Source of the DNA: Filosporella fistucella
Taxonomy: Eukaryota > Ascomycota > Leotiomycetes > Helotiales
Direction: 5' to 3'
Length of the DNA: 64,000 nucleotides
NCBI GenBank assembly: GCA_030077755.1
Contig: JAQJZZ010000004.1
Span: 1,426,001-1,490,000 of the forward strand
Of this stretch, positions 1 to 64,000 are shown piece by piece (the stretch's first letter is position 1; each line of letters begins with the position of its first letter). The position numbers and the translations under genes are program-made. The notes beneath the pieces are model-generated. The model saw nothing but the letters and a program-made list of their open reading frames with translations. It was not told where the DNA came from and did no database searches.

Positions 1-339
1 GAAGATAATGTGGATGAAGCAATTGAGATGCGGAAAGTCATGGAAAGGATGGAGGCTGAATTGAAGGAAGCCGGCGCGTTGCATTTGGACCCGGCACCGA
101 GGAACAGCACTGCACTCAAAGGCAAGTCCAATGCTGGACCAAGCAATGAAGCGGAAGAGGAGTCAGATGAAGGTGGTGATGATGAGGTCAATATCGATTT
201 CAACCTTGCGAAAAACTTGTTGGAAAGCTTCAAAAGCCAGGCTGGCATGTCAGGACCGGGTGGCAACATTATCGGCATGATGGGGATGCAGTTACCACGC
301 GATGAGGAAGAGGTAAATCAACCGGGCAAGAGAAAGTGA
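1..339 (+). CDS. C-terminal end of an Ecdysoneless/SGT1-family protein (5' truncated)
   Basis: The reading frame is open from the left edge of the window and ends at a TGA at 337-339, so only about 112 C-terminal residues are present. The part seen has a charged helical start, a Ser/Glu/Asp-rich acidic linker, then a conserved-looking tail with LLESFKSQ, a GPGGN turn and MGMQLPRDE. From memory this tail resembles the C-terminus of fungal SGT1/Ecdysoneless (ECD) proteins, which act in transcription and pre-mRNA splicing control. The family call rests on the tail alone and should be treated as probable. The gene converges on the next one, with about 130 bp between the two stop codons. Confidence 0.55.
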   Translation, partial: EDNVDEAIEMRKVMERMEAELKEAGALHLDPAPRNSTALKGKSNAGPSNEAEEESDEGGDDEVNIDFNLAKNLLESFKSQAGMSGPGGNIIGMMGMQLPRDEEEVNQPGKRK

Positions 340-467
340 CGGATTCCAATGAGGAATTCGATCACATGCATTAAGTACATTAAATGTGTTGGGTATCAAG
401 CACAAACAGACAACTCCAAACACCGCGCTAATACACCTTACGATGCTTTTGTCTCCCCCGAAATCTC

Positions 468-1748
468 TCACGCGGAAAGCCGAGCATTCTCGGTTGATTG
501 GCGCTCTGTTGAATGGCATCCCAAGTCAAAATAGATTCCGTCCAGCTCTGTAAGTGTATTCGTCAGCGCTCTTCTGCCATCGAGCTCCCGGCTACTGCTA
601 CCATCTCTTGGTCTGTAGTGTTCCTTTACGATACACACAATGGCTCTGTAGCATCGGTATAACAGCAGTCTAGCATATGTGCCATGGTGCTCCTCGATAA
701 TGTCTTGACCACCGTCCGCCCACCCTGCCAAAAAGTCATCACTTTGTTGATCGAAGCAACTTGCCAACAGAGGGTCGCCAAATACCCCTTGGTCCCAGCA
801 ACGAAATCCTGTAACTTCAATAATGTCGTCAATAGTCTTCGAATCATCCTCCAATTGTCTCCTTTCCACCATCACGTTTTCATCGCAATTGACATCAAGT
901 ATTACAAGTCTTGGAATGGTCACGGTGTCTAGCCGCCATGCTAGCCGCTCAAAGTGTGCTCGGATTGATTCGTATGGTAAGAGAACGGCCATATCCTCGC
1001 CGTCTCTGAGTATGCTTTCTAGCATGATATTAAACCCCTCAGACCACGTTGAGGACCCACGAGACATCGACTGTACTGATGGCAAATCCGACCTGAAGTC
1101 ACTGGAGAGTACGTGGCCGGCCATTCCAAACTTATTCGCAGGAGACACAAAGTTTGCAAGCGATCGTGCCAAACGGCCCACTTTCCTATCGACGATTTGT
1201 CGCTCGGAACGACTGAGAGGGTGATCAAGTTTGGAGATCACGGTACCAGACACTATCTCAAATATACTATACGGATTTGCCAAATCCCAAGTGCTCGACG
1301 AATGCTTGAGCAGTTTGGGAACCAAATCGCATAGGGTCTCCAAAGATTTCTGTTGACCATCTCGCGAAGAGCCAACTGATCTCCCTCTATCTGACATATT
1401 TTTAATGTATCGAATCAACGCCGCTTCGGACGATAGCATAGCGGATTCGTGTCTCAACAGCCGAGTTCTACGACTTGGAGCAATTGCTAGGAGCAATTTC
1501 AAATCGCCAGACATGTTCAAGACGTAGAGTCGCGGAAGCTTTGTCGAGTTGAGCTCGTCCAAAGTATCGAAGGTGGCGTTGGTAATGACATGACTTAGTA
1601 TATCCTCGAGGCACTTCAAAGGCAGTGTGTGCAGAAGGGATGTTCTTTGATTCCAGGAAGACACAACGGCCCGGGAGAATACATCTGTCAGCTTTGGGCG
1701 GAGCGTTTTCACGGGCGGTTGAAATGTCATACCTCCGTAGTTGCACAA
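468..1748 (-). CDS. Degenerate aminoglycoside-phosphotransferase-like (APH/kinase-fold) protein
   Basis: Uninterrupted 426-residue frame. Its layout follows fungal APH-type phosphotransferases. The N-lobe-like part (about residues 60-115) has a beta-strand pair followed by RTRLLRHESAMLSSEAAL, where family members have an RLLRYE...LxTE segment. The middle holds PRLVILDVNCDENVMV at the place of the HxDxxxxN catalytic loop. VTGFRCWDQGVFGDP stands where members have a GIIDWE/FE..LWGDP metal-binding loop, and the C-terminus has LLLYRCYRAI..VKEHYRP. The His of the catalytic loop, the metal-loop Asp and the N-lobe Lys are not at their usual places, so it may be a pseudokinase. The start could also be the second Met (1730). 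No intron is needed. Substrate unknown. Confidence 0.6.
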   Translation of the reverse strand: MCNYGGMTFQPPVKTLRPKLTDVFSRAVVSSWNQRTSLLHTLPLKCLEDILSHVITNATFDTLDELNSTKLPRLYVLNMSGDLKLLLAIAPSRRTRLLRHESAMLSSEAALIRYIKNMSDRGRSVGSSRDGQQKSLETLCDLVPKLLKHSSSTWDLANPYSIFEIVSGTVISKLDHPLSRSERQIVDRKVGRLARSLANFVSPANKFGMAGHVLSSDFRSDLPSVQSMSRGSSTWSEGFNIMLESILRDGEDMAVLLPYESIRAHFERLAWRLDTVTIPRLVILDVNCDENVMVERRQLEDDSKTIDDIIEVTGFRCWDQGVFGDPLLASCFDQQSDDFLAGWADGGQDIIEEHHGTYARLLLYRCYRAIVCIVKEHYRPRDGSSSRELDGRRALTNTLTELDGIYFDLGCHSTERQSTENARLSA

Positions 1749-3704
1749 AGACTAGGACAAGTGGTACTTGGGTACCGCTGACTTTTCATCTAAAGGCAAG
1801 CCACGTAAGAGCGAGGATTCGGGCTCGTCCTCTTTACTCTGGGTTACCAGCCAATGCGTCTTCGGTACTTGTTCACCCCGGTCTCATACCTTTGTGCTCA
1901 CACTCATCCAGGATCTGTCTGCGCCTCTTGTTTGAGCATCCATGCAACAATCGCAGTGCTCTGGATCTGCCTCCTTTACTGTCCTCTGTAGCCCAAATCT
2001 CAGCTGTATCGTGTATTTCAAAGATGGTTGGAGGTGGATATATAATTTATCTGGGAGCGGAGCGTGATGGATATCGGGCATCTAGGCGCATAGGATAAAA
2101 GGTTTAGTGACGAAACTCGAGGACTGAGCGGGAAAGGCAAATGACATACCTGATGCTCTACTCCGAAGATCGGGTGATGTTAGAATTATGCACTAGGACT
2201 GCTGGCTTATCTGCAAGCCTTGGGGTTCCTCGGATACAAAGTCATTGACATGACTCCTTTCCTCAACCCATGAGCGAAACAAGACAAAAAATTACAAGCA
2301 ATTGGATAGTGATGCGACATGAGCATCTCTTACTTTTTTTTTTGTTTTTTTTTTTTTTTGGAAAGTATGATATCCAACGTCCACCTGCTAGAATTGTCTC
2401 ATGAGACAATCGTTGATACGTGGGCGGTGCAAGAGCAGTAGTAGCATCTTGGGAGCAGCCAGCCGACACACCCCAAAAGCAACGCAGCCCTAAACAGGAG
2501 CTGGTAACCGAGCTGGGAGGGATTTTTGGGATAGTTCTTGGCTCTTGCGTCAACTAAATCTCCGACTGGCCTTCGAGAGGCGAACGTGTAGGTATGGCCA
2601 TGTGGTACTTGGGATTAAGGAAAGGCGGGTGTGTCAGTTGGCGAAAAAGGGTGGGATTCTAGATTGTGGTGTTGAGTTGGGAAAAGGGAGGACCCGGCAA
2701 AAGGTCATCTTTGCTATCTCGTTGGCTGCTATACGACGAGTTCCTAGCCAAACTGAGTTGGAAAAGCTGGTTGGTTGGTGATGCTTGTTGATATGGTAGA
2801 TGAGCAAGGAGAGATTACGCGGTGCTTACAGTAGCGACTCTAGCAGGAGATCATATTTGATGGTGCAGTGACCGGAGATCATCACTAAATAGTATGAGTT
2901 GCCGATTCCCCTTGACACTAGTCTATAGAGTCGAAGCATTCAACCAGGTTTATATCATATCTCAAGTTCATGCTCCCTTGGTCGGAGAATCAAGACCGTC
3001 ACAGGCAGACTTTGATAATGGAAACACAAGCCGCACGACACATCCCACCCAAACTTAGACAACCAAGAATCGCAATCGCCGATTCTCACCCATTCCCCAC
3101 TAGATAGTCCCCGATAGACTTTCTGCTTTCGAAAACAAATACCTTCTCTGATGGCACCAGTTGCAGCATGACAAACACGGTGAGAGGATGTGCCCACCTA
3201 CGCCCAGCCCCCTGGATTCACTCGCTAAATATCTACTAATACGGCTAGCGTCTTTGACCTTCCAAAGCACGTCGCCCGGAAGCTCGCTAGGCTTGGGCCG
3301 CTGGTGGGGCGGATGAGGACCAGATGGGCTTCCATTGCGGCGTGAGCTGGGTTGGGGATTATAACCAGATAAAGGTTCAAATTTGGGTCCGAAATGCATC
3401 TTACCATACTTGAAACTTTGCTGCCCTTAATTTGATTTTCGAAAATTCCAAGATATAAGGTTATGGGGCAAAATAAGGGTCTAGTAGACCGCAAAACCTT
3501 GAATTAATTTTGAGCCATACCTCCGAACTCGCTATCGACCAAACCTTCGGGTGTACATTCTCCAAATTATCAGTCCCTCCCCAGACGGTCCTCCGGAGTC
3601 CGAACTCCAAATAAGAGGGAAAAGTCAAAATCGGACTAATCCAATCTGTCGGGACCGGAAGCTAGCGAAATAAGCCATCCCGAGACCTCGTCTGCGATTA
3701 CGAT
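1749..3704. other. Gene-free stretch, about 2 kb
   Basis: I found no frame with recognisable protein features on either strand. It includes the promoter side of the phosphotransferase-like gene and the 3' side of TAN1. Open frames at 2955-3494 (minus) and 1625-2098 (plus) are short, lack family motifs and overlap one another. The only obvious structure is a poly-T run near 2334-2359. Confidence 0.6.
2334..2359 (+). repeat. Poly-T tract
   Basis: Twenty-five T residues interrupted by a single G at 2344. It lies in a gene-free stretch. It is a simple low-complexity tract that could be a nucleosome-poor promoter element or a retrotransposed poly-A tail read from the other strand; I see no element attached to it. 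Confidence 0.9.
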
Positions 3705-5163
3705 TTAGGGCTTAGCTTCCGAGTCTTCACTTCCAGCTTTTGATGCATCGTGCTGTTGGTAGAGTTCTGCGAGGTTGAAGCGCTTTAAGGATTCCCAATC
3801 ATTTCCTACGACGCTCATGCCACAGATAGTCTGCAGAATGATCAGTTGATGATATTAAGAATGCAACATCTGTTGCATGGCTGAGCGTTGGGCCGCAGCA
3901 ATACGAGGGGAAAATTTTTACCTGGTAGATCTCCACTATGATGACCTTGTCAGGAGTGGTCAGATTGACTTTATGTGCATCTGATATGGAAGAGGCAATT
4001 TGTTTGATGACTATGTCTCGTTTGAGAGGGTTGGTGTGGTTGCGAAATGTTGGTCGGATTGCGTACTGTGTTGGTCAGTGGACGATATCGTCAAAAATTT
4101 CCCTTTTCAACATGGACAACAGGTATACCCATAGCTGAAGACGGCGCATTTGTGATACAAGGTGAATAGAAAGGTGGGAGCCGAGACTTACAGAAACCCT
4201 TGAACCTCCTTCTGACGCGTCAGTCTCTGTGGACTGGGCAGCTGCCTCACCCTCGTCACCCGTCTTCTTGAGCTCAAAGTGCGGTCCCAAAACAGTCTTG
4301 CTTACTTCTTCCAAGCCTCGCTCAGTGGCTCTCGCCATCAATGTCATTGGCGTCAACCGGTTGACATATTTCATCTTCCTGATACCAGGTGTTGCAACCA
4401 CTTCCGCGCAAATTCGGTGGACAAAGTCCACCGGCTCTATTGGAGCACGAGTTTTGAAGAACAAAACACAGACCATGTCTAAGTGAATTGGAGTGAAGAG
4501 CTTGCTCTCACTTTGCTTGTTCCCCAATTCAGCGACTTCCTTTTGGATAGCAGCTTCGATATCATCCGTATCATCATTCTCGTCGTCTGCATCAGCCCCA
4601 AGCCCATAGAAGCGCTCTGCGCACTACAAACATTCAGTATGTGCCCTAATTGATATTGTAGGCTTCGTTACCTCCTCAAGCATGCCTCTCAATTCCTCTG
4701 TTGCTCTCCCTTCTTGCCCTCGCGCACATGTCGCCCAGATACCCTGGTCGCCTGGTTCAATCTTACCACCACGAGGTGCTGCAGCTCTGGCTTGCTGATG
4801 TGGAGTCTGCCATTTTCCGCCACTTCCACCCTATCAACAGTTAGATGCAAGTAGAGCAGCAAGCATCGAGCATGAAAGTCACGTGATCTACGAAGAATGT
4901 GAAATGGGTTCCTGTTCATGGGCGCAAAGGAGAATATAATAGATATCAAAAGCAAGAGACCAACCGTATTTAGAAGAAACAATGCGCAAATAACAGACAA
5001 GCTTGAAATCAGAGCACACTTGAGCCCATGCAGTTCGGATAATTCAACCCACAAAACGACAAAATTCATTGTAATAGGTTTTACGTACCTTACTCCTCTT
5101 TGGCCCCCGATTGCCTCGATCATCGGTCCCTCTCTCTTTTCGTTTCTTATTCATGTCTGCCAT
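3705..5163 (-). CDS. TAN1: TAN1, THUMP-domain tRNA N4-acetylcytidine cofactor
   Basis: Five exons (5163-5089, 4830-4672, 4623-4192, 4065-3922, 3830-3705) join in frame to 311 residues, close to yeast Tan1 (289). All four introns are GT-AG. The N-terminus is Lys/Arg-rich (KKRKERG, KRSK). Exon 2 carries GGKWQTPHQ and IEPGDQGIWATCARG, the hallmark of the family. Exon 3 holds an acidic insert and then the THUMP region (PIEPVDFVHRIC, MKYVNRLTPMT). Exon 4 reads YAIRPTFRNH, and the end reads GMSVVGNDW...LKRFNLAELY. Tan1 binds tRNA through THUMP and helps the acetyltransferase Kre33/Nat10 make ac4C12 in tRNA-Ser and tRNA-Leu; that role is family knowledge. It converges with no close partner. Confidence 0.93.
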
Positions 5164-6425
5164 TGTGTGTGCTGGGGTGTGGCGGTGATGTTGTTGAAGC
5201 GGAACATCAATACTTAATTTTCTGACTCCGATTTTCCACTGCGCTGAAAGCAGCGCACGTGATATGGCCTCCAATGTGAGGTGTACCTATGATACCTTAC
5301 ACACCAAATTTGAAGGGGAAACGAAGTGGAATCGGGCTATCGAGGTTGCATGTGAGCTCATTATGCTACAAGGAGTCACATTAGGGAAAGTGATGACCAC
5401 GACAGTCACCTAAATTGAGTCGCGATTTAGCTGTTGAAGCGAGACGTCACTAAATTCATAAAATTAAGATATGTGGTCTCGTACCATTCTAAATTTTCTG
5501 AATATAGCGCTTCAGTTGACAAAATTCTTCCTGTTTCTTAAGAATTGCCAGTGCATTGCTTCTGTGACCTTCCTGACTCTAGTTTTTGTATCAAAGTACT
5601 TTTTTGATACTACAACATAATCTTTGTGCCTCTCAATAGAAGTCTAACCAAGGTTTGGTCAAGTGACAAGCTATCAACTTACACAAGTCCACTTCGCAAA
5701 GGGATATATATCTAAATAACTCCTCCAGTAACCAGGCCATAAGGATCGCCCGTGTTTAAGTACGTGTGGCGTGGTGGTCTCGTTGACAAAACGATTAAGT
5801 CAACTCTAAAATAAAATCACCTGACTTCAAAATCCTCATCGGAGGGTTTCTAAGTAAGGTCTCCCCGTTCGGAGGGGAGGCTGGAGTTTTGCCATTTTTG
5901 ACTGATTTCTTTTTTTACTTTTGGCTACAGTTTAGTACAATTCGGCGCGGTTTTTTGCTCTTTTTCACAGCCATATTGCCCTGTAGCTATGACAAGTTAT
6001 GAATTCGTTCTTGGCTAAGAGGATCTCTAGATTTTGCTTCAGTTATATTCCATATCTGCAAGCGGTTTCTCCACCAGCGATTAATTTTCACTGTTTATTT
6101 TTGATTTTGTACTACGTGTTTGTACTGCATCTTTCATGGTCATAATTTGACAGCTGCAAATTCTTCCAATTTTATTCTCAATAGACCAAAGCGAAACACG
6201 GTATATCAAGATGCATAATATACACTTTCCTCGTCATCTCCATCTCCGTCAAATGCCATCCCCACTTTTCCAACCCCGCCAAACGCCACCAAGGCAAAGC
6301 TCCCGCACCGTCACTCTGATTCGTTATTCTCTACTCCATCCCACTTTCAACAAGTTTTCCTTCCGCTATAGCACACGACAATGGAGATGTCGACATTGCC
6401 AAGCGCTTGAACGCTGCAACAGTCG
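5164..6425. other. AT-rich gene-free stretch between divergent TAN1 and an MFS gene
   Basis: About 1.26 kb upstream of both neighbours, so it should hold two promoters. It is visibly A+T-rich from about 5440 to 6180. A frame at 6211-6429 has no protein-like features, and a stop codon separates it from the MFS start at 6426, although a 5' non-coding exon could lie here. No motif was recognised with confidence. Confidence 0.5.
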
Positions 6426-8445
6426 ATGAATACCCAGAACAGCAAACAGGACCAGCGCCAATTGAGGCTGCAGACCAACGATGCTCAGAGCGATGGAGAT
6501 AGGCTTGCTGTAATTGATCAGGATGAGGTGGTGGCGGAAGGCGGAAGACAGAGAGATGTGGAAGAGGCGGAGAATGAGAAGGAGGAGAAAGTTACTTGGA
6601 GAAGTCTGCCGCATAGGAGACAATTGATTATCCTTACTTTGGCACGATTATCTGAGCCTCTTGTGCAGACTTCGCTACAAGTAAGCATATTCTGTCGAGT
6701 TGGTCAGGATCTTACTGATTAATTCGTAGGCATATATGTTTTATCAACTCAAGTCCTTTGACGAAAGCCTCCCCGACTCCACAATTGCGGCACAAGCAGG
6801 TCTTATGGCCAGTAGCTTTACTGGCGCCCAGTTCTTGACTGCGATGATGTGGGGTCGAGTCTCGGATTCAGAGAAGGGAGGAAGGAAATTGGTCTTGCTG
6901 ATTGGACTCTTCGGCACCAGTACGTTTCTAGGCTTGCACTGCGGTCTTTCTGTTCATGAACTCAAGCTAACTTATATGAAATAGGCATATCTTGTTTAGG
7001 TTTCGGCTTTGCAAAGACATTCTACCAAGCCATGTTCTTCCGGACACTAGGTGGAGCCTTGAATGGTAATATTGGTGTTATGCGGACAATGGTCTCCGAA
7101 ATTGTGCAAGAAAAGAAATACCAATCTAGAGCATTTCTTTTGTTCCCGATGTGTTTCAATGTTGGAGTCATCATTGGTCCTATATTGGGAGGTTTCTTGG
7201 CCGATCTTTCTGGTAGTTACCCTAAGGTCTTTGGAAATGTCGACTTTCTGAGGAGATTTCCCTATGCGGCACCAAATTTTCTGAGCGCAGTTTTCTTGCT
7301 AGCTGCTGGGCTAGGTGTGTTTTTTGGGCTGGAAGAGGTGAGTCCTCCGCGTGCGAAAAGCACATTACGTTATTAACACATGCTAGACACTCGAATCGCT
7401 CAGACACAAAGAAGACTTCGGGATGAAATGCTGTCGAAAAGTAGGCGAACTTTTCACCGGACGAAAGAATAGCGATAATTCCCATGCCTACACAGCTATA
7501 CCAGGACACGAAACATTGCCCGAAGCCGATGTAGAAATGACACCAACTACTCCTACTACTCCCTCCCGCAAACGAGCAATACCAAGATGGAAGCAAAAGC
7601 TACCCTTCCGACGTATATTCACATATAACGTGATATGTACCCTCGTTGCCCATACACTGATGGCTACCCATCTCGGCACATTCAACAGTCTCTGGTTCGT
7701 CTTTCTCTCAACACCAGTCGCAGACCCAGCACATCCTTCTCCACCCGACTATAAACGCAAATTGCCATTCATCTTCACTGGTGGTCTGGGTATGCCTCCG
7801 CGAGACGTAGGTATGGCAATGGCCATACTTGGTGTTATCGGCATCTCCATGCAACTTTTTATATATCCGATCATCAATGCGAAATTGGGAGTAGTTCGAA
7901 GTTGGAGAATATTTCTGTACTGCTTCCCGATTGTTTATATTTTGGTGCCATATCTTTCAATAATTCCTTCCAAGTCGCCACCCCCAGCAGAGAAAGATGG
8001 ATTTTTGATTTGGGTCATACTGTGCTGTGTGCTGTTTATCCAGGTTACTGGCAGGACTTTTGCGTGAGTTTCCCTCAAACTCTCAAATCTGGCGTCCATT
8101 GCGTATATAGAAACCACATGCTGACATTTTACCAGCTTACCAGCCACAACCATCCTAGTCAATAACGCCTCTCCTCATCCTAGCGTCTTAGGAACAATGC
8201 ATGGTATTGGCCAGAGTCTCTCAAGTGCAGGCAGAACGATCGGTCCTAGTCTAGGCGGAGCTCTTTATGGCGCAGGCTTGCGACGCGGGGTGGTGGGTGC
8301 GGTATGGTGGGGTCTGAGTGGAATAGCTGTGCTTAATTGCATAGCTAGTAATTGGGTACGAGAGGGAGACGGTCATGAGATTATGCTTGAAGGAGATGAG
8401 GAGGCAGAAGCGGAGTTTCAGGCGGGTATCAGAGCTGGGAGATGA
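6426..8445 (+). CDS. MFS transporter, DHA1/YCR023C-like
   Basis: Five exons (6426-6680, 6730-6919, 6985-7337, 7387-8063, 8136-8445) give 594 residues. It has an acidic cytosolic N-terminus (about 70 residues), then a 12-TM major facilitator. The loop 2-3 motif is WGRVSDSEKGGRK, the TM4 region reads GALNGNIGVMRT, TM5 reads FNVGVIIGPILGG, and TM11-12 reads GQSLSSAGRTIGPSLGG. A long Thr/Pro-rich cytosolic loop lies between the two six-helix halves (about 275-325). The motif-A version with SD and GGRK is typical of the fungal YCR023C/ZIF1-like branch, whose substrates are mostly unknown (drugs, metal chelates). An in-frame TGA at 6408-6410 limits the start to 6426 unless an upstream exon exists. 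It converges on the sugar permease. Confidence 0.82.
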
Positions 8446-8733
8446 GGGGATATGTTTTGGAATTACATTTGATTAGAGAAATTGGAGTTTCGATGTGATT
8501 TATGATTTAGATGAGAACACGTTTAGATGATAGATGAGAAATGAAGTATGAAACGAGTCGTGATCCTCTGCGAAACTAGGCTGCAGCAAAAAATTCACAT
8601 TAGTGTAATAAATGTGTTTAAAATATGTTCAACAGAGGCAACTCCCATGTGATTTATGTCTAGATCAGATTATATTATCTATCTTAACCAGGCTATGATT
8701 TGCATCTATCCGGAGCAATCCCATCTCAATCAC

Positions 8734-10533
8734 TCAAACCTTCACCTCCTCCACGATCGGCGCATCTCCATTATAAATATCAGTATTGTACTTGGCAAAC
8801 TTTCTAGCCGGCACCTTATTAGCAAACAAGATATCAATCTCTCCAAAAGTTCTGTCCTTCGTCTCTGGGAGTCTGAAATATGCCCAGATGAAAGTAAGTA
8901 GTGCAGTACCGCCCCACACGAACCCGGTGTACCCCTTCAAGTTCCACTCCCGAGGATTCAAGAAATAAGGCTCGAGTGTACGCGCGGCGAAATTGATGAT
9001 ATAGTATGCATCTCTAGCTAAGCAAATGGTCTTTTGTCGCAATCGGGTCGATCCGATTTCTGCTGGAAGAGCCCATCCGAGCTGGCCGGCTGAGAGCTGG
9101 AATACAAATGTCCAGATGAGAGTTAATGCTGCCTGAGTAACGACAATGGAGTGGCTTCCATCTTTGATGTTCAAGAATCCTATCAGCATTAGGAGAGTTG
9201 TCATCGTGGCCATTCCCCAGAGGTAATTCGTTCGGCGTCCAACATAGGGCATTATCGCGAACCAGGCGCTACTAGAGTCAGATGATATTCAGATTAGCGA
9301 AGGGTTACTTACATCAATGTCGCGGCAAGAGCCATTCCAGTACCTCCGACATTCATACGATACGTAGCCTTAGTCCCAAGTCCGATTTGTTGGAAGAAGT
9401 AAGTCGAGTTGTAGGCGAAAAGCGATCCAGCGAACACTTGACCAGCGAATGCCATACAAGCGATCTCCGTACGTCGAAGTTCGATCCCCTTGAAGCAATC
9501 AAGATACGAAGTACCTGCTTGGATCTCACGCTCGATATCATTCGTGTGCACGATGTATGCCAGCGTCTTCTTAGGGTCAATGTTCGCGGATTTCCTCACC
9601 AATCGGCGCAATGATTTTTCGGCCTCTTCCAACTTCCCGTGACGAACTAGATGCCAAGGGCTCTCAGGCGCGAAGAGAAGGATAGGAAAGAGTACGACCG
9701 GCCAAGCCCACTGAAGTGCAAATGGGATACGGTATGCCCACTGATCATCACGTTGACTCAGCGAGGACAGTACTCCAGCGGCAATGAGTTGACCCATGAT
9801 AAAACACCTGAAAGACTGTCAGCGACGTGTTCCTTGTTTTAATCTCACAACTCACATGTTTGTGTATGAAGTCATATAGATACGAAGTGAAAGTGGCAAC
9901 ACCTCCGAAGCATCTATTTTGTCAGCAACAACCATAATCTGAATGGATGATCCTCACAAGCCGGCGCCGTTGTTGCAAATACACCCCAAGGTAGCCCACA
10001 AAGCATCTCTCCCAAAAGGAGGATAACTTTGGTATCAGCCTTGAAAGTCATTGTGATGAAAGCTGACAGAACCACAAGGGAATACAACAGTAGCTTCTTC
10101 TTCCCAAAAATGTCGACCAAATATCCATTTGCCAGAACACCAAAAAATGCTCCAATTCCAGATGCATTCCCGAGAGCGACTTGCCATGGTGCAGTTAATT
10201 GGTAATTATTTGTCTGTGGTACAAACTCGCCGTACTTCTTTGCGAATGCGGGGTAGGCGTAGAAGTTTCCAATTAGGATGAGATCATAACCTTCCTTCAA
10301 GATGTTAGTCTTGGAACTGTGGTCTGGGATATATCTCTTACCATAACAACGCACATAGATACCATGAGACACCAGAATAGAGCCATTGGATAAGCTTTGA
10401 TTGCAGCTAGGGGAGACAATTCATGTTCTAGGTCTGACCCTACTGCGGCACTCTCGATGAGTGCCTTGCTGGGAAGCTCGTCAACGGCCTCAACATGCTT
10501 TGAAAGCTCCGCTTTATTCTCCAAGTCTGCCAT
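8734..10533 (-). CDS. Alpha-glucoside-type sugar permease (MFS sugar porter family)
   Basis: Five exons (10533-10342, 10294-9958, 9913-9856, 9807-9313, 9271-8734) give 539 residues, the usual length. Family motifs in order: MEGYD in TM1; GNFYAYPAFAKKYG just after it, as in maltose/alpha-glucoside:H+ symporters; the GYLVDIFGKKKLLL loop; GVFATTAPAYASEVLP; APESPWHLVRHGK at the end of the first half; YVGRRTNYLWG after TM8; and the closing RLPETKDRTFGEID. It should sit in the plasma membrane and import an oligosaccharide with protons. It is transcribed away from an alpha-galactosidase gene, which suggests an alpha-galactoside (melibiose, raffinose type) as substrate rather than maltose. That is inferred from context only. 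CreA-like sites lie in the shared promoter. Confidence 0.88.
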
Positions 10534-11757
10534 GTTGTTTCCGCAAAAGAAGAGTGGGCTGGAATAGGTGGAGTTGGATGTACCTCTGAGGAAAGGTTTG
10601 GATCAAAGACTGGTAGATAATCCCGACCCAAATGAGTTCTGGAACACTACTGCACTGCACCGGTGATCAAAAATTTCCAGATCTTTGGGACAGGTAGGAA
10701 ATATATACTGGAACCGCCAAGAATGGGTTTTGATGTCAAAGCAAGAAAGTCTTCGCCGCTTACATTATCTTCCGGGCCAAAAGTGGTACAAGCCAGAGAG
10801 ATCCTGATGACACCCTCGGCCTTAAAGCTACATATCTCGCATGCATCTCGATATCCCCGCGCTATCCCCAGTTGTGGAGGTTCGCCCCACGGGGAAGGCT
10901 TGGAATCGAAAGGTTTGGCAGAAGGTTAATATCAGAAATTGGTCCACATCTGGGATGAGATGATGTTCATTGGCTCTTTTCCCGCAACTTTGGACTAGGC
11001 TTCTCGAATGCGATGCGGGGAGCAAATAGTGCAAGATCTTTCGCCGCCTATTGCTTGGCTTTTAAGGTCGATGACGGGGTGAGATAAGATTGATTGGCTT
11101 CAAGTGCGAAGAATGGGATGAACCAGGAAAGAGATACCCCGAGAGTTGGAAAGTGGCAAGTATAACGTCAAAGCTTTGTGAAAAGAATACCTGCCTAGGT
11201 ATAATTTTCACCTCCATAACCATGAAAATTTATATTTGCTAAGAGGTCTGAACGTTCATGGTATTGTCCCTGAACTAGAAGATATGTTAGTCTCCAAAAG
11301 TGGGGTGAAGCCAATTGCGGCCCTGCCAACACTGAAACCGGCGTCGGGATGAAAAAGCAATGATTGGGTTGCTCCTGCATCGTGAAAATATTGACAGAAA
11401 CTCTAGCCTTTGAAGACCTTTGGACAAGTAGAAAAGTCCTCATCCCGAAGTCCTGATCCTTCACTTCACTTCTTGAGCCTCGAGATCCAAAACTTCTTCC
11501 TCGTGAAAACGTTCATACATCCGAAGTCGGTGTGAATGCAAATACTTGCTATATATACACCAAACTCTACTGAAGACAACATAGGAGATTCACTCCGATA
11601 GAAATTCTGTCTCAATTTGAACTCATTGTCAGTTATTGCAAATGTCTCACGAACACATTCCATGCTCATCCTTACCACTACCCATGTCCTTGCAATTCTC
11701 ATTACTCACGTTGTAGCAGACAAGAACGGCATCACGAAATTTGCAGAATTCGGCATC
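10534..11757. other. Shared promoter between divergent sugar permease and alpha-galactosidase
   Basis: About 1.2 kb between the two start codons. Besides the CreA-like site cluster at 10855-11020 I saw no other element. Upstream ATGs in frame with the alpha-galactosidase (11617, 11662) lie at its right end and are treated as untranslated or alternative starts. Confidence 0.6.
10855..11020. promoter_or_regulatory. Cluster of CreA/Cre1-like SYGGRG sites
   Basis: Five matches to the carbon catabolite repressor consensus SYGGRG lie here on the two strands: CCCCGC at 10855-10860, CCCCAG at 10866-10871, GTGGAG at 10874-10879, CCCCAC at 10885-10890 and GCGGGG at 11015-11020. Four fall within 36 bp, and closely spaced pairs are what CreA usually needs. 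The cluster lies between a sugar permease and a secreted glycosidase, both classic CreA targets. Matches to a six-base degenerate consensus are common by chance, so this is a candidate. Confidence 0.45.
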
Positions 11758-13419
11758 ATGATACATACTGCAATCGTTCTTACAGTCCTTCTTGGCCATG
11801 TTGCTGCCGTCAATAATGGCCTAGCAAGGGTTCCTCAATTGGGATGGGTGAGTTGACCAAACTATGATTGGTATCTTTTTTATTACTCATCCCGGTCTTA
11901 GAACAATTGGAATGCACTTGGCTGTGACGTTTCAGAGGAATTGATTCTAGACACCGCCCAGATTCTGGTTGACTCAGGACTTCGAGATGTTGGCTACAAC
12001 TATGTTGTCCTCGACGATTGCTGGGCATCGATGGCACGAGATGATGCCGATATGCTTGTCGCAGACCCTATCAAATTCCCTCGTGGGATGAAATACGTGT
12101 CGGATAGAATCCATGACATGGGGTTGCTATTTGGAATGTATTCGAGTGCCGGGGAGATGACTTGCGCCAGATATCGTACGAAGCTGCATCCACGTTCTTC
12201 TGCGTCGTGTTACTGAAGTATTCTAGCTGGTTCTCTGGACTTCGAAACAAATGATGCTCAAGCATTTGCTGAGTGGGGAGTCGACTACCTGAAATATGAC
12301 AATTGCTTCAATAAGGGTCGATTTGGAACTCCCTTAATATCCTTTGAGCGTTATGAGGTTATGTGGAAAGCCCTCAACGCAACCGGAAGACCAATTCTTT
12401 ACAGCTTGTGCAGCTGGGGTGAGGATTATACACACGCGGTATGACAATTCCATCTGAATGGAGCATTTCAAGCTAATTGCAGCAAGTGGGCAACTGCAAT
12501 CGCAAACTCGTATCGAATGTCAGGCGATGTGTATGATTTCTTCACTCGTCCTGATGATTTGTGCAGTTGCGAAAATGCTTCGGACCCACATTGCATAGCA
12601 CCAGGAAAGCACTGTTCTGTTTTGAATATTATCAATCGACTTGCACCTTATGCTGATAGATCGAAACCTGGAGCTTGGGCAGATTTGGACATGCTTGAGG
12701 TTGGAAATGGAGGCATGACTGACGAAGAGGTAAGCTGTGTTGACTAGTGCATAATTGAACCCTCAACTGACGTCCAATAGTATAAGGCTCACTTCTCTAT
12801 GTGGGCTATTGTCAATTCTCCTTTGTTGATGGGCAATGATCTGCGTACTCTCTCGGCGAGCTCACTCACCATCCTTAACAACGCCGCGGTGATAGCCATC
12901 AACCAGGACCCACTCGCTAAGTCGGCCATCAGAATATATCGCAACACCAAGGTAGCCAAAGATGAGTATGACCAAGGGGAAATTCAGATATGGAGCGGCA
13001 AGTTATTTGACGGCGGACGAGTTGTAGCTTTTCTCAATGCTGCTGACGAAGATTATGAAATGAGTGCATCGCTAAAAGAAATTTTCATCCGAGAGGCTGG
13101 TAAAGCACCCGAAGTCGAACAGGCCTGGGATGTTTATGATCTGTGGGGAAACAGAATGGACGACAAAGACGCACAGAAAATTCTGGATGCTGCTCCTGGT
13201 ACTCAAGCAAAAGTGTTTGCTGAGCTTGATTGGTACAATTCAACAGCTTTGCCATACGAGATTGGCATCAAGAACGGAGACCCAAGACTTCTTGGAAAGA
13301 AAATTGGAAGTGTGGCTCCACATGGTGTCTTAAAGACACGAGTCAAGAGACACGCGATTGAATTGTTCAGACTTCGGAAGTCGAAAGAAGAGAAGACGGT
13401 TTTGCATGAGGAGCTATGA
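11758..13419 (+). CDS. Secreted GH27 alpha-galactosidase
   Basis: Five exons (11758-11847, 11902-12175, 12227-12438, 12487-12729, 12781-13419) give 485 residues. The start at 11758 gives a clean signal peptide ([17 protein letters not shown]), followed by [20 protein letters not shown], the GH27 opening. The catalytic nucleophile is Asp146 in LKYDNC and the acid/base is Asp206 in YRMSGD, placed by analogy with human GLA Asp170 and Asp231. [12 protein letters not shown] and [11 protein letters not shown] are also present, and the C-terminal beta domain follows. It hydrolyses terminal alpha-1,6-galactose from melibiose, raffinose-type sugars or galactomannan. The first base of exon 4 was chosen to keep [10 protein letters not shown] in frame (acceptor AAG). 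It pairs divergently with a sugar permease and is followed by a Zn2Cys6 regulator. Confidence 0.92.
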
Positions 13420-13995
13420 AGCAATTGGTCATAAAGATAAATGGGCAGAATTGAGAGACCTGAAGGAAGAAAATATAGTATAGAAATAGATCTTGCCTTC
13501 AACCTCTCCTCATGATTTAAATCGTTTGATATATACTCGGTCTCTGTGGAGTGAAATTGGCGGCTGGAGCTACGATCAACTAAACAGGTAGAATAGACTC
13601 ATTTGAGCTTCATAAGGACTGTTCGCAGAAGCTTCCATATAATGACCTACTCAAGATAACGAGGAGTTACTCAAAGTAACATTATAACATTTTTGAATAT
13701 AGTTTGGGAGAAAGTATATGCCCTTCCTGGAGGTCGAGTAAGACAACTGGTCTTACTAAGTCCCCAATATCATACTACTTGCTACTTGATGAGTGCGTGG
13801 ACGTGACGTGAAGGTATTGGCTCACGTGATCATTCACTTAGTCTACCCCAGACCTCGGTTACCCCCACTATTAGGGGGGTACGATTGCTCAAAGATGCAC
13901 CTACCGTTGTATTCGTGCTTTTCACACTAAGTAGACTTTAAGATGATTGCTCTAATTGTTCCGGATCCGTACCTACCATCAATTTGGGCGGGAAT
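13420..13995. other. Intergenic stretch before the Zn2Cys6 regulator
   Basis: No gene seen in these 576 bp. An ATG at 13943 is out of frame with the regulator. A G/C palindrome at 13861-13880 is listed separately. Confidence 0.6.
13861..13880. promoter_or_regulatory. GC palindrome with STRE-like AGGGG
   Basis: ACCCCC, a seven-base AT-rich spacer and GGGGGGT form an inverted repeat about 120 bp upstream of the regulator start. It contains AGGGG, the stress-response element bound by Msn2/4-type factors, and also looks like a possible zinc-cluster half-site pair. Function unproven. Confidence 0.3.
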
Positions 13996-15743
13996 ATGCG
14001 GACCTCCACAGCATGTCTTGAGTGCCGGTACACCACCCTATTCTTTCATTTCAAGCCCTTCACTATACTCACCAATTTCCAATTGCAAATAGTTAGCTAA
14101 TTATAGGAATTAGCTCTCGCAGGAGAAAATGTATTTTCCAACCACAGCAAATAGTTTGCACCTACTGCCAAACCAAGCACCTTTCATGTTCAGGCCCACG
14201 ACTTGAAAGGAGGTCCACTCGTCCAAATGACCTCGCTCCTCACCCTCCTACAGCCACATCTTCATCTCAAAATGAAGTGCAGACTCACACCACGCTTTTG
14301 GATCTTCCTTTGATATTAGAGCTAGTAGAACTATATTTCGATCTCATCCACGACCAATTCCATACACTTTTCCACCGACCCAGTTTCACAGCCAGGGTAG
14401 CAAATAATGAAGCTCCCCTCGTGATTCTCTATGCTATGTTGGCACTCTCAGCTAGGTTATTTTCCCCTTCAATGATGATGATCTGTAAATTATTAACCTA
14501 TATTCAGATTTTCCACAAACATAGCATTCAATCACTCTAGCCTCTGGGATCGCAGTAGCTTTTATGCAAAAGAAAGTGCACGTCTCTTGGATCTGAGAGA
14601 TATCTCGCTATCCACTATTCAAGCGTGTATCTTACTCGGAACTGTGAGCCGCTCGGAGGGAGATGGTGCCGCAGAATCGGTGTATTATTCTATTGCGAGT
14701 AGAATGGCGAACTTACTCGATTTGGCGAGGATGAAGGCCGACAATATGGTTGAGAGGGAAGTCAATCTAAGAGGTTAGTCCTCTCCTTGAACCTAATCTA
14801 TATAGAAGACAACTAATAGAATCAAGTATGGTGGACTCTGTGGCGCATCGATACATGGTCTTCAGCTGGCGTCAACCTTCCCCGCCAAATGATAGAAAAC
14901 GAACAACTTCCACTCCCCATGAACGAGACCCTCTTCCTCTCCTGGACACCGTCTACCTCGCATTCCGAAATCTCAATCCCCTCTGACCGTACCTCTTCTC
15001 TCTTCGCCCAAATGATAATCCTAAACCGCATCTTCATAGAGATAAACGATTTCCACACTTCCCTGCTCAAATCCCCATCCACCTCCCGTCACCAAATCGA
15101 AACCACAATCTGCAACCTAGCAAATAAACTAGATACCTGGCACTCATCTCTCCCCCTCTCAATGAGAAACACCGAAGAAAATCTCAGACGATATGGTAGA
15201 GAGGGATTAGGACGGATATTCGTAGCCGTTTACCTAGGCTACTACCACTTCGGCCAACTCCTCTACTATCCCTCCCTCGCTCTCCTCTCCACCACCCACC
15301 CTCTAGCTCAAAAATGCCTTTCCTACTCTACTTCTCTCTGCAATCTAATTCACACCGCCTACTCCACCCCCGGCTGCCGCGTCCTCTACACCATGGTCGG
15401 TCATAACCTCGTCATCGCATCCACGATTCAAATCCACACACTCCTCTTCTCCCCCTCCTCTCCCCAAATCACACTTTCCAAATCCCTCTTAAACCGCAAT
15501 TTCGAGATCTTATTAGAACTGAGGAATTATTGGCCAGTGTTAGAAATCTCGTTTGAGGCATTTAGAAGGTTTAGAGAGGCGTGCAGGAGGGATATGGAGG
15601 GCGCTTTTGAGATGGATGCGTGGATGGTGGGGTTCTTGTATGGGTTTGCGAATGAGGTTGGGGATAAGGAGGTTTTTGAGCGGGCGGTGGGGGGTGGAAC
15701 GGTGGGGAGTATTGGGTTTGGGGAGTGGTTGGAGGGGACATAG
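13996..15743 (+). CDS. Zn2Cys6 transcription factor with fungal_trans middle region
   Basis: Four exons (13996-14027, 14114-14484, 14525-14773, 14827-15743) give 522 residues. Splicing exon 1 to 14114 creates a perfect zinc cluster with Cys at 7, 10, 17, 26, 29 and 36 (C-x2-C-x6-C-x8-C-x2-C-x6-C) and the basic run RSRRRK. The middle homology region follows: DLIHDQFHTLFHRPSF, then LRDISLSTIQACILLGT, AESVYYSIASRMA.LLDL, and VWWTLWRIDTWSSAGVNLPRQM. These are signatures of the fungal_trans domain. It should bind CGG-type sites in the nucleus. Its position right after the alpha-galactosidase makes it a candidate regulator of the permease and glycosidase, which the sequence does not prove. A Pro-poor, Ser-rich second half shows no other domain. 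Confidence 0.85.
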
Positions 15744-16059
15744 GGAAGGGGAGATGAAATGATTACTGTTTGTGTGAATGTAAAGTACAGAGTTAAAAGC
15801 GCCGCCTGATGCCCATGCTATGCTATAGTATACCATTTTCCGTTTCCCCATCTGTGATTTCTTTCCTGTGCCTCCTACGATTCCAAATGCTAGTACACCC
15901 ATAACGCCATCCCAAATAAAAAAAAGCCAGATCAAAAATAAAGAAATGCCCTCCAACCCAAGATATCAAACAATTCGAACAATTCAAGCTCATAGACTTA
16001 CACCACACTCATACAGCCTCTCCTCTCTCTCTCCATTAAACCCAAATGCCGCCTCATCT
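15744..16059. other. Convergent 3' region
   Basis: About 316 bp between two convergent stop codons. Open frames here and at 15540-15956 on the minus strand are shadows of the regulator's last exon. Nothing else seen. Confidence 0.6.
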
Positions 16060-19000
16060 CTAAATCCCCTCTAACCCCAAACCCAATCCTACACCCCTTC
16101 CCTCTCTTCTCTCTCTCCCATCCTCTCCACCCCTCGCCCTCCTCTTCTCCTCTTCTCTCTCCCTCCTCCTCCTCTCTACCTCCCTCTCCCTCTCCCCCCA
16201 ACTCTTTACAACCCGTTCTCTAGCCTTAACCGCATCCACTTTTTCCGGGAAGTCCCCAAATGAAATAAGATTAGAGCCTATTTTCACACCACCACTACCT
16301 GTGCGTTCCATGGGTTCTCCTTGGTTGGATGAGGGCGTTTGGAAGGAAGAGGGTGTGTTGTGTGGTTGGGGAGGGGAGGAGGTTGTGCTGTGGTTTTGGA
16401 ATTGGGATTGAGATTGAGGGAAGGCGGGGTAGGGTGATTGAAGATAGGATGTAGATTGTGTGTATGAGAGAGGGGTGTTGTGGTGAGGTGGGTAGGGAGA
16501 GGTTGCTGGGTACGGTGACGAGTGGATAGTTGACGGAGTACTTGAGTATATATTTTGCATTGGTGAAGGATTACTCAGCATCGATGGAGCCGGTGCAGGA
16601 GGAAGAGCAGGCGAGTATGTGTAATTAGAAGGTGATGGCGAGAATGAGGGGGCAGTTGGATTGAAAGGCCTTAGTTGTTTCTGAGGGGGCGAGTTGTTAC
16701 TAGGATTAACATTAGTAACAATTACGTCTTGAAACTAAGCTAGAGACTTACTTCTCCTTCTTCTCTCCACCCCACTCGTCCAATCTCTCAATCAACGCCG
16801 CTCTCGCAAACTCCAATCTGGGACTCTTTTTCTTCAGCACTCTCCTCTCACGCTCTCTCCTTAGTTCCTCCAAATCACCTTCTTCCATCTCGCCTCTCAA
16901 AAGATCCCTCTCCCTCATCCGCTCATAGACTTGGTAACTAGTCGGCGGAATCCTAGGACTAAAAGCGGGTAATAAAGGCACCGGTTCCGTCTCAGCAACA
17001 GATGGTCTCCTCCTCCTCTCAATCTGCCCTGTAGAATGTACAGTCTTGTTAGATTGCCCAGACGGATCACGAGACATAGGTTGGGACGTGTATCCACCTT
17101 GTTGATTAGAAAGTTCAGGGCGACCGGGAATGTATGTTGTATTTGAGGCTTCGCGCTGGAGTTTTATGTTTGGCGAAGAGAGGGAGAGGAAGTCGGCGGC
17201 ATCGCTGAGATTAGAATGGGAGGCTGGTAGTGAGCCAGTGAAGGAGTGAGAGGCAGCAAAATTGGGAGACGGGATGGCCAAGGGCGAGGAGGATGTAGTT
17301 TTGATATATTCGGTCGGTGGGAGGCCTTCTAAGCGGGGATAATCCGAAGATGGGTATGGCCCATGACCAAGAGGCAAATTTTCTTGGCTGTAATTACCTG
17401 GCATATCATATATCCCATTATCAGAGGATGGATACAAATACGGCGACGAAGGGTAAGGGGGGATCGGCGTTCGAGGCGACGCAGGAGTAGGGGCAATGAC
17501 CTCAATAGGAAATCTCTGCAGTGACTCCATTGCCGAACTTCGAGGTCTGTCCAAAGTCGAAGTGCTCTCACTCGAGCTGATTTGCGGTTCAGTGCTTGGT
17601 CGAATGAGCTCCTTGAAGCTGGATATCGTGTCTCTTGTCGCATCTGCTACAGCAGCAGCATATGATGGCTTCCCCGTCGTCATGCGATCTCCTCTCACAG
17701 AAGATCTTCTCCGATCTTGAATCGTACCTCCACCTCGCGCAGGTGGTGGACTTTGAGCGGTGATGTGTGCTAGAGACACTTCTGCACCTGATCTACCAGT
17801 AATCCTTCCTCTGGATTGAGCACGAGAAGAACTTCGCTGAAGATATCCTTGCGCATTCTCCGTACTAACTCTCGGATCAATAGCGTTCATAGCACGATAT
17901 GCTCCTGCTGTATCTCGGTATCTTGTTCTCTCGAGGTTTTTCACAGTACGATGGAGTGGCAGTGCCTCAGGTCGGCCCCGAGGTCTGCGAGGTTTGACTT
18001 CTTCCCACTCACCAGGGTTATCTGGATTTTGTCGTACCGTTCCTTGAGATAGCTGGGGTGTCATTGCTATCGAAGTCTCTCTGTCGCTATCATAACCAGG
18101 GTCCTCGGGCATTGGCATAGGGAATTGACTTCGATGAACAAGCTCTATTCGCCTCTTGTATTCCGCATGACTAATGCTTTCTGGAGATTCCAATTGTCCC
18201 TTATCTGGTTCAAGTCCCCATGTTGATACAGCAGAAAGAGTCTTGTCCCATCCAGGCGTCTCTGGACCAGTATCTGATGAAGAGCTCGTACGGTCAAAAA
18301 TCGATGTTTGCAAGACCTCTGATCTCCCTCCAGCAATAACATCAGACGACTCAGGTGTCCGCCGTTCGATCTCTGTCTTGATCAGTTGAAGCCGTTGTTC
18401 AAGCTCATTGAGAGCCTCGTTGAGGACAATCTTCTGATTGATCTCGAGATGCTTCTTCAGGTGATTTGTCAAATGTTCTTTAAGCTTCAGTCCATGAATC
18501 TCATATAGCCGATAATCCTCAACAAGACCAGCATGGGTCTTACGAGTGATGCGCTCATTTGCATGGTCGTATGAGCAGCAGAAGACCCCTACAGCTCGAT
18601 CAAGCCAGATAGGAAGTGATCCATCTGCAGCCAAGGTGTCGACGAAGAAACCTTGAACGACACCGTGAAGTCGGATAACGTCCACATTATCCGCCAACAG
18701 CTCTCGACTGCCGTGGGAGCTTTGAGAGGAGTGGACAGGATAATCGTGTTCGTTTCGCTCAATCAGAGCGAACGTGTTGAGAATTTTGAAAGTGTTGTTC
18801 AATGAGTTCCCAGTGACACCTTCGAACGCTTTTACCGAAACATCCAGAGCTTTCAATCCAAGGGATATCATTTCAACCGGGATTACTTGGCTAAAGAAAC
18901 ATAGAATATGAACCAGATTTAATGCCTCGACGGCACCTAGCTGTTTCAATTGCTCAACAACTGCCAAATAAGTTCCCAGTCCTCTTAGCCTCGGCTCGGA

Positions 19001-21301
19001 GGAGTATGACCTTGCAAATCTCGAAAGAGGCTCATCTGTGGCTTTAAGTCGCTGAGAAACAGCGTGAATAACGACCGGTAAGAAACCCATTGATTGAACC
19101 AGCTCATTTGCATATCTCAGGTCATCTCTATGAAATGGTTCGCGTCTGCCGAGCTCAAGAAGGAGAAGTCTCTGAGCTTCTCTCGCCGATAAGAGAGGAA
19201 GTTTAATGATTTGCGGGTTCATGAAGTGGTGATCTCCGATGACAGATCTCTCAGTGGAGGTATATATCAAACCCGTGTTCTTGTTGTCTGGAATGAATTT
19301 CCGAAGAAAAATGTGGTCTCCGAAATGAATTCCGTCAAGAACCAGAAGCCAGTGCTGTCGGTGATTGAACCATTTTCTGACCATCCGAATAAATTGTTCT
19401 GAATCCCTTTCACCCATGTCGCTGTCAATCGAATGTTTCAGTGCCACTTTTCGAGCAATGTCCCAGAAGCCTGATGCGAGTTCCGCCGAACTTTTGGCCC
19501 GCAGCCAAAAGATACCACCTGGAAAGTCATCTTTATGTTCGTATACATACTGCCGTGCGAGGTGAGTCTTGCCACCTCCTGGAAGTGATTGGATGAGTAC
19601 TGCAGAAGTGCCTTCTGCTCGTCTTTTGGGATCAAATAGCATTTTGTGCATTTGAGCTAGCTGCTCTTCTCGTCCGACAAAAAGTGAGTTTGGACGAAAG
19701 CCAGAAGGCTTGATAAAGTAAGCTGCCTCGGGTTCAGGTGATTCAGGCGGGATATTCGCTACAGGATTGACAATAATCGTTGAGCTAACTAAGGAACCAG
19801 GATCTACAAGAAAGACAGAATCAGCCCTTGCCCACCAATTGAAGCCTCTGAATGACAAATGGAATTCGTGAAAGAAAGCAAAGCCATGACTTCCAACCCA
19901 AGCGAACCCAGCAAACTTGAAAGTGAGAGCGCCAATATCATCAATCCGCTTCCTCATATTCAGCCGTCTCATATTCAAATCTTGGTTTCGGTTGAGCTGA
20001 AGGTCCAGCAATCATAGCTGGAGTCCTTTGCTGGACTTGCGAACTCGGTAACATACCAGGTGAGTTAGGGGCACTAGTTCTTGGTTGTGGTGTAACCGAT
20101 TCCTGGAATTGATTAGAATGATTGACCAAAGGCATAGGATGAATGCTTACACTAGGCCCTCTCAATTTCGAAATCTCATAATCAATCTTCTGTTTCCTTG
20201 ACAATCTCTCATCCTCCCAATTTCTTTGGATGATAGGAGGGCCTATTAGAGGTTAGATATCTGACTTTAAAATGAACAATCCTTGAAAAGACTTACACTC
20301 TTGAGCCCAAGACCTGAGGGTAACCGAAACATTTGTGTATCCTGGCGCATTTTTGCTCTCAAACTTGCACATCCCCGAATGCGTCGCCTCAATGCCAAAA
20401 TACTGGACATCTGGCAGCATTGGTGCCGCGGAAGCTTGGTCTACAATCAACGCTTTTGAGCCCTTCAGATCTGTAGGATGACTTTCATGCACCATACACA
20501 CTTTCAGCCGATGAGGATAGATGTCCAGAAATTTCAGGTTGATATTTTGCAGCGTCTCGTTGTTGTTCTTCAAGGTCTTGACAAGCTGTGAGTGCGACTC
20601 GAGGAGTTTCTTAGGAATCATTGCGTCGACCATGCCCTGGAGTATGACGCCCCATTTCGCTACATCAGATCCGGTGTGAGGTGTACCGAGGAATATGATG
20701 CCGTAGGTAGAGACATAGATAGACCGCAAGTGGCCATCACTGCTTCCTTGAAGGTCATTGGATAGTTCGAGTGCGCGTTTGACCAATATACCACCCAGAC
20801 TGTGTGCTACCCATATTATAGGATGTTCTTCTACGTCCTCACTCTTTCTCTCCAGGGCCAAGTTTGTCAAAAGGGTTTGTGCATGTTGGTGGATCATATC
20901 CGAGCTAGAGAAGTCAGTATATATATAGCGGTACACATAATCTCAACCACATACCTTGGCCCGCCCTTATTGCTTCCGAATGTATACACATCCGCATTGT
21001 AACCATACACCAGTATCCTCGCTTGGAATTGCTTCAGTGAGACCGGCAGTAGCTGCGAAGGCCAAAAGACTCCATTCTTCGCTGTCCAAGTATTTTGCGG
21101 GTGTCCATTCAAGCCATGCACAAGCACAATGTCGACCTTTGCATCGGGATGCGAGTACACCTCCGTAACCTCAAATCGTTTAATCTCGTTGGGATGGATA
21201 GCGGAGCCCTGCACACAAGTCAGTTCCATCTCTATGCTTTGTTCCAAAGCGACCATAGGGTTTTGTTGGCCGGGACGTACCATGCTTGTGTTGTTGTCCA
21301 C
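16060..21301 (-). CDS. LipA-like hydrolase plus NB-ARC STAND protein (fungal NLR-like)
   Basis: Exons read as 21301-20955, 20904-20297, 20242 to 16752 (one or two internal splice uncertainties) and 16669-16060, about 1,680 residues. The N-terminus is an alpha/beta hydrolase: VLVHGLNGHP, nucleophile Ser151 in AHSLGG, FLGTPHTGSD, and EATHSGMCKF for the catalytic His. An NB-ARC NTPase follows: FVGREEQL, P-loop LPGGGKTHLARQ, Walker B HWLLVLDG, IYTSTE, and MGFLPVVIHA at the GLPLA position. The last 650 or so residues are disordered and Ser/Pro-rich and end in an Arg/Glu-rich helix. No ankyrin, WD or TPR repeats are seen. Such LipA/NB-ARC proteins are known in Aspergillus and relatives and are thought to act in non-self recognition. 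Near 19955 the frame changes without an obvious canonical intron (see findings). Confidence 0.82.
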
Positions 21302-22782
21302 GATCTAGCGGTATGCTGCAGCAGCTCGAGGAGCGCCGCTTGTTATATATCTCCTTCAGCACACGCCCGAGATCTTAGCATTATCTGCAAAAATAAGTAT
21401 CGTCCAGACATGTATGGAGGACAGAGTTGCAGAAGTGAACACGAAAACGTCTGCCTGTCCTAGGAGGAAAGATATTCGGTGTACAACGCCAGTACCGTTG
21501 CGTAGAGAGCGTTCTGGGGCTACTTTGTGGCACGCGCAAAGCAGTTAGTCACACGGAGCGAGACTACGAGAAGTGCGCCACTCGAACAGTCATCAGAAAC
21601 CTCATCGCAGAGACATGGAGTAGGAGGTACGAAATGAGTGCGCCCAGGAAGTGTGTGTGGGAGACTGTGGATGTTCGGTGGTTGCTTGTGGTCGAAGAGT
21701 CAGCTGCAGTGTGAGGGACTGGGACATTGTGTCTCAGTGCGGAGGATCAACTTTCACAGGGATCTGCGGGATGGCGTCGGTGCTAAATAGGGATGAAGAT
21801 GGGGATTGGCACTGCCGATTCAGGGTAACGGCTCCCGGAAGGGTCCCGCGCTCGCAGCCTTACAGCTTACAACATACAAAATAAATAGGGGGAGCAGGGC
21901 CAGGAGAGGCCTCAAGGGATTTGGATTGAAGAAAGTCAAGGGCTGATTCTGGGGAAAGGCAACTCTGGGAACGGGGCGCCATGTTCCTGCTTTTGGACAT
22001 CGTATTTATGCACTTTCAGGTTGCTACACAGCTACACAGCTACAAAGCTTTTCATTGGAAGCACGCATTATAGTATGTCATGAATTCTCGGAGAGGGTGT
22101 GGTAGTGATCACGATTCGCCTCCCTTCAGCTGCCATTTTGAGGCTCGTGCCAATATTGAGGCTCTTTCTCGCCGGTTTTGGCCACCTGGGCAACACGTTT
22201 CTTGTTACCTTTCCCCCCGAACAGTTTACACCTCCGTATGCGGACCTGCAGCCCTGATGGAAGCCTGCGAAACATATCAACATGAACAGTTCCGAGAAAC
22301 TGGTTCACCTGGAGGGCACATATCGGGCATTCGATGAATCAATCTTTTGGGTGGAGCTTGAGGAAATACTTTCTTTTGCTCGTGATACCTTGTCTCGGTA
22401 CTTGGGACGAGATCGTGAAACCAATGTCGGTACTCTTATGATGACTCAGGAGACACAGTCAAGCGGACTGGCCTTGTGTACCTCTACCCCAGATTTCGGA
22501 CACCTTTGGTTCGGGAGGTATGTTTCCGCCCCAAAATTCGTCACAATTCCAAAAATCTCATATCCACCATGAAATCTTGAGTAATAGACCATTTTCATAG
22601 CGAAACGTAATTTGTTAGATCCTCAGGATTGTGCTCTCCGTTGAACGTGAACCAGCCCAAAATGGCCGCCTAAATAGCCTTGAAGGTATTTGATTTTGTG
22701 GCAACGTTGCCTGCCTTGAATGCCCCATCCACGTTATGAAAAGTATGAACGCCTTCCGCGATTATAGCCTCGAAACGTTTCA
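21302..22782. other. Gene-free stretch upstream of the LipA/NB-ARC gene
   Basis: About 1.5 kb that holds the NLR-like promoter on the left and the 3' side of the FHA gene on the right. Frames at 22080-22572 have no family features. Nothing supported. Confidence 0.55.
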
Positions 22783-23724
22783 TTAAGCTTTGGACAGCAT
22801 TAGTACGTATTCTCTAGTACTGTGTCCAAATTGAATCATGTCCTTGTCTCTTAATTCCAGATAGCGACTAGGAGGTATTCCTTCCTTGTTGAGTGACGTG
22901 CCGTTCGCGGATTCCAGGTCGATGAGATACGGTCTAACCCTTCCTGATTTATCCCCGAACTCGTTCTTCTTCTCGACATAGCGAAATTGAATGACGGCGT
23001 GCTGTTTGCTGATACTTGGATGTTCTGCTGCCATATCTGCCACTGCGACTTCTCGACCAACAAGCCAGCAACTTCTCAGGCTAAGCTCAACAGTCTCTAA
23101 GATATCTGCTCCCTTGAAAATAAACAACTTCCATTGGTCTTTTGCGGGTGGTTTGCGTGCTTCTGGGGGTTCGTGATACTTCAGAGCAATGGATGTACCA
23201 TCCGAAGTTGTGACCGAGTTCGAAGCTGCAGCAAGGAGACCAGTTGGTGCGAAGTTGGGCTTCTGTTTATCTGGCAAGTCCTTGTCATCTGCCTTTACTA
23301 CTGCACCTGGGTCTTTCTCTGCTTGAAATGATGCAGCTTGTGATGGTAGAGGGCCTTTAGCCTTTCGACTCATTTGTGTCGCAGAGCCTTCCCTAGATGA
23401 TCTGACATCTCTATCATTGCTTTTTCGATATGGTGACCTTTCTCTAGCCCTTTTATGTGTAGAATCTCGGTCATCATCTCTCACTCGCGAGGAGGCAGGC
23501 CTTGGACTTCGAGACCGTCTTCGGTGTCTGTCTCCATTGCCGGCTCTATCCCTCCCGGAACCTTCACCTCGTCCGTTGTGCGTTCTCTCCCGGTCGCCCT
23601 TATCACGATCGTCTCTGCGCCTTCGTCGCCTGCTTTCCTCCTCCGAGTCGTAGGAATCAGACCGTGAGCGTCGGCGTGTTGGCTTGTCATCCCTCTCCAC
23701 TCTTCCTGACCTTGAAGACTCCAT
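22783..23724 (-). CDS. SNIP1/PML1-like FHA-domain splicing factor
   Basis: Single exon of 313 residues from the Met at 23724 (MESSRSGR). The frame extends 66 codons further upstream, but that part is hydrophobic and unlike the family. Residues 1-130 are an RS/RD-rich tract (RRRSRSDS, RRRSRSPRP, RARERSPYR). Residues of about 195-310 are the FHA domain: the region begins WKLFIFKG, then SCWLVGRE, EHPSISKQHAVIQFR, IDLESANGTSLN and LRDKDMIQFGHSTREY. SNIP1 in animals and Pml1 in yeast have the same order of parts. Pml1 belongs to the RES complex, which retains unspliced pre-mRNA in the nucleus and helps activate the spliceosome. Role taken from the family. Confidence 0.9.
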   Translation of the reverse strand: MESSRSGRVERDDKPTRRRSRSDSYDSEEESRRRRRRDDRDKGDRERTHNGRGEGSGRDRAGNGDRHRRRSRSPRPASSRVRDDDRDSTHKRARERSPYRKSNDRDVRSSREGSATQMSRKAKGPLPSQAASFQAEKDPGAVVKADDKDLPDKQKPNFAPTGLLAAASNSVTTSDGTSIALKYHEPPEARKPPAKDQWKLFIFKGADILETVELSLRSCWLVGREVAVADMAAEHPSISKQHAVIQFRYVEKKNEFGDKSGRVRPYLIDLESANGTSLNKEGIPPSRYLELRDKDMIQFGHSTREYVLMLSKA

Positions 23725-25181
23725 CTGAACTCCCCGTAAGCGGTCGAGTCTGCCTGTACCCGTGCGTTGTTTAAAAAGGTCGAGCTTGGCCGCTGAGTGA
23801 GAGAAGGCTGAGTTTGACGTACTTGGGACGGTCGTTATGAGCAGTTGAAGCCCAATCAGTATCGTTTTAGCGCCTGTGGGACATTTTGACGCGACCAAAG
23901 GCAAGCTTTTCTTCACCAACATTCAACTCACCTTCCAGTCCTACTCCAATACTTGCCAACATTTGCCGCCGTGAGCAAGCAATGTCAGTATTGCGATATA
24001 CCAACATCCACACCGTCATGGTGTCTTTTCCACTACTGTCGCGGCAATTACGAGAGTGGCACAGCAAGTGCCACAATCAAGGTTCACACAAGATTCACAC
24101 AAGATTCACACAAGATTCACCCGCTGCGTGTTCACAATCGTTTCGCGATTCGCAAGCAGATCTCTCTCAGGGACAGTCTCCAGAGCCCTCGATAGGCATG
24201 AACAACAGGATACACATAGAACAGAAACAGTCGGTATTGTCCACATCTTCAAACGGTGGATATACTTTTCGTATCAACTTCAATTTATCCACCGTATCAT
24301 CTTCTCTCTTCAATCCAGGTTTCAATCCACAATGATCAACACGGGCACTTCTCCTCCACCTCAATCGCAAAGTCATCCTAACAGAGTCACAGCCGCGAGC
24401 AAGGCTCCGCAAGCCTCCGTGATGGCTGTGAAGGCGTTCTAAGTTTCACCACGTTCTCTCTACGCTGATGTTTGGTCGACAATCCTCCGATGTTCTGCCC
24501 TGACAGCTTTGGTAATCTTAATTTATTTCTTACTGTACGTTGATCTACTGGACTCGTCCCTGGCTGTGCATCTCTCTGCATTGCTTTCAGAATGCAGTCA
24601 AGTGCTGTGCTGTGCTGTGACAATTCGACAGCGGGCCGCATGTGCGGGGCCAGCGTTGTTGGCTCTAACGTGGGCGGTTCCAGCAGACTTCATGCGTACC
24701 TTCATTCGCGAAAAGATCCCATTTCAAATATTTGTGCATCTCATTGGGCCTATTGAGTCAAAGAAACCGACCTTGACCTGGCTCTTGGTGGGAATTCTTA
24801 TTGATCCATCGATCGAAACAGAGCCATTTCCGCCCTCCCATCTAGTTGGGACTCTCGACTGAACGTGAGGCATGTGCGGGGGATCCTAGTCTGTCACTGC
24901 TTTCCTTTTTTCTATATCATTCATTTCATACCCAGAATTCGTCATATTTTGGATGGTTTGGATCAACCTTATGGCTCGAGCTCAGCAGTCTCTTTTGTTT
25001 TGGCAAGGAAACTTCTGTAGAGCTTCCATACGGGACGGGCCAAATTTCAAGCGAATGTTATATTTCGGGCATCACCAACACTTGGTCTCATTGTTGGAAT
25101 TGTCGCTTGCATGGTTCTAAGAATATCTCTCTATGGAAAACGTGTCCTGTTGTATACTTGGATTCTAAATTCTCATACGAC
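23725..25181. other. Intergenic stretch between divergent FHA and proline-rich genes
   Basis: About 1.46 kb. It contains an 11-bp tandem repeat at 24083-24120. A 36-codon ATG frame begins at 24331 (MINTGTSPPP) and ends at a TAA near 24442; it could be an upstream ORF or unannotated first exon of the next gene. A long open frame runs into the next gene from 24846, but it is Cys/Trp/Phe-rich and unlike the rest. Confidence 0.5.
24083..24120 (+). repeat. 11-bp tandem repeat, about 3.5 copies
   Basis: The unit TTCACACAAGA is repeated three times without change (24083-24115) and followed by TTCAC. The unit length is not a multiple of three, and the stretch lies between genes. Confidence 0.9.
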
Positions 25182-26529
25182 ATGAATCCATCAACTTCAA
25201 CAGTTACAATGAAGGCAATGCCACATGTTATTACCCAATGGCAATCCGGACAGTTCCCATCGCGAAGCTTCGACAATAGATTGCACGCTAGAAGTCACAG
25301 TTCATCTAACGATTTTCTCAAACCGGTGGCCAATGTTTCCAGAGCGTCCAGAAGTGGCGTGAGACAGACTCCCAGTTTAAGCTTGTTGGCAACTCCAGAG
25401 AATGAACGCTGGGATTTTGGATCGATACGACATATAAGACAGTATTCCTCGGATGTCCCTACCCCGACATCTGCTGTTGAATCGATATTCGAACTCCCCT
25501 CCGGTGGACCTTTTGACTCGCCGAATTCTTCAACTCATTCTTCTTATATCGCTGAATTAGAGGACACGTCGCCGTGTGCCGTTCAGCCCAAATTCGCCGA
25601 GTTTCCAAAGGCAGTCATGCCAGTGGCAACGTCTCATTCCAGTATGGAGTTCAAGAGTGCCGAGATCACAGTAAGTGGGCTTTCGGTTGGGAAAATACAA
25701 GCTAATGTCTTCTCAGTCTCGTGCAGTAATAAAAGTCGTTGACGAGACGATTGCTGCTATCGAGGATACCAATCGCAAACTCCTATCTCGAGCAGTAGCA
25801 GCCGAAGAAGCTGCACAAGCACTACGAGAACAAAATTCCCAGCTCCAATCGAAACTCAAGCATTATAGTGACCGTCACCGGCCAAAGACAGCTCCATCAT
25901 CTCCTCGGAAATCATTGCCACAACCGTCTTCTCCACTACCCCAGAGTAGACGTCACAGGCAAATGCCCAGCCAGATTGATCCAACTCCGCTCTCAGCATT
26001 CAACGCAACCATCGATCAACTGGTCCTCCCCCAGAAACCACGCAATAACAACAAACCCCGCCCACCACCACCTTATCCACCTCCCCGCCAGATCACAGCC
26101 TCAACCTCAACTCCAATCTCACCTCCCTCCCATATGGACCTCGCACCCCGCCCTCCAACAGGCTTCCACACGCCTCAAACCCATCGCCGACCTCCACCAC
26201 TACCTCTAATCTCCCATTCACGCTCACATTCCCACCTCGCTATCTCTGGTCCTATTCCTGGCAGCGTAACCCGCCACGAAGTAACCTTGGATGGCACACC
26301 ATTATCCAACTCTCTGAGGGCCAAAAATATATCGCTCGAAGAAGCAAGAAGGAGAGCGAAGCCTCTACCACCGTTAGGACCAATGAGCCCTAGCGTTTTA
26401 CGGGGTATTGTGGAGATTGGAACACCGGTTGGGGTGGATGAATGGGGGAGAGAGCTGAGAGAGGAAAAGAGGAGGAGAGGGTTCAGTGGATTGTTCAGGA
26501 GGAGGAGGGACAAGGAAACCGTATTTTGA
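25182..26529 (+). CDS. Proline-rich protein with short coiled coil, function unknown
   Basis: Two exons (25182-25670, 25717-26529) give 433 residues, with a clean GTAAGT...CAG intron. I do not recognise a family. The first 160 residues are Ser/Pro-rich and probably disordered. Right after the splice comes a helical stretch of about 50 residues (VVDETIAAIEDTNRKLL, ALREQNSQLQSKLKHYS) that could form a short coiled coil. A strongly Pro-rich region follows (RPPPPYPPPRQ). The end is conserved-looking: LRAKNISLEEARRRAKPLPP, and a basic tail FSGLFRRRRDKE that could bind membrane phospholipid or serve as a nuclear signal. Start chosen at the Met where composition changes from random-looking to Ser/Pro-rich. 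Confidence 0.6.
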
Positions 26530-27395
26530 TGAGAAGGATATAAGAGGTCTCGATAAATGATGGAGTTTGGTGTTCGGATCCGGAACAGTTGGTCTAAGTG
26601 TGGTATACGCTTCAATCATGAGTACATCGATACAATGTTTTTGTTTGTTTCCACAGTATATTTATATCACAACATCGTTACTTGTCTCATCCTAACCTGC
26701 ATGTACCCAATAAATCTCATCTAATATTTCGCTCCTCTACAACTACTTTATTTTCGCCTAGCCCTTTAAAGCTTACCTCCACCATCCCATCCCCGACTTA
26801 GTAAAACTCACCGCCCTCATCATTCCAAGCAAGCAATGATACCCGAGCTACGCAATATGCGATATAAAATTAGAGTGCAGATTACCAGATTTGCAGATTT
26901 CTGGACTAGAACGCGGGGCACCTCGTGTACTCGGTAGCGGGGTTCATCTGAGCTTAGGTGGGGTATAGCATGATGGGGTGAGACGGGAATGGTTTGAGGA
27001 CTGAGATTAGATTCAGATTGGGGCGAGATTAGCGAGTGTGGGGATGAGGGATGGTGATGTGGAATTTGGTTTTGAGGTTGGATATAAGGCTTGCTATGCT
27101 TGTAGCTTTCGGGGAGGGTGTCAAAACAAAGGGGGTTTGCGAGCGAATGATTGTGGTGATGAGAGTAAATACAAACAGACCTCGTATGTACAACACCCAC
27201 TCCTATCTCCTTAGATACCACACTCTCTAATATGTACATCCATCCTTTTCTCCATGTATTCCTTTCCCTTGGTAACCGAGTTCTGTCTCTTATCCCACAC
27301 ATTTCTTTTTTCGACTCCCTCAGCTGGTCTTCCATTTCTACTCTCCTACCTCTCCCACCTCCGACTCAATACACAAAGGCCCCACGACCCACCCA
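26530..27395. other. Convergent intergenic stretch
   Basis: About 0.87 kb between two 3' ends. The frame on the minus strand at 26820-27335 and the one on the plus strand at 27232-27591 show no domain, and the latter is antisense to the beta-glucosidase end. Nothing supported. Confidence 0.55.
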
Positions 27396-29792
27396 TTACA
27401 CAACACTCAAAACACTTTTAACCCTCAAATCCCTCGAGCTAGCCCCAACCTCAACCCTTATATCCCCCTTCGGCACAACCCAATTCTGCCCCGCCGTATC
27501 CCAATACGCGATATCCTTCCTCCTCACCTGCAAAACCACATTCTTAGTCTCCTTACTCGCTAAAGCAACCTTCTCAAAGCCACGTAGTTGACGGATAGGT
27601 GTTGCTGGGGCGGAAGAAGGGAGACCGATGTACAGTTGTGCTACCTCGGAGGCTGTAACGTTGCCTGTGTTTTGGAGCGTGAAGGAGATTGTGGCGATGG
27701 TGTCGAAGAGACTGGATGCACCGCCTGAGATTACGGTACCTGTTGCTGGGCCAGAAGAGAGGGAAGAGGTGGGCGTTATGGTTAGGTTTGTGTAGGTGAA
27801 TGTTGTGTATGCTGGAATTTCTGTTAGTGGGGATTACACAATGGATACCTTCGAAGAAGATATGAAGACTGGACTTACACAACCCAAACCCAAATTCATA
27901 TCGCGGTGCAATACCATTCTTATCCAAAGCTCTATAATCGATGAATAGACCCTCAGCGAAATTATCTGTCATGGCTTGAATCGTCGTCCCATAATCACTA
28001 GCTTTCTTCGCAATACTATATGGTAGCTTTCCACTTGGCGCCACATCACCATATAGTACATCGGCTAAAGCATTACCGGCTTCTTGACCGGGTAATCCAG
28101 CCCAGACTATAGCTTTCACATTCTCCAAATCGGCAAAAGCTTCGAGAATAATGGGTCCAACCGTATGAACAATCACAATTGTGTTTTTGTTCACGGCCGC
28201 GACTGCCTTCACCAGATCGGCGCCGGAATGCCATGCATTAAGATCGTTGCGGTCGCCTGCGTTTAACTCGACAGTGATGTACCCTTCCCCGGAATCGGCC
28301 GTGATGAATACGAGTGCTATGTCTGCTTTTTGGGCAGCGGTAGCACCAGATGAGCTGGTGTCTGTGGTAGAGGAGGTGATGGTTGTGCCGTCTGCTTGGG
28401 CACGTTTGGTTATTGCGTCGAGTGGAGCGGAGAGATACTGTTATTATTAGATGGCAGGCGCAGTGAGTGGGATTGCGAGAGAGCAAAACCTACAGGTAGA
28501 GTAGCGGTTCCAGAACCCCAACCCATTGCTAGTGTACCTGTGTTACAGCCAAAATCAACACAAGAATTGATGCCTTTTGGATTGTTGACCGCGCTTGAGC
28601 CGATGACTGCAATGCTCTTCGGCTTTTTCAGGGGGAGAATGTTTCCTGTGTTTTTCAAGAGCACGATTCCATCTCGGGCAACAGCTCTAGCAATTGTGCC
28701 ATGTGTACCTTGGACATTCTGGCCACCTGTGCCGGCTTTGTTGATTATCGTGCTTGGGTAGCCAGAATCTTGCTTTGTCAAGTACCAAGCAGCAAGAATA
28801 CGCTTTACCATGTCATCAAGACGAGCGGAGGAGACTTGGCCACTAGATACAACATTCTTAAGATTGTCCCGCCAGAAGGGGTTCTTTCCTAACGAATCGG
28901 TACCTGTAAATGTTAGAGACTAATCTCGACGAATCTGGCTATTGGGAAGGCAATTACCTGGCATTTCCATGTCGAGACCAGCATTTGCCGACTCCGCATT
29001 ACTATGCTGAGCATTCCAATCCGTGACCACATATCCTTTGAATCCCAACTCTTTCTTCAATAAGTCAGTCAAAACATGGGAGTTCTCGCATGCCCATTTC
29101 CCACCCAACTTATTGTACGAACACATGACAGAAGCAACATTTGCCTTGACAGCTTCGGCAAACGGCCACAGATAGAGCTCATGCATTGTCCGGTCATCAA
29201 TGATTGAGTTCATCGTTTCCCGATTTTTCTCTTGCTCATTTCCGATGAAATGCTTCGCGCAAGCTTGTGCACCACCATCCTGGATGCCCCCAATTGTCTG
29301 CTCCATCGCCACTCCAGCGAGATACGGATCAACCCCAAATCCCTCCCAATTCCGCCCACCTTGAGCGAATTGTCCAAGTGGACCAGACACAGGACCCAAG
29401 ATGACATTGACTCCTAAAGCTTTCGATTCTTCTCCAATTCCTCTTCCACGATCATGCATCAACTTCCTATCCCACGTGCTCGCAGCTTGAATTCCCGGAG
29501 GGAATGCCGTATTCCCCGTAGCAGTTCTCACACCCAGAGGACCATCTTGCAAACACAAGGAGCGAAACCCAATGGAGGTAGCAGATCCCGTGTTTCCAGC
29601 ACAAGCTCCTTTTCCCCACCCAATCCCAGTGACAATACCTAACTTGTCCGTCTGGGAAAGCTTGCCTAAGGCTGTTTGAGCTTTAGTGTAAGCAGCATCC
29701 CAATCACCTGCGAAGCCTTGAGCGGAAGCTATGGCCGAAGAGGCTGAAACGAGGACGACGGCTAAAAGAGAATTAAAGTTTGGACGCCACAT
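27396..29792 (-). CDS. Secreted GH3 beta-glucosidase
   Basis: Four exons (29792-28958, 28903-28494, 28437-27879, 27811-27396) give 739 residues. A signal peptide of about 24 residues (SLLAVVLVSASSAIASA) precedes QGFAGDWDAAY. GH3 N-terminal domain: LQDGPLGVR, GRNWEGFGVDPYL, AKHFIGNEQE, VMCSYNKLGG. The nucleophile is Asp258 in YVVTDWNAQHS. GH3 C-terminal domain: ARDGIVLLKN, IAVIGSSA, WAGLPGQEAGNALADVLYG. The fibronectin-like end follows FGFGLSYTTFTYTN, which is restored only by splicing at 27879/27811, so the exon border is well supported. It should cut terminal glucose from cellobiose or beta-glucans outside the cell. Length and lack of extra modules fit the shorter fungal GH3 group. Confidence 0.93.
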
Positions 29793-30604
29793 GATGCTTT
29801 ATGGGAATCAAGTGCCGGACGGGGACATTGAATTTGGGTACTGAGAAGTGAGAGCAGCATGTGTCCCTTTTATGTATCGAATCTGCTGCCATGTCGCTGG
29901 CGGAGTGATCATTTCGTGACGATTTGAAAATATTTAGCCGCATGGTTTTGCGGGGAAACTGATGAAGCCTCGTGATGGGTAAAGATGAATGAGTACATTA
30001 AGTGGATTCCTGGTTCCTTGCGATTTCCTTGGTACGGAGGTACATCGCCGTCGACGAAAGCCGTAACTGAATGCATATACTTGACTTTTAAAGAAGGACG
30101 CCAAGTCTCTCACCTGGAGAGATGTGCATGAAAGTACATGTTGGGATCGCTACCGATGACAACCGTGTAAATCAGATATTAAATATGAATGACCCTACTT
30201 GATTCCCCAGGAGAAAATGAGGTGTTGCAAGAAAATCTGACCTTGGAAGTAGTCGTGGCGTAAGACATCTTCTGGATACTGAATATTCATTCCAGAAGTA
30301 GATCCAGGCAGGGTGATATTCTTCGAAATGTCCTGAATATTATGCATCATCGAGAAGAAGTTGCCCACAAGAAAGCTAGAAAGACGTAGTCCTTGTACCT
30401 GGGTCAGATTTTAAAACAACAAAATGAGGAAGCTCGATCGATGTGGATGCTGCTTCCCCGGAAAACGATCAAGAATCTGGAAGGAGGTCGCAACAGGTGG
30501 CTGGGGATATGCTTATGTAAGCCACACTCCACAATTTATATCCTCCAAATTCACGATGCTCCGACCTTCGCCGATTGCTGGAGATTCTTGGCATAAAAAA
30601 CAGG
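29793..30604. other. Divergent promoter stretch
   Basis: About 0.8 kb between the starts of the beta-glucosidase and the F-box gene. One GCGGGG match to the CreA consensus lies near 29950. Frames at 30393-30645 are unlike proteins. Nothing else supported. Confidence 0.5.
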
Positions 30605-32117
30605 ATGAAAACCTCAATACTTTCCGTTCCAGTCGAACTTCTTAATCGAATATTCGAGCACTGCGACGACTTCTCCCAAGTCATCGCACTTGCATCAACA
30701 TGCAAACGAACACATTCAGCATGGGTCACGAACTCACCAAGAATCATCTGGAATGTTGCCAGTACCCATATCCGTTCTTTTGACGATGCCTTGATGGCGG
30801 TAAATATTTGTTTCTCTACTATTTGTGTAAAGTCGGAGACTAAGAAGCCCCCAGGTACGAGCAACGGCCAATGTATTGGACGCATACAAAGAAGGAATCC
30901 TTCCTCCTGCCGTCACCATGCCCTCTCTGAGTGGAAATGTTAAGCTTCCAAGCCTCGCTGAGCTCAAGGAAGTGTTAAATATGCAACACTTAGTTCGGTG
31001 CATCGAGTACATGTATTTCCACTCCACGCAAACAGAACAACACTCCGCGGATTCGCTGTTCGACACATCTAGGTATCCCGCAGCACGAAGACAATTCCCA
31101 GAGATGTTGCAAGCAGAGCTCCCAGGGGAGAGAAATGAAACAATGGATTCATTTCGAGATTTATTTTACAGAGCCATGTATCGATTACTACTTGCCGGCG
31201 CTGTCCTTGCTAGAGCTTATATGACACCCCTTTTCCAAGCTAGGGCGGAAGGCGGCAAGAGCGCATTCTTCATGCGTTTCGGGATTGACTACTGGGCTGA
31301 AGATATAGATGATTCTGAGGCCTCCATGCCAACAGAAGCAGACATTGCGTACCTTCGTCATTTTCCAGTGTATAATTTCGACGTCTCAGACTGGAGCGAA
31401 CTTGGACAGTGGAGGAACGAAGAGTATGAAACATGCTTTGGACCATTTGCTTCCTGGATTATCGAAGATGGTAGAAAGAGACAAAATGTTGAGCCTCAAG
31501 TTCCAGAAGTCGTGGAGCCGGCATGGGCTGAAAACAGCGCAGATATCGGTGCCGTGAGAGAGTTAATGCTTCTTCTGGTCGCGTATGATCACTTCAATGT
31601 GCATTTTCAGAACGAGGGGAGCTCGCGAGGGGGGCCATACTTGCAGAAATTGGGGAACAGATTTGTCACTATTGTGCGATTTGGCTATTTCCAAGTCGAG
31701 GAAGTCACAATGCCAGCGGCCGTTGAGGACCTCACGGATGATGTTCTTTACGCACAATACCACCCCTCATTGAAAGGCACAGAAGGCGAGGATATCCCTT
31801 CTCAGTTTGATGTCTCCTATACCATGTGGTTGCTGAAGCAGCAAGTCAGAGAGATCGGCGCTATCTACCGAGGAGACAATCCGCCCCCACCTCCGATGCT
31901 TGAATTGTGGAATTTTGCCCTGAGACATTACCTCAAGTTAGGTTTCAAGTCTGGGACTTTCAAGATTCCTCTAGGGCCTTCAGGAATGGGACTAGATTTC
32001 AGGAACAGCACATGGTACAAAGAAGTGGGTGGAGGCGAGATCTTTCGCAATCCGAACTGGGCTGCTGTACAGAAGTATAAACCTGGGGTACTGTCTTGGG
32101 AGCCCGAAAATGATTGA
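30605..32117 (+). CDS. F-box protein with unknown C-terminal region
   Basis: Two exons (30605-30799, 30855-32117) give 485 residues. The start at 30605 places an F-box at residues 6-45: LSVPVELLNRIFEHCDD, VIALASTCKR, HSAWVTNSPRIIW. The remaining 440 residues are acidic and aromatic-rich (YWAEDIDDSEAS, GQWRNEEYETCFGPFASWI) with no known repeat; this layout is common in large fungal F-box families. It probably recruits a substrate to an SCF ubiquitin ligase. The intron is GTAAAT...CCAG and keeps the frame. The substrate cannot be inferred. Confidence 0.75.
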
Positions 32118-32315
32118 TTCTATTTAACGAAGTTTTGGTCAGGCAGATAGACGGATTTACAAGAATCGATTTTACATTCGACTGAGGAGACCACCATTAA
32201 CTATGCTGACACAAATGAAATCTTAAGAGTATATACTTGAATTATACATGTGTTGTAAGTGTCCACGCCAAGAATTTTGCCATATTCGGTGCCTTGTTAC
32301 CCCCAAGCACCTAGC

Positions 32316-35300
32316 TCATTCCCTCAAGTAACAATTGTGCTTGATTGTCTTTTCCATATTGTCCTCATTCCTCTTGAAAGTCGCGCCAATAGCTGACAAA
32401 TCATCGCTGCTGATAACTCTCTTTGCAGCAGCTAAGCCGGCATATTCGCTAGGAGTCTTTGACCTGCCCAGCGTAAGAGCACTTAATATTTGCATGGGCG
32501 CAGATGTTGGCTCAGCCACAATGCCTTGAATGGCCAAAGCTACATTTCCGGCAGCAGCCGCGATCTCGAAGGCGCCATCGATGAGTCCAAGTGCAGGTCC
32601 GATACCAGTTTCATCGAGGAAAGGAATGAGAGCGAAAACGATAGCAAGAATCTCGAGGATAAGCGCAATTTTCTTTTGTTTCTTCTCCTTTGCTCCGATA
32701 GCTTTGACTGAGCCCATACCTGATAGGGCTTGCGAGATCATGAAGACAGGCATTGAGAGCACCTCTAACACATCACCTGTTCCGTTATTCCATGTGCCTA
32801 AAGCTATTTCCATCTGTCTGGCCAAGATAGTATCTTGCATGTTTCCAATATTGGGCATGGCTTGTGTGACAATGTCCTTGGGGTTTGTAGGTTTGAAATC
32901 CTTTGCAGCTTTTGGGTATCCCACATTCTTCAGCATAGTGTCTATGCAGGGCCCATGGCCGCTGCATCTGAGATTTTCTTCCGTATTGCTTGTACCAAAC
33001 ACAACCCAAGATCTGTCGATGCTATACTTTTTTGCTAGCTCTTTGAAGAAGCCATCCTCGTCCTTGATTGTGTATGTTATTGTGGCGTGACCGGGAAGTG
33101 CTGTTTCCCTCCATGAGATCGGACAAGGTTGCGAGATGGTCTTCTTGTGTCCTTCATATTTGCAGTCGAAATATTTCTGTCCATCTCCTCCATTGGGATT
33201 CCTCGAAGTTGCAATCGCCATAAATTGGCCCAGGGCATCTGGGACCATTTCCTTGATGTAATCTACGTAGTAGCCAAAGAGGCCATCGTATCCCTTGTTG
33301 ACGGCAGTGTAGTTTGTAACTTCTGCGCTGAGCATATTGCTCAGGACTTGAAGTGAATAGTACGAGGCGCAATTACCATTGAAGCTTGAGCTTGCTGCTT
33401 GAATTGCATCAAGACTGTCGAATTCGAGTGTGTAGTCACAAAATGTGTCCATCATGCACCAAGGATCAGTACTTTCATCGTTACATCCATCCTCACCGGA
33501 TGAGGAATCGTCTGCATATGCAGCAAGGGCACTCCAGAATGGATGGCTATCAAGCTGGGTGTTGTTTGCAGCGTAAATGACCTGTTCGTTATATGTATCG
33601 CTGACCATCTCAACCGAACCGATGGTAATTAAATTCCAGAAATAGAGTCCGCTATTATAACCCTGATCATTGACAAGTCTCTGCTGGCAATTTTGATTAT
33701 CGACGCAGATACTTTGATCATATGCATCGAACCAGGAATACAAGCCTGCACCAGCAATAGTGAGGTTAGTGGTACCAGAAAGCATGACTGCCCATGAGAA
33801 GTTGCACATCAGATCAGTACCAACACAAGTGTTTGGATCGTCTGGAAAGCTGGGATCATTATTGAAAAGTCCGATGGTAGCACCAAAGGGACCAGGCGAC
33901 TCAGTTGCAACTGCATATTGGAAGTACGGGGATTCTGTCTGAATCATACCAGCAAATGTGTTGATTGATTGAACGAAATTGTACTGTCGTAAAGGTTAGC
34001 GATAAACTGGTAGATGTGTTGAGGCAGAATATGCGCCAAGAGAGTGGTGGTCCACCCCTGCTGGGAGACGCACGATAGAACACGGCAAAGGAATGATTAT
34101 TTCTGACCTGGTATAGAATCGAGTGTTCAGATGAGGTACCGATGAGCCAAGTTGGCCCAGGAGATTCAATAAGGATGCCTCTGGCAGCAGCAACGGTAAC
34201 TTGCTTGTTAGTTGGGTCGTCTATATCATGGTCTGCCACCCAAGCCCACACATTCTCGAAATATCCATTTGAGTTGTTGGTAAGGTGCATCATCATCGAG
34301 GCTGCTATACATCCCGTGGGTATCAAAGGCTGAGGGGGGCATTGCGCAACCTGCAACTCGGTGCCAATCGCTCCACCGACACGGAAGTGAGCATCCCACA
34401 TCCCGACGGAACCTTGAGTCTCTGCTTGTACATTCCACTCCATCATTACCAGACCGGGAAGCGCTCCAATAGAGGTGAAGAGCATATCAGATATCTCTAC
34501 TGTACCGATATCATTAGGGTTACCAACACGTACCATGACCTGAGGATTCGAAGCGTCAGCAAAGAAAGTGCCAGAGGCGACAATCTGTGACCACACTTGT
34601 CCAGTCATTCGGGTGTTAGGTGGAATTGTGATTGTTGAAGTGACCCTATAAGAGCCAGCGGGGAAGAATATCAGATTGCTTTTTGTCTACGCTTTGTCAG
34701 TATATCCGGGCTGATGACAGACGCCTCACTTACAGCAAGTGCAAGCGTGGCTTGGATAGCAGCAGTATCGTCAGTGACACCATCACCCACGGCTCCATTG
34801 TCCTTCACACTGATGATGGATCCAGTGTCAAGACCCTCATACTGTGGTCTACTCTTCCCAAAGTAGTTGTGCCGGAACCAGGGCAGGGAGGTAAAATCCA
34901 AAAGCGCAGGCGCTGGCTCGGCAACATTGGCGGTGTACGTGCCCACCTTACCGTTTTTACCAACATTTCCAACAACCACGAATTTGGTATTTTCAGCCGG
35001 AATAGAAACGCTGAAGCCATCTGAGAAAGCGATCATTGTGCCCACATTACGAACGCCAATGTTATCGAGCGTAATAATGCTAGAGCCCATTACAGTACTT
35101 TTCATAGACCTAGCATCAATTGCCGTGGTTGTGCCATCGAATAGAGAGTCCATCACGTATATCGAACCTGGTGTACTAAGAGAGTTTTCCTCAGCTGGAG
35201 GGATCAGAAGGAAACCAATTGGTGTACCGCCAGAGAACGTGAGACCAGACCAAGTCCAGCCCCAATCCCACATCAAGCATACACCCGCTGTTTGTTGGGC

Positions 35301-36910
35301 ACTAAATTCGAAGTTCCGGACTGTATACTGCTGGTTTCCGCCATCTTGGAAATACAACGTCAGCGAAGTGTTCGCTAGTAGACGCTCTGTGGAAGTCCAG
35401 GAACGTATTGCGGGGAGGGAACTCACAAATTCCATATTTCCCACCACTTATGTAGACATCAGACATAAAACCACCGCTGCCGTTTTCAGTGAACAATCCC
35501 ATCTGCGTGCTGTCTTGCGAATGGCTCATATAAATATACACGTTTGTCATAGACGTGGCTTGTGCGACTTGCCAGTGGAAACCAGCAGCTTTGAGTGTTG
35601 TGGTCACCGATATATCAATCATGAAATTTCGAACTTGTCGATAGAAATTCGATTGCTAATCAGTAGCTTTAGTGCTCTAGGTCAATCTAAATGGAGGGAC
35701 GACCAACCTCAATATACCATTCACCACCACTTGCATTTTCAATATATACATCGCTTTGAATGGCACCTGAAGACAAATCAACTAGTTTTCCGGGATTTAG
35801 GATGGGAAAGCTAACCAAGACCAATAAAGTTCTGGGTGGTTTTGATGATCGGTAAATCGTTTGGCTATTGAAAAAAAAATCAGTACAAAAGCGAAACAAT
35901 CAATTAGATGGAGTAACATACGTTTCCCACAAGCTGAGTATAATAATAGGCATTGATAGGTGTTGAAATCAGATATGTACCGGAAGGGAAGTAAATCAAA
36001 GTTCCTTTGACTGCCGAAGATTCACAGCCGGCGCCGCAATTGCTTTGATAGTCGATAGCACGATTAATCGCAGCCGTATCATCTGTGATGCCATCTCCCT
36101 TCGCGCCAAACAATGGGTCGGTGACATCACGAAAGACCTAGTCTAAGTCAGCCAAGAAGACAGAATTTGTGTACAACAAATTGTGGTTAAACCTACCATA
36201 TATGAATCATCATGTCCCATGGGAGCATGACCGGTACGAGCAACATTCGGAACCCACTACAAGGTGTCAGTACCACAATATTTCAATACCATATCAAGCG
36301 AGCAGTCTGAAACCTGCTTGGAAGCTAATTATAGCAAAATCTGAGGGGAACGAAGGAAAATATTGCGTACGTATGGATTTCCATGCGAGAGCCGCCCGTA
36401 CCCGGGATCTCCGAACGCTCTCTTGGTAGTATTTGTAGCAGCGTTGAACTTCTTCATATACGAAGGTTGTTGATACTTCCTATGCAGAGTTCCATTTGCG
36501 TGTTGTGCAGCAGCATTGACTTCGGCGATGAGCGAGGCAGCCGCAAGCACCGTTGAGTTGAGACTTGGTGCGGAAGGCTCATCATGTCTCTTCCTGTTGG
36601 ATGATTTAGCTCCATGGCTATTGCGTGAGAGGTAGCCATTTCGTTTTGGATGCGCGATTCGATAACTGTTATATATGTTTTGTTGAGCGATAGCCTCATC
36701 TACGATCTTCTGTGCTTGCTTAACCTGAGAGTCGGAAACATTTTGACGCTTATGTATGTGATGTGAGTTGAGTGCACGTATCTGATGAGGAAGATGGACA
36801 GGCTCGTTGGATTCTGATGAACACTGGGCTACAAAAACCAAGAAAGAAACAATAATCGCATAAAGGAGGGTGGTGCGTTGGAAAGTTCGCTGCAATGAGG
36901 AAGCCGCCAT
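32316..36910 (-). CDS. GH55 beta-1,3-glucanase with killer-chitinase-like C-terminal module
   Basis: Nine exons (36910-36371, 36256-36197, 36137-35922, 35864-35816, 35766-35708, 35655-35427, 35374-34734, 34686-34108, 33983-32316) join in frame to 1346 residues. Met36910 gives a signal peptide (LLYAIIVSFLVFVAQC). After a basic pro-like region come two pectate-lyase-3-type beta-helix modules, each opened by the GH55 repeat: FGAKGDGITDDTAAIN (about 210) and NGAVGDGVTDDTAAIQ (about 577). The end of the GH55 part is YNFVQSINTFAGMIQTESPY. Residues from about 950 on exceed the usual GH55 length. They contain DPWCMMDTFCDYTL, NYTAVNKGYDGLFGYYVDY, CSGHGPCIDTM and a hydrophobic helix pair before a final Cys. 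I recall this layout from the C-terminus of subgroup C (killer-toxin-like) chitinases. It should act on wall beta-1,3-glucan outside the cell. Confidence 0.83.
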
Positions 36911-37912
36911 AGCTGCTCGTGAGCAACCTCGAGAGGGTAAAGAATGGGAAAGCTTTGCAAGTTTCAAAGACTGAAAGGAGGGCCTTCAAAAGAGAGTGTT
37001 CAAAAACAATCTCTGGCTGGAGTACAATCACAAAAGGGGCATCTGGGCAGGAGACGGATTCTCCCTTATCTGGCGATGGCCTGTAAGAATATATCTTTGG
37101 ACATGCTCACCTGCTCATCATAACCCTTGTTGTGTGACAACTTAGGCAAGGGGCCATTTTGAGAACTACTCAAGCTTACAAACTTCTGCCATTGACTATG
37201 CTCAGCCTGCCGTGATGAATTTTCGGGGGAGTGATGCTTCGTGTCAGTCGCGGGAAACGCGAGATCCTCGGTAGGAGAAAGAGATGGCCCCTCAGCGGCA
37301 TACCTAGGTAAACTAGATGACTATGGCGCCACTTAACAAACATATGCGTCTAGAGCCCGAGAAGCGAAAATATTTCCTGCATGAATTAAGGGGGATACCT
37401 ACAGCCGTACTCGGCGGAGTGATAAAATGCTTCGGAGATTAAGAACAGACATAGAAATTTTATGACTGCGCCGGGTACGACTGTAGGTGCGTGGCTGCCT
37501 GGAGCTTAAGGTATGTTCAACAACGTGGGATTACAGGATTAGTAGGAAGTAAGATTATCTATCCAGAAAAATTAGTGACAAGCGTTTAGCCTGAAAATAA
37601 GCTCTTACTGAAGAAGCTTATGTCGTGAGCATGGGTAGTGTACTAGGCAGCTGAACCTGTCAGACCGTGCCTCACCCAAAGTCTCCCATATCCTGGACTC
37701 CATGCAGGTACACATTCCAACGACGAAGCTAAACTCATTACGAATAATTTCACCTTCTCACTATGGACCAGCGAGAAATAGTGTCTCTATTGGACTATTT
37801 GGGCATGAAAGCATGTCCTCCAACCTCTAAAAGTTCTATCTCGTTCACGTCCATCACTTCCATCTTTTCTGTTGTTCCGAAATAGCTCGATACACAAGTA
37901 CTTTCAATCAAT
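36911..37912. other. Divergent promoter stretch between GH55 and CFEM genes
   Basis: About 1 kb. An upstream in-frame Met at 36967 would lengthen the GH55 protein by 19 residues and hide the signal peptide, so it is less likely. No other feature recognised. Confidence 0.5.
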
Positions 37913-39761
37913 ATGTTTTCTCTAAGAATTTACTCTATATTGGTAGCCTTTTTTTGTTCACAAGTGCTCGGCGAGAAAATAGCTCTGATCCACGATCTCC
38001 ACGATCGCCAAATATTCGTACCGGTTTCAACGAGTTGCAGTGGAACATTATGTCCAAAATCCACCAGCTCCAGCTTCAAATCCAGCTCGAGCTCGGCAGT
38101 GAAAGTCATTTCCAGCTCAAGCAGCACCAGAGTCTCGTCGTCTTCAGTCTCAAGGACCTCATCATCTCTAACCTCCATTACTTCAAAAGTCTCAACACTC
38201 CCTTCCAGCACAACGATCAGCTCTTCAGCTAGCTACAACTCCCTCAAATTGACCACCACCTTCACACAACCGCCAGAGTGTACTGGTGGCTTCACGTATG
38301 TTTGGATATCTTACTATTGTCCCAAATTTGGCTAACTTAATTCTCAAGTGCCATTCAGGACTGGGGGACTGATCTCTTCAACAATCTCATCTATTCTCAA
38401 CCAGGTTTCAATTTGGGATATACAAGTTGTTTCCCACCTCAGTTTTACTCCAGCGTTCTCGCAATGAGTGCGTCCACGACTGTGGGTGCGTTCAGTGCTC
38501 TGATCTGTCCATACACGTGGGAGACCTACGACATAAATTCAACTTATATAATTTGCTGCCCTAAGTAAATTCAGTGTTTCTAATTTATGAAGGTTTTACT
38601 CACAAGTTAAATAGAGGATATAACCTAATTGCACCTAACCTTGAGGATACTGTTCGCCCTGGTGATGGAGCTGTATGTTCGTCAGCCATCGGAGGTGGTG
38701 CATTGCTTGACATTACCACATTCGATTCCACAGGTGGTCAAATAGTCGTAGCAGCCACTGCTGGGGATGATGGAACTATTGTTTGGGCTAATGCTTTCGA
38801 TGGATTTACTACCTCTTTGGCCAATCTTTCCACGTCAACTTCAAGCTTCATGACGACTAAGTCGTCACTCATCTCCAGCTCATCGTCACTTACAACAAAA
38901 TCATCAAGCTCCTCAGCGGCAACAAGCAAAGCTGCAAGCTCTACCTCGTTGGTCTCGACCTCCAAAGCCTCTAGTTCTTCCTCATCTGCATCCACCTCCA
39001 AAGACTCCAGTTCTTCCTCATTGTTATCGACTTCCAAAGCTTCGAGCTCTTCCTCATTGGCATCTAGCTCCAAAGCCTCCAGCTCTTCCTCACTAGCATC
39101 GACTTCCAAAACCTCAAGCTCCTCAGTATCCACAATCAAGGTTTCAAGCTCATCAAGTTCACAATCTTCATCTAAGCCTATATCCACATCGGCTTCGAAG
39201 ACAACTTCCTCTAGCCGCTCAAGTTCAAAAGTATCGACGACCACCGTGGGCACTGCCATTCCTGGTGAATCCAATTTACCAGCATGCGGCCAAACTTGCT
39301 TCAACAATATGCTTGCTCAATACTCCACTCTAGGATGTGCCCCACTGGACTCATACTGTTTGTGTAGCAACGTCAATTTTGGTTTCGGTCTTCGTGATTG
39401 TTCCAACGGGGCATGTGGAACAGCCGTCGCCAGCACGGTGATAGCTTTTGGCAATGCTTACTGTTCGTCCGCCACAGCTACTCATACACCTACGGTATCC
39501 ACAGCAATCCCGGGAGAATCTGCTTTACCCGCATGCGGCCAAACTTGCTTCAACAATATGCTTGCTCAATACTCCACTTTAGGATGTGCTCCACTGGATT
39601 CATACTGTTTGTGTAGCAATGTCAATTTTGGTTTCGGACTTCGCGATTGTTCAAACGGGGCTTGTGGGACCGCCGTTGCTTCTACAGTAATTGCCTTTGG
39701 AAGTGCCTATTGCTCGACTGCCACTGCAACCCATACCGCCCGAGCAACAACGACTAAATAA
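37913..39761 (+). CDS. Secreted Ser-rich protein with two near-identical CFEM domains
   Basis: Three exons (37913-38295, 38349-38564, 38615-39761) give 581 residues. Signal peptide: SILVAFFCSQVLG. Then a Ser/Thr-rich stretch, a Cys-containing globular part (PPECTGGFT, SCFPPQFY, YIICCPKGYNLIAP, AVCSSAIGGG), a long Ser tract with a 12-residue repeat (STSKASSSSSLA type), and two CFEM units at the end. Each unit has eight Cys with LDSYCLC holding the Asp that in Candida Csa2/Rbt5 binds haem iron. No hydrophobic GPI tail follows the second unit (it ends in a Thr/Ala/Lys stretch), so it is probably secreted or wall-bound by its glycosylated tract. Roles known for the family: haem or iron capture, wall integrity, effector activity. 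Confidence 0.85.
38955..39128 (+). repeat. 36-bp minisatellite in the Ser-rich tract
   Basis: Nearly five units of 36 bp starting at 38955, 38991, 39027, 39063 and 39099, each coding a 12-residue Ser/Lys repeat such as STSKASSSSSLA. Units differ by a few bases. Such coding minisatellites in fungal wall proteins often vary in copy number between strains. Confidence 0.85.
39258..39736 (+). repeat. 249-bp tandem duplication encoding two CFEM units
   Basis: Copy 1 is 39258-39506 and copy 2 begins at 39507. They share an unbroken run of about 48 identical bases around the first two Cys codons, then differ mainly at third codon positions, while the 70-residue cores differ at only three or four amino acids. 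Confidence 0.9.
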
Positions 39762-41513
39762 TAAAATTTTACGAGCTTATAGGAACCGTCCACAGGAGTT
39801 CGAGTATGTACAATTATCATCGTTTCAACTTGGTCATTATATGTAGTTTCCTAGACAAGGTCACTAAGACGGATTTTACCGGGTCAATTATATTGTCCTT
39901 TTGTATATATTTTATGTTCGATTTTGGTGTCTCAAAGTACACGATATAGGAGCAGGAAACTTTCATGGGTCATTTTAGCATAAGAAAATAATAACAGTCT
40001 ATTTACCTAGAAAAAGTTTTGAATTCATGTATTGTCATGAGAGGTTCAGCACCTGATCCTCGTATTCGCACCTCAGAATGTCCAGAACAGTCTAAGGCAG
40101 AAAGTTCGGAGTGATTATTGAAATACCCACGTTACACACGGGTGGGATAAGATCTTAGTCAGGTCAGCTTGCCACTGCTTCTTACGGCGCTTTGAAGCAA
40201 AACCCTCTCCTGTGACCACAATGATCCTATGCCAGGAAAAAGTATTTGCCCAGGCCCTTTCGCTCTCCGCTACCAGGTATCAATATCTCCAACGACCCTA
40301 GTCAGAAATGCAACCACCTCGCGATTGTCATGGGCAAAGATTGATTTAAAGCTCAATTTCAGGAAATCATTCATCTCATGACCATGTTGAAGTAGCAGTC
40401 GCATTCAGTATTTCTCATAATAGTTTTTGGTAAACTAGCGCGGGGTAGAATATGCCCCTCCGCGTACTGTAGCGTGGCTGAGATGCCAGGTACAGTGCAC
40501 GTCAGCATAAGCTTAATTGGTCGCTTAATTGAAATGCATGAGTACTTATCAAGGGCTGGGCGGCCCCGTACATGCCTGACCATTACCGGAAACTGTGACA
40601 TTGAAACTAAAGATCAAAGAAATATTGGGGTGATTACCGAAGTATCTTCAGGTTAGGGAAATGAGAGTCTCTTGGCGGAACGAAAGCGAAGTGAGCACCT
40701 CCGAAAAATCCTCACGATTTTTATGTCAGGACCACGCCATATAGACATGATATCTGGAAAGGGGGCTTCAAAACGTCGACACCCGAGATTAGAGATAAGA
40801 AAGACACATACGAAAGCCAATCGTAAAGCCCACCTCGTGTACCATCCATCGATACAAGCAACGTAGCGTGGGATCCCTAAAGCTTACGCTTCTTAGATAA
40901 CCCGTTTTGGTTCGTCCCAGTGTAACCTTAAATAAACTTTGCTGCAAATCATCTATATTTCCTATCTGGGTAAATGCCCTTATACCTTGCAGCGGGCTTA
41001 AAACATCCCACGGAAGAGAACTATCACAAAAGTTATATTTCTTGCTGCTGTTCGAACCCGGCGCAGCATGGTATAGCTTCATGCACATTTTTGATGAGCA
41101 GTCATGATCACATTCGCAATTTCGCATTTCTTTCTGGGTTTCTCGGACTCCGGCGAATGATGTTCTCATGAACTTTATTTGCACTTCGTTAGGATGAAGC
41201 AGTCTTCTTTGGACCGTCTCCGTCTTACTTTCCAATGATTCCAAGTCCCCCCAGAGAAACGAGGTTGGATACTAGGACAAACACTTTTCAGTTCTCGTCG
41301 TTCATTCTTTTCGGACTGATTTTACACCAAAGGGCATTCAGGTTCCCTTCTGACTCGATTTACTTAATGGTTTTTTGCTCAGGTCGATTTCGATATACAA
41401 CCACACTCATTAAATTCTGATTTTGAACATCAAATCGTCTGTTCCGGGTCGAAAGCCCAGCATATCCCTCTTCATTTCGATTTCTCAACGCAGTATCATA
41501 GTCATCTTCAGCC
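39762..41513. other. Gene-free stretch, about 1.75 kb
   Basis: Between the CFEM gene and an unknown gene on the same strand. The largest frame (minus strand, 40789-41244, 151 codons) has several Cys but no motif I know, and frames on the other strand overlap it. Probably non-coding. Confidence 0.5.
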
Positions 41514-42811
41514 ATGCTTTCTCCTCTTGTATTTCTCTGCCTCTTCTTGGCTTTGAAAGGAGTACAGGCTATGAACGCTGCTGCTCCATATGAAGCGATA
41601 TATTTCTACAATGCCTACAAGATGGAATATGCCACCGTCAGTGATCGTTCGCTGAGGACTTTAGCCACTGGCTGCGTTCATAAAAGCCCAAATGCGGGTA
41701 TTCCGGCGACATCACCTAAGGGGATAGTAGAAGCAAACTTTATTCAAAGTACGATTGACGCCGGAGTGGCTGGGATTTGCAGCTTCGAGGACTTTTTAAG
41801 ACACATCCAGACTCCTGGTTGGAGGGCATATCGTCCGGTAAACCCCTCTGCTGCCAATCCTACGAGCGAATCGATTACGCTGGATCCAGATGCTGATAAA
41901 ATATCTGCCCGAGTCAACAACCCTTCCTCGATAGGACACAACAAACTTTTGTTCGCTGCTACCAAATTGTTGTCACCCTCAGTTGCGAATAGTATCGTCG
42001 AACACGCACCCAACGGAGACGCAGTCCATCCATATGGCAAAGTCATTTCTGAGGTCTCTAGGACAGTTCAGAAAGCTCGTGAGGCTCATGCCAATGGCAT
42101 AGGTCCTGCGGCTCTTCAAACGGTATGTCAAAACACTTTCTTCTTGGAATCCACATACACTCCCTGGGAAGAATATCACGAGTCGGATATAATACCTGCT
42201 GCAGCCCTACATACTAATATCACTTTGGAATTGTTCTGAGCACGATACCCTTGTTGAAGACGCGTCATACTTTCCTTCTATCGATTGTGCTGGCTAACTC
42301 AATATAGTGGGTCGACTATTCTGTAAAGCTTTTGGACGCAGTGGGACACTTTCGAATCGGAGATAACGCTCGATATCTTGTAGCTGCCATACAGGCCGAC
42401 TCATCATGGACATCATCTCCAATGAACACCCACGCCGTAATCAAGGATGAACCGTACCACAACATAGCCGGCGACCCGGTGACTGTCAAGTCAATAACAG
42501 ACCCTGCTACCATGGCATCAATCGATGTAGTGGACTACAAAGTCATCGACTTCGAGGCATCTTTCGCAGCTGCCCGAGACGCCGGTACTCCTTTGAGCAC
42601 AGCTCAGAAAACTGCGTTGAATAATTTCGTAAGAAGCTATGGAGCGGGGCCGTCACCTGGCAATCCAGGGTCAAATTTGGGCGCTCTGGATGCGGCAAAG
42701 GCCCATCGAGACGTTATCGATGCCGTGAAATATTCAAAGGCCCTACATCAAACTCCAATCACGATTGCAAATCCTGATGATGGGGTATGTGGGTGTTGTG
42801 TAGTGATGTAA
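41514..42811 (+). CDS. Unknown protein with signal-like N-terminus and CAAX-like C-terminus
   Basis: Two exons (41514-42122, 42308-42811) give 370 residues; the 185-nt intron is longer than most here. I do not recognise the family. From the first Met the N-terminus looks like a signal peptide (SPLVFLCLFLALKGVQA). A second Met at residue 20 (41571) would remove it. The body has helical segments with few Cys: NKLLFAATKLLSPSVANSI, AVHPYGKVISEVSRTVQKA, and VKLLDAVGHFRIGDNARYLV across the splice. The last residues are CGCCVVM, which read as a CAAX prenylation box (CVVM, Met favouring farnesyl) with neighbouring Cys that could be palmitoylated. These two targeting signals conflict, so one may be accidental or the start may be used alternatively. 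Confidence 0.6.
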
Positions 42812-43739
42812 TTTGAGGGAGTCCTAGAGTGTCACTATTTGCAAGACATGGCATCTATTATTCATGAATACTTGACTTACTGTTGAGGGACATAGGGACT
42901 GGTATCTGGGGCGTGTTAATCTTGTATGTAATATTAGAGCTTCTTGAGGACAGGCATGAAGCTCACACTTGTCTTGTCATATCCTACAACTAAAATAGAG
43001 AGGTTTGCAAGAGGAGACTAGGTATGCCTTGCCAGTTATAATCCTATGCAACTGTAGGTAATGAAGGAAACTTGTTTTCATGCGATTTTTACCCACGACG
43101 CGTATGTCACGTGCTAACGTGACACACCCTAACCTACCAAGGTACGAACACGTCCTACAAAGGTTTCGGAACACAGCCCGAGTGCACGACAAAATCTCAA
43201 ACAACCACATATAAATTGGGCATCATAAATGTCTGATCGGCTGATGTCTTCTTATGTGACCCTCGTTGCACGTTTGGATGAGTTCAAATACCTACAAATG
43301 ATTGTCGTACGTAACGGTTGCCAATCTCTCTTCGAAGGCTCTTTACGGACAGGACGATACTAGTCATTTTAATCTCACACATCGGGAAAATCAGAAAGTG
43401 TGCGGGTTAAGGGAGTGCTTTTGATGGCTGCTGAAAAGGGATATGATGTCGAGACCAGACTGCTGGCTTGGAACGCGGACTTTGCCACTACAGCAATGTG
43501 CTGCAAGCAATTGCTGTTGGACACATCCTGTTGGCAAGACAATTTGTCTCTAGATATATTCAGGATGTGAGATGTCGTCACCGTTCCATTTCCAGTGAAC
43601 TTGCGAAACCGAGATTGTGGATAGCAGAGTTCAGAAACCTGGACGAACAAGCTGTTCTTATCACCCAAGCCAAACTTCCTAGGTGCTGCGAGAGTCTCTG
43701 CCTTCGATGTTATTTCCTCTATCTTACACCAGTCAAACA
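42812..43739. other. Convergent intergenic stretch
   Basis: About 0.93 kb between two 3' ends. Frames at 42977-43210 and 43375-43743 on the minus strand lack features and partly read the wrong frame of the next gene's last exon. Nothing supported. Confidence 0.55.
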
Positions 43740-45131
43740 TCATAAAGTGGCATTTGTTTCAGTTCTTGTCTCGCTTCTTTCCAGATCCAACTTGTTCATC
43801 TCATCATAGTATACCCGCACATCTGTTGTTTTCGTTATGCCATTGGCGCTGGGGGCTTGGAGAGGCAATATATACTCGATTTCGGAATCGGGCAATTTCG
43901 TAGTAGCAGTGGAAGGAGTCCCACTAATCCCAACTGATGCCCTGTAAAAGCTTTTTAATCCACCGTCTTTGCCCTCTGCGTGGTGCGTGTATCCTTTGCT
44001 TTGATTTTTGTTACCGTATGTATTGAGGCCATATGATTTTCCTGCACTGGAGGCTTGCTTTTTGACATGAAGCAGTAACGGTCGCAGGCTCGGTATACTT
44101 TCTGCGATAATGACGACATAATTTTCAATGGTGAACCAAAGTATGAAAGAAACTGTGTCAACTTCAGCGCGTCAATTTAGCTTGCAGCCTTGTTTCTGAG
44201 AGCTCCGCACTTACAAGTGAAGTCAGCTTTCTTTCCTAGTTCACCTAAGGTGATTGTCTTCACGGTCGACGCTGCAAACGCACTTTTGAGAGTCAGCAAT
44301 TGCTTGATGTAGGAAGCGAACGCAACTTACAAAATGCTCATTCCCATCAATACGCTGAGGATTACCTTGATTCTTGTGGTAATATTCAGGTCTTTTAAGA
44401 CTAGAACTGGCAAGAAAGTGAGGATAAGATCATGTATACAATTCATTGCTTCAATCTTCAGTGTCTTGTCACTTGAATAATGGCTCTGACTTGCCTCCCA
44501 AAAAGGACCCTGAGAATACCTGGACATCTTGGCTCCAGCATTTCCCACCTACAGACGGATCCCAGAGAGCAGAAAAATGTTCACATTGGGCAAAGATCAG
44601 AATGAGTTGAATCGCATTCACAACTGCTTGGGAGATGACCACCCCCCAAAGAGTCCATCGTCTTGCTTTACTTGTGCCAACGAATTTTAGCAGGTAGATT
44701 GGGAAGGATATCCTAGCCAGAGTTGGCGCAACGATTCCAGGAGTCTGTTTAGTTCAGCATAGTTCCCTTTCCATGTTGGAGCGCCACGAACCTGGGCAAT
44801 GTACTCGAGCTTTATAGAATTTATTCTTACGTTGTATGAAAGGTAGTAAATGTGTTTCCCAATTCCCCAGGGCACGGCGTGTGTAATGAGAGCGGTATTG
44901 GTCATACCGATGACCTAAATCGCCATGTTAAACGGAATTTGTTTCCGAGGAAAAAAGACCTACTAGTGCCGCTACCATCAAGACATCGTCGACTCCAATC
45001 TTGCCAACCACCGTCGCCTGCGTGTAGATTCGAAGGGCAACAATGATACATGCCAAACTTGCTTCGCACCACCCTGCTATCACCGCGCTTGGTCCGATAT
45101 TTTCATGAGGTCCTAGGTCTGCTGTCGACAT
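43740..45131 (-). CDS. PTH11-like / fungal rhodopsin-domain 7TM receptor-like protein
   Basis: Six exons (45131-44964, 44914-44792, 44744-44520, 44455-44331, 44282-44215, 44152-43740) give 373 residues. Landmarks of the SAT4/PTH11-like family: GWCEASLACIIVALRIYTQ in TM1, VGKIGVDDVLMV before TM2, HAVPWGIGKHIYYL, EYIAQTPGIVAPTLARISF, FVGTSKARRWTLWGVV, IFAQCEHFSALWDPSVGGKC, then KDLNITTRIKVILSVLMG, TVKTITLGELGKKADFT and FILWFTIENYVVIIAESIP. After the last helix is a soluble tail of about 100 residues. No extracellular CFEM domain is present, so it is the non-CFEM type. Members are proposed G-protein-coupled sensors of surface and host cues in plant-associated fungi. A Met nine codons upstream (45158) is an alternative start. 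Confidence 0.87.
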
Positions 45132-47422
45132 GATGACAGTCCCTTTTTTCCTTCTCATACGCGCTCCGATGTTTATGAGTGGGTCAAGGAGGAAGGCACT
45201 CGATACAAAGCTGAGGCAACGTCAAGCGAACAACAAGAAAATGTCACAAACTCCTGACAAGGATAGTGGTGAGCCTCAGAGACACATTTGATCCCCTATG
45301 TGCGATACCCAGCAATGTAGTGGGACAGGTATTTCTTCTTGCCTGTGGCTTCCCCTAAACGACCTGTGTATATATCCTGGACTTGCAACTGCACTGTACA
45401 AAGAACGGTTGTAAGGCGAGCACAAATTCATTTCTGTCGCCAGTCTTCTTCAGTCCCTGCATACTCAATTCTTATTTTATTGACTCAGTCCAATGGCTCC
45501 TATTCCTTTGGAGAAGCATATGCGCCTCTGAAATGGAATGAGGGAGCTTGGCGTATAGAGATGGTCTCTTGCGAGCTAGCATCAGATAAAACCCAACCAA
45601 AATACTTCAGGGGCCGAATTTTGATCCATTCACGGCTGCTGTGAGACGCGGAGTACCCAAAACGTTGGGGTTGGAGGAGTGTTGTTGGAGCCCCACGTAG
45701 CATTTCTCGTTGGCTTCTAAACATATTGCTACGGCAGTGGAAATCCAGAAAGAAGCCGCAGGATACACCAGATACAACACCTCTAAAAAAACCTTTCGTT
45801 TTGGAAGAAAGAAGGACATTCCCGTTGGTGAATAATGGACACGGGCTCCTCGTGCTTTCATTGGTGTTGGGAGGTGTTGCTACAAGGGCAGCTTGCGCAG
45901 CTCAGGCGTAGTCAATCACGCCGGCCACAGTTTGCAACTTTCTAGGACTGCAAAAATTCTCTGGTAAAAGCACGAATGTTTCGCTTGCACAAGAGGTTGT
46001 CAATTTTTTCCTTTCCACATATACTATTTCGATGGTTCTTCGGAGAATGAGCCCTCGAGTCGAGTACCAGGTTTTCAATTTGAAACTCGATATTGATTTC
46101 ACCTGATCTTGAAAATGACCTAGCAGCAAGTCGTGGGGCAATTTCATTGAGTGGCTTCTCTACCCGCAAGTTCCTGCAAGGTCCCGTGAACGGTCCTTGA
46201 GGCAGTCAGATGCAGAGTAATTGGCGCCTCATCTCATGGAATCTATTCAGAGTAGCAAGACAATGCCCAAATTGCCACGAAACACAATATTGAGGGGCCA
46301 GTGCGTTGATGCGAGAGAAAATCGCTCTTCGATGAACATTCCTGCTTGCACAGCATGAATATTTAAGAATAGATGAAGATATTTGAATTCTTTTTGCAAT
46401 AAATATGCACAGGCAGCGGAGCGACCGGCTACATGCAAGCATTAACCTAGAAAACTTGACTTCAGCGGAAGGGTCGTCCCGGACGCGGGTTCAACTGTCC
46501 TTCCCCGCATGCGAAAAAGTAACAGCCCTGTGGGGGAACCGGGGGTACATCCTCTCGTAGATTGAGGCAGATGTAGTTCCTACTCTGACTTGAGTCTTCA
46601 ACACCACGAGGCCAACGATAAGCTCTTCGATATGGACGAAGGGTGCTGTATCAAGTTGAATTTGAGATGAGCGCTTGAGATCAAGTCGATGAGTAATAGT
46701 TCAGTCAACGACCAACACCAAGCAGGCTGACAGCCTGTGTCAATTTAGCTTGAGATAATCGACTTCCCCGAATCGACGGAATTTGAATTTCAGAAACAGA
46801 AAAAGAAGAGACTACTCTGCCCGCATGATTTCAGATCCCCAATATTCACTCATTCGGTGCTTTTGATGTTGGTTCTCCAGCTATCACGCTTCTTCCTCTT
46901 GACAGAGACGTAGGCGGAAAGCTGTGGATATGGCATTGGGAGCGGAGTGTTCCAAACTTGAGCGAGGTGCAGCATCTGATAACCCCAGAAGGTTAACCTG
47001 CAGGGGCTATGGTGCCACAAAATAAACTTCCAAGCTCTAGACTTTGAAATTTTGTTTGAGGACCCGGAATTTATTGCTTTGAACCTCTCATTTGGAGTCA
47101 AGATGAATCCAGCTGCATTCAAAGTCTCCGTGCCTCTAGAAAACATATTGTAGTGGTTCTCGATGCCTCGCAGAAAAGCAAGTCTTATATTGTATACCTC
47201 ACTTCATGGCGAGAGTCCCTGTAAGGACAATGGACGTGGGTCTGGAACGTCTCGATACCCTTTCTCAAGCGTATGAACCAATATTCCAAGCTTGATTAGT
47301 GTCTTCTTTTGCACCCCGTTTCCGTTATTCTATATCATCAGTAAATTAGTCACAGCCTCCATCTTCCAGGTCTTCTTGTCCGTTTCTTCTACTTACAATC
47401 CCAACATTTGACATCCTGTGCA
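45132..47422. other. Gene-free stretch, about 2.3 kb
   Basis: No recognisable protein on either strand; all frames are short and random-looking. It precedes the broken transporter and may be degenerate DNA. Confidence 0.5.
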
Positions 47423-48312
47423 ATGTCCGAACAAGCTGTACAAAACCCGAAATGCTGACCAACTCTCAATCCCAATCGACACTGATGAGAAGAAAGCAGC
47501 ACACCATGATATTTTTGAAACGACCACCATTGATGGCGCATACCTTGTCAATACGCGATTGCACCACCAAGAAGGTGCTGAAAGAGCTAGTTCTGGAGAG
47601 GAAGTGAAAGATATTAGAATTGTGAAAGATGGCATCACAGCCCTCATTCCTCAACCTTCAGAGAGCTCTGCAGATCCTCTGAACTGGTCATGGGCGAAGA
47701 AACATTCCGTACTAGTCGCACTTAGTTTCAGTGCTCTACTGACGGATTGGGGCATGACTTGGGGCACCACACTTTTTGAAGCTTAAGCAGAGACTTGGGG
47801 GATGTCAATTGTCGAAATTTCAAATTCCCTCAGTGGTGGTATCTTCTTACAAGGCCCTGGTGGGGTTCTAGCTGTTCCTTGAGTGCAAAGATATGGCAGG
47901 CACGTGTCCCCCTAACATATAGCTATACATACTGACGCATTCCAGACTGCCGGTTCTCTTCTGGTCTCAAGTACTGTCTTGTATTGTGGTTATCGGTGCA
48001 TCGCAGGCATCATCGTACGCCGGATTCACTGCATGCCGAACTCTGCAAGGCTTTTTCAACACCGCACCTCAGGTCATTGGTCTTACTATTATCTATGGTT
48101 TATTTTTATTCCATGAGCGGACAAGAAAGATCAGTTTCTTTGCCTTCAATTTCCTCGTTGGACCTTACCTCGGCCCCTATCCATTCCACCCTCCCCCACC
48201 CGATTGCATCCTTCAACAACATGGCGTCTGCAGCTATCCCCCGACAACAGGGGACAGCGTCTTCTCCCGAAACGGTATTACCCAAAACAGATGCCCCCGG
48301 AGACATTGCATG
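47423..48312 (+). pseudogene. Broken, 3'-truncated DHA1 MFS transporter
   Basis: The start at 47423 reads MSEQAVQNPK and then needs a one-base frame change near 47456 to continue as DQLSIPIDTDEKK. The next landmarks are DPLNWSWAKKHSVL (the conserved DHA1 entry to TM1), a TAA at 47784-47786 where Gln (CAA) is expected, SGGIFLQGPGGVLAVP, and a TGA at 47880-47882. After an intron with an odd GC donor come RLPVLFWSQV, CRTLQGFFNTAPQ and FHERTRKISFFAF. Similarity is lost near 48180, about the sixth helix, so the second half of the transporter is missing. It is described here only as a relic of a drug- or metabolite-exporter gene next to an oxygenase. Confidence 0.82.
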
Positions 48313-48569
48313 AACTAGTGAAATACGATGCACAAGTGGTCGTATGTTTTGTAAGTGAGAATTTTGGGGATTCTTCTGACATTTATATCGCATTGTGGAC
48401 TGAGACCAAGATACTTTAGTGTCATATTTCTACGCCGGTACCACGGTAGTATGTTAATCTTTGTGGAATTTGCTCTTTCTCTCCAACTGTACCTAAAGTG
48501 AAGACCCAGGGTTAGTATTGGCTTCGCAGTCAATTCGATATTCCAAACAATCCGTCTATTCCTTTCACA

Positions 48570-49871
48570 ATGGGTTCCACCACTCAAGAGTCACTCAACA
48601 TCGCTGTCGTCGGCGGTGGTCTTGCTGGTCTCGCCCTAATAATCGGTCTCCTTCCCCACAAACATATCAAAGTCACCATCTACGAATCCGCGCCCGCCTT
48701 TGCCAAAATTGGAGTCGGTGTTGCATTTGGCCCAAATGTGTGTCGAGAAATGAATCTCATTTCTCCTGATATCCTAGAGGGGTTTAAGAGATATGCTACT
48801 GGTAATTCGGAAAAGTATCCTGAGTTGGCTGATAGTTGGGCTGGATTCAGATATGGAATGGAGAATAAGGATGGGCTTAAGAAGTATGGGGATTTGACTT
48901 GTGATTTGAAAGGTCAGGGCGTGGGTGGTGGATTGGGAACAAGGAGTTGTATCCATCGAGCAAGGTTTCTTGATGAACTTGTTGCTTTGGTGCCAAAAGG
49001 AACGGCCAAATTTGGTAAAAGATTAGTGGGGCTCGATGAGATCCCTGGAGAGGGAGTAAATCTGAGATTTGCGGATGGTGAAGTGGTGGTCGCTGATGCA
49101 GTAATCGGTTGTGATGGAGTCAAGTCAGTCACGCGAGAAGCAGTATTCGGTGAAGAAGGAAAGAATGCGAGACCAGTCTTTACTGGCGAATATGCTTATC
49201 GAGCACTTGTGCCACAAGAAGTTGCAATTGAAACGCTAGGAGAGGAATTGGCACTAAATGCCCAATCGTATTGTGGATATGGAGGGAACATCATGTCCTA
49301 TCCAGTCGAGCACGGCAAATTCATCAACATCGCGGCTGTGAGGCAGAAAGGCGATAAGCAGTGGGATAAAGAAAACCGGATCATTCCATCGACTACTGAG
49401 GATATGGTCAAGGATTTCGAAGGATGGGGAAGTAATATCATTGACTTGATAAGTAGATTCGAGACGAAGGACAAATGGGGATTCTTCGATATCCCGCATG
49501 AGCAACATTATTACCGTGGTAATATCTGTCTTTTAGGAGATAGTGCTCATGCCAGTACTCCTCACCTTGGAGCAGGAGCTGGTATGGCATTTGAAGACGC
49601 ACATATTCTATGCAATCTCCTGGGAGAAGTGCGAGAGACGAAAGATTTGGAGAAAGCATTTGGGTGTTACGATCAAGTGAGAAGGGAGAGAACGCAGAAT
49701 GTGATTGAAGCTAGCAGAAAAGCAGAACAGGTCAATTTTTTCCAAGGAGAAGGAATCATGGATGATTTTGAGAAGCTGCAGCCCGACGTTGAAGCTAGAT
49801 ATCGGTGGGTTTGGGATTTTGATCTGGAGGCCACACTAGTGGAAGCTAAAAGTATGTTCCATGAACTGTGA
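48570..49871 (+). CDS. FAD-dependent monooxygenase, salicylate hydroxylase-like
   Basis: Single uninterrupted exon of 433 residues, the usual family length. Rossmann FAD-binding motif at 12-25 (AVVGGGLAGLALI) with the acidic strand end TIYESAPAF; the family Arg at IHRARFLDEL; the DG motif VIGCDGVKSVTR at about 175; and GDSAHASTPHLGAGAGMAFEDA at about 318-340, which binds the FAD phosphates. This is the class A flavoprotein hydroxylase group that hydroxylates or decarboxylates aromatic acids with NAD(P)H. The exact substrate cannot be told. It is intact although both neighbours are broken, which suggests it is still under selection or is the youngest survivor of a degraded catabolic or secondary-metabolite cluster. 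Confidence 0.9.
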   Translation: MGSTTQESLNIAVVGGGLAGLALIIGLLPHKHIKVTIYESAPAFAKIGVGVAFGPNVCREMNLISPDILEGFKRYATGNSEKYPELADSWAGFRYGMENKDGLKKYGDLTCDLKGQGVGGGLGTRSCIHRARFLDELVALVPKGTAKFGKRLVGLDEIPGEGVNLRFADGEVVVADAVIGCDGVKSVTREAVFGEEGKNARPVFTGEYAYRALVPQEVAIETLGEELALNAQSYCGYGGNIMSYPVEHGKFINIAAVRQKGDKQWDKENRIIPSTTEDMVKDFEGWGSNIIDLISRFETKDKWGFFDIPHEQHYYRGNICLLGDSAHASTPHLGAGAGMAFEDAHILCNLLGEVRETKDLEKAFGCYDQVRRERTQNVIEASRKAEQVNFFQGEGIMDDFEKLQPDVEARYRWVWDFDLEATLVEAKSMFHEL

Positions 49872-50259
49872 TCGCACATAAACATAGGAATAGACAATAT
49901 TTTCAATGCCTTCAAAATAATATCCTTCTGAATTGTTGATTGTTTCGTACACTTCTTTTTTTCAACTCAGTTGCAGGGGTATTGAATGACCCTACTACCA
50001 CGACACCACTTTTGGCGGGCGCAAGCCTCATAATCACTGAGTCGCAGCGATGGGAAAAGGCAAGACACGAGCGTCATTTTCAAAACGGTCTCGAGTTCAA
50101 CCGCCGAAGATATGTAAGCAGAATAACCATTTTGATGTCAGTGTTTAGAATCAATTCTATATATAAATATGGAGGAGAGCCTGCTTCTTTGGTGCAGCTC
50201 CAATACTAGCCGCAAACCAAGTTCTGCAGCTCTCAGCGACGTACTCAACACGATTCACT
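49872..50259. other. Short intergenic stretch
   Basis: 388 bp between the monooxygenase stop and the start of the broken reductase. A frame at 49940-50209 shows no features. Confidence 0.5.
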
Positions 50260-51578
50260 ATGGCTCATGCACTCATTCTTGGAGCATATGGGATATGAAG
50301 TTGGGAGATTTTGAATCAAATTCGGAACTATCCAACTTCTACCACTTTCTCTCGAATAATGGGGACAACCAATCGACCTCTTACCTTCAAATAAGCTTAT
50401 ATTCCTGCTGATCCCAAAATCAATCTTGTGTCTGGAATTGATTTCACTAAGTCTGTGGATTCATTTGTAAAGTTACTGAAGGAGAAAATCGCTCTGGTTG
50501 ATCTCATTTGTTCTTCACTAGTAAATAGATACCTCGAGTTATTTTGAAGTCAATGCTAATCCTGTAGCTTATGTGCAGAACAACGACTTCACAATTCAGA
50601 ATGAGGTGAACGAGAAGCTTCTTTAAACCGCAATTGAGGCCATTGAGCGGGTTTCATTAAAGCTCGAGGTTGTCATCTTGCAAACCGGGGGTAAATGGTA
50701 AGTGCAGCTCTATCCCATCCAATTTCAGCTCACTGTTTCTTGATAAATCATATCACCTCCTGGAATTCAATTTGAATTACATACAGTAGATTGCAAGAAT
50801 ATAGAATTTACAGTGCTAATTAGAGGGTACTTAGCTACGAACTCGAATTCCCAGATAAGCTGAACATGATGATCCCTCTGAGGGAAGACATGCCAAGAAT
50901 TCCTGCTCCATATGCAAACAATATCTTTTACTATGCTCAAATCGACACTCTTCATGAGCTTTCTAAAGAAAAAAAAGTGGACTTCCTCCGAGATACGTCC
51001 AGATGGCATCATTGGCTTCGTTCCCGGAGCTAATTATTACAATCTTGCACAGGGTATTGGTCTCTCCCTCACTCTCTGGAAGCAGGTCAATGGTGTCGGT
51101 AGCCGTGTTCCATTCCTAGGTACAGAGAAAAGATACAGATCTACGCATAGCGATTCATCCTAAGATATCTTAGCAAGGATGGAGATATTTGCCGCTGCTC
51201 ATGTTGATATATGTGGAAATGGGAGAGATTTCAATATTGGTGATGGGAATAGAGTCACGTGGTCGGAAATCTGGCCTGCGCTGTGCAAGGAGTTCGGACT
51301 TATCGGTGCGGAACCACAGTTTAGTAATCAGTCTATGGAAGACTTTGTGACCAAAACAGGAAGGCTTGGAAAGTACTTGCTGAGAGAGAGGGGCCTCGAA
51401 GTGAACCGATGGACAGTCAGAGCTGGGTATTTGTGTACTTCATGCTTGTTAACTTTGATTTCAACAGAGAATACGATCTTTCGAGGGCGAGAGAAGCTGG
51501 TTTTGATGAGGAGATTGATACTGTAGAGGAATATAAGACATCATGGGCGAGAATGAAGCTCGCTCAAGTTCTGCCTTA
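50260..51578 (+). pseudogene. Broken PRISE/SirQ-like NAD(P)-dependent reductase
   Basis: Starts MAHALILGAYG, the family's nucleotide-binding opening, but a TGA at 50296-50298 follows at once. Further family blocks appear in changing frames: YPTSTTFSRI and TNRPLTF, SGIDFTKSVDSFVKLL, KLEVVILQTGG, REDMPRIPAPYANNIFYY, SSEIRPDGIIGFVPGAN, NLAQGIGLSL, VPFLGTEK, and GNGRDFNIGDGNRVTWSEIW near the end. Stops at 50624-50626 and 51161-51163 are TAA where the family has Gln (LLQTAIEA and HSDTxQDIL). At least two frame changes occur between 50690 and 51000. Family members reduce enone or ketone groups in fungal secondary metabolism. It cannot make a full protein as it stands. Confidence 0.85.
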
Positions 51579-51823
51579 GAAAGACTTAATTAAGATGGAT
51601 ATTCTGCCGAGAACTTCATTTTACAATGCAGCTGAAGGTAACAACTTGAACGGATATTATCCAGCATCGCATATTCCAGCATATTATATCAACAGGAGCT
51701 AAACTTTATCTGTTCTTCACATTCACTGAAAACATTATAGTGCTGGTCTCTCACTTGCCAGACCCATACTCAAAGTAATCCAATCACTTATATGCTCCCA
51801 CCCCAACTACTTCCACAATCGCA

Positions 51824-52380
51824 CTACTGTCCAGACTCTTCTGATTCTGTGTCCTTCGAATCAATGCCATATGAGCCTCTCCCAAAATATCGAGCTTGTA
51901 AATGATCTGGCTGAAGTGCATTCCCACTGACATCAGCAGAGCGGATTGCTTTGTCTTTTCCAGAGGTCTCGACACTTGATACAACACCAGGCCAGTCTGC
52001 TCCCCAACCATCCGCCGTATTTGCCCTCGAAACTATGCTATTGCTTGAAAATTCGCGCTCTTCTGTTGGTGTACTATCAGTCAGCTTGACAATACCCAGC
52101 AAATTTGATTTAAGAGGTACGGTAATGTTGGCAACTACCTACTAATTTTGGCTAAACCATCACCTTCATCAACACTCCCCGCGTGATAAACGGGGCGTTT
52201 TACTAGCGCTTTGGAAGTCTCATCAGTGCCTTCTAGTTGAGAGCCATGATATGCAGCCTGGGTGCCGCCGACAAGGTCAAGTCTCTTCATTTTGTACCCC
52301 GCATGTTCGTTCTTGGGGACAGGAAATGTGGCACTCAGTGCCGCGAGTCCCAACAAAAGGGGTAAACCATATAGTTTCAT
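51824..52380 (-). CDS. Small secreted protein, unknown (candidate effector)
   Basis: Two exons (52380-52143, 52062-51824) give 158 residues. The N-terminus is a good signal peptide (MKLYGLPLLLGLAALSA, probable cut before FPVPKNEH). The mature part is small, acidic, with few or no Cys, and has two KR dipeptides (KMKRLD, LVKRPVY) where a Kex2-type protease could cut. The splice was chosen as A|GTAGGT to CAG|AA because it is the only join that keeps an open frame and it has a CTGAC branch site. A sequence in another frame covers 51784-52011 and is a shadow. I know no family. A secreted peptide precursor is the alternative to an effector. Confidence 0.55.
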
Positions 52381-52768
52381 GATAGCAATAAGATATGTAT
52401 CTAATGAAGTTGCTTTTGTCAGTTTTGCACGTCTTGAAAGAAGAGATGAGGTTGTTGATTGTCATGTGAAGAAGCTGAGCTTGAAACTGGGATCATTCCG
52501 TATTCGCTTCCAGGGTAAGAACGTACAAGGGGTAAAGTCAGGAGGGTAGCTTATTGGACGCCCTATGTGGAAGGATTCTAGAGCTGATTTACTGCATACC
52601 CGGGATATAACTGTAACTGGTTTTAATTTTGTTCCAAACTTATTCCAGTAAAATTTGGTAGAATACGGTTTCCTGATTCGTCCAACGACCCTGGTAGCGG
52701 AGAATATACTAGAAGCAAAATTACAATTATTACCACGCAGACCAAGTACTTGTATACATACGTTGTAC

Positions 52769-53009
52769 GGAGGTACAGCCCATAAGTAAAGTAACAGCGC
52801 TAGCAGGGTTCCTAACTTTTTGCCCCAACGCAACAACAACGCAAAAAGTTGCAAATAACTAGATCAGTATATTCATTCGCTATTAAGCAGTATTCAGGTG
52901 TTTTAAACATGTTCTTCTCGTCAAGTATAGCAAGAGTTGTGTGGTGTTGGAATCGCGTTTTTGGATCCGACCCTTGTCAACTGTTACTTTACTTATGGGC
53001 TGTACCTCC
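52769..53009. repeat. 29-bp perfect inverted repeat, arms about 180 bp apart
   Basis: The left arm (52769-52797, beginning GGAGGTACAGCCC) and the right arm (52981-53009) are exact reverse complements over 29 bases. Weaker similarity continues outward, including a shared GTGGTAATAA about 60 bp away. This suggests two inverted copies of a longer decayed element, such as a MITE or transposon end. No transposase is seen. Confidence 0.85.
52814..52850. repeat. 10-bp hairpin inside the inverted-repeat region
   Basis: AACTTTTTGC at 52814-52823 pairs with GCAAAAAGTT at 52841-52850 across a 17-base loop rich in CAA. It lies just inside the left arm of the larger inverted repeat and may be part of the same element. 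Confidence 0.75.
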
Positions 53010-53688
53010 ATATGTGCCATGGTTGTGTAAAGTCCTGGAGTTGAGGCTGGAGGCTGATTCGTGGATGTGTGGTAATAACTCACAAACCATATACTCTATA
53101 CACCTAACCATAAGCTTTGACTACCGTAGCGTGCAATGTCTAGTCTCAGTATTGTCTAATACATAGATACCGATGTGTCATTTTATACATTTCTGCTCCT
53201 AAGGTACATTCCTACTGCTTCCCACGAAAGCCATGCGTCAAGACCCTCTACCGAAAAACTCAAAAATCTTGAAGCCCACGCATTGAAATTATTCTTAAGG
53301 TTGAAAGAGATGGTAGGTTTAACAAGTTCCGACGACGCTAGAATAAAGGGAAATAAAAAGTCCCGAACTCCAACCTATGATTCCCAAGCTCGCAGTGACA
53401 TTTGTTAAGGTGAATTCTGAATCATGAACTTGTGCGCGAATTGGACCAAAAAAGGAGGTACTCAATGCCAGTTTACTGCTGTGAATTTACTTTTGCCCAA
53501 TGTTAGACTATAAAGCGGTGCAATCTTCACGCCGAAATAATTTTCTATCATCGAGCAACAACCAAGCGCTCTCACATCAGCTCGCAGGACGACGAAGACG
53601 ACGCTCCACTCTCATCGCACGACACCACATCTAATCTCATCAGTCCCATCGAGCACCCACCCGCACGGCGCAGACCCTTCCTGCAACT

Positions 53689-54015
53689 ATGGGCACAACG
53701 GGATCTAGGCTCCAGAAGCTTGAAAATGCGCAACCTGAACCATCACCTGGCGAAAGATGGAGGACAATACAAGAGGAATGGCGAGTTATGATGTTCAGAT
53801 GCAAAGGACATCGAGCTCTTGAACATGAGGGAATAAGCCATTTGAATCTTCTCGAGTGCCATAGAGCTCACCTTCAAACGTGTCTCAATGGACCCAAGTG
53901 CCCTCATGATGAACAATGCGGAGAGTGCAAGCAGCTGCGAATTGCGGGTACCTATTCAAAAGGCAAGGGAAGAGAAGTTATCATGGAAGAGACTTGTATG
54001 GCTTCGAACGGATAA
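53689..54015 (+). CDS. Small Cys/His-motif protein A with N-myristoylation-like start
   Basis: Single exon of 108 residues starting MGTTGSRL, which fits the N-myristoylation pattern MGxxxS. The centre has CKGH and then CHRAHLQTC, NGPKC, DEQCGEC, i.e. C-x3-H-x3-C-x5-C-x5-C-x2-C, which could bind zinc. Two more small genes downstream on the same strand share this arrangement. The tail (GTYSKGKGREV) is basic. The ATG context (CAACTATGGGC) is acceptable. I recognise no family. It is short, so the gene call depends on the motif shared with its neighbours. Confidence 0.6.
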   Translation: MGTTGSRLQKLENAQPEPSPGERWRTIQEEWRVMMFRCKGHRALEHEGISHLNLLECHRAHLQTCLNGPKCPHDEQCGECKQLRIAGTYSKGKGREVIMEETCMASNG

Positions 54016-54645
54016 TCTTGGAGTCATAAGGGTGAAGATGGATCTTGATGCTTGATGTAGGAGCTATGTAAATGCGATGCTGTTGGATATACCAATAAAG
54101 TTTGGTCAAAACTTTCAGTATTCCTTGAAATAATTTGTGACTTGCCTTTGTCAAAGATTTCTCTTTAACAATCGATAACTTGAAAGCTTTTTAAAAAAAA
54201 AATTCAGAACCGAAAATTTTCTAGATGTCTTTATTGCTAGTATTGTTGCTCCTAAAGGAACTGTCTTATGTGACCTGAGATAGTGGTTGTAAGTGAGGTT
54301 CTGTTTTATTGTCAACAGACGAGAAGAGAATATGACTAAAGATTCACGATTTCTTCCATATTCTTTAGCTGATTCATGAGGCCATTGAATCACAACGATA
54401 ACCATTTGGATCTATGCTGTGAATGAACATCGGATGTAGATTGCGTTAGGATTTTGCCTATTTAAACCAGCGACATATCTCGTGTAACGACAAATATCAT
54501 CAACCAATATTAAACCTTTAGTCACCTAACGAAGAGTAACTCACAAGTATGTCCCGCACATAATGTCCAAAGCAAGCCTAACTTGACTAGGTCGATACCA
54601 AACTCCCTCAGAATTAACACTTCCAAACTTTCGAATTAAGTCACA
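54016..54645. other. Spacer between small genes A and B
   Basis: About 630 bp, A+T-rich, with no other gene seen. It probably holds the 3' region of gene A and the promoter of gene B. Confidence 0.55.
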
Positions 54646-54855
54646 ATGGGTAATTCTCAGTCCAAGAGCTCTTGTGACCACCGCATTGGTAAATGCGAAG
54701 ACCATGTAGAGAGATGCGATGGTAAAAAATGCGGGCTTCAGAAGCCATGCAAAACTTGCAATAAAATTCGAGAATCTCGTCAGGATCAGCGTGCTAGAAT
54801 GATCTCAAACATTAAAAGGCTTGGAAACTATCAGGAGAATTATCAACCTCGGTGA
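54646..54855 (+). CDS. Small Cys/His-motif protein B with N-myristoylation-like start
   Basis: Single exon of 69 residues starting MGNSQSKS, a strong N-myristoylation pattern (Gly2, Ser6, basic residue after). Then CDH and KCEDHVERC, GKKC, QKPCKTC: C-x2-H-x3-C-x4-C-x5-C-x2-C, followed by a basic helix (NKIRESRQDQRARM). ATG context CACAATGGG is close to the fungal optimum. The spacing matches genes A and C, so the three look like diverged tandem copies. A membrane-anchored small zinc-binding adaptor is a fair guess, no more. Confidence 0.62.
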   Translation: MGNSQSKSSCDHRIGKCEDHVERCDGKKCGLQKPCKTCNKIRESRQDQRARMISNIKRLGNYQENYQPR

Positions 54856-55358
54856 AGGGGCATCATTTCATCCTTGGGGTTGGCCCATGTTGAGCATGAG
54901 TGTGGTGTGTAAGTTGTGAAATGAGTGGTTTATCGTTGCATTTTGTGGTATTGAGTGAGCATTCGGAACACATGGAGGATCTTGGAGATGAAACTCAATC
55001 ATGTGGGAAGTAATAAGTCTTGCCAGGGCACATTAAGAGTCCTTCTAAAGAAACGTGATCCACACTGACCATTTGAATTCTGTCTCGGTTTTCTATTGAA
55101 ACGAAGCTCGTTCTAAGCTTTTATCTAATCCTGTGTTGGGTCCCCAGGTGTACTGAAATCGAACTTATGAACTTTGGTGAAAGGTGATAAGTTCGGCTTA
55201 CTGTGAATTTGTAGTTCGCTCTTTCCCAACTTACGCAGTTGTCTATAATCTGTGCATACTTGCGTATTAATTTCCAGACTCCTTGCATACAACAACGACT
55301 TCTTCAAGAGCAGTCATAAATCACAGGAGACCGCAATTTCTCAAAAGCCCTGGACCCA
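54856..55358. other. Spacer between small genes B and C
   Basis: About 500 bp without a supported gene. An upstream exon of gene C could lie here; a frame at 55252 is out of register with gene C. Confidence 0.5.
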
Positions 55359-55784
55359 ATGGCTGTCAAAATTATGTGTTACATTCGCAGGCATCTCCAC
55401 CACGATCGAAGGCTCGCAAGCTGCAGTGAACATGTTGGAAAATGCGGGGCAGCTGAATGCTCTCGGAAATGTGGTCGATGCAAGAAGATTCTCAGATTAC
55501 AGCATGAGGCGAACGAAAGATTTGAGGATGTGATGGAATTTCTGAACTCGAAGAATTGGCGTGGCAATGCTGCTGGAGCCACTGGAGACTACATGGGAAT
55601 TGAAATCGAGGCTACAGGAGCAAATAATTCAACCGTCAGAGGCGTTGACACTCGAGGAGAAACACCTTTGCATGTGTTGGAGAGATATGAGCTACAGCGG
55701 ACTTGGTCTGGATCCACAATCGCAATCGAAGATGAAGGAGTAGGCGAGAATCTGCAGGTGTACCTTGGTTATGGTACAAGCTGA
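55359..55784 (+). CDS. Small Cys/His-motif protein C
   Basis: Frame of 141 residues. Residues 20-46 hold CSEHVGKC, AAEC, SRKCGRC: C-x2-H-x3-C-x4-C-x3-C-x2-C followed by KKILRLQHEANERFEDV, closely matching gene B's order. The rest is acidic with GETPLHVLERYELQRTW and ends LQVYLGYGTS. Unlike A and B it has no MGxxxS start, so either this branch lost the lipid anchor or the true first exon is upstream. A different frame (55252-55533) covers the same DNA but lacks the motif. Confidence 0.55.
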   Translation: MAVKIMCYIRRHLHHDRRLASCSEHVGKCGAAECSRKCGRCKKILRLQHEANERFEDVMEFLNSKNWRGNAAGATGDYMGIEIEATGANNSTVRGVDTRGETPLHVLERYELQRTWSGSTIAIEDEGVGENLQVYLGYGTS

Positions 55785-57138
55785 ATTTGGCGGGGGATTG
55801 GATATGGCTGGCACAAGGTTATGGATCGGGGTAAGATAAATGCATAAATTAGGAGTAGCAGAAGACATCAAGAGGTCTAGATATGTCAATACACCCAACA
55901 CTTCTCCCCAGCCTTGGCCCGAGAAAATTGTCGATAATTGAGATTGCTCCCATAGACCCACTTCTCTCGGCTCCCTTTCATTAGCGAGAAGAAAAGGGGT
56001 TAAAGAAGCCGCACATAATCCCAACTGCCATGATCGAATCTGTCATATATTTCTTTATGTGGTCGCTGGATAGTTGGTACCTAGAAATACCGAGACATAG
56101 TGCTCCCATATCTGGACTGAGGTAATCCATGGCAGGAACGAACTATCAATGCTTCCAACCACATGACCTAGCAGCGACTCCATGTCTCCTTCCTAGCTCT
56201 AGCTTCCCAAACTGACTTATGTAAAGACCAAGAGTAAATATTATCTAATAGTAGATCTGTTCCATGACACCACTTGACCTGTCTGATCTCCTGCAACGTG
56301 AGACATGTGGTTCAACTTGTGGTTACACGGCATCGATCAACGAATGAGAGCAACCTTGTGCCAATTACGTGGGGGACTCGACAAGGTGTTAGATTCGTGG
56401 CACATGTAAGGCTCGGATTTCTGCATCGTGAATATGACTGTTTCCATCCTCCTCATACTGGGCAGTAAGTGTTGTCTTGATGCGTTTGCAAGAGTTTTGG
56501 ATGACATCGAACCCATACGTGATGTCAACCGCTGGAACGATTAGGCAGCTGTCCTGTGTGACTTTCACGAATGGTCGTTCCAGAGTTACAAAAGAAATTC
56601 TCGATTTGGCACCCGATCTAGCCTTGAGGTTCCCAATTACCATAAGCGGAAGTGCTGGCAAATATGTACTGGATAAGCTCAAAAGCGGAATACTCGAAGG
56701 TAGATGTTGTAGATAATGTAAAACTAAGTGATCAGATCGAAATTATGGGGGAAATGTAAGAGCTTTCTTGAAGCTCAGTTCGTTGCAACACTTCTATTTC
56801 TGCATATTCCAGCTTCTAGGGTATATTGCATCACAAATCACCTGCAGCGCCGTCACCCATCCATACCATGTAACATCTTTTACTCAACCGGAGTATTAAT
56901 ATGTTTCTTAGTAAAGTTATAATACCATTGAACAACTGGTCTCTCCAAAATAGGGGAATCATCTCGCTTTGTGTTTAAAAGAAACTTGTGTGTTAGAGCC
57001 GTGCAGGAATCCACGCAGAGTATCGCTATGCCGTTTGATGACACCATGAACTTTCTCGTCATTTTACGCGAGCATCAGCTATATCTCACGGTAAGAATAG
57101 AATTTTAGGGAGGAATTTGAAGAGATAAGGAGCGTACA
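55785..57138. other. Gene-free stretch, about 1.35 kb
   Basis: Frames on opposite strands at 56389-56682 and 56477-56716 overlap, and neither shows a domain or the Cys/His motif. Nothing supported. Confidence 0.5.
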
Positions 57139-58572
57139 TCAATTCAATAATATCGAGCCTCGAGTTTGGTTTTCCGGCACGCTCTCTTTAGTATTCATTT
57201 CCTTCTGATGTGTATCTCCTTGAATCAGGTACCCGCTTTGCTGACCTTCAAGTTCAATACTAGAAGAATCACTCCCTTCACTCTCTCGTTCTAAGTCAAC
57301 GCCTGCATCCAAACAGTCTTGCCTGAGACGTTCCACATCTCGCTCAATCTCCGATATCTTGCCTTTCAATTCAGCCTCTTCCAAGGCAAAGCCAGTAAGA
57401 AATTCCCTTGTATATTCATCAACCTCAAGATTGGCGTGGCTTCTGAAATTTTGCTCTTCCAAAGCCATCTCATACTCTAGGGTCATATTGTGATATTTCT
57501 CCTTGGCAAGATCAAGATCCCCGAGGCGTGACATATATCTGATTTCTTTAGGGTGGTATCTGTCCTCAAAGACAGCATCGAGACCGAGAAATGATTCTTG
57601 ATCAGGGACGTCACGTGGCATTGAAAGAATTTCGTCTGGTGGGTGGGCCTCCAGCTCTTCAACCTTCGGCATGGCGATAATCTTGGACTTGTATAACCTC
57701 CCTTCTAACTTGGCCATTTCAAACTCTGTCTCGAGTAAATTGCGCTCCATTTGGTCATACTCATCTCGTAATGGACCGTATTCACTCCTTGATAGTTCCA
57801 TTTCCGAGTAACAATCCTCCAGAGCACTATCCGACCACTTGATTATTGTAGGCATGGACCGCTGTCTCCTGATAAAATTGATAAACCTCTCATCTGCTGC
57901 GGATTTCACGATCTCTTTGTCGTTAAGGTGTGTTCTTTTCCTTTGAAGGGCTGCGCGTAATCTCAGTGAATGAGCTCTCAGTGAAAGCAATCTTCCCCTC
58001 TCGTTTATACTAATGTTTCCGTCGCCGTCCACATCATCGAAAATATCTCCCTCCATCAAGTACCTGTCCATTGGTCCGGGAAAAGTACGGATGGCACTTG
58101 ATGGAGTTTCTCTTGCAACAGGGAGTGATATAGGAGCAGCTGCCTCGTGAGTATCTGTGACTTGGTCGAGTGATGTGCCTGGAGAGCTTGACTTGGATTC
58201 TTCTTCATGTGATACTGAGAGATCTTCCTGCTCTATGCTACTGGTTTCGGCCTCCTGGATAGCCTGTACGTGTAGCGATATCCTTTCTGGTGTTGAAGAG
58301 TCCACGGGAGCACTCAGGATGGGCTCATGGGGAGTGCTGGTATCTTGCACAAGTTGTTCTTGATGAGATAAATTTCTTTCTGTCATTGTCTCTGTGCCTT
58401 GACTGAGCCGATTGAAATTGCTTATAACCGTGAGGGAACTGCCTGTACTGCCGGCATGAGTGTCCGTAGAAAGGACCGAGTCTCGCCTTTTTATCTTTCG
58501 AACCAAGTTCCATTTTCCATCAGATAGTCTCGAGACCCATTTCCGGCTTTTTATTTTGTGCACGTAGAACAT
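57139..58572 (-). CDS. Coiled-coil protein with a single canonical EF-hand loop
   Basis: Single exon of 477 residues; family not recognised. Residues 1-30 are basic (KIKSRKWV, RKIKRRDS), then a disordered Ser/Glu/Thr-rich region. At 180-191 lies DVDGDGNISINE, a perfect EF-hand calcium loop (D-x-D-G-D-G-x-I-x-x-x-E), preceded by YLMEGDIFD and followed by the helix RGRLLSLRAHSLRLRAALQ. From about 195 to 440 the protein is mostly charged helix (YDQMERNLLETEFEMAKLEG, LEEAELKGKISEIERDVERL) that should form coiled coils. The end is Ser/Glu-rich. It may be a calcium-regulated scaffold, which is only inference. Confidence 0.65.
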   Translation of the reverse strand: MFYVHKIKSRKWVSRLSDGKWNLVRKIKRRDSVLSTDTHAGSTGSSLTVISNFNRLSQGTETMTERNLSHQEQLVQDTSTPHEPILSAPVDSSTPERISLHVQAIQEAETSSIEQEDLSVSHEEESKSSSPGTSLDQVTDTHEAAAPISLPVARETPSSAIRTFPGPMDRYLMEGDIFDDVDGDGNISINERGRLLSLRAHSLRLRAALQRKRTHLNDKEIVKSAADERFINFIRRQRSMPTIIKWSDSALEDCYSEMELSRSEYGPLRDEYDQMERNLLETEFEMAKLEGRLYKSKIIAMPKVEELEAHPPDEILSMPRDVPDQESFLGLDAVFEDRYHPKEIRYMSRLGDLDLAKEKYHNMTLEYEMALEEQNFRSHANLEVDEYTREFLTGFALEEAELKGKISEIERDVERLRQDCLDAGVDLERESEGSDSSSIELEGQQSGYLIQGDTHQKEMNTKESVPENQTRGSILLN

Positions 58573-59238
58573 TCTCTTCTGTTGGCAGGAGGATCGATGC
58601 GAGGACCCGGTGTGGTCGGATAAGTGCTTTGCGACAAACGAAGAGATATATCATTATGTCTGATTCGAAAGATCACTTGAAAGAAGCGGTCTGGAGAACC
58701 ACATTAGAACGAGACGAAAGCTCTGGACTATATTGAGGGACAGGATAGCTGCCATGAAGGGGCCACACTGTAAGGGAAATACCGTGTGGAAGCCATTGTC
58801 TCGCTAGTCAGCCTTATCTTTCAAATGCTCCTGATAATGTCGGAGAAATGCGCCACTTTTTCCCGCGCGGAAATGACAGGCAAGATGAAGTTTGGGTTTT
58901 AAAACTTGTGAAACCCTCTTATCTTGTTGTTTGGAATGCCTAAAGAGCCCTTGCAAATAATATTGCACAAGTTAATGGTGTGGTACACACGACATGGATG
59001 TGACCACCATCACCCTTCGGAGGACCATGCAGGCGTGATCCTATTGAGGTGTGGCTTGCTTCTTGCAGTTCAAAGCGTGGATAAATAAAAAAAAGGAATT
59101 TCATGGTAGAGAGGTTTGAGGCTCAAATGGTGTTTAGCTATTTTAAAGGGGGCTGCCTGCAAAGCTGGGCGATTGCCGGGAAACATAGTTCTAATTCGAG
59201 TAACAAGCAATCATCATTGAACAGTAATCCCGGTAGAC
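58573..59238. other. Divergent promoter stretch
   Basis: About 666 bp between the coiled-coil gene and the DUF6590 gene. A frame from 59103 reads into the DUF6590 start region in another register. Nothing supported. Confidence 0.5.
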
Positions 59239-61092
59239 ATGTCAACTACGGATCGGCCCGAAGACTATTATCAGTGGTCCAAGTGGAAGTGGAATGAAGC
59301 CAAATCCAAATGGTATCGCTCGACGTGGATAAACGGTAAGTACTGCATCGCCTCCGGTTGCTTGCTACTCTGTTAACGACATGTATCTTCTACCTCTCTG
59401 CCACAACTACTATTATCACTTCACATGCGAATGCATGGTAATTTACTAATATTTCCATGTGTGCATAGGTGAGAAGATATGGGACAGTCAGAGGGGCCGC
59501 AAGGGAAAGCCTCCCTCACAAACCGCTCCCCGAAGAGCATCGCTATCGAATGATACATTTGAGTTCTCTACCTCAACAGGATCTAGCGATCAATACCCCT
59601 CGAACCTAGAATATCACTATTCAAATTCATCACAATCTGCCAACTCAGCTAACCTGCTTGTCGGCCAATTCGCTCGAACTACGATTAACGATCAGTTTGG
59701 CTCCCACCAAACAGCAGGGCACAATAGCATTGCGCCGCTCATCCCTTCTTCTCAATATGGTTGCCAACCAAATACAGAGGGTCTGGAAAGTTAGTGAATA
59801 ATTTGAAACGCCTCTGACTTGATTTAGTCATCCCCAACGCCCGACCTATTCCCATCGTAACAAGTCAGTGGCAGATTCCGTCGACTTCCAACTACTCTGG
59901 ATCATCTCAAGATACGATTGATTATGATCAACTTGCCAGAGAAAATGTTTCAATGACATCAGGTACTGTCTCTGATTTGGCAATGCAGGTAGCTAATCAC
60001 CGAAGGTGCTCACTCCCCGAGTCAATATCGGCATGACGCTCCACAACCTGGCTGCAGTGGTGGTTATGAAGCTGAACCAACCATGCCGCACAATTCATAT
60101 GGATCAGAGACAACGGTTGTACCCCAGACCTATTCAAGACGGTCATCTCAAGCTGCCACTAGGCTATCTCGTGTTGGCAACCATACCAGATCTAGCGCTA
60201 ATGATACGGCAGCGCGTGGAGGTCAAGTTAAACACAAATTCTTCAAGACCATCGCACTAACTACCCGCAGACACTCAGAAGCACCAACAATCAATTGATA
60301 CACCAGCACGGGAAGATAGTGCCACTCCTACGCCAATACCAAAGTCGATTCATAAGAACATTGCTGGCACAAGGGGCAAGAAGGAGAAGCTGGATGAAGG
60401 TACAGAACAAAGATGCTGACGAGTTGAGTATGCTGACCTGCTCAGAATTCAAGGTTATGGATTCAGAACATTGGAAGCCTGGTCGCGTAGGTTTTACCCA
60501 GTGGACCGATATCTCAACTAATGCGAGTACGTAGGTTTTCAAAGTGCTTTGGTTTGAGCCTAAGGGAGAGCCACCTAGGTCTAGCGCCGAGTCGATAAAT
60601 ACGGAGGTCACATCATTTGAATGGAGAGATAAGTATGGACAAAAAGTGTATTCATCCGTCCGGCGCTTTGTCATTGTTGCAGTTGATCCGTCACATCACT
60701 CTCAATGCTTGTAAGTTTAGATGGTTAGTGTATACAGGACAATGCTCAGTCTTTATAGGCCTATATTGACATACGGAAAACGGGGCACCACGAAGCCAGG
60801 TATCAAGCGTAACGACCATGCAATCATCTATACAGAGGAAGAAGAACCAAAGAAACTCAAAGGAGAGGCAGGTCTCCGTAATTCCATTCGAGTCATTCCA
60901 GATCATCCTCGACACAAACTCGAGCTAGAATCGCGATTGAATTACTCCAAGGTTTACACCGTTGAGCACAATGTAAAAGTCCTTTTCATTGGGCATGTGG
61001 CAAAGAATCATGAAAATCGATTGATAATTGACTTTGATGGGGTCTGGGCGGAAAAAGAGAAGTTTCAGGGATCAACACCATCAAGGGCGTAA
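59239..61092 (+). CDS. DUF6590-domain protein
   Basis: Eight exons (59239-59335, 59469-59789, 59828-59962, 60006-60221, 60271-60399, 60446-60486, 60535-60710, 60759-61092) join in frame to 482 residues. The N-terminus (YYQWSKWKWNEAKSKWYRS) is the Trp/Lys-rich start often seen in this group, followed by 270 disordered Ser/Gln/Asn-rich residues. The C-terminal domain runs from about 300: FKVMDSEHWKPGRVFKVLWFE, YSSVRRFVIVA, CLPILTYGKRGTTKPG, HAIIYTEEE, RVIPDHPRHKLE, SRLNYSKVYTVEHNVKVLFIG. These blocks I recall from DUF6590 of Leotiomycetes and Sordariomycetes. Function is unknown in the family. A GTAAGT at the stop codon could mark one more intron, so the last few residues are uncertain. Confidence 0.8.
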
Positions 61093-62645
61093 GTTGAATT
61101 TTTGTTGATGGTGGCTAGGAATAGATGTCGCTCGGATGGTGGCTCTCACGAGCAGATATACGTTAGGTTAAAACCAATAGGTAGGTATATTTTCTTTCCA
61201 TTGTCCCTGTTGGATGGTCTGCGATCTGTCTTTGATTGGTAGTCATGACTCTTAAATATATAAAATCAGATTCCATCTTTTATTTCATGAATGTGAAGTA
61301 GTTCTGAGAACGAAGTTGCAGTATCCAACATCTAGAATACCCACGTAGAAAATTCCAAGAACTCGGCTCCCCCTTTTTAAGCGAGAGCGATCAGGCTTAG
61401 CTCAAAAATAACAATCTCATCAAGGGGCTAGCTTACCTGATATATTCAACTTCGCTGAGAGCTATAAAGGCAGTTCACAGAAGATACAAGGAAGTTAGTG
61501 CCTGCTCAGCCTTTTACAACAAAACATGAATATTCGCTTCTGAAGACCAATGCACGGAGCCATGCGTGGCTTACGCATGGCGATGATGTGCATCTATTTC
61601 TAAAACCCCTGATATGAACCCAAAAAGAAGCATTTTTCGATCGATTTAATTGCATATCCATGTCAAGCACTCGATTATTCCCTTGCTCTATACTAAATAA
61701 CGGCTCTAGAGAATTCTGAGTGGTTCGACTGGATCTGAACCCTCAAAAACAGGGTCTGAACCTTGGGATGGTTCGTGATGCAGGGGCAGTTTCTAGCGAT
61801 GTCAAAAGCCTGAAAACTCTTCAATAGCCAACCACAACACCAAAAAGTAATTCTATCATTTATCATGTTGGCATCCCAAATACAGAAAAGCCGTCGGATA
61901 AGTATCCAATCCCTGAGCGATCAACGTTCGCGTTCCTCTCGCAATAGTTGGGAAAATACTTGATTTGGTGCTTACGGCTTCAGGGGCGTGGATATCCCAG
62001 CCAGTTCCTTTTCTGGGCGTTGCTCTGGGACCAGGCCTTTGAGTGTGAGGCGGTTTTCTTACTCCTTGGATTTCAAATGCATACGACATCCAACAGCAGC
62101 AGTCCAACAGCAGTAGTTGTGAGATATCATTGGTCACTCATACTGGCATACTGCATTGCCACACTAACACAGCAGAATGGAAAATATTTATAGCAATTTA
62201 GGTATTCTTTCAAGTTTAAAAGCATCAACGAATTTCTCTACAAGTCAGTCCGGTCGCGACTACGCCTTATTTCCATCGGCTATGGTGTACCTAATCGGCT
62301 GTGGTCAGCCTCTACTCGGCTTTGGTCGACCCCGCGATCTTGGGCTGCCAAGTATACTAAAAACATCTGAACGCGGGCAATGGGGCGATTCCCCACTTTC
62401 GAAAGCCTTCATGTTAGAATCTGGGGATCATATTGCGGGGAAGTCCATTATTCGGCGATGGAAAGAACAATGCAGCCCCGAAGAGCTTTTAAAGACTGCC
62501 TTCAATCTCCACATTTTAGCATCATTGGGATATTTGAAGATATGCATATATAGCGTTGATGCCCCGTCCCTCATCGACATATATCTCATCGTATGAAGTA
62601 CATACTTTCTTGGACTCCAATAAAATATTCTTTGCTTAGCTGACA
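61093..62645. other. Gene-free stretch before the permease
   Basis: About 1.55 kb. Frames at 61856-62137 and 62177-62868 are overlapping and featureless. Contains a CAG/CAA-rich short run near 62090-62115. Nothing supported. Confidence 0.5.
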
Positions 62646-64000
62646 ATGACGATGACTGAAAAAGAGTCGGCAATGCATATCGAGGATGGCGACAAAGAAG
62701 ACAACGCAGACTACAGAGAAGAGCCGACTGGGTTTGGTGCTGAGGAGCCATATGTCCGTGATGTAAAAGCTGAAAAGCGAATCTTGTAAGTATCATCTTG
62801 AAGGAACACGCACCCGATGTCAGAGTTAACATTACAAAGGAGAAAGATTGATGTCCGGCTTCTTCCAATTCTCGGTGCCCTGTACACGATCTCTCTGGTT
62901 GATCGTAGCAACATCTCTGCCGCGAGAATTGCTGGCATCGATGAAGATTTGGGTCTCGCTATTGGCAGCAGAGCGTCTATTGCCCGTGAGTCAATTTTAA
63001 TGCTATTAGAATACTTTGATTTGCTACTGATGTAGAGCAGTTCTGGTGTTCTTCGTCGGATATGTTATCTTCGAGATTCCAAGCAATATAGTGATCAAAA
63101 GACTTGGACCGGCAAACTGGTTGTCATTCATCGCATTTGCTTGGGGAGGAGTGTCAATCGGAATTGGATTCTGCAATCATTGGATTGCACTTGCAGTCTG
63201 TAGATCACTTTTAGGTGTTCTCGAAGCCGTATGTAACATCTTCACCACTCGAAACAGCTCTGACTTTCTAGGGATTTTTTCCAGGATGTGTTTATCTCGT
63301 GTCCTCTTGGTATGTCCGGTATGAGGTACAGAAACGATTAGCAGGATTCTTCATGTTCGCATCCGCATTGTCTGCTTTCGCCAACATCCTAGCTTACGGC
63401 ATCATCCAAATCGCCAATCATACTACATATAAGGGATGGCGTTGGATTTTCATCGTTGAGGGAGCGATAACTTGTGTTGCTGCACTCATAGCATGGTTCA
63501 TTATTGTAGATTTTCCAGACTCGGCACGAAACAAGTTTCTCACGGTAGAGGAAAAGGCAATCGTGAAAGCGCGATTGAGACATGATAGAGGACCCGAAGA
63601 AAGTGAGAAGGTGACTTGGAAGGTGATTGGACGAACTATGCTGGACTGGAAAGTGTGGTGTTTGTAAGTGAATTTTGCCCCAATCCTTGATTCTGGCTGA
63701 CATCCTTGAGTTCATTCATGTATATGTCTGGAGCCGTAGGAGTTTATGCCTTCCTGTTCTTCCTCCCTATCATTCTACGTAAAGGACTCGGCTATTCTCT
63801 CCCGATGTCATTCATCCTGTCAGCACCACCAGCTCTGTTTGCCGCAGTCGAAGCTATGACAATTTCCTGGCTAGCTGATAAGACTCGTCTTCGAGGTCCT
63901 TTTGTCGTCTTTCAGGGTATCATTGGAATAATTGGGCTTTGCATGACAGGATTTTTGAAGTCGCCAACTCCTCGATATATCGGAACTTTTCTAGGCGAAG
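62646..64000 (+). CDS. Dal5-type anion:cation symporter (MFS), 3' truncated by window end
   Basis: Five exons seen (62646-62785, 62840-62985, 63041-63228, 63272-63663, 63711 onward); about the first 385 residues are present and the frame is open at 64000. After an acidic N-terminus come RKIDVRLLPILGALYTISLVDR (TM1, with the family DR), AGIDEDLGL, FFVGYVIFEIPSN and RLGPANWLS (motif A region), GFFPGCVYLVSSWYVRYEVQKR, KGWRWIFIVEGAIT and VDFPDSARNKFLT. These are hallmarks of the allantoate/nicotinate-type ACS family. Substrates are usually organic anions such as allantoate, nicotinate, pantothenate or biotin precursors; this one cannot be assigned. All four splices keep the frame. Confidence 0.88.

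What the first reader, a model, noticed from the sequence alone, without database searches (positions are those of the whole stretch)
53689..55784. Three consecutive small genes share a Cys/His motif; two look N-myristoylated
Seen in the sequence: genes at 53689, 54646 and 55359, same strand, each code a motif C-x(2,3)-H-x3-C-x(4,5)-C-x(3,5)-C-x2-C followed by a basic or helical segment. Two start with MGTTGSR and MGNSQSK. The rest has diverged, so the shared Cys/His pattern is what selection kept. I know no family with this layout. Inference: a tandemly expanded group of small zinc-binding, membrane-anchored adaptors or effectors-like proteins.
Basis: partly seen in the sequence, partly recalled or inferred. 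Interest (0 to 1): 0.78.

Follow-up and report, generated by a model that had tools for sequence, protein, structure and literature searches.

The report
Three tandem orphan Cys/His mini-genes
Three neighbouring small genes in a fungal chromosome carry the same unusual pattern of likely metal-binding residues, two of them with a signal for fatty-acid anchoring to membranes; they look like old duplicates of a gene not recognised in the databases searched, but it is not yet shown that they are expressed.

Summary
Three ORFs (g1 53689-54015, g2 54646-54855, g3 55359-55784, all +) share C-x2,3-H-x3-C-x4,5-C-x3..5-C-x2-C. That pattern occurs three times in six frames of 260 kb, exactly here, and 0 times in 25 Mb of order-3 random DNA. 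With the shared Cys/His fixed, the rest of the core still beats permuted residues (3 of 20,000 as good). A further upstream Cys aligns, so every Cys of g2 and g3 is shared. Of 643 ATG ORFs of 60 aa or more in the 260 kb, only g1 and g2 start MGxxxS[KR]; the genome encodes a myristoyltransferase.
I conclude: an old tandem paralogue group, probably zinc-binding, two members myristoylated. No family match in Pfam nor, for g2 and g3, in a protein database that includes related fungi; PDB shows only a weak ankyrin-like match in the g3 tail. The effector idea is unsupported.
Against: ORF length and codon usage do not show coding, leave-one-out profiles are weak, fold models are poor; zinc, lipid and expression are untested.

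The parts
53689..54015 (+). g1, 108 aa ORF, MGTTGSR start, Cys/His core near the middle
   Evidence: ATG context AACTATGGG; TATAAA 180 bases before the ATG and AATAAA 79 bases after the stop
53689..53709 (+). g1 N-myristoylation-like signal MGTTGSR
   Evidence: fits the recalled PROSITE pattern; one of only two MGxxxS[KR] starts among 643 ORFs
53800..53928 (+). g1 Cys/His region, C38 to C80 (core C57-C80 at 53857-53928)
54646..54855 (+). g2, 69 aa ORF, MGNSQSK start; the smallest form, core plus basic helix
   Evidence: ATG context CACAATGGG; TTTAAA 185 bases before the ATG, no polyA-like word of the four sought within 300 bases after the stop; low-confidence helices 17-24 and 36-63
54646..54666 (+). 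g2 N-myristoylation-like signal MGNSQSK
54673..54759 (+). g2 Cys/His region, C10 to C38 (core C17-C38 at 54694-54759)
55359..55784 (+). g3, 141 aa ORF, no Gly2, same core plus a longer C-terminal tail
   Evidence: ATG context CCCAATGGC; TATAAT 115 bases before the ATG, GATAAA 51 bases after the stop
55377..55481 (+). g3 Cys/His region, C7 to C41 (core C22-C41 at 55422-55481)
55647..55673 (+). g3 tail: lone ankyrin-like element DTRGETPLH
   Evidence: designed-ankyrin hits of g3 in the PDB sequences, best E 0.0015; [DN]xxGxTPLH twice in 260 kb, the other in a frame that reads as ankyrin repeats by eye; no Pfam ankyrin match

Best explanation
Three old tandem duplicates of one small gene, in a helotialean fungus, encode a compact metal-binding module: a short helix with C-x2,3-H-x3-C, a loop with one Cys, and C-x2-C at the start of a basic helix. 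Six Cys and one or two His could hold one or two zinc ions. In g1 and g2 the cell's N-myristoyltransferase would acylate Gly2 and, helped by nearby Lys/Arg, hold the module on the inner face of a membrane, where the finger and its basic helix dock a partner protein. g3 keeps the module without the anchor and has a longer tail, and may act as a soluble partner or competitor. Shown here: the ORFs, the shared skeleton, core similarity beyond the Cys/His, the MGxxxS[KR] starts, the NMT gene and the absence of relatives in the collections searched (g1 was not searched in the large protein database). Inferred: expression, zinc, acylation, membrane docking, the adaptor role and the fungal order.
For: Core similarity with the shared Cys/His fixed: three-way p 0.00015, g2-g3 0.007, g1-g3 0.045, g1-g2 0.050. 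g2-g3 BLASTP E 4e-5. All Cys of g2 and g3 lie in the shared set. g1 and g2 are the only MGxxxS[KR] starts among 643 ORFs. NMT_C is present, E 1.4e-78. ATG contexts look usable, and g1 has a TATA-like and a polyA-like word at fitting distances. A DNA search of the own genome found no second copy of the 2.6 kb, so it does not look like a repeat element.
Against: ORF lengths are ordinary: per 260 kb of order-2 random DNA about 363 ORFs of 69 aa or more, 68 of 108 or more, 18 of 141 or more. Codon score is no better than random ORFs for g1 and g2 (fractions of null at least as good 0.20 and 0.50) and only modest for g3 (0.016); for synonymous choice alone 0.22, 0.53 and 0.10. Leave-one-out profiles: g2 came out best non-training segment at E 0.098, g3 second at 0.46 behind a chance segment at 0.019, g1 not among the 12 rows printed; profiles of single cores list only one other member, g3 at E 4.9 from g2. 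BLASTP finds no significant g1-g2 or g1-g3 match (E 1.3 and 0.14). No DNA similarity between the copies or their flanks in 9 of 9 comparisons. Fold models are poor, mean pLDDT 57.8 and 42.3. No homologue found in what was searched.
Confidence: 0.58

Rival explanations
1. Real paralogous genes, but the conserved Cys/His and basic helix serve nucleic-acid binding or metal buffering rather than protein docking at a membrane.
For: g2 is basic (pI 9.5) and tiny with 6 Cys in 69 aa; a helix follows C-x2-C (low confidence).
Against: Two of three begin with a myristoylation-like signal that no other of 643 local ORFs has in the form MGxxxS[KR], which points to membranes. The spacing is an ordered pattern with a His, unlike the C-x-C runs of metallothioneins (recalled).
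Confidence: 0.17
2. Non-genic or dead ORFs: chance open frames, or relics of an old duplicated gene, whose shared motif is partly a product of looking for a pattern after the fact.
For: Ordinary ORF length and codon use; weak leave-one-out profiles; no homologues of g2 and g3; no expression data available.
Against: Six ordered ligands in three consecutive same-strand ORFs, residual similarity outside the ligands, and two matching N-termini. Relics would be expected to have lost frames or ligands.
Confidence: 0.2
3. Secreted or delivered effector-like proteins.
For: Small, Cys-rich, without known relatives, which is how many fungal effector candidates look (general knowledge); an 81 aa ORF with a signal-peptide-like start (by eye) lies about 1.3 kb upstream of g1 at 52135-52380.
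Against: No strongly hydrophobic N-terminal stretch in any of the three; Gly2 signals belong to cytosolic proteins. The organism's lifestyle is unknown here.
Confidence: 0.05

Closest known systems
TAZ-type zinc fingers (Pfam PF02135, CBP/p300)
   Same: H-x3-C at the end of a helix, then Cys in a loop, then Cys before a basic helix: similar ligand order and a protein-docking role (family description recalled; no TAZ sequence was aligned here).
   Different: zf-TAZ had no match in the own genome at E up to 10 (that search's control genomes held no match over the cut-off either, so its power is unproven); no Pfam match of the three ORFs or cores to it; here there is an extra C-x2,3 before the His and a C-x2-C at the end.
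RING-like binuclear treble clefs (B-box, ZZ, UBR-box)
   Same: Six to eight Cys/His ligands, enough for two zinc ions; PMC4506424 (listing and one passage seen) gives B-box and ZZ ligand strings CC/HCCCCHH and CCCCCCHH.
   Different: Ligand order here is C-(H)-C-H-C-C-C-C; no Pfam match and no PDB sequence match in the Cys/His region beyond chance level.
Small N-myristoylated adaptor or anchor proteins of eukaryotes
   Same: MGxxxS[KR] start followed by basic residues.
   Different: No sequence relation to any found; acylation is predicted only from the pattern.
Lineage-specific (orphan) genes of filamentous fungi
   Same: Small, without Pfam domains or database relatives. [quoted passage not shown]
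   Different: These three share a recognisable ligand pattern and lie in tandem, so they can be grouped without homologues.

Membership tests
zf-TAZ (PF02135) | match to the family profile | tested here: not met
   no match in the own genome at E up to 10; none for the ORFs or cores in Pfam at E up to 10 (HMMER filters drop most matches above about 0.1)
zf-TAZ (PF02135) | helical bundle with three HCCC zinc sites (recalled) | tested here: not met
   only 6-7 Cys in g1-g3, too few for three HCCC sites; models too poor to judge the fold
RING-like treble clefs | eight ligands in the family's order | tested here: not met
   observed order C-(H)-C-H-C-C-C-C differs from the orders quoted and from RING (recalled)
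N-myristoylated proteins | Gly2 with small or polar residue at 6 and no Pro at 7 (PROSITE pattern, recalled) | tested here: met
   g1 and g2 yes, g3 no (sequence). 7 of 643 local ORFs fit the PROSITE pattern, so by itself it is weak evidence
N-myristoylated proteins | NMT enzyme in the organism | tested here: met
   NMT_C at G000:C1:600924-601619, E 1.4e-78, one stop inside the match, perhaps an intron
N-myristoylated proteins | acyl group present in the cell | not testable with these tools
   needs metabolic labelling or mass spectrometry
zinc-binding proteins | bound zinc | not testable with these tools
   inferred from conserved Cys/His only
secreted fungal effectors | signal peptide | tested here: not met
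   simple hydropathy check only, no dedicated predictor: highest 11-residue means near the N-terminus -0.49, -0.65, 0.65
tandem paralogue group | adjacent, same strand, similarity beyond the defining motif | tested here: met
   but leave-one-out profiles weak and g1 not linked by BLASTP

The most novel reading that the evidence does not exclude
A new eukaryotic zinc module of about 30-45 residues with ligand order C-(H)-C-x2,3-H-x3-C-x4,5-C-x3..5-C-x2-C, carried by a family of myristoyl-anchored mini-adaptors that arose within one helotialean lineage, with a soluble member (g3) that has an ankyrin-like tail and may regulate the two anchored ones.
Probability: 0.25. Interest if true: 0.55.

Novelty: new variant of a known kind. 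Interest (0 to 1): 0.4.

Why it matters
Fungal orphan genes are hard to group or to give a testable role. Here three neighbours share a metal-ligand pattern and two share a lipidation signal, so clear predictions follow: zinc content, Gly2-dependent membrane localisation, and loss of partner binding when a Cys is removed. If real, it is a small zinc module not in the libraries searched here and a case of diversification by gain or loss of a membrane anchor. If not, it is a useful caution about patterns in small ORFs.

Tried and rejected
Repeat-element origin: not supported; a DNA search of the own genome found only the 2.6 kb itself (the tool warns that it skips common words) and there are no direct repeats of 20 bases or more in 50-60 kb. 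Recent duplication: rejected, no DNA similarity between copies. Further copies in the genome: six own-genome protein searches (full ORFs; cores) found the genes themselves and four weak places. One (L003) holds only the tail half, C-x5-C-x2-C, between nearby stops in a region that reads like a polyketide synthase by eye. These searches are insensitive: the g2 query did not return g3, so diverged copies elsewhere are not excluded. MOSC match of g3 (E 0.13, under the cut-off) and an MgtA-leader match of g1 (E 4.1): taken as chance. PDB profile hits to mitoribosomal mL53 and others (E 0.25 or worse): taken as chance. Foldseek on the g2 model in the PDB library: 0 matches at E up to 10; other libraries and the g3 model were not searched, the models being too poor. 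Viral contigs with alignment A3: 40 pattern matches, 0 confirmed. Plasmid tblastn of g3: 6 records, best E 0.2, taken as chance. Papers: 0 hits for the g2 N-terminus and 0 for one topical search; in four others I saw only the listed titles and abstract starts (15 of 18, 10 of 473, 10 of 18, 10 of 97), and none of those named this family. One search is void: my pattern was one base out of frame and could not match the genes; its counts were not used.

Full report
What is there. The window lies in a 45.77 Mb genome of 19 contigs, at C3:1426001-1490000. It is fungal. A control search with the window's FAD monooxygenase (48570-49871) gave 695 proteins at E 1e-50 or better among 7,997 scored. Of the 120 listed, the best-scoring is 72% identical over the full length, and the best named one (71%) is from Hyaloscypha sp., with Ciborinia, Botrytis, Monilinia, Cadophora and Oculimacula lower down. 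I read this as a helotialean ascomycete without a close relative in that database; that is inference. The three ORFs g1 (53689-54015, 108 aa), g2 (54646-54855, 69 aa) and g3 (55359-55784, 141 aa) lie on the + strand, 630 and 503 bases apart.

The shared pattern. All three hold C-x2,3-H-x3-C-x4,5-C-x3..5-C-x2-C. Alignments also pair one more Cys upstream (g1 C38, g2 C10, g3 C7), so all six Cys of g2 and of g3 are in the shared set; g1 has a seventh, C103. One to three His lie between the first and second Cys in each, so eight ligands, hence two zinc ions, are possible.

Is it chance? In 25 Mb of order-3 random DNA the first scored 0 and the looser one 5. A still looser one with Cys and His interchangeable found 9 matches in the 260 kb, 6 of them elsewhere. 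The patterns were written after the genes were seen, so I ran a test that does not use the motif itself: with the shared Cys/His columns fixed, the remaining core residues are more alike than when permuted (three-way p 0.00015, g2-g3 0.007, g1-g3 0.045, g1-g2 0.050). The alignment used there was set by hand on the Cys/His. A second feature agrees: of 643 ATG ORFs of 60 aa or more in the 260 kb, 31 start with MG, 7 fit the PROSITE myristoylation pattern (recalled), and only g1 and g2 start MGxxxS[KR]. That both fall among the three motif ORFs has a chance of about 3 in 206,000 by my own counting, though this pattern too was chosen after the fact.

Evidence that weakens it. ORFs of these lengths are common by chance, and codon usage separates only g3 weakly (0.016; 0.10 for synonymous choice alone), g1 and g2 not at all. 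BLASTP sees g2-g3 (E 4e-5) but not g1. Leave-one-out profiles searched against 5,267 six-frame segments put g2 first among non-training segments (E 0.098), g3 second (0.46) behind a chance segment (0.019), and did not list g1 among the 12 rows printed; of the single-core profiles only g2's lists another member, g3 at E 4.9. DNA of the copies and flanks is not alike in 9 of 9 comparisons, so any duplication is old. AlphaFold models have mean pLDDT 57.8 (g2) and 42.3 (g3). The helices seen (g2 17-24 over C-x2-H-x3-C, and 36-63 around C-x2-C and beyond) make sense but are not evidence of a fold; Foldseek against the PDB found 0 matches for the g2 model.

Relatives. Pfam gives nothing for the ORFs or cores beyond sub-threshold noise. 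No protein of the 5.8 billion database shares three 5-residue words with g2; g3 had 14 candidates and none at E up to 10. The control shows that several Helotiales are in that database, so these two negatives carry some weight, although small unannotated genes would be missed. g1 was not searched there. PDB sequences: none for g2, one weak for g1 (E 0.56), and for g3 133 sequences at E up to 10, of which 60 were shown, nearly all designed ankyrin proteins (best E 0.0015), mostly over residues 78-110 around DTRGETPLH. That word pattern occurs twice in 260 kb; the other copy is in a 774-residue stop-to-stop frame that reads as ankyrin repeats by eye. It occurs five times in 15 Mb of random DNA. 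Pfam sees no ankyrin in g3, so I call it a lone ankyrin-like element and no more. In the own genome, six protein searches gave self-matches and four weak places, none with the motif; these searches miss diverged copies, since g2 did not find g3.

How it probably works. NMT is encoded, so g1 and g2 could be myristoylated on Gly2 and, with nearby basic residues, sit on the inner face of a membrane. The Cys/His module, folded around zinc, would present a small surface and a basic helix to a partner. g3 has the module but no anchor and a longer tail, and may be a soluble partner or competitor. Every step after the sequence features is inference. A paper passage (PMC3668125, passages seen) notes that residue 6 matters for acceptance by fungal and mammalian NMT: Arg there is rare. 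Ser, as in g1 and g2, is the common choice (recalled).

Compared with what is known. The ligand order recalls TAZ fingers (H-x3-C, then Cys in a loop, then a basic helix; recalled), but the family profile has no match in the genome (a search without a working positive control) and three HCCC sites cannot be made from six or seven Cys. It fits no RING-like ligand string quoted (one passage). I therefore file it in no family: probably a small zinc-binding gene group restricted to one lineage, not in the libraries searched, of a known general kind (tandem orphan paralogues). The effector idea has no support: no strongly hydrophobic N-terminus.

Noticed in passing
window 52766-52797 and 52981-53012: A 32-base inverted repeat, 97% complementary, 183 bases between the arms, upstream of g1; could be a hairpin or small mobile-element remnant.
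   Followed up: no
window 54737-54758 and 57426-57447: A 22-base inverted pair, 86% complementary, one arm inside g2 and one inside the 477 aa ORF downstream; may be chance.
   Followed up: no
window 16748-20897, - strand: A 1074 aa ORF with sub-threshold AAA_16/NB-ARC matches, preceded on its strand by a 214 aa ORF that reads like an alpha/beta-hydrolase domain (by eye): resembles a fungal NLR-type (STAND) protein gene.
   Followed up: partly
window 38850-39761: Ser-rich protein with two CFEM stretches that look nearly identical by eye, which suggests a recent internal duplication.
   Followed up: no
window 52135-52380, - strand: 81 aa ORF with a signal-peptide-like start (MKLYGLPLLLGLAALSATFPVP, by eye), upstream of g1.
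   Followed up: no
window 57139-58572, - strand: 477 aa ORF with no Pfam match at E up to 1, rich in charged, apparently coiled-coil sequence by eye; the long ORF downstream of g3.
   Followed up: no
L010 849-3173: 774-residue stop-to-stop frame that reads by eye as ankyrin repeats and shares the DxxGxTPLH word with the g3 tail.
   Followed up: partly
window 55647-55673: Lone ankyrin-like DTRGETPLH element in the tail of g3; whether the tail was captured from an ankyrin gene is unknown.
   Followed up: partly
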